DNA of 16,402 nucleotides from Hamiltosporidium magnivora (lineage: Eukaryota; Microsporidia; Dubosqiidae): contig PITI01000227.1 in assembly GCA_004325065.1 (NCBI GenBank), forward strand, positions 1 through 16,402, written 5' to 3'. Numbering within the stretch: the first letter of the stretch is position 1; each line of letters opens with the position of its first letter. Positions 1 to 16,402 of the stretch are shown piece after piece. A model generated the notes under the pieces. It was given only the letters and a program-made list of their open reading frames with translations, ran no database searches and had not been told where the DNA came from. The translations under genes and the position numbers were made by a program.

Positions 1-624
1 GTGGGAATAAAACCCCACCTCATCTTCGGTTGTTTTTGGGAGTTTGTATGAGGAAGAGAAGGTCTACGAAATGGCGAAATTTTTCTACAAATTTATTTGT
101 AGTTTTTTATGTAACTAAATTGCAGACCGCAGCAGAAAATGTAGGCAATTGACATGTAAAAGCGTGGAAACCTAGCATTGCTCACTCGGGTTAGAAGACT
201 TAGCGCCTGGGTGATATAAAACAAAAATTCCATTAAAAGCCGGGGGAGCTAAAAGGCAGGTTATAGCTGTTGGTATGCAATGCACTGTCTAGGTGGAGCC
301 CATGTATGTCTCTGAAATATATCTTAGCTAGAAGTTCATTGGGTTAAGAAAGTGTAGAGTAAGTGGGAATGCTGCATAGTCTTGGAGGAGCCCAGGGCGA
401 GCTTCGGCCTTCGATCACACTCCATGTGGCGGACATTAACGAAATCCGGGCAACTGACTCGCCTATTATCGAGGTTCTACACACCTGATAGATGAAAGGC
501 TTTGGAAGTAGGTATCGCAGAGGATACTTATGGAGTGTTGGGTAGCAGTTATTTATGTTAAACCTAGAACTGCATTAATGTCATGAAAACAAATACAACA
601 CTTGCCACTATTTTAAAAAGATGT
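1..624 (+). repeat. Monomer-body repeat, copy 1 (left end outside window)
   Basis: Noncoding dispersed repeat with no usable ORF. Positions 1-62 resemble the end of the ~104-bp monomer seen at 7381 and just before copy 2 (8484-8553). The body runs from TCTACGAAATGG (63) to AAAAAGATGT (624). It aligns along its whole length with 8554-9108 on the same strand, and with 10020-10505 and 14138-14680 on the other strand. Best-kept blocks are AACCTAGC..TTGCTCAC and GACTTAGCGCC (about 170-210), CACTGTCTAGGTGGA (about 283-297), TGAAATATATCTTAGC (about 312-327), CATTAACGAA (about 434-443) and the final TTAATGTCATGAAAAC. This copy is clearly richer in G+C than its surroundings. The class is unknown: no transposase, reverse transcriptase or LTR ends are visible. 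Confidence 0.8.
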
Positions 625-761
625 CAGACTTTAAAATAAACTCGAAAATAATAATAAATTCTTCAAAACTTTGACTCATATAATACTGAAATTTAATTCA
701 TATAAATGCTTACAACGAAATGAAAAAATAGATAAAATATATTAAAGGAAAGGGTTACGGT

Positions 762-2030
762 ATTTAAAAAAAATTCGACACCTTGTTTCAATAAAAAAAT
801 TTATATGTAGAACTTAGTGGTTTAAAGATTTTACTGGGTTAGAATGAGTAATTTTGAGCATATAGTTAAGTTCATTTCATACAATATTGTCTATATTAAA
901 TATAAATATTGAATTTACAAAAGTATAGCCAAAAAAAATCCGTTACTTCTATTTAATATTTAATATGTCTTCCATGAACACCTAAGACAAAATAACACTC
1001 GTTGTTTCGTAGACATAACAAGTTTTGCAAAAAAGCATTAGAAATTTCATTCCAAATTTCGATTAATTTTTGCTTTAACTCATTCATATGTTTAAAAGTA
1101 TAATTATCCATAATTTTTTTCATATAAGCCAAAAGATCTTCTAGGGGGTTTAAATATGGTAATTGGGATGACCGAGGAAGTATTTTCGATTCCTTTTCAT
1201 TTGAAATATATATAAGTCACTCTTAATCCATGTTCAGGATCATTATCTTGTTTAAAAAAATAATCGTCTAAATTCATATTTCTAGCAAATGCTTATTAAT
1301 TTTTTTTAAAAATGCTAACATAGTAAAATTAGGCCATAATAGTATCATTAAAGTCTAAATTAATAAACCTTGATATGACATACTTCCCCTGTTATAATAT
1401 TTCCACCATTAAGTTTAAATTTTGGTGTCATATATTTAGAATCCAAGCTTGCTCTCATTACATGAACCTTACCATCTGAATCAAACAAAGCGAAATCGCA
1501 TTCCCCACAAATATCATACATATAAATTGTCATCTGAAATTGATAAAAATAATTATTAAAAATCGAGAAACAAATTTTTTAATTACAACAAAAGTTTTTG
1601 AACAAGGGACCTAGGATAGATACCAACTGTATTTAGGTGATTTATTATACTCTAGAAAGTAACATTGTAATTACATAAAGCGTTCAAATTTTCAGTGATT
1701 TCTGGTGGATTAATTTTATGATTCTCTCTTCTTAAATCGGAAATTATACTGGTCATGGTAATATCTATAATAGGAGGTCATCCAGGCCCATGCTTATCCT
1801 TTATATATTTTCTGTCTATATACTTTGTAAATTATAATAGCTTAGATCCAGGTACTTTAAACAATTCAGAAATTTTTCTTAAGGAGTAACATTTAAGCTT
1901 AACCCATCCAAGTATCTTTCTTGACACTCGATTAAATATAACATATTGCAGGGTGATTTTAGACCCAAACAAATAATTAACTAATCTATGAAGCAAAATA
2001 TTTAATAATTTTTAGGTGTTCGGATTTATT
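762..2030 (-). mobile_element. Degenerate Tc1/mariner DNA transposon with probable terminal inverted repeats
   Basis: The left end reads AAAAAATTCGACACCT (to 783). The right end, 2014-2030, is AGGTGTTCGGATTTATT, which is an imperfect inverted match and resembles the inner terminal-repeat sequence of Tc1-like elements (..ATCCGGACACC). Between them lies a broken transposase on the minus strand in correct N-to-C order. The distance of about 1.27 kb fits a Tc1-like element. The outer edges and any TA target duplication are not certain. It is dead: several frameshifts and in-frame stops interrupt the transposase. Confidence 0.75.
955..1965 (-). pseudogene. Tc1/mariner (DDE) transposase pseudogene
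   Basis: Reading the minus strand downward from about 1965, an N-terminal helix-turn-helix-like stretch (SLRKISELFKVPGSKLL) is followed by KHGPG*PPIIDIT. The latter is the decayed linker that is GRPrk in intact Tc1 proteins, and a paired-domain tail follows (HKINPPEITENLNAL). Near 1510-1400, GECDFALFDSDGKVHVMR matches the block around the first catalytic Asp, but that residue is Gly here. At 1253-1227, FKQDNDPEH keeps the second Asp. Near 1160-1130, YLNPLEDLLAYMKK keeps the third acidic residue (Glu) of the D,D34E type. The C-terminus, KLIEIWNEISNAFLQNL, is typical of the family. At least one internal stop and several frame changes make it non-functional. It lies between copy 1 of the monomer-body repeat and the Lunapark gene. 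Confidence 0.88.
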
Positions 2031-2185
2031 TCCAATTTCCAAAAATATATATGCGCAAATGAATAACTAGATATTATAAATAAATTCACTAAAGAACATT
2101 ATAGGTATACAACATTATAACTCATTGTTTATTGCAAACACATTTAAAATTCCTATTAAAAATATATTAAAATTTAGAATTTTTT

Positions 2186-2206
2186 GAGTGTCTGGATTTA
2201 TTTTTG
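2186..2206. repeat. Second Tc1-like terminal-repeat sequence
   Basis: GAGTGTCTGGATTTATTTTT closely resembles the right-hand transposon end at 2014-2030 (AGGTGTTCGGATTTATT) in the same orientation, about 170 bp further right. It may be a duplicated end, the true outer end of the same transposon, or a remnant of a second copy. The similarity is short and was found by eye. Confidence 0.35.
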
Positions 2207-2653
2207 ATATACTCTATAAAAGGATATATGAACCTTCTCTTCAAAACATAATGATAAATTATTTTTTAAAAATAATAATCAAATCATCAACAAATTTATA
2301 AAAAAAAGGTACACTAAACAAATAAATCTACGTGTTTTTAAAATCCGATCGCCTTTATCTTTGAATTTCAATAAAAGTTTATATTTAAATCAAATTTACT
2401 TAAGTAATACAAATATGCCAAAAAAATTAAAATGCCTCTATGTTTTTTGCTCCTTAATATATTTTTGTATTTATATTTCATCACCATTACTTCTTTTTTT
2501 CCTACACCGTTTCATACTTTCTAACAATTTATAATTATGTTATTCCTTCCTGTATTTCTGGACCTTCAAAAATTTTTATAAACTATTTCATTTGTTGTAC
2601 AGATAATTTTAAAATTTAGTTATTCCCTTTTATATTACTACTCCTAATTTACA
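2207..2653. other. AT-rich spacer upstream of the Lunapark gene
   Basis: No ORF, transposon motif or repeat copy is recognised here. It is mostly A/T runs with a pyrimidine-rich final 200 bases. It presumably holds any upstream control sequence of the Lunapark gene, but only the C-run beside the ATG is distinctive. Confidence 0.5.
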
Positions 2654-2658
2654 CCCCC
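2654..2658 (+). promoter_or_regulatory. CCC-type initiator motif of the Lunapark gene
   Basis: Five C residues sit directly against the ATG (ACACCCCCATGGG) in otherwise AT-dominated sequence. C-rich motifs at or just before the start codon are known in microsporidia as transcription-start signals with extremely short leaders. Similar runs precede the DeSI-like and Rpn6 starts in this window. Confidence 0.6.
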
Positions 2659-3375
2659 ATGGGAAATATTCTTTCAAGAAAAACATCAATTAGAAAAATA
2701 TTATTTACAATGGAAGAAAAGATAAAAAACACAGAAACTTATTTGAAAGGTTTGAAGCAGAAAAAAGAAACATCAAGAAAAAATTTCTATTACTCAACAA
2801 TTTACATTGGTATTCCTTTCATTGCATATATTTATATTTCAAATAAGAATTTATTTTTGAATTTATTTATATTTTTGCTTTCATTTTTCGTTTTAAGATT
2901 TATTTTATTTCAGTTTTTTGATAGAAAAATAAATTATAACGAAAAATTATTGGGAACTTTAAAAGAAACACAGAAGAAACGAATTGAGGAATTGAAAAAA
3001 GAATCTTTGTATCTTGAAACCAAGGAACTTGTAGAGAAATATGATGTAAAGGAAATAGAAAAAAGAAATATTTCACAACAAAATTTACAAAATATTACAC
3101 CGGTAAAAAATATTTGTAAGACTAAAAGAGGTATTGTAGATAAATTTGCGGATTTTATTATTGGAGAAGATCCTAGTTCAATGTATGCTCTTATATGTGA
3201 AAAATGCTTTTCACACAACGGTTTATCTCATCCTTTGGAATATAATTTAATGAAATTCCGTTGTTTTAATTGTGAGCATTTGAATGATAAAACAGTTGTT
3301 TTAAAAAATGAACCTAGAAAGGAAGAAGAAAATAAAGGAAAAAATAAGGAAAAAGACAAAGAAAATAAAGAGTAA
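2659..3375 (+). CDS. LNP1: Lunapark-family ER junction protein
   Basis: Lunapark (yeast Lnp1) stabilises three-way junctions of the tubular endoplasmic reticulum, acting with atlastin/Sey1 and reticulons. The 238-residue protein has the family layout. The N-terminus, MGNILSRK, fits an N-myristoylation signal, as in animal Lunapark. A charged helix follows (about 15-42). Two membrane segments (about 43-61 and 65-87) form a hairpin. A Lys/Glu-rich coiled-coil-like region spans about 92-138. A C-terminal zinc ribbon has Cys180-x2-Cys183 and Cys202-x2-Cys205, inside the family signature YALICEKCFSHNG...FRCFNCEHLN. The last 20 residues are a Lys/Glu tail. It is shorter than animal homologues, as is usual in microsporidia. 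The start at 2659 is supported by the adjacent C-run and the MGxxxS motif. The next gene on this strand starts 819 bp downstream. Confidence 0.92.
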   Translation: MGNILSRKTSIRKILFTMEEKIKNTETYLKGLKQKKETSRKNFYYSTIYIGIPFIAYIYISNKNLFLNLFIFLLSFFVLRFILFQFFDRKINYNEKLLGTLKETQKKRIEELKKESLYLETKELVEKYDVKEIEKRNISQQNLQNITPVKNICKTKRGIVDKFADFIIGEDPSSMYALICEKCFSHNGLSHPLEYNLMKFRCFNCEHLNDKTVVLKNEPRKEEENKGKNKEKDKENKE

Positions 3376-4194
3376 TCCTATGCGATTTAAACTGAATATA
3401 AATTAAAAAAAAAGAGAAGAGTAATATCAGTCAAATAGTTTATTTTGAAACAATGTGAAAAAAACCTCTATTTAAGATAAGAACCAATTACTATTTCTTA
3501 AAATCGAGTTAAATCGTAAAATTTTCTCATTAAAAAATGGATTTCCTCTCTCTTACTTTCTCATTTCTAAATTTTCATTTAAAAATAAATATAATGAATA
3601 TATTTTTTTCAAGTTTTTTTATTTTTTTTGCAGAATCATAAATCATATTATTAAGGTAAGAATTATATTCTTTAATCTTTAATTTATCAAAAGATTTTAT
3701 TCTAAATATATTTTTTCCAAGCTTAAATTTGAAATATAATTTCTATTCTTAATTTATCTTTTTAATTATCTAAAAGTAATTTTTTTAGATAATTACAGAC
3801 ACTGAATTTATTTTACAATTTAAAAAATTTTAACCTCAAAAAATATATTTTTTCAAATTTTACATTTTTTAAATGATAAAAGAATTTGTTTTTTCCAATA
3901 TTTTCTTGTCATTTTATTTCTGAAGTATTTTTTTTAATAGCCATTAAATTGAAGATCAACTATTTTTTTTTACTTTTTTTCGTATATATTAAAACCAAAG
4001 GCATTATAAAGTCATATTATTAAGAAATAAAGTGTTTTTTTCATATTTCGTTTTAATAAGGCCAACTAATTATAAAGCCATATAATACAGAATAAAATAT
4101 ATTTTGTGATTTTAAATATATTTTGAAAAGTAATATTAAATTTGTTGATAATTTGAGGGAAAAATATTATTTATTCAGAATAAAACATTTACCC
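3376..4194. other. AT-rich intergenic spacer
   Basis: This spacer lies between the Lunapark stop and the DeSI-like start. It consists of long T and A runs, with no ORF, RNA gene or repeat copy that I can support. The in-frame sequence extending the DeSI-like reading frame upstream to 4123 lacks an ATG and is not counted as coding. Confidence 0.5.
4192..4194 (+). promoter_or_regulatory. CCC initiator that fixes the DeSI-like start
   Basis: TTTACCCATGAG places CCC directly against the ATG at 4195, as in the Lunapark gene (CCCCCATG). The open frame continues upstream to 4123, but only a TTG is available there, and family similarity begins just after this ATG. The motif therefore supports 4195 as the start. 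Confidence 0.6.
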
Positions 4195-4675
4195 ATGAGT
4201 AAACATCCAGTCATTTTACGTGTTTATGATCTTTCTAAGGGACAAGCAAAAATATTATCTCTTCCTATCTTAGGTATTCAAATTGAGGGAATATGGCATA
4301 CATCAGTAGAAGTATATCAAAGAGAATATTACTTTCAGGACGGTATACTCCATGTTGAACCAGTAAGTGTTATTTTCTAATTAGGGTAAAAGTCACCATG
4401 GAGAAGCTCTTAAAACATATGATATGGGAATTACCTCCTTACCGAATGATGTTTTTCATGAATATTTAGAAATTTTATCCGAAAAGTACAATTCTTCTAC
4501 TTACGATCTTTTTAAAAATAATTGTAATCATTTTTCTAACGATGCTACAATGTTTTTGTTGTCTAAATCTATTCCTACTGAAATATTAGATTTGCCAGAA
4601 ATTGTAATGAAGTCACCAATGTATGAAACTCTTATCAACATGCTTAGATCCGATTTTCAAAGTGGTAGTAAATAA
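4195..4675 (+). CDS. DeSI/PPPDE-family cysteine isopeptidase, two exons (4195-4362, 4385-4675)
   Basis: PPPDE proteins, including the DeSI desumoylating isopeptidases, are papain-fold cysteine proteases that remove SUMO or ubiquitin from targets. Exon 1 (56 codons) encodes the family start VILRVYDLSKG and GIWHTSVEVY with catalytic His35. Exon 2 (96 codons) encodes YDLFKNNCNHFS with catalytic Cys103, followed by the IPTEIL.LP segment. Removing the 22-nt intron joins the halves in frame, giving 152 residues, close to the ~168 of animal DeSI-1 with a similar His-Cys spacing. The joined Pro-Gly at the splice point falls where the family has a conserved PG. Without splicing, translation would stop at 4378-4380, before the catalytic Cys. 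The substrate in this organism is unknown, and a deubiquitinase role is possible. The ATG is chosen from the adjacent CCC; a longer frame to 4123 has only a TTG. Confidence 0.9.
4363..4384 (+). other. 22-nt spliceosomal intron
   Basis: The sequence is GTAAGT-GTTATTTT-CTAATTAG. It has the strict GTAAGT donor and a branch-point-like CTAAT fused to the acceptor TAG, which is the microsporidian intron pattern. It lies after codon 56 (phase 0), contains an in-frame TAA, and its removal restores a continuous PPPDE domain. Because 22 is not a multiple of three, retention also shifts the frame. Confidence 0.88.
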
Positions 4676-4844
4676 AGGTTTCTTAGTTCTTTTACATTTT
4701 TCTTCTTAATTCCCTTGTTTACAAAGTAAATTATACGAATGAATGATTTAAGAAAAATTAAATCATGGTTTTTTATGAAAAATGATAATATAAAACATTG
4801 GTTTTATTTTCTGAGTTAAATTTTGCGTTTATTGTGTTTTTATG

Positions 4845-5063
4845 TGAAGGGAGGATAGCCACATTAAAAACTTTCTGCTTGGTAATGAATATGTACAATT
4901 CATATTAAAATCATTGCTGCCATTGTGGTGAAATGTTAAACACGCTTCCTCTTTAGGCTAATCCTCTATAATCCGAAGTTACAACTGATAAAAAAAAACG
5001 GAAAGCATTCATTTGTTCATTCACGACACTAAAAGGTAAAAGAAGAACGAATATGTAAGTAAG
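4845..5063 (+). repeat. Monomer-tail repeat ending in TAAGTAAG
   Basis: One ~104-bp monomer (about 4845-4945: GGATAGCCACATTAAAAAC, then TCTGCTTGGTAATGAATATG and AAAATCATTG) is followed by a tail of about 115 bp that ends ATATGTAAGTAAG at 5063. The second half matches 7588-7706 (AGGC.AATC.CTAT, AA.AGATAAAA, AAAGGTAAA.GA.GAA..AA). A terminal tetranucleotide repeat is typical of the 3' end of some non-LTR retroelements and their SINE-like partners. It directly abuts the truncated reverse transcriptase at 5064. Confidence 0.7.
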
Positions 5064-5560
5064 TTTTATTTAAAGTCATTCCAAAAAGACTTACGATTTT
5101 CTCGTGAATATGCAATTCTGGTAATGTTTCATAAAAAGCTTTCTGATTCACGTTATCATATGCTTTTTTAAAGTCAATAATAAGCTGATGAATAGGCTGA
5201 TTGTAATCGTAGAATTTTTCAAGAAGCATTTTGCCGTAAATATCTTGTCGATTGTTGATCTTCCTTTTCTAAAGCCAGATTGTCTTTCCCAGGATTACTT
5301 TCTAGGTATAGTTCAAAACGTTTTGCTATAACTTTGAGCGGTACTTTATAAGTGAAATATAGGAGTGATGTTCACCTTTAATTTAGGCAGAGTAATTAAG
5401 ATATATTGTGAATTGGCACAATAAGAGCCATAAATCAATATTAAGGCATGTATTCGTATTTCTAAACTTTAAGATTTTAGAAAAAATTTCTTTCAAAAGC
5501 GACTTTCCTTGATACTTTAATATCTCGAGATTTTTGCTGTTATCATCATGAGTTTTCTAG
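5064..5560 (-). pseudogene. Reverse transcriptase domain fragment, frameshifted and truncated
   Basis: Blocks in order on the minus strand, in three frames: EILKYQGKSLLKEIFSKIL (about 5530-5475), YKVPLKVIAKRFELYLES (about 5350-5300), QSGFRKGRSTIDKIFTAK (about 5282-5230), then LIIDFKKAYDNVN (about 5180-5140) and the MTL block at about 5080. These are the finger and palm blocks of non-LTR reverse transcriptases. LIIDF keeps the first catalytic Asp of motif A. The last part is an open stretch from 5229 to the junction; its apparent stop at 5029 lies inside the neighbouring repeat, so its last residues are not RT. Everything after motif A and the following helix is missing. Confidence 0.87.
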
Positions 5561-6299
5561 TTTAAACGAATCAATAGCCTCTTAATTTACAAAATGTTAG
5601 GGCTCTGTTATGCACACGTTAATTATAGGTTTTTTGGATCTTTAAAGAGCTTCACTGGTTTTCTTTATTCTGAATTCTCTCGTTTAATTTCTTTTCAGTA
5701 CAGTTTACACAAAGATCCAATATTTTTTTCGATACTGTCAATACCTCCTTTTTGGAGACCTGTATTGGAACGTTTCTTGTCCAAAAGCTTTTTCTTGTAT
5801 CTTTAATATCTGCATACATTTCTCTTGTTTGTTTTTTTAATAATTTTGCTTTTATTTGCTAAATCTTTTTTTTCTTTTTCGCATACAAATGATGTCTTTA
5901 TCCGCGTTATTATAAAGGTAAAGCTGATCGGCTGCTTGGTCTCTATAACAGTTTATTTATTGACTGATAGCCTGCGTAAATTGCTATTTTCCATTATTCA
6001 TCTAACCAACTTTATCTGCGTTGGTACTCTTTGAAGCTAATTAATTCCACCGCCTCTGTTTGCATAAAATTATTGAGCCTTTCTCATTTATTTTTTTTGC
6101 TTTCGTTTTTGCTACTTCAACCTTAGTCATTAAAAGAATATATAAATTTTAAAAATCTTTTACTAAATAGTGCCTTCAACGCGATATTTTAGATTTTCTG
6201 TCGTATTTTTAGCTTGAAAGTTTTGAACCCTGCCAATTCTCGATATTCTGTGGCCGATTTTTAGGATTAAAAAGTATTAATCTGCGTCTGCGTCTCTAT

Positions 6300-6970
6300 A
6301 TATTTTTACAATTTGTGAACGATCCGTGTTCTGTATCTACAATTGCATAATCTATTTGATTATGTTTGATTATCCAACTATTTTCACGTTACATTATGTA
6401 TGTCATTCTGAGAAAACACATACTAGAGATAATCATATGCTTGCTGTTGCAAAGTCAATTAGTCGAAATCATTTTCATTTGTGTTCTAATCAAGCGTTCT
6501 TTTCAATGTGCGGATATAGGCTTTTTTCACAACTTTTACGTTCATGTCACAGAGGACTATTTTTATGTCATTATTTGGAGCTTTATCGTATGAAAATTCC
6601 AAGCAAACCGTAAAAGCTGTCTCTCTTCGTATCATTATCTTCATCGGTGGCAGCATATGCACATAATATTGTTAAGTTCAAACATTTTCCTTTCGACTGT
6701 AGCCGACAGATTATTTTATTTATTCTTTCGAATATTTTACACTATGCACCAATTTTTTATTTATAGCAAGGCTGTAGGAAGAGTATGGAAGATCTCCTTT
6801 CTGCTATAAAATATTTTATTGTCTTAGCGTTGAGCATATCATGTCAGGTCTAACGAATCACTGGCTGTCCTGCAATGCAATATTTTATATTTCTTAAGTT
6901 CTGATCTCAAAGTTTTTCAAGCCCCTGGCTTATGAAGTTTCAGCACCTTCCAAGTCGCCATTCTTAGTTC
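6300..6970 (-). pseudogene. Endonuclease domain of the retrotransposon, broken
   Basis: The minus strand from about 6966 reads MATWKVLKLHKPGA*KTLRSE and then LKKYKILHC, the decayed family start (TWNVRTL..pGaL..L..EL..Y.idi). Further on are RDSFYGLLG (about 6635-6605), then DIKIVLCDMNVKVVKK (about 6568-6520), which matches the GDfNAKvG block, and RLIDFATASI (about 6460-6430). A SNIIK...IDYAIVDT-like stretch near 6375-6330 recalls the NQIDYvliD end of the domain. Asn of WNV and the usual catalytic Glu region are not preserved, and stops and frame changes are frequent, so no active enzyme is made. Confidence 0.8.
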
Positions 6971-6989
6971 ATTTTTAAAAATTTTCCTT

Positions 6990-7380
6990 CTTTGTTTTTA
7001 GTTTTTTTTGTGATTTTTTTTTGCTGTTTAGTCTTGTATCGTAAAGTTTTATGCATGTTTCATACTATTTTGGTGTTTTCCAATGTAGGGTGTTAGCTTT
7101 ACTTTAACCCTACTTCTTTCTTATTCAAGATTGAAAGGGCTATGGCGGAGTTATTCTATTCTATATATAAGATATAAATTTTTATTCTCCAGCGATATTT
7201 TTAATTAATAAATAATTCCTTTTTTTGATAGATTTTTTTTGTAATAAAAATACTTTCAAATGCATATCTTAATTTATTGGCTTTTAAGCTGTTAAAATTT
7301 GAGTTTCAATTATTGTTTATAAGTAAATTTAAGTTAAATGTTTGGTTAGATTTAGAAGTAAAATATAAAAATTTTGGATA
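6990..7380. other. T/A-rich spacer upstream of the dead retrotransposon
   Basis: Lies on the 5' side of the minus-strand retrotransposon. No coding blocks are recognised. It may hold the element's old 5' leader, but nothing specific shows it. Confidence 0.4.
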
Positions 7381-7706
7381 GAGACAGGATAACCACATGA
7401 AAAACTATCTGGTTGGCAATGAGTGTGTGAAAGTTGTAGAAATCATTGATGAAATTTGGTTGGAATACAAACCAAATTGGGGCGGAGAGAGGATAACCAG
7501 CCTAAATACCATCTGGTTGTCAATGAGTGTGTGAAATGGATATGAAAATTATTGTTGACATTTTGGTGGGATATAAACTACATTGAATCTATAGGCCAAT
7601 CTCCTATTAACCCGAGTAATAACAGATTAAAAGAAGCGAATGGAAAATTTCCAGTCTTTCATACTCGAAACCGAAAGGTTAAAGAGGAATGGAATAAGTA
7701 AGTAAG
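7381..7706 (+). repeat. Two tandem 104-bp monomers plus TAAG-ended tail
   Basis: Monomer 1 (7381-7484) and monomer 2 (7485-7588) share GGATAACCA, ATCTGGTTG.CAATGAGTGTGTGAAA and the A.TATTG/TCATTG...TTTGGT.GGAATA/GATA blocks. The GGATAACCA blocks start at 7387 and 7491, a period of exactly 104. The tail, 7588-7706, matches the tail at 4945-5063 and ends GGAATAAGTAAGTAAG. There is no ORF. Direct side-by-side monomers show that the ~104-bp unit is a true tandem unit rather than a random fragment. Confidence 0.78.
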
Positions 7707-8383
7707 AAATATAAAAATTTTATCATATAGACTTATTTAGCTTATATATTTCACCTCGCGTTTATACACATTTAAAATTGTATCTTTATCATTTAATTAA
7801 CACTTTTTTTATATATTTAGTTCTAAAAGATTCCCCTCGAATATCTTGAAATATTAATCATATCTAGTATCAAAAATGTATTTTATAAACTCTTAATTCG
7901 GATTAGAAAGTAGTATAAATTCGGCTTATTCTTTTAAGAAAGTATCATTTCATTTTTCTGATATATTGAGATAATGTATCATTTTAAGTGCAAATATGCG
8001 TGAAAAAAGTCAAAATGAATATCAGGAGAAATGTGATGCTCAAAGAAAATTACATATTTTGCCAGAAAAATATCAATAAATAAATCTGAATTAAGAAATA
8101 CATAATTCTTAACAGCTTATTTCGATTACTAAGTAAATTCGAGTCTCGATTCAAATTAAAATCAGTAGTTGAAGAGGAAATAAGAAACAAAAAGGAAGAA
8201 AGAGCAAATTAATTGTGTAAAGTCGAATGATTCATAAGTAAAAAATAGTTTAATCGATTTTTTTTATATTGCAAGGTTTTACGATTATTTATTTTTAGAG
8301 TTATATTTTTATATGATTCCATTCATTTTAAGCAGTCTAAATAAGCAAATTTCTATAAAGAAAGATATATTTATAGTTTAACT
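7707..8383. other. AT-rich spacer
   Basis: Sits between the TAAG-tailed repeat and the monomer before body copy 2. It has only very short ORFs (for example 27 codons from about 7996, without family resemblance). No repeat copy or transposon motif is recognised. Confidence 0.45.
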
Positions 8384-9108
8384 TGTGGAAGCAATATAAC
8401 CAGAATAAAAAAAACTTTCTGCTTGGCAATGAATTAGTAAATAGGCTAATTGATGTACGAAATCATTGTTTAAAGTTTTCTTTGTTGGGGAGGGTTGATA
8501 AACCCACACTAAATTTTCGCTTGGTTCATGTAATTTGAATAAGGAGGAAAAGATCTACGAAATGGCAAAATTTTTTCTACAAATCAATTTCTAGTTAAAT
8601 CTAACTAGATCGGAGGCTGAGGCTGAACTTGTAGGTAATTTTCATGTAAAAGTATGCAAACCTAGCCTTGATCACCGTGTTATAAAACTTAGCGCCGGAG
8701 AAAATAAAAATATAAACCATTAAACGCTGGAAAAGCTAAATATCAGGTTATACATATTGGTGTGGCATTGCACTGTCTAGGTGGACCTCTTGTAAGTCTC
8801 TGAAATATATCTTAGCAAGAATTTATTGGGTTCGTTAGGTGTGGAGAAGAGGAAAGCCTGCGTAGTCTTAGAAGAACCTAGAGTGAGTTTCGAACTACAA
8901 CCACACTTCATTCAACGGACATTAACGAACTCTGGGCAATTCCCTGCCTCTAAATTAAGTTCAACACACCTTTTAGAAGAAATTCTTTGAAATTTAGGTA
9001 TCGTTGGAGTACCGAAGGAGTGTTATAGAGCAGTTACATATGTAAAGCCTATAATTGCGTTAATGACATGAAAACAATATAACATTTAGCACTATTCTAA
9101 AAAGATGT
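8384..9108 (+). repeat. Monomer-body repeat, copy 2
   Basis: A monomer (8384 to about 8483: TATAACCAG, TTTCTGCTTGGCAATGAATTAG, AAATCATTG) and a degraded second monomer (about 8484-8553: GATAAACCCACACTAAA..TTCGCTTGG) precede the body 8554-9108. The body matches copy 1 from TCTACGAAATGGC through CACTGTCTAGGTGGA, CTCTGAAATATATCTTAGC and GGACATTAACGAA to CTAAAAAGATGT. It is the complete copy that best shows monomers and body forming one unit. It is noncoding. Confidence 0.82.
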
Positions 9109-9675
9109 GATGTTTATTGACAAAGAGAATAGTTTCAGCAATTTATTCTAAGTTTTTTGGTTAATATTTATCTTTTCTATCTGATTTAAATAATCTAAAA
9201 TTTATTCTTTGGAAGATTTTCTAAATATACTTTAAATTTTTAGCTAAATTTTTTATCTGTCAGATTGTTTTTTTAGCGAAGTTCATTCACATAAAAAATA
9301 TTATATGATTTATTGAGAAAGGAATTTACATCTTTGAAAAAATATATTTTTAAAGTTTTGGACTCAAATAAATTTATTAAACGATTCTATTACTCTTAAA
9401 AATTGTTGCTTTAATAAATTAATGTATATGTTTTGTAAATTTTCCTTCTTTATATCTTACTTTATTACTTTTTTATCTGACAAACCAATGATCTTAAGTT
9501 CGATAGCATTTTATCCTTGTTTTTTTTTGATTTTCTTTAAGTTGACTCTATACAGAATTTAGTTCATAGTTTGGACAAAATGATTATTTAGAGATTTTCT
9601 CATGGTTTAATTACTTTTATCTAGAAAGACTGTGAATATTCAAGCTTTTAGTGTCTGAATACCTTGATAACTTTT
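9109..9675. other. AT-rich spacer
   Basis: T-rich sequence following body copy 2. I recognise no gene, RNA or repeat. Confidence 0.4.
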
Positions 9676-9755
9676 TATATTTTGAAATTATTAATTGCTA
9701 TCGGCCTTAAATCATCTTCTTTTTTTCTAAAATAATCAAGTATTTTTGTGATATT
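9676..9755 (-). pseudogene. Possible reverse-transcriptase fragment
   Basis: One minus-strand frame reads RKKEDDLRPIAINNFKI before a stop. This resembles the early RT block of non-LTR elements (a Lys-rich stretch, then RPI, then a few residues, then Y/F-K). No other RT blocks are clear around it, so a chance match in AT-rich DNA is possible. If real, it belongs to a different element from the one at 5064-6970, whose equivalent block has another wording. Confidence 0.25.
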
Positions 9756-10019
9756 GAGAATCTTTTAACATCTCATTTTTTTTACAACTTATAAAATTTT
9801 TGGCCTAATCTTACATCTATAATCTAATTTAAAAATTTGAATAAGAACAAAGTTGAACATATCCTTAGCTTGAAATAAATTGATAATCTATATTGCATGT
9901 TATAAACGTTAAATATATTATTTAATTATTTTTTATAGTAAAATATCACATCATTTTCTTAAAGAAGGCATGTTTTTATGGGTTTCATAAGTTTCCAATA
10001 TCTCCGTGCTTGAAATAAA
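9756..10019. other. AT-rich spacer before inverted body copy 3
   Basis: No supported feature. The similarity of copy 3 to the other bodies fades out somewhere near 10020, so part of this stretch could be its diverged end. Confidence 0.35.
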
Positions 10020-10640
10020 TAACTTCTTTGCCAAAGGACCATCGGCGAACCCCATGATACATATATCACAAAGTTTTTCATCCGAAAAATGTATATAACT
10101 CATTTGATGAGCAGGAAATGCTCGATGTTCGTTAATTTACGTTACCCGGTATGTGATAACATGCAGAGACATGCCTTAGCTTCGATAAGCCAGAAGCATT
10201 TTCACCTATTTCTAACTTCCGAGTTCAATAGACCTCTAGAAAAGATATATCTTGGAACTTAAATTGTCTCATCGAGGCGTTTCATCGTGATACCAATAGA
10301 TATATGCGGCTCTAATCAATATTTCTAACATTTTAAAAGGTATGTTTCTTGTATCTTTCAGGCGCTAAGTCATCAAACTCAGGTAAGCAAGGCTAGGTTC
10401 CAATATATTACATGCAATTACCTACAAGTAGAAGTGTGCCCTTCCTCAATTTAGTTCAATATAAACTCATACTTGTTTATCGATAAATTTTTACCCTTTT
10501 GAAAACTTTATTATTCTTATACAAATACGTACCCGACAACCAAAATTGTTTTAGTTCTACTAGAAACCCATACAATGATTTTCAGATTAATTTTAAATAC
10601 TCATACCAAAAAAATGTTTTAAAATGAGTATTCACTTCAC
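10020..10640 (-). repeat. Monomer-body repeat, copy 3 (inverted, end diverged)
   Basis: Read on the minus strand, a monomer-like stretch (about 10640-10575: TTTTGGTATGAGTATTT, GAAAATCATTGTATGGG) and a second one (about 10565-10506: TTTTGGTTGTCGGGTACG) precede a body from about 10505. The body contains GAACCTAGCCTTGCT, ATGACTTAGCGCCTG, GATATATCTTTTCTAGAGG and CGTAAATTAACGAAC, in the same order as the other copies. The final block (TTAATG.CATGAAA) is not found, so the end is truncated or replaced. It is closest to copy 4, sharing ACGTAAATTAACGAAC. Confidence 0.7.
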
Positions 10641-11007
10641 CTTATTATTTAATTATAAAATTATCTAATTGTAAAATCCACCGAGTTTAATATATTCTCT
10701 TATTTTAGCAATCATCATCTATTATTGAAAATTTTATAAGGAACAATTTGCAACGCATTTTAATTATTTGCGTATAGTACTAATCTTAATCAAGTATTAT
10801 CATTTTCATCTGTAAACAAATAAAAACGTATTAAATCACACTCCAAAAAATATGATTTCCATTAAAAACTTTATTATCTTTTCAATGTTCGAAAATTAAT
10901 AAAAGACAAAATATTGTTCTATTAAATCAATTTTTATTTTTATCGTAAATTCAATTTTTTCTCAAAAATTTTCATTTTAATAAAAAATATATAAATTGCG
11001 CATTTAA
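10641..11007. other. AT-rich leader region of the LRR gene
   Basis: No ORF or repeat is recognised. The only departure from A/T just before the gene is TTGCGCATTTAA at 10996-11007. No C-run is present, unlike the other three genes. Confidence 0.45.
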
Positions 11008-13332
11008 ATGATACAAGATATGGTTTTAAAAGTCAAACATCGAATTTTATATAATAATCTTAAGATGTTGGTTTTAAGTCTGGCTATCAAAAGGATATTT
11101 ACAAACGAAACAATTGCTATACATTTCTATAAAGATTATGAGAGTAATTTTACAGATGATGATTTGAATAGTTGTATTTATAAATATAAATGTCTAGAAT
11201 TTATACCGGAACATGCCATAGAGACTAAGTCTAACATAAATATTGTATATTTAAAGACATTTATAATTGATCGGAGTATTTTCTTTTTAGAGTTTTTGAC
11301 TGAGGAGAATGTGCAAGATGGCCAACAAAATAACATACACATTAATGTGAATGATTTAAATTATGATGATTTTTCATATTTTTATAATTTAGTAATAAGT
11401 TTTCCATGCTTTGTTGATTACATGAACGAATATAAATACAGGCTAATTTTTAGAATAATAGATATTTTTAAGATTCAATACAACAAACCATTGAAAGATT
11501 TTATTCGGTTAATATTGGCTTCAGTTGTATTGAATACAGAAGTAATAAAGCTATGGTATTTTTCAGTCCTAAAGTCAAATAAACATATAGTTTCTATTGC
11601 CCTGTCGAATATCGCATTTGTGGAATTGCTTGGATTATACGGAATATCTAAAGCAATATTAAACCAAATTAAAGCTGTTTATAAAGCTGTTATAACGACA
11701 GAATGTAATAATTTTGGTTTTGCAGATTTAAATGAGAATTTCTTCTATCTTGATACTTGTATTCTACAGAAAATTCTTAAAATACACAAACAGGCAAAGT
11801 ATTTTCTGAAAACCTTGAATATATTTTTCTCTCTTCACGTATATAAACGTTTTTTCCTATTTATTATGTCGTATACTGAGGAATACAAATGCTTCTTTAA
11901 TTTGTCATTATTTAAAAATTTGGAAGAGTTATTTATGTTCAAATGTTTAAACACGAAAGTTTTTATTGCAAATATAATTAAGACTATGCATTTACAAAGT
12001 ATAAAAATATTGACCGTTTTCAAATCAAATTTAATATCCGAAGATGAAATTGTATGGTTGAAAGAACTAAATTTCGAAGAATTGAATTATATTGTTACAA
12101 AATATGATTCAAAAACTTATTTTAGTATTTCGGAATTTAAATCACCTGTTTGTATAATTTTTAGTAAAATTATTGATGCAATATTTAACAACGAAAATAA
12201 ATCCAGTTTTTATGCACGTGGTACCAATATTTCGTGCTATGATCAGGACAATGAATTTGTTTTTACATTCTATCAAGATCAAAATAGAGTGAAAGATCTA
12301 ATGAACCACGGAATCGCATGTCAAATATCTTTTCGTATAAAATTATGTAATATGTTTATAAATGTTATATTTGATATTATAAATTTTAAAAGATTAAGAA
12401 ATATAGAGATAGAATTTACATATACTTGCATTAGAGATTTTAGCATATATAGCTCTGAAATTCTTAATAATATAGTTACCATGCGAATCATTAGTTCTAC
12501 AGTAAATGATATTTTTTTGTCAAAAATTCTATTATTTCCAGCACTAAAAAATATTGTATTTTATGCCTGTACCATTATGTTTTTAAATAATGACATAATC
12601 CTTAGTGAAAACACAAACATCGAATATTTGAACATAGCTGACTCTTTGATTAATAATGTGAATTATTTTATTGATTTACTGAATAAAATGGTTGGGTTAA
12701 AATCCTTAGAAATATTTAATATGACTAAAAATTCGAATCCTTTGGAAAAAAATTCAGACAATATAAATCTATGTCTTCTTAAACTAACATATTTAAGATA
12801 TTCGAGTTCGTATTATTCATATAATAATGCTCTATTTTTTCCTTTTCTTCCAAGTCTTCTAAAGTTTAATCTTGGTTCAAATCATCCAGCAGGTACTCTT
12901 CACAAAATATTTTTCAACGGAAATTTTTATATGTTAAGAAAATTAGTCTTTTATGGAATAAAAATTGGTCAAGAAGATGAACTAGCTTTACAAAAACTTA
13001 CAAATCTTCATTCTTTAACTATTGGTAAAAATTCTGAATTTTCTAATATAAATTTTTCTCAAATGTTTCACACGGCCTATACATATTCCCTAACAGAATT
13101 AATACTTCCAAATATAGAAATTACTTATTTCGATCTAAAATTTATTTCAAAACTAAAAAATCTTAAAAAATTATATATTTATAGTTTCATTCTTCGAACC
13201 AACATAATATTTTTTCTTAAAATAATTTCATCAATCACAGAAATCGAAATTGAAAAAATATTTGTTTTAAAAAATCATATTATTGAGGAGTGTGGAATAA
13301 GACTCAAGATATCTGCGTGGCATCAAAATTAA
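11008..13332 (+). CDS. Leucine-rich-repeat protein (774 aa)
   Basis: This is a single long ORF rich in Leu, Ile, Asn, Phe, Tyr and Lys. Irregular leucine-rich repeats are visible from about residue 300 (LEELFMFKCLNTK) and more clearly from about 460 to the C-terminus: LRNIEIEF, LKNIVFYAC, IEYLNIADS, LKSLEIFNM, LLKFNLGSN, LRKLVFYGI, LHSLTIGKN, LTELILPNI and LKKLYIYSF. They are spaced roughly 22-30 residues apart. The N-terminal ~300 residues match nothing I recognise. There is no convincing signal peptide or catalytic motif. The start is constrained by an in-frame TAA directly before the ATG (11005-11007), although a later Met (residue 5 or 20) could be used. LRR proteins form large, poorly conserved families in some microsporidia, and their role is unknown, possibly in protein binding or host contact. 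It lies between two inverted copies of the body repeat. Confidence 0.82.
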   Translation: MIQDMVLKVKHRILYNNLKMLVLSLAIKRIFTNETIAIHFYKDYESNFTDDDLNSCIYKYKCLEFIPEHAIETKSNINIVYLKTFIIDRSIFFLEFLTEENVQDGQQNNIHINVNDLNYDDFSYFYNLVISFPCFVDYMNEYKYRLIFRIIDIFKIQYNKPLKDFIRLILASVVLNTEVIKLWYFSVLKSNKHIVSIALSNIAFVELLGLYGISKAILNQIKAVYKAVITTECNNFGFADLNENFFYLDTCILQKILKIHKQAKYFLKTLNIFFSLHVYKRFFLFIMSYTEEYKCFFNLSLFKNLEELFMFKCLNTKVFIANIIKTMHLQSIKILTVFKSNLISEDEIVWLKELNFEELNYIVTKYDSKTYFSISEFKSPVCIIFSKIIDAIFNNENKSSFYARGTNISCYDQDNEFVFTFYQDQNRVKDLMNHGIACQISFRIKLCNMFINVIFDIINFKRLRNIEIEFTYTCIRDFSIYSSEILNNIVTMRIISSTVNDIFLSKILLFPALKNIVFYACTIMFLNNDIILSENTNIEYLNIADSLINNVNYFIDLLNKMVGLKSLEIFNMTKNSNPLEKNSDNINLCLLKLTYLRYSSSYYSYNNALFFPFLPSLLKFNLGSNHPAGTLHKIFFNGNFYMLRKLVFYGIKIGQEDELALQKLTNLHSLTIGKNSEFSNINFSQMFHTAYTYSLTELILPNIEITYFDLKFISKLKNLKKLYIYSFILRTNIIFFLKIISSITEIEIEKIFVLKNHIIEECGIRLKISAWHQN

Positions 13333-14137
13333 AATTTATATTCGTATTTAAAATTTTAAATTCCGAATCTTTTTTAAAAAGTAATTATAATTTTAATCTA
13401 TATTTTGATTTTATTTTCATAAAACATTAATTTTCTAAATATGTTTTTAATACTATGAAGTCATTCATAGAAGTTTAGATTTAGAGTAATAAAATACATT
13501 TATTGATTTGAATTAAAATTTAGAAACGACAAAATCAACAATTTTCTTATAGTAAAATAAAACGTTCCGTCTGTTTTTATACAAAAGACTACACCAATAT
13601 TAGATATATTTTGAACAAAATAAAACAACCTTGTACAAATAAAATTTAAATTCATACTTTACTTGAATCAATAAGCAAATTAGTTAATAGTTTAATTAAA
13701 AATAATTTTATTTAAAATTTAAAAAGATTTACAAATTTCTGATTTTTCATGTAATAGCACTAATAAAATAATTCTATAAAAACAAAAATTAATCCTATAA
13801 ATCTACAATCAAGAGGGAAAGGTAAACTTTACTTAGTATATACTGGAAGTGGTAATATAAGGTATACTTTCGTTTCAGGATAATTAGTCGTGCAAGTTAA
13901 TCAGAACTATTTCTAAACATGTATAACACCAGATAGACTATATTTTAAATATTAAAAAATATTTATCATCAATACGAGCAAAAATCTAGAGTAAAAACAC
14001 TAATATTAAACTGTGATTTTAAAAAGAGATTAAATATAAAAGCAATACAAACAAAGTGAATAATTAATTCTAATTAAAATGTTAATTATTGTAATAATTC
14101 GATAAACAATTATTAAAAAGTTTTATTTAATAAAAAT
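13333..14137. other. AT-rich spacer downstream of the LRR gene
   Basis: No supported gene. A short, less AT-biased patch at about 13800-13930 (around GGTAAACTTTACTTAG and GGTATACTTTCG) stands out slightly, but matches no other part of the window. Confidence 0.4.
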
Positions 14138-14830
14138 CACTGCTTCATTAGAACTATGCCAAGTGTTATATTGATTTTATGGCATTAACGCAATTATAGG
14201 TTTAACAAATATACTTGTCACTTAAGCTTCCATAGGTGTCGTTTACGATACATAAACCCAATCTCTACTAAAAGATCTAAAGAACCTATCTAATACACAA
14301 ATATTTGCCCAGAGTTCGTTAATTTACGTTGACTGGCGGATGATAGAAGGCCGAGACCTGCTTTGGCTTCACTAAACTAGATGCATTCCACATAATGTGC
14401 CTTTTCAGAGCATAATAGACCCCTAGTTAAGATATATATCGGGTACTTACATATTTTCCATCTAGAAGTTATAATATCATACCAGCGAGTAAAAACTCAG
14501 ATGGTATTCCCGGTTTTTCATGGATATGTTTTTCGTAGCTACTGAGCGCCAAGTCTTCTAACTTGAGTGAGCTAAGCTGCGTTTACATGGCGAGCATTTA
14601 CGAGCCTGTCGTGGATTCGAATCTACTTACCCTATAATAAACCAATTCACTAAAGAAACAACTTTTCCGTTTTGTAGAACATATCATTCCTAAATAAAAT
14701 ACTAACGAACATCAGAAACTGTAGTGTGGCATTTCATCTCTTCAAAAATTAAAATAATTATTTTCACGCTAATTTCCCATACTCATTACCAAGCAGATGG
14801 TTTTTTTTGTGAATAGCCGCTCTTCAGATA
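14138..14830 (-). repeat. Monomer-body repeat, copy 4 (inverted)
   Basis: Read on the minus strand, a monomer from about 14830 (GGCTATTCAC, CCATCTGCTTGGTAATGAGTATGGGAAA) is followed by a body from about 14680 (TCTACAAAACGG). The body has GCTTAGCTCACTCAAG, TTAGAAGACTTGGCGC, GATATATATCTTAACTAGGGG, ACGTAAATTAACGAACTCTGGGCAA and AACCTATAATTGCGTTAATG, then CAATATAACACTTGG near 14160. It keeps both ends, so it is the most complete inverted copy. A GATTCGAATC palindrome at about 14617-14626 resembles a tRNA T-loop but is not shared by the other copies. Confidence 0.78.
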
Positions 14831-15173
14831 TTATCCTATATATAAATAAAAATTCCCAACCCTATTATAATCTCAAAATATGGAGCCAACTTCTAAAAAT
14901 AATAAACTTTCTTAAAATCTTATTTTCATGATATTGTTTAAAAAGAATGAAGAATCTAAGAATTCCTATAAATATTAAAAAATATTTTAAAGAATTAAAT
15001 AAATACATTGTAACACATTTAAAATATATAAATTGAATTTTTATTCTTTGAAGCGGAATCTAATCCAATCAAAAAATCTACCAAAGGATCTGTATTTTTC
15101 AAATTTTAGACAAAACTTTAATCAGAAAAACCAGCTAAAAGTAAAAACTTGATTGAATAAATGAAATCCCAAA
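14831..15173. other. AT-rich spacer between repeat copy 4 and Rpn6
   Basis: No ORF or repeat is recognised. AT-rich sequence just beyond the Rpn6 stop on the minus strand (AATTAAATAAATAG around the stop) may serve as the 3'-end signal. Confidence 0.4.
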
Positions 15174-16346
15174 CTATTTATTTAATTGAGAAATATACTG
15201 ATTCATAAGATTTATTTGCTCCAAATAATGAGAATTAAATTCTTCATTACTTTCTTTAACAAACAATAATAGGGACCTACCTACATGATCCAAAGTACCG
15301 GAAATACCGCCATTTAATATCATTTTTCTAAGTCTCTCTTCAATAAAAGCAGGTTCAAATCCCATTTGATCTGCAATATAATCAATAGAAATATTCGAAT
15401 AAGGTTCTACAATTTTTAAAATGTTAGCTTCCAGCAACAAATCATACAGAAAATACAAATGTGAAATTAAAAAAGTGTCTGAACTCATCAACTCTCCTTT
15501 CGTATTCAAAACATCGGTATAATCTTTTAAATTCCTTTCTGAACAAGCTTTATTAATCTTTAAAAGAAGTAAAATAATTTCATCTGCCACAAAATAGGAA
15601 ACTTGTTTAAGTTTTAAAACAGATTCAATTTCATTCCATTTTTTATCAATTATTTTACACAGAATCATATATCTGACCACAAAAATTGCATCTTCAAATG
15701 ATTTCCCCTGCCAAAAACCTTCCAAAGCCTCAATAAAATAAGAATATGCATTTGAATAACTTCTTTCATCACACAAATATATTCCTGACAACATGTCGAT
15801 ATGTGCTTGTAAAACAGGGGAAACATAGGTATTTACAGCAAGTGCTTTTGCAGAAGTAAGCGAAGATCTTGCTTTAGATAGATTCTTCTGTTCATAAAAT
15901 GCTTTACTCTCATATACATATAAACATATCAAACCAGCTTTATCGTCGTGTTTTTTTAATTCTTTTAATATCGGTGAAATACATTCTAAACATTTACTGT
16001 ATTCCTTTAAAGACAATAAAGATTCGATTCTTTTAATTTCTAAATCTAAAAATAATGTTTTTTTATTTTCTATTTTGCTCCATTCAACCAACTTTTCCAA
16101 TAAATTGTAGCGAGGAAGAAAATATTCTTGCTTTGATGGAAAATAATTCAAAACATTCTTAATTATTTTTGTGTATCGTGCTATGGAAATATCAGACCAA
16201 TAAGTTTTTATTGTGACCAAGAAAGTTCCAAGATCGTCGTATAGCTTTTTTTCAAGTAAGGTGTTTGAAATAGTAAGTGCTGCTTCTTCTTTTTCATCTG
16301 TTGGATGTGTTTTTGATTTTAAGATATTTTTCAATTCATTTAGCAT
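15174..16346 (-). CDS. RPN6: 26S proteasome lid subunit Rpn6 (PSMD11)
   Basis: Rpn6 clamps the 19S lid to the 20S core and is essential for degradation of ubiquitinated proteins. The 390-residue protein aligns with the family throughout. N-terminal helical repeats cover about 1-200, with strong matches at KELKKHDDKAGL (129-139), NLSKARSSLTSAKALA (155-170) and LQAHIDMLSGI (179-189). A PCI domain follows (about 200-365), starting AYSYFIEALEG. The winged-helix part has IVEPYSNISIDYIADQMGF (312-330) and RLRKMILNGGISGTLDH (338-354), matching the family's IEPfSrv...KLSQMILD..f.GiLDqG. The C-terminal helix is present. It is about 30-45 residues shorter than yeast and animal versions, mainly at the N-terminus. 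The start at 16346 has CCCC five bases upstream. No neighbour shares its strand in the window. Confidence 0.96.
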   Translation of the reverse strand: MLNELKNILKSKTHPTDEKEEAALTISNTLLEKKLYDDLGTFLVTIKTYWSDISIARYTKIIKNVLNYFPSKQEYFLPRYNLLEKLVEWSKIENKKTLFLDLEIKRIESLLSLKEYSKCLECISPILKELKKHDDKAGLICLYVYESKAFYEQKNLSKARSSLTSAKALAVNTYVSPVLQAHIDMLSGIYLCDERSYSNAYSYFIEALEGFWQGKSFEDAIFVVRYMILCKIIDKKWNEIESVLKLKQVSYFVADEIILLLLKINKACSERNLKDYTDVLNTKGELMSSDTFLISHLYFLYDLLLEANILKIVEPYSNISIDYIADQMGFEPAFIEERLRKMILNGGISGTLDHVGRSLLLFVKESNEEFNSHYLEQINLMNQYISQLNK

Positions 16347-16351
16347 TTAAA

Positions 16352-16355
16352 GGGG
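16352..16355 (-). promoter_or_regulatory. CCCC initiator motif of RPN6
   Basis: On the minus strand the sequence is ATGCCCCTTTAAATG. The CCCC lies five bases before the start ATG and fits the microsporidian C-rich initiator. An upstream ATG directly before the C-run would give a three-codon ORF (ATG CCC CTT TAA). If transcription begins at the C-run, as the motif suggests, that ORF is not in the mRNA. Confidence 0.55.
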
Positions 16356-16402
16356 CATGATTTTAAATAATAAATTTAAAGGAATTAAAACTTTAAGGAA
16401 AA

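What the first reader, a model, noticed from the sequence alone, without database searches (positions are those of the whole stretch)
4363..4384. A 22-nt intron splits a DeSI/PPPDE isopeptidase gene between its two catalytic residues
Two separate ORFs become one complete PPPDE domain when GTAAGT...CTAATTAG is removed. Microsporidian introns are few and mostly lie in ribosomal protein genes. One of only 22 nt in a peptidase gene, with branch point and acceptor overlapping, is near the lower size limit for any spliceosomal intron. Retention would remove the catalytic Cys, so splicing efficiency could switch the enzyme on and off.
Basis: partly seen in the sequence, partly recalled or inferred. 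Interest (0 to 1): 0.75.

Follow-up and report, generated by a model that had tools for sequence, protein, structure and literature searches.

The report
Tiny 22-base intron in microsporidian isopeptidase
A parasite of water fleas carries what looks like a genuine 22-base intron inside a protein-clipping enzyme gene, one of a small set of 20 to 23-base introns; tiny introns are already known in this group, but the deposited protein seems to misread this one.

Summary
Removing 4363-4384 joins two ORFs into a complete 152-aa DeSI/PPPDE protein. Of 11 in-frame GT...AG excisions scored, the 22-nt one fits homologues best. The organism is a Hamiltosporidium (Daphnia microsporidian). The deposited H. 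tvaerminnensis protein instead matches a 37-nt intron that deletes conserved GKSHHGE.

It is not alone. In the 10.74 Mb held, GTAAG...CTAAYTAG of 17-25 nt occurs 11 times against 1 reversed control; in 8 of 11, excision joins a broken frame, against 0 of 10 near-miss sites and 2.2% of random excisions. Two further genes are conserved: cytochrome b5 (21 nt) and ceramide synthase (22 nt). A hydrophobic protein family has introns of 20-23 nt, three members at one site.

The kind is known: E. cuniculi introns start at 22 nt, and H. tvaerminnensis has 17 Iso-Seq-confirmed introns, mean 28 nt, 7.5-92.3% spliced. New here: this member, possible 20-21-nt introns, and 2 of 3 checked deposited models apparently wrong. 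The on/off switch is possible but unsupported. No RNA was examined.

The parts
4195..4362 (+). Exon 1 of the DeSI-1-like gene (56 codons, ends ...HVEP), holds His35 (4297-4299)
   Evidence: joined frame
4363..4384 (+). 22-nt phase-0 intron GTAAGTGTTATTTTCTAATTAG
   Evidence: best of 11 in-frame GT..AG excisions scored by homologue HMM
4363..4368 (+). 5' splice site GTAAGT
   Evidence: shared by 9 of the 10 accepted introns, the tenth is GTAAGC
4377..4381 (+). Branch-point motif CTAAT; inferred branch A at 4380, intron position 18, 4 nt before the intron end
   Evidence: resembles the E. cuniculi CTAAYTT branch motif (passages of PMC2483917); branch A inferred, not mapped
4378..4380 (+). In-frame TAA met on intron retention (61-aa product without the Cys)
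4382..4384 (+). 3' splice site TAG, directly after CTAAT
4385..4675 (+). Exon 2 (GKSHHGE... to stop TAA 4673-4675), holds Cys103 (4523-4525)
4367..4403 (+). 37-nt stretch whose removal reproduces the deposited H. tvaerminnensis protein P0001 (bar S89T); judged a wrong model
   Evidence: scores 212.7 vs 235.4 bits

Best explanation
Window 4363-4384 is a 22-nt phase-0 spliceosomal (U2-type) intron in a Hamiltosporidium DeSI-1-like (Peptidase_C97) gene. GTAAGT is the donor, CTAAT the branch site and the adjoining TAG the acceptor, so branching and 3' cleavage take place within one 8-nt block. Splicing gives the 152-aa enzyme with both catalytic residues; unspliced transcripts stop inside the intron and give a 61-aa piece that should be inactive. 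It belongs to a small set of 20-23-nt introns of the same build in this genome. Shown: sequence, frame joining, homologue fit, recurrence. Inferred: actual splicing, branch A, loss of activity on retention.
For: Exact GT...AG with joined Pfam domain. The 22-nt excision scores best of 11 in-frame GT..AG choices against an HMM of 14 homologues. All 15 homologue rows of A1 other than P0001 run through the junction with no residue missing, and 13 of 15 have G as the first residue after it. Recurrence: 11 vs 1 control; 8 of 11 join frames vs 0 of 10 for sites lacking the C before TAAYTAG, random rate 2.2%. Two more conserved genes join across such introns: cytochrome b5 (PF00173, E 4.9e-18) and TLC/ceramide synthase (PF03798, E 1.6e-40). 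The deposited H. magnivora TLC protein matches exact removal of its 22 nt, with 2 substitutions. Three paralogues share an intron column and phase though the introns are 20, 20 and 23 nt. Splicing of introns averaging 28 nt is reported for H. tvaerminnensis (passages of PMC10542269).
Against: No transcript was available. Short motif-bearing introns are often not spliced in relatives: splicing was seen for 2 of 8 candidates in Spraguea lophii, the unspliced ones being the short ones beside the start codon, and at the motif for 1 gene of 85 predicted introns in Trachipleistophora hominis. The deposited H. tvaerminnensis protein does not use this junction. 3 of 11 motif hits do not join frames, and the related CTAAYNYAG class is not above its control (7 vs 9; 2 of 7 join). 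U2, U6 and two Prp8 domains were not found in the held genome; this is uninformative, since the 14 control genomes were silent too and the held 10.74 Mb is about half of the 21.64 Mb H. tvaerminnensis assembly. The cut-offs of the joining test were set after I had seen the sites.
Confidence: 0.91

Rival explanations
1. The gene is spliced at the junction implied by the deposited protein (37 nt, 4367-4403), giving the 147-aa product.
For: Removing 4367-4403 reproduces P0001 except S89T, and the stretch is GT...AG.
Against: It deletes GKSHHGE, a stretch with no residue missing in the 15 other homologues of A1, scores 22.7 bits lower and has donor GTGTTA. The deposited cytochrome b5 protein looks like the same kind of error: it fits a 51-nt intron that drops VYQIDDFLSK.
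Confidence: 0.04
2. The 22 nt are a disabling insertion or assembly error, or the intron is no longer spliced, and the gene makes no enzyme.
For: The unspliced frame is broken; short introns in relatives are often retained; one member of the hydrophobic family (L001) has further in-frame stops downstream.
Against: Both exons are intact and conserved; a random insertion would not carry donor, branch motif and acceptor at exact boundaries; the same build recurs in 9 other places that join frames; the deposited protein, which differs from the window by S89T, has the Val expected from GTA of the donor.
Confidence: 0.05
3. The intron is a regulated switch: controlled retention sets DeSI activity during the life cycle.
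For: Retention stops translation before the Cys; splicing efficiency varies 7.5-92.3% among 17 H. tvaerminnensis introns.
Against: Low and variable efficiency is reported widely in Microsporidia; 10 of 10 accepted introns end the frame within 19 codons when retained, so nothing is special to DeSI.
Confidence: 0.08

Closest known systems
Encephalitozoon cuniculi introns (passages of PMC3629993, PMC2483917)
   Same: Few, 22-76 nt, GT-AG, strict donor and CTAAY branch motif, inefficient splicing, stops or frameshifts on retention
   Different: Here the motif is CTAATTAG in 8 of 10 (CTAATTTAG in 2), whereas 13 E. cuniculi introns had TAAYTT; six members of 20-21 nt lie below that species' reported range; the ones here lie inside genes, while many microsporidian introns lie at the 5' ends of ribosomal protein genes
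Hamiltosporidium tvaerminnensis Iso-Seq introns (passages of PMC10542269)
   Same: Same genus; 98 predicted, 17 Iso-Seq-confirmed, mean 28 nt, variable splicing
Stentor 15-16 nt and Mikrocytos mackini 16-17 nt introns (passages of PMC9505925, PMC10245619)
   Same: Ultra-short spliceosomal introns; in Stentor the branch A is at position 10 of 15
   Different: Those genomes have 8806 and 224 introns at a nearly fixed length; here 10 were found in about half a genome, 20-23 nt
DeSI-1 / PPPDE peptidase (3ebq_A, 2wp7_A; PF05903)
   Same: Full-length alignment with the WHTS His and NCN Cys blocks
   Different: Interrupted by a tiny intron; activity untested

Membership tests
Spliceosomal (U2-type) intron | GT...AG ends with donor and branch consensus | tested here: met
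   GTAAGT, CTAAT, TAG
Spliceosomal (U2-type) intron | Excision restores a conserved reading frame | tested here: met
Spliceosomal (U2-type) intron | Removed from RNA | not testable with these tools
   no reads held
Spliceosomal (U2-type) intron | Spliceosome encoded in the genome | tested here: inconclusive
   U2, U6, PF10596, PF08083 not found; controls silent; about half the genome missing. Splicing in the genus is reported
Microsporidian short-intron class | Strict donor with branch motif within a few nt of the acceptor, recurrent in the genome | tested here: met
   11 vs 1 control, 8 of 11 join frames; two more with CTAATTTAG
DeSI/PPPDE (Peptidase_C97) | Full domain over the family cut-off | tested here: met
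   145.1 bits, cut-off 29.2, profile 1-150/151
DeSI/PPPDE (Peptidase_C97) | Catalytic His and Cys present | tested here: met
   H35 and C103 invariant in A1 and aligned to 3ebq_A; catalytic role recalled
DeSI/PPPDE (Peptidase_C97) | Desumoylating activity | not testable with these tools
   needs an assay

The most novel reading that the evidence does not exclude
Hamiltosporidium runs a splicing system tuned to 20-23-nt introns whose branch site and acceptor form one fixed block, including the shortest introns of any microsporidian, and graded retention of these introns acts as a common off-switch for a group of membrane, lipid and SUMO-related genes.
Probability: 0.1. Interest if true: 0.65.

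Novelty: new member of a known kind. Interest (0 to 1): 0.36.

Why it matters
It corrects a deposited gene product and points to a cause of wrong models in Hamiltosporidium: introns of 20-23 nt that the deposited models handle inconsistently (2 of 3 proteins checked here lose conserved residues). It gives a simple motif, GTAAG N(7-9) then CTAATTAG or CTAATTTAG, that can be tested on the Iso-Seq reads behind PMC10542269. If the 20-21-nt members are spliced, they lie below the 22-nt minimum reported for E. cuniculi.

Tried and rejected
Spliceosome parts: U2, U6, Prp8 U6-binding and PROCN domains were not found; dropped as evidence because the controls were silent and about half the genome is missing. 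Rfam at gathering thresholds on 146 kb (13 of the 20 ten-kb loci plus the window) gave nothing.

Other candidates: two 29-30-nt matches (L007, L008) do not join frames. In 216 kb (20 ten-kb loci plus the window) three looser motifs, introns up to about 75 nt and both frames at least 40 codons, found only the DeSI site, plus a 16-nt alternative inside it (4369-4384) that homologues disfavour. The 18-, 19- and 20-nt candidates L035, L037 and L038 are not accepted: L037 joins only 23+45 codons, the other two nothing of use. L050 (22 nt, CTAATTTAG) is undecided, 24+32 codons. L002 (34+41 codons) is accepted by the test but is the weakest.

Three papers were not held (PMC6349667, PMC3809491, PMC6944219).

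Default BLASTP of L004 against L006 and of L004 against L005 showed no significant similarity; without low-complexity and composition correction it is weak but present, so family membership of L004 and L005 is less sure than that of L001, L006 and L051.

Full report
What is there. The 22 nt at 4363-4384 read GTAAGTGTTATTTTCTAATTAG. Without them, 4195-4362 and 4385-4675 form one 152-codon frame. Each half alone matches PF05903 (profile 1-63 and 77-150); together they match profile 1-150 with 145.1 bits. The PPPDE1 structure 3ebq aligns over residues 4-143, E 2e-30.

Organism. The nearest deposited protein is from Hamiltosporidium tvaerminnensis (P0001, E 1.8e-87), a microsporidian of Daphnia. 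The nearest cytochrome b5 and TLC proteins are named H. magnivora. The species of the window is not settled. The held genome is 10.74 Mb in 644 contigs, against 21.64 Mb for the near-chromosome-level H. tvaerminnensis assembly, so absences mean little.

Exact boundaries. P0001 is 147 aa and lacks GKSHHGE. A search over excisions of the window shows that removing the 37 nt 4367-4403 gives P0001 apart from S89T. I aligned 16 of the 31 hits with the query (A1). In the 15 rows other than P0001 no residue of that stretch is missing, and 13 of 15 have Gly right after the junction. I then scored in-frame, stop-free GT..AG excisions of at least 10 nt with donors in 4301-4420 and acceptors up to 4469; 11 were reported. 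Against an HMM of 14 homologues (P0001 and P0002 left out) the 22-nt excision scores 235.4 bits, a 16-nt one starting at 4369 scores 228.1, a 31-nt one 222.1, the 37-nt one 212.7, and the retained 61-aa product 89.1.

Recurrence in the genome. The short lengths carry the signal: GTAAGT N(0-14) CTAATTAG has 8 against 1, and with CTAACTAG 1 against 0. GTAAGN N(3-11) CTAAYTAG has 11 against 1, all 18-22 nt long. Dropping the C gives 19 against 18, and 9 of the 19 are among the 11. GTAAGT N(0-24) CTAAYNYAG has 7 against 9 and so is not enriched. I tested every site for whether excision joins two frames of at least 30 codons while the unspliced frame ends within 20 codons: 8 of 11 with CTAAYTAG, 0 of 10 without the C, 2 of 7 with CTAAYNYAG, against 2.2% of 200,000 random excisions drawn from 216 kb of the same genome. 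The cut-offs were set after I had looked at the sites; with stricter ones (34 codons, 8 codons) the random rate was 0.85%. Two longer hits (L007, L008) do not join. In all, 10 of 30 distinct sites are accepted as introns. The near-miss class behaves like background, so the C of CTAAY matters, as expected of a branch site.

Genes carrying them. DeSI (22 nt); a cytochrome b5 protein (L036, 21 nt, PF00173 E 4.9e-18); a TLC/ceramide synthase (L039, 22 nt with donor GTAAGC, PF03798 E 1.6e-40); a family of hydrophobic, probably multi-membrane proteins (my reading of the sequences; no membrane prediction was run): L006 and L001 (20 nt each), L051 (23 nt), L005 (23 and 21 nt), L004 (21 nt); and a 75-codon frame in L002 (20 nt), the weakest. 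In Pfam L006 and L004 have no hit, part of L005 and L002 have only hits under the cut-offs; L001 and L051 were not scanned. The deposited H. magnivora TLC protein fits removal of exactly these 22 nt with 2 substitutions, and 8 other TLC homologues align through the junction. The deposited H. magnivora cytochrome b5 protein fits a 51-nt intron that drops VYQIDDFLSK, a stretch present as VYDVTNFLNE in its only other hit. So of three deposited proteins checked, one fits the tiny intron and two do not.

Shared positions. In an alignment of the hydrophobic family, the introns of L006, L001 and L051 fall in the same column in the same phase (0), although they are 20, 20 and 23 nt long. L005's first intron is 4 columns away in phase 1, and L004's intron and L005's second are 5 columns apart, both in phase 2; at about 20% identity these may or may not be the same sites. 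L001 has an in-frame stop 34 codons into its second exon and more beyond, and may be a decayed copy. The similarity of L004 and L005 to the others is weak.

How it works. Most likely a reduced spliceosome recognises GTAAGT and CTAAT; the branch A (4380) attacks the donor 17 nt upstream, and the adjoining TAG serves as acceptor. Across the 10 introns the branch A lies at intron position 16-18 and 4 or 5 nt before the end, a narrow geometry. On retention 10 of 10 meet a stop within 19 codons; in 7 of 10 it lies inside the intron, and in DeSI it is the TAA of the branch motif itself. Shown: sequence, joining, recurrence. Inferred: splicing itself, branch A, loss of activity on retention.

What is known. 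From passages only: E. cuniculi introns are 22-76 nt with strict motifs, and 30 of 37 had under 50% of transcripts spliced (PMC3629993). H. tvaerminnensis has 98 predicted and 17 Iso-Seq-confirmed introns, mean 28 nt, 7.5-92.3% spliced (PMC10542269). No introns were identified in E. aedis; V. culicis has 27 spliced genes, median efficiency 25.3% (PMC4435813). In S. lophii splicing was seen for 2 of 8 candidates, the longer ones (PMC3749934); in T. hominis for one gene of 85 predicted introns at the motif (PMC4654818). These speak for caution: a 22-nt intron may be spliced poorly. The T. hominis search expression, GTA[AG]GT...TAATT N(0-4) AG, would itself match this intron (PMC3486916). Stentor (15-16 nt, PMC9505925) and Mikrocytos (16-17 nt, PMC10245619) have shorter ones. 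Of the papers listed by my searches I opened passages of nine; of the eight that hold both Hamiltosporidium and intron I opened only PMC10542269. Supplements could not be looked up, so I cannot say that the DeSI intron is unreported.

Verdict. A real-looking, ordinary-mechanism, ultra-short microsporidian intron: new member of a known kind. The parts worth a specialist's time are the misread gene products, the possible 20-21-nt members, and the shared sites in a fast-changing family. The enzyme-switch idea is untested.

Noticed in passing
L001, L004, L005, L006, L051 (contigs C66, C271, C305, C414, C567): A fast-evolving hydrophobic protein family carries 20-23-nt introns, three members at the same site and phase; L005 has two. 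L001 has in-frame stops in its second exon.
   Followed up: partly
L036:344-757: Cytochrome b5 gene with a 21-nt intron right before HPGG; the deposited H. magnivora protein P0041 fits a 51-nt intron that loses VYQIDDFLSK.
   Followed up: yes
L039:1-804: TLC/ceramide synthase gene (5' end outside the fetched piece) with a 22-nt intron, donor GTAAGC; the deposited H. magnivora protein fits exactly this intron.
   Followed up: yes
window 2659-3375 +: Lunapark-type zinc-ribbon gene (PF10058, E 1.2e-18), an upstream neighbour of DeSI on the same strand.
   Followed up: no
window 11008-13332 +: 774-aa frame with weak leucine-rich-repeat matches (E about 0.02, under cut-off), perhaps one of the microsporidian LRR families.
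   Followed up: no
window 15174-16346 -: PCI-domain protein (E 5e-13) with an RPN6_N match (E 3.1e-6), likely proteasome lid subunit Rpn6.
   Followed up: no
window 5029-5229 -; repeats between 277 and 14830: Weak reverse-transcriptase fragment (PF00078, E 0.021, under cut-off) and diverged dispersed direct and inverted repeats (72-88% alike).
   Followed up: no
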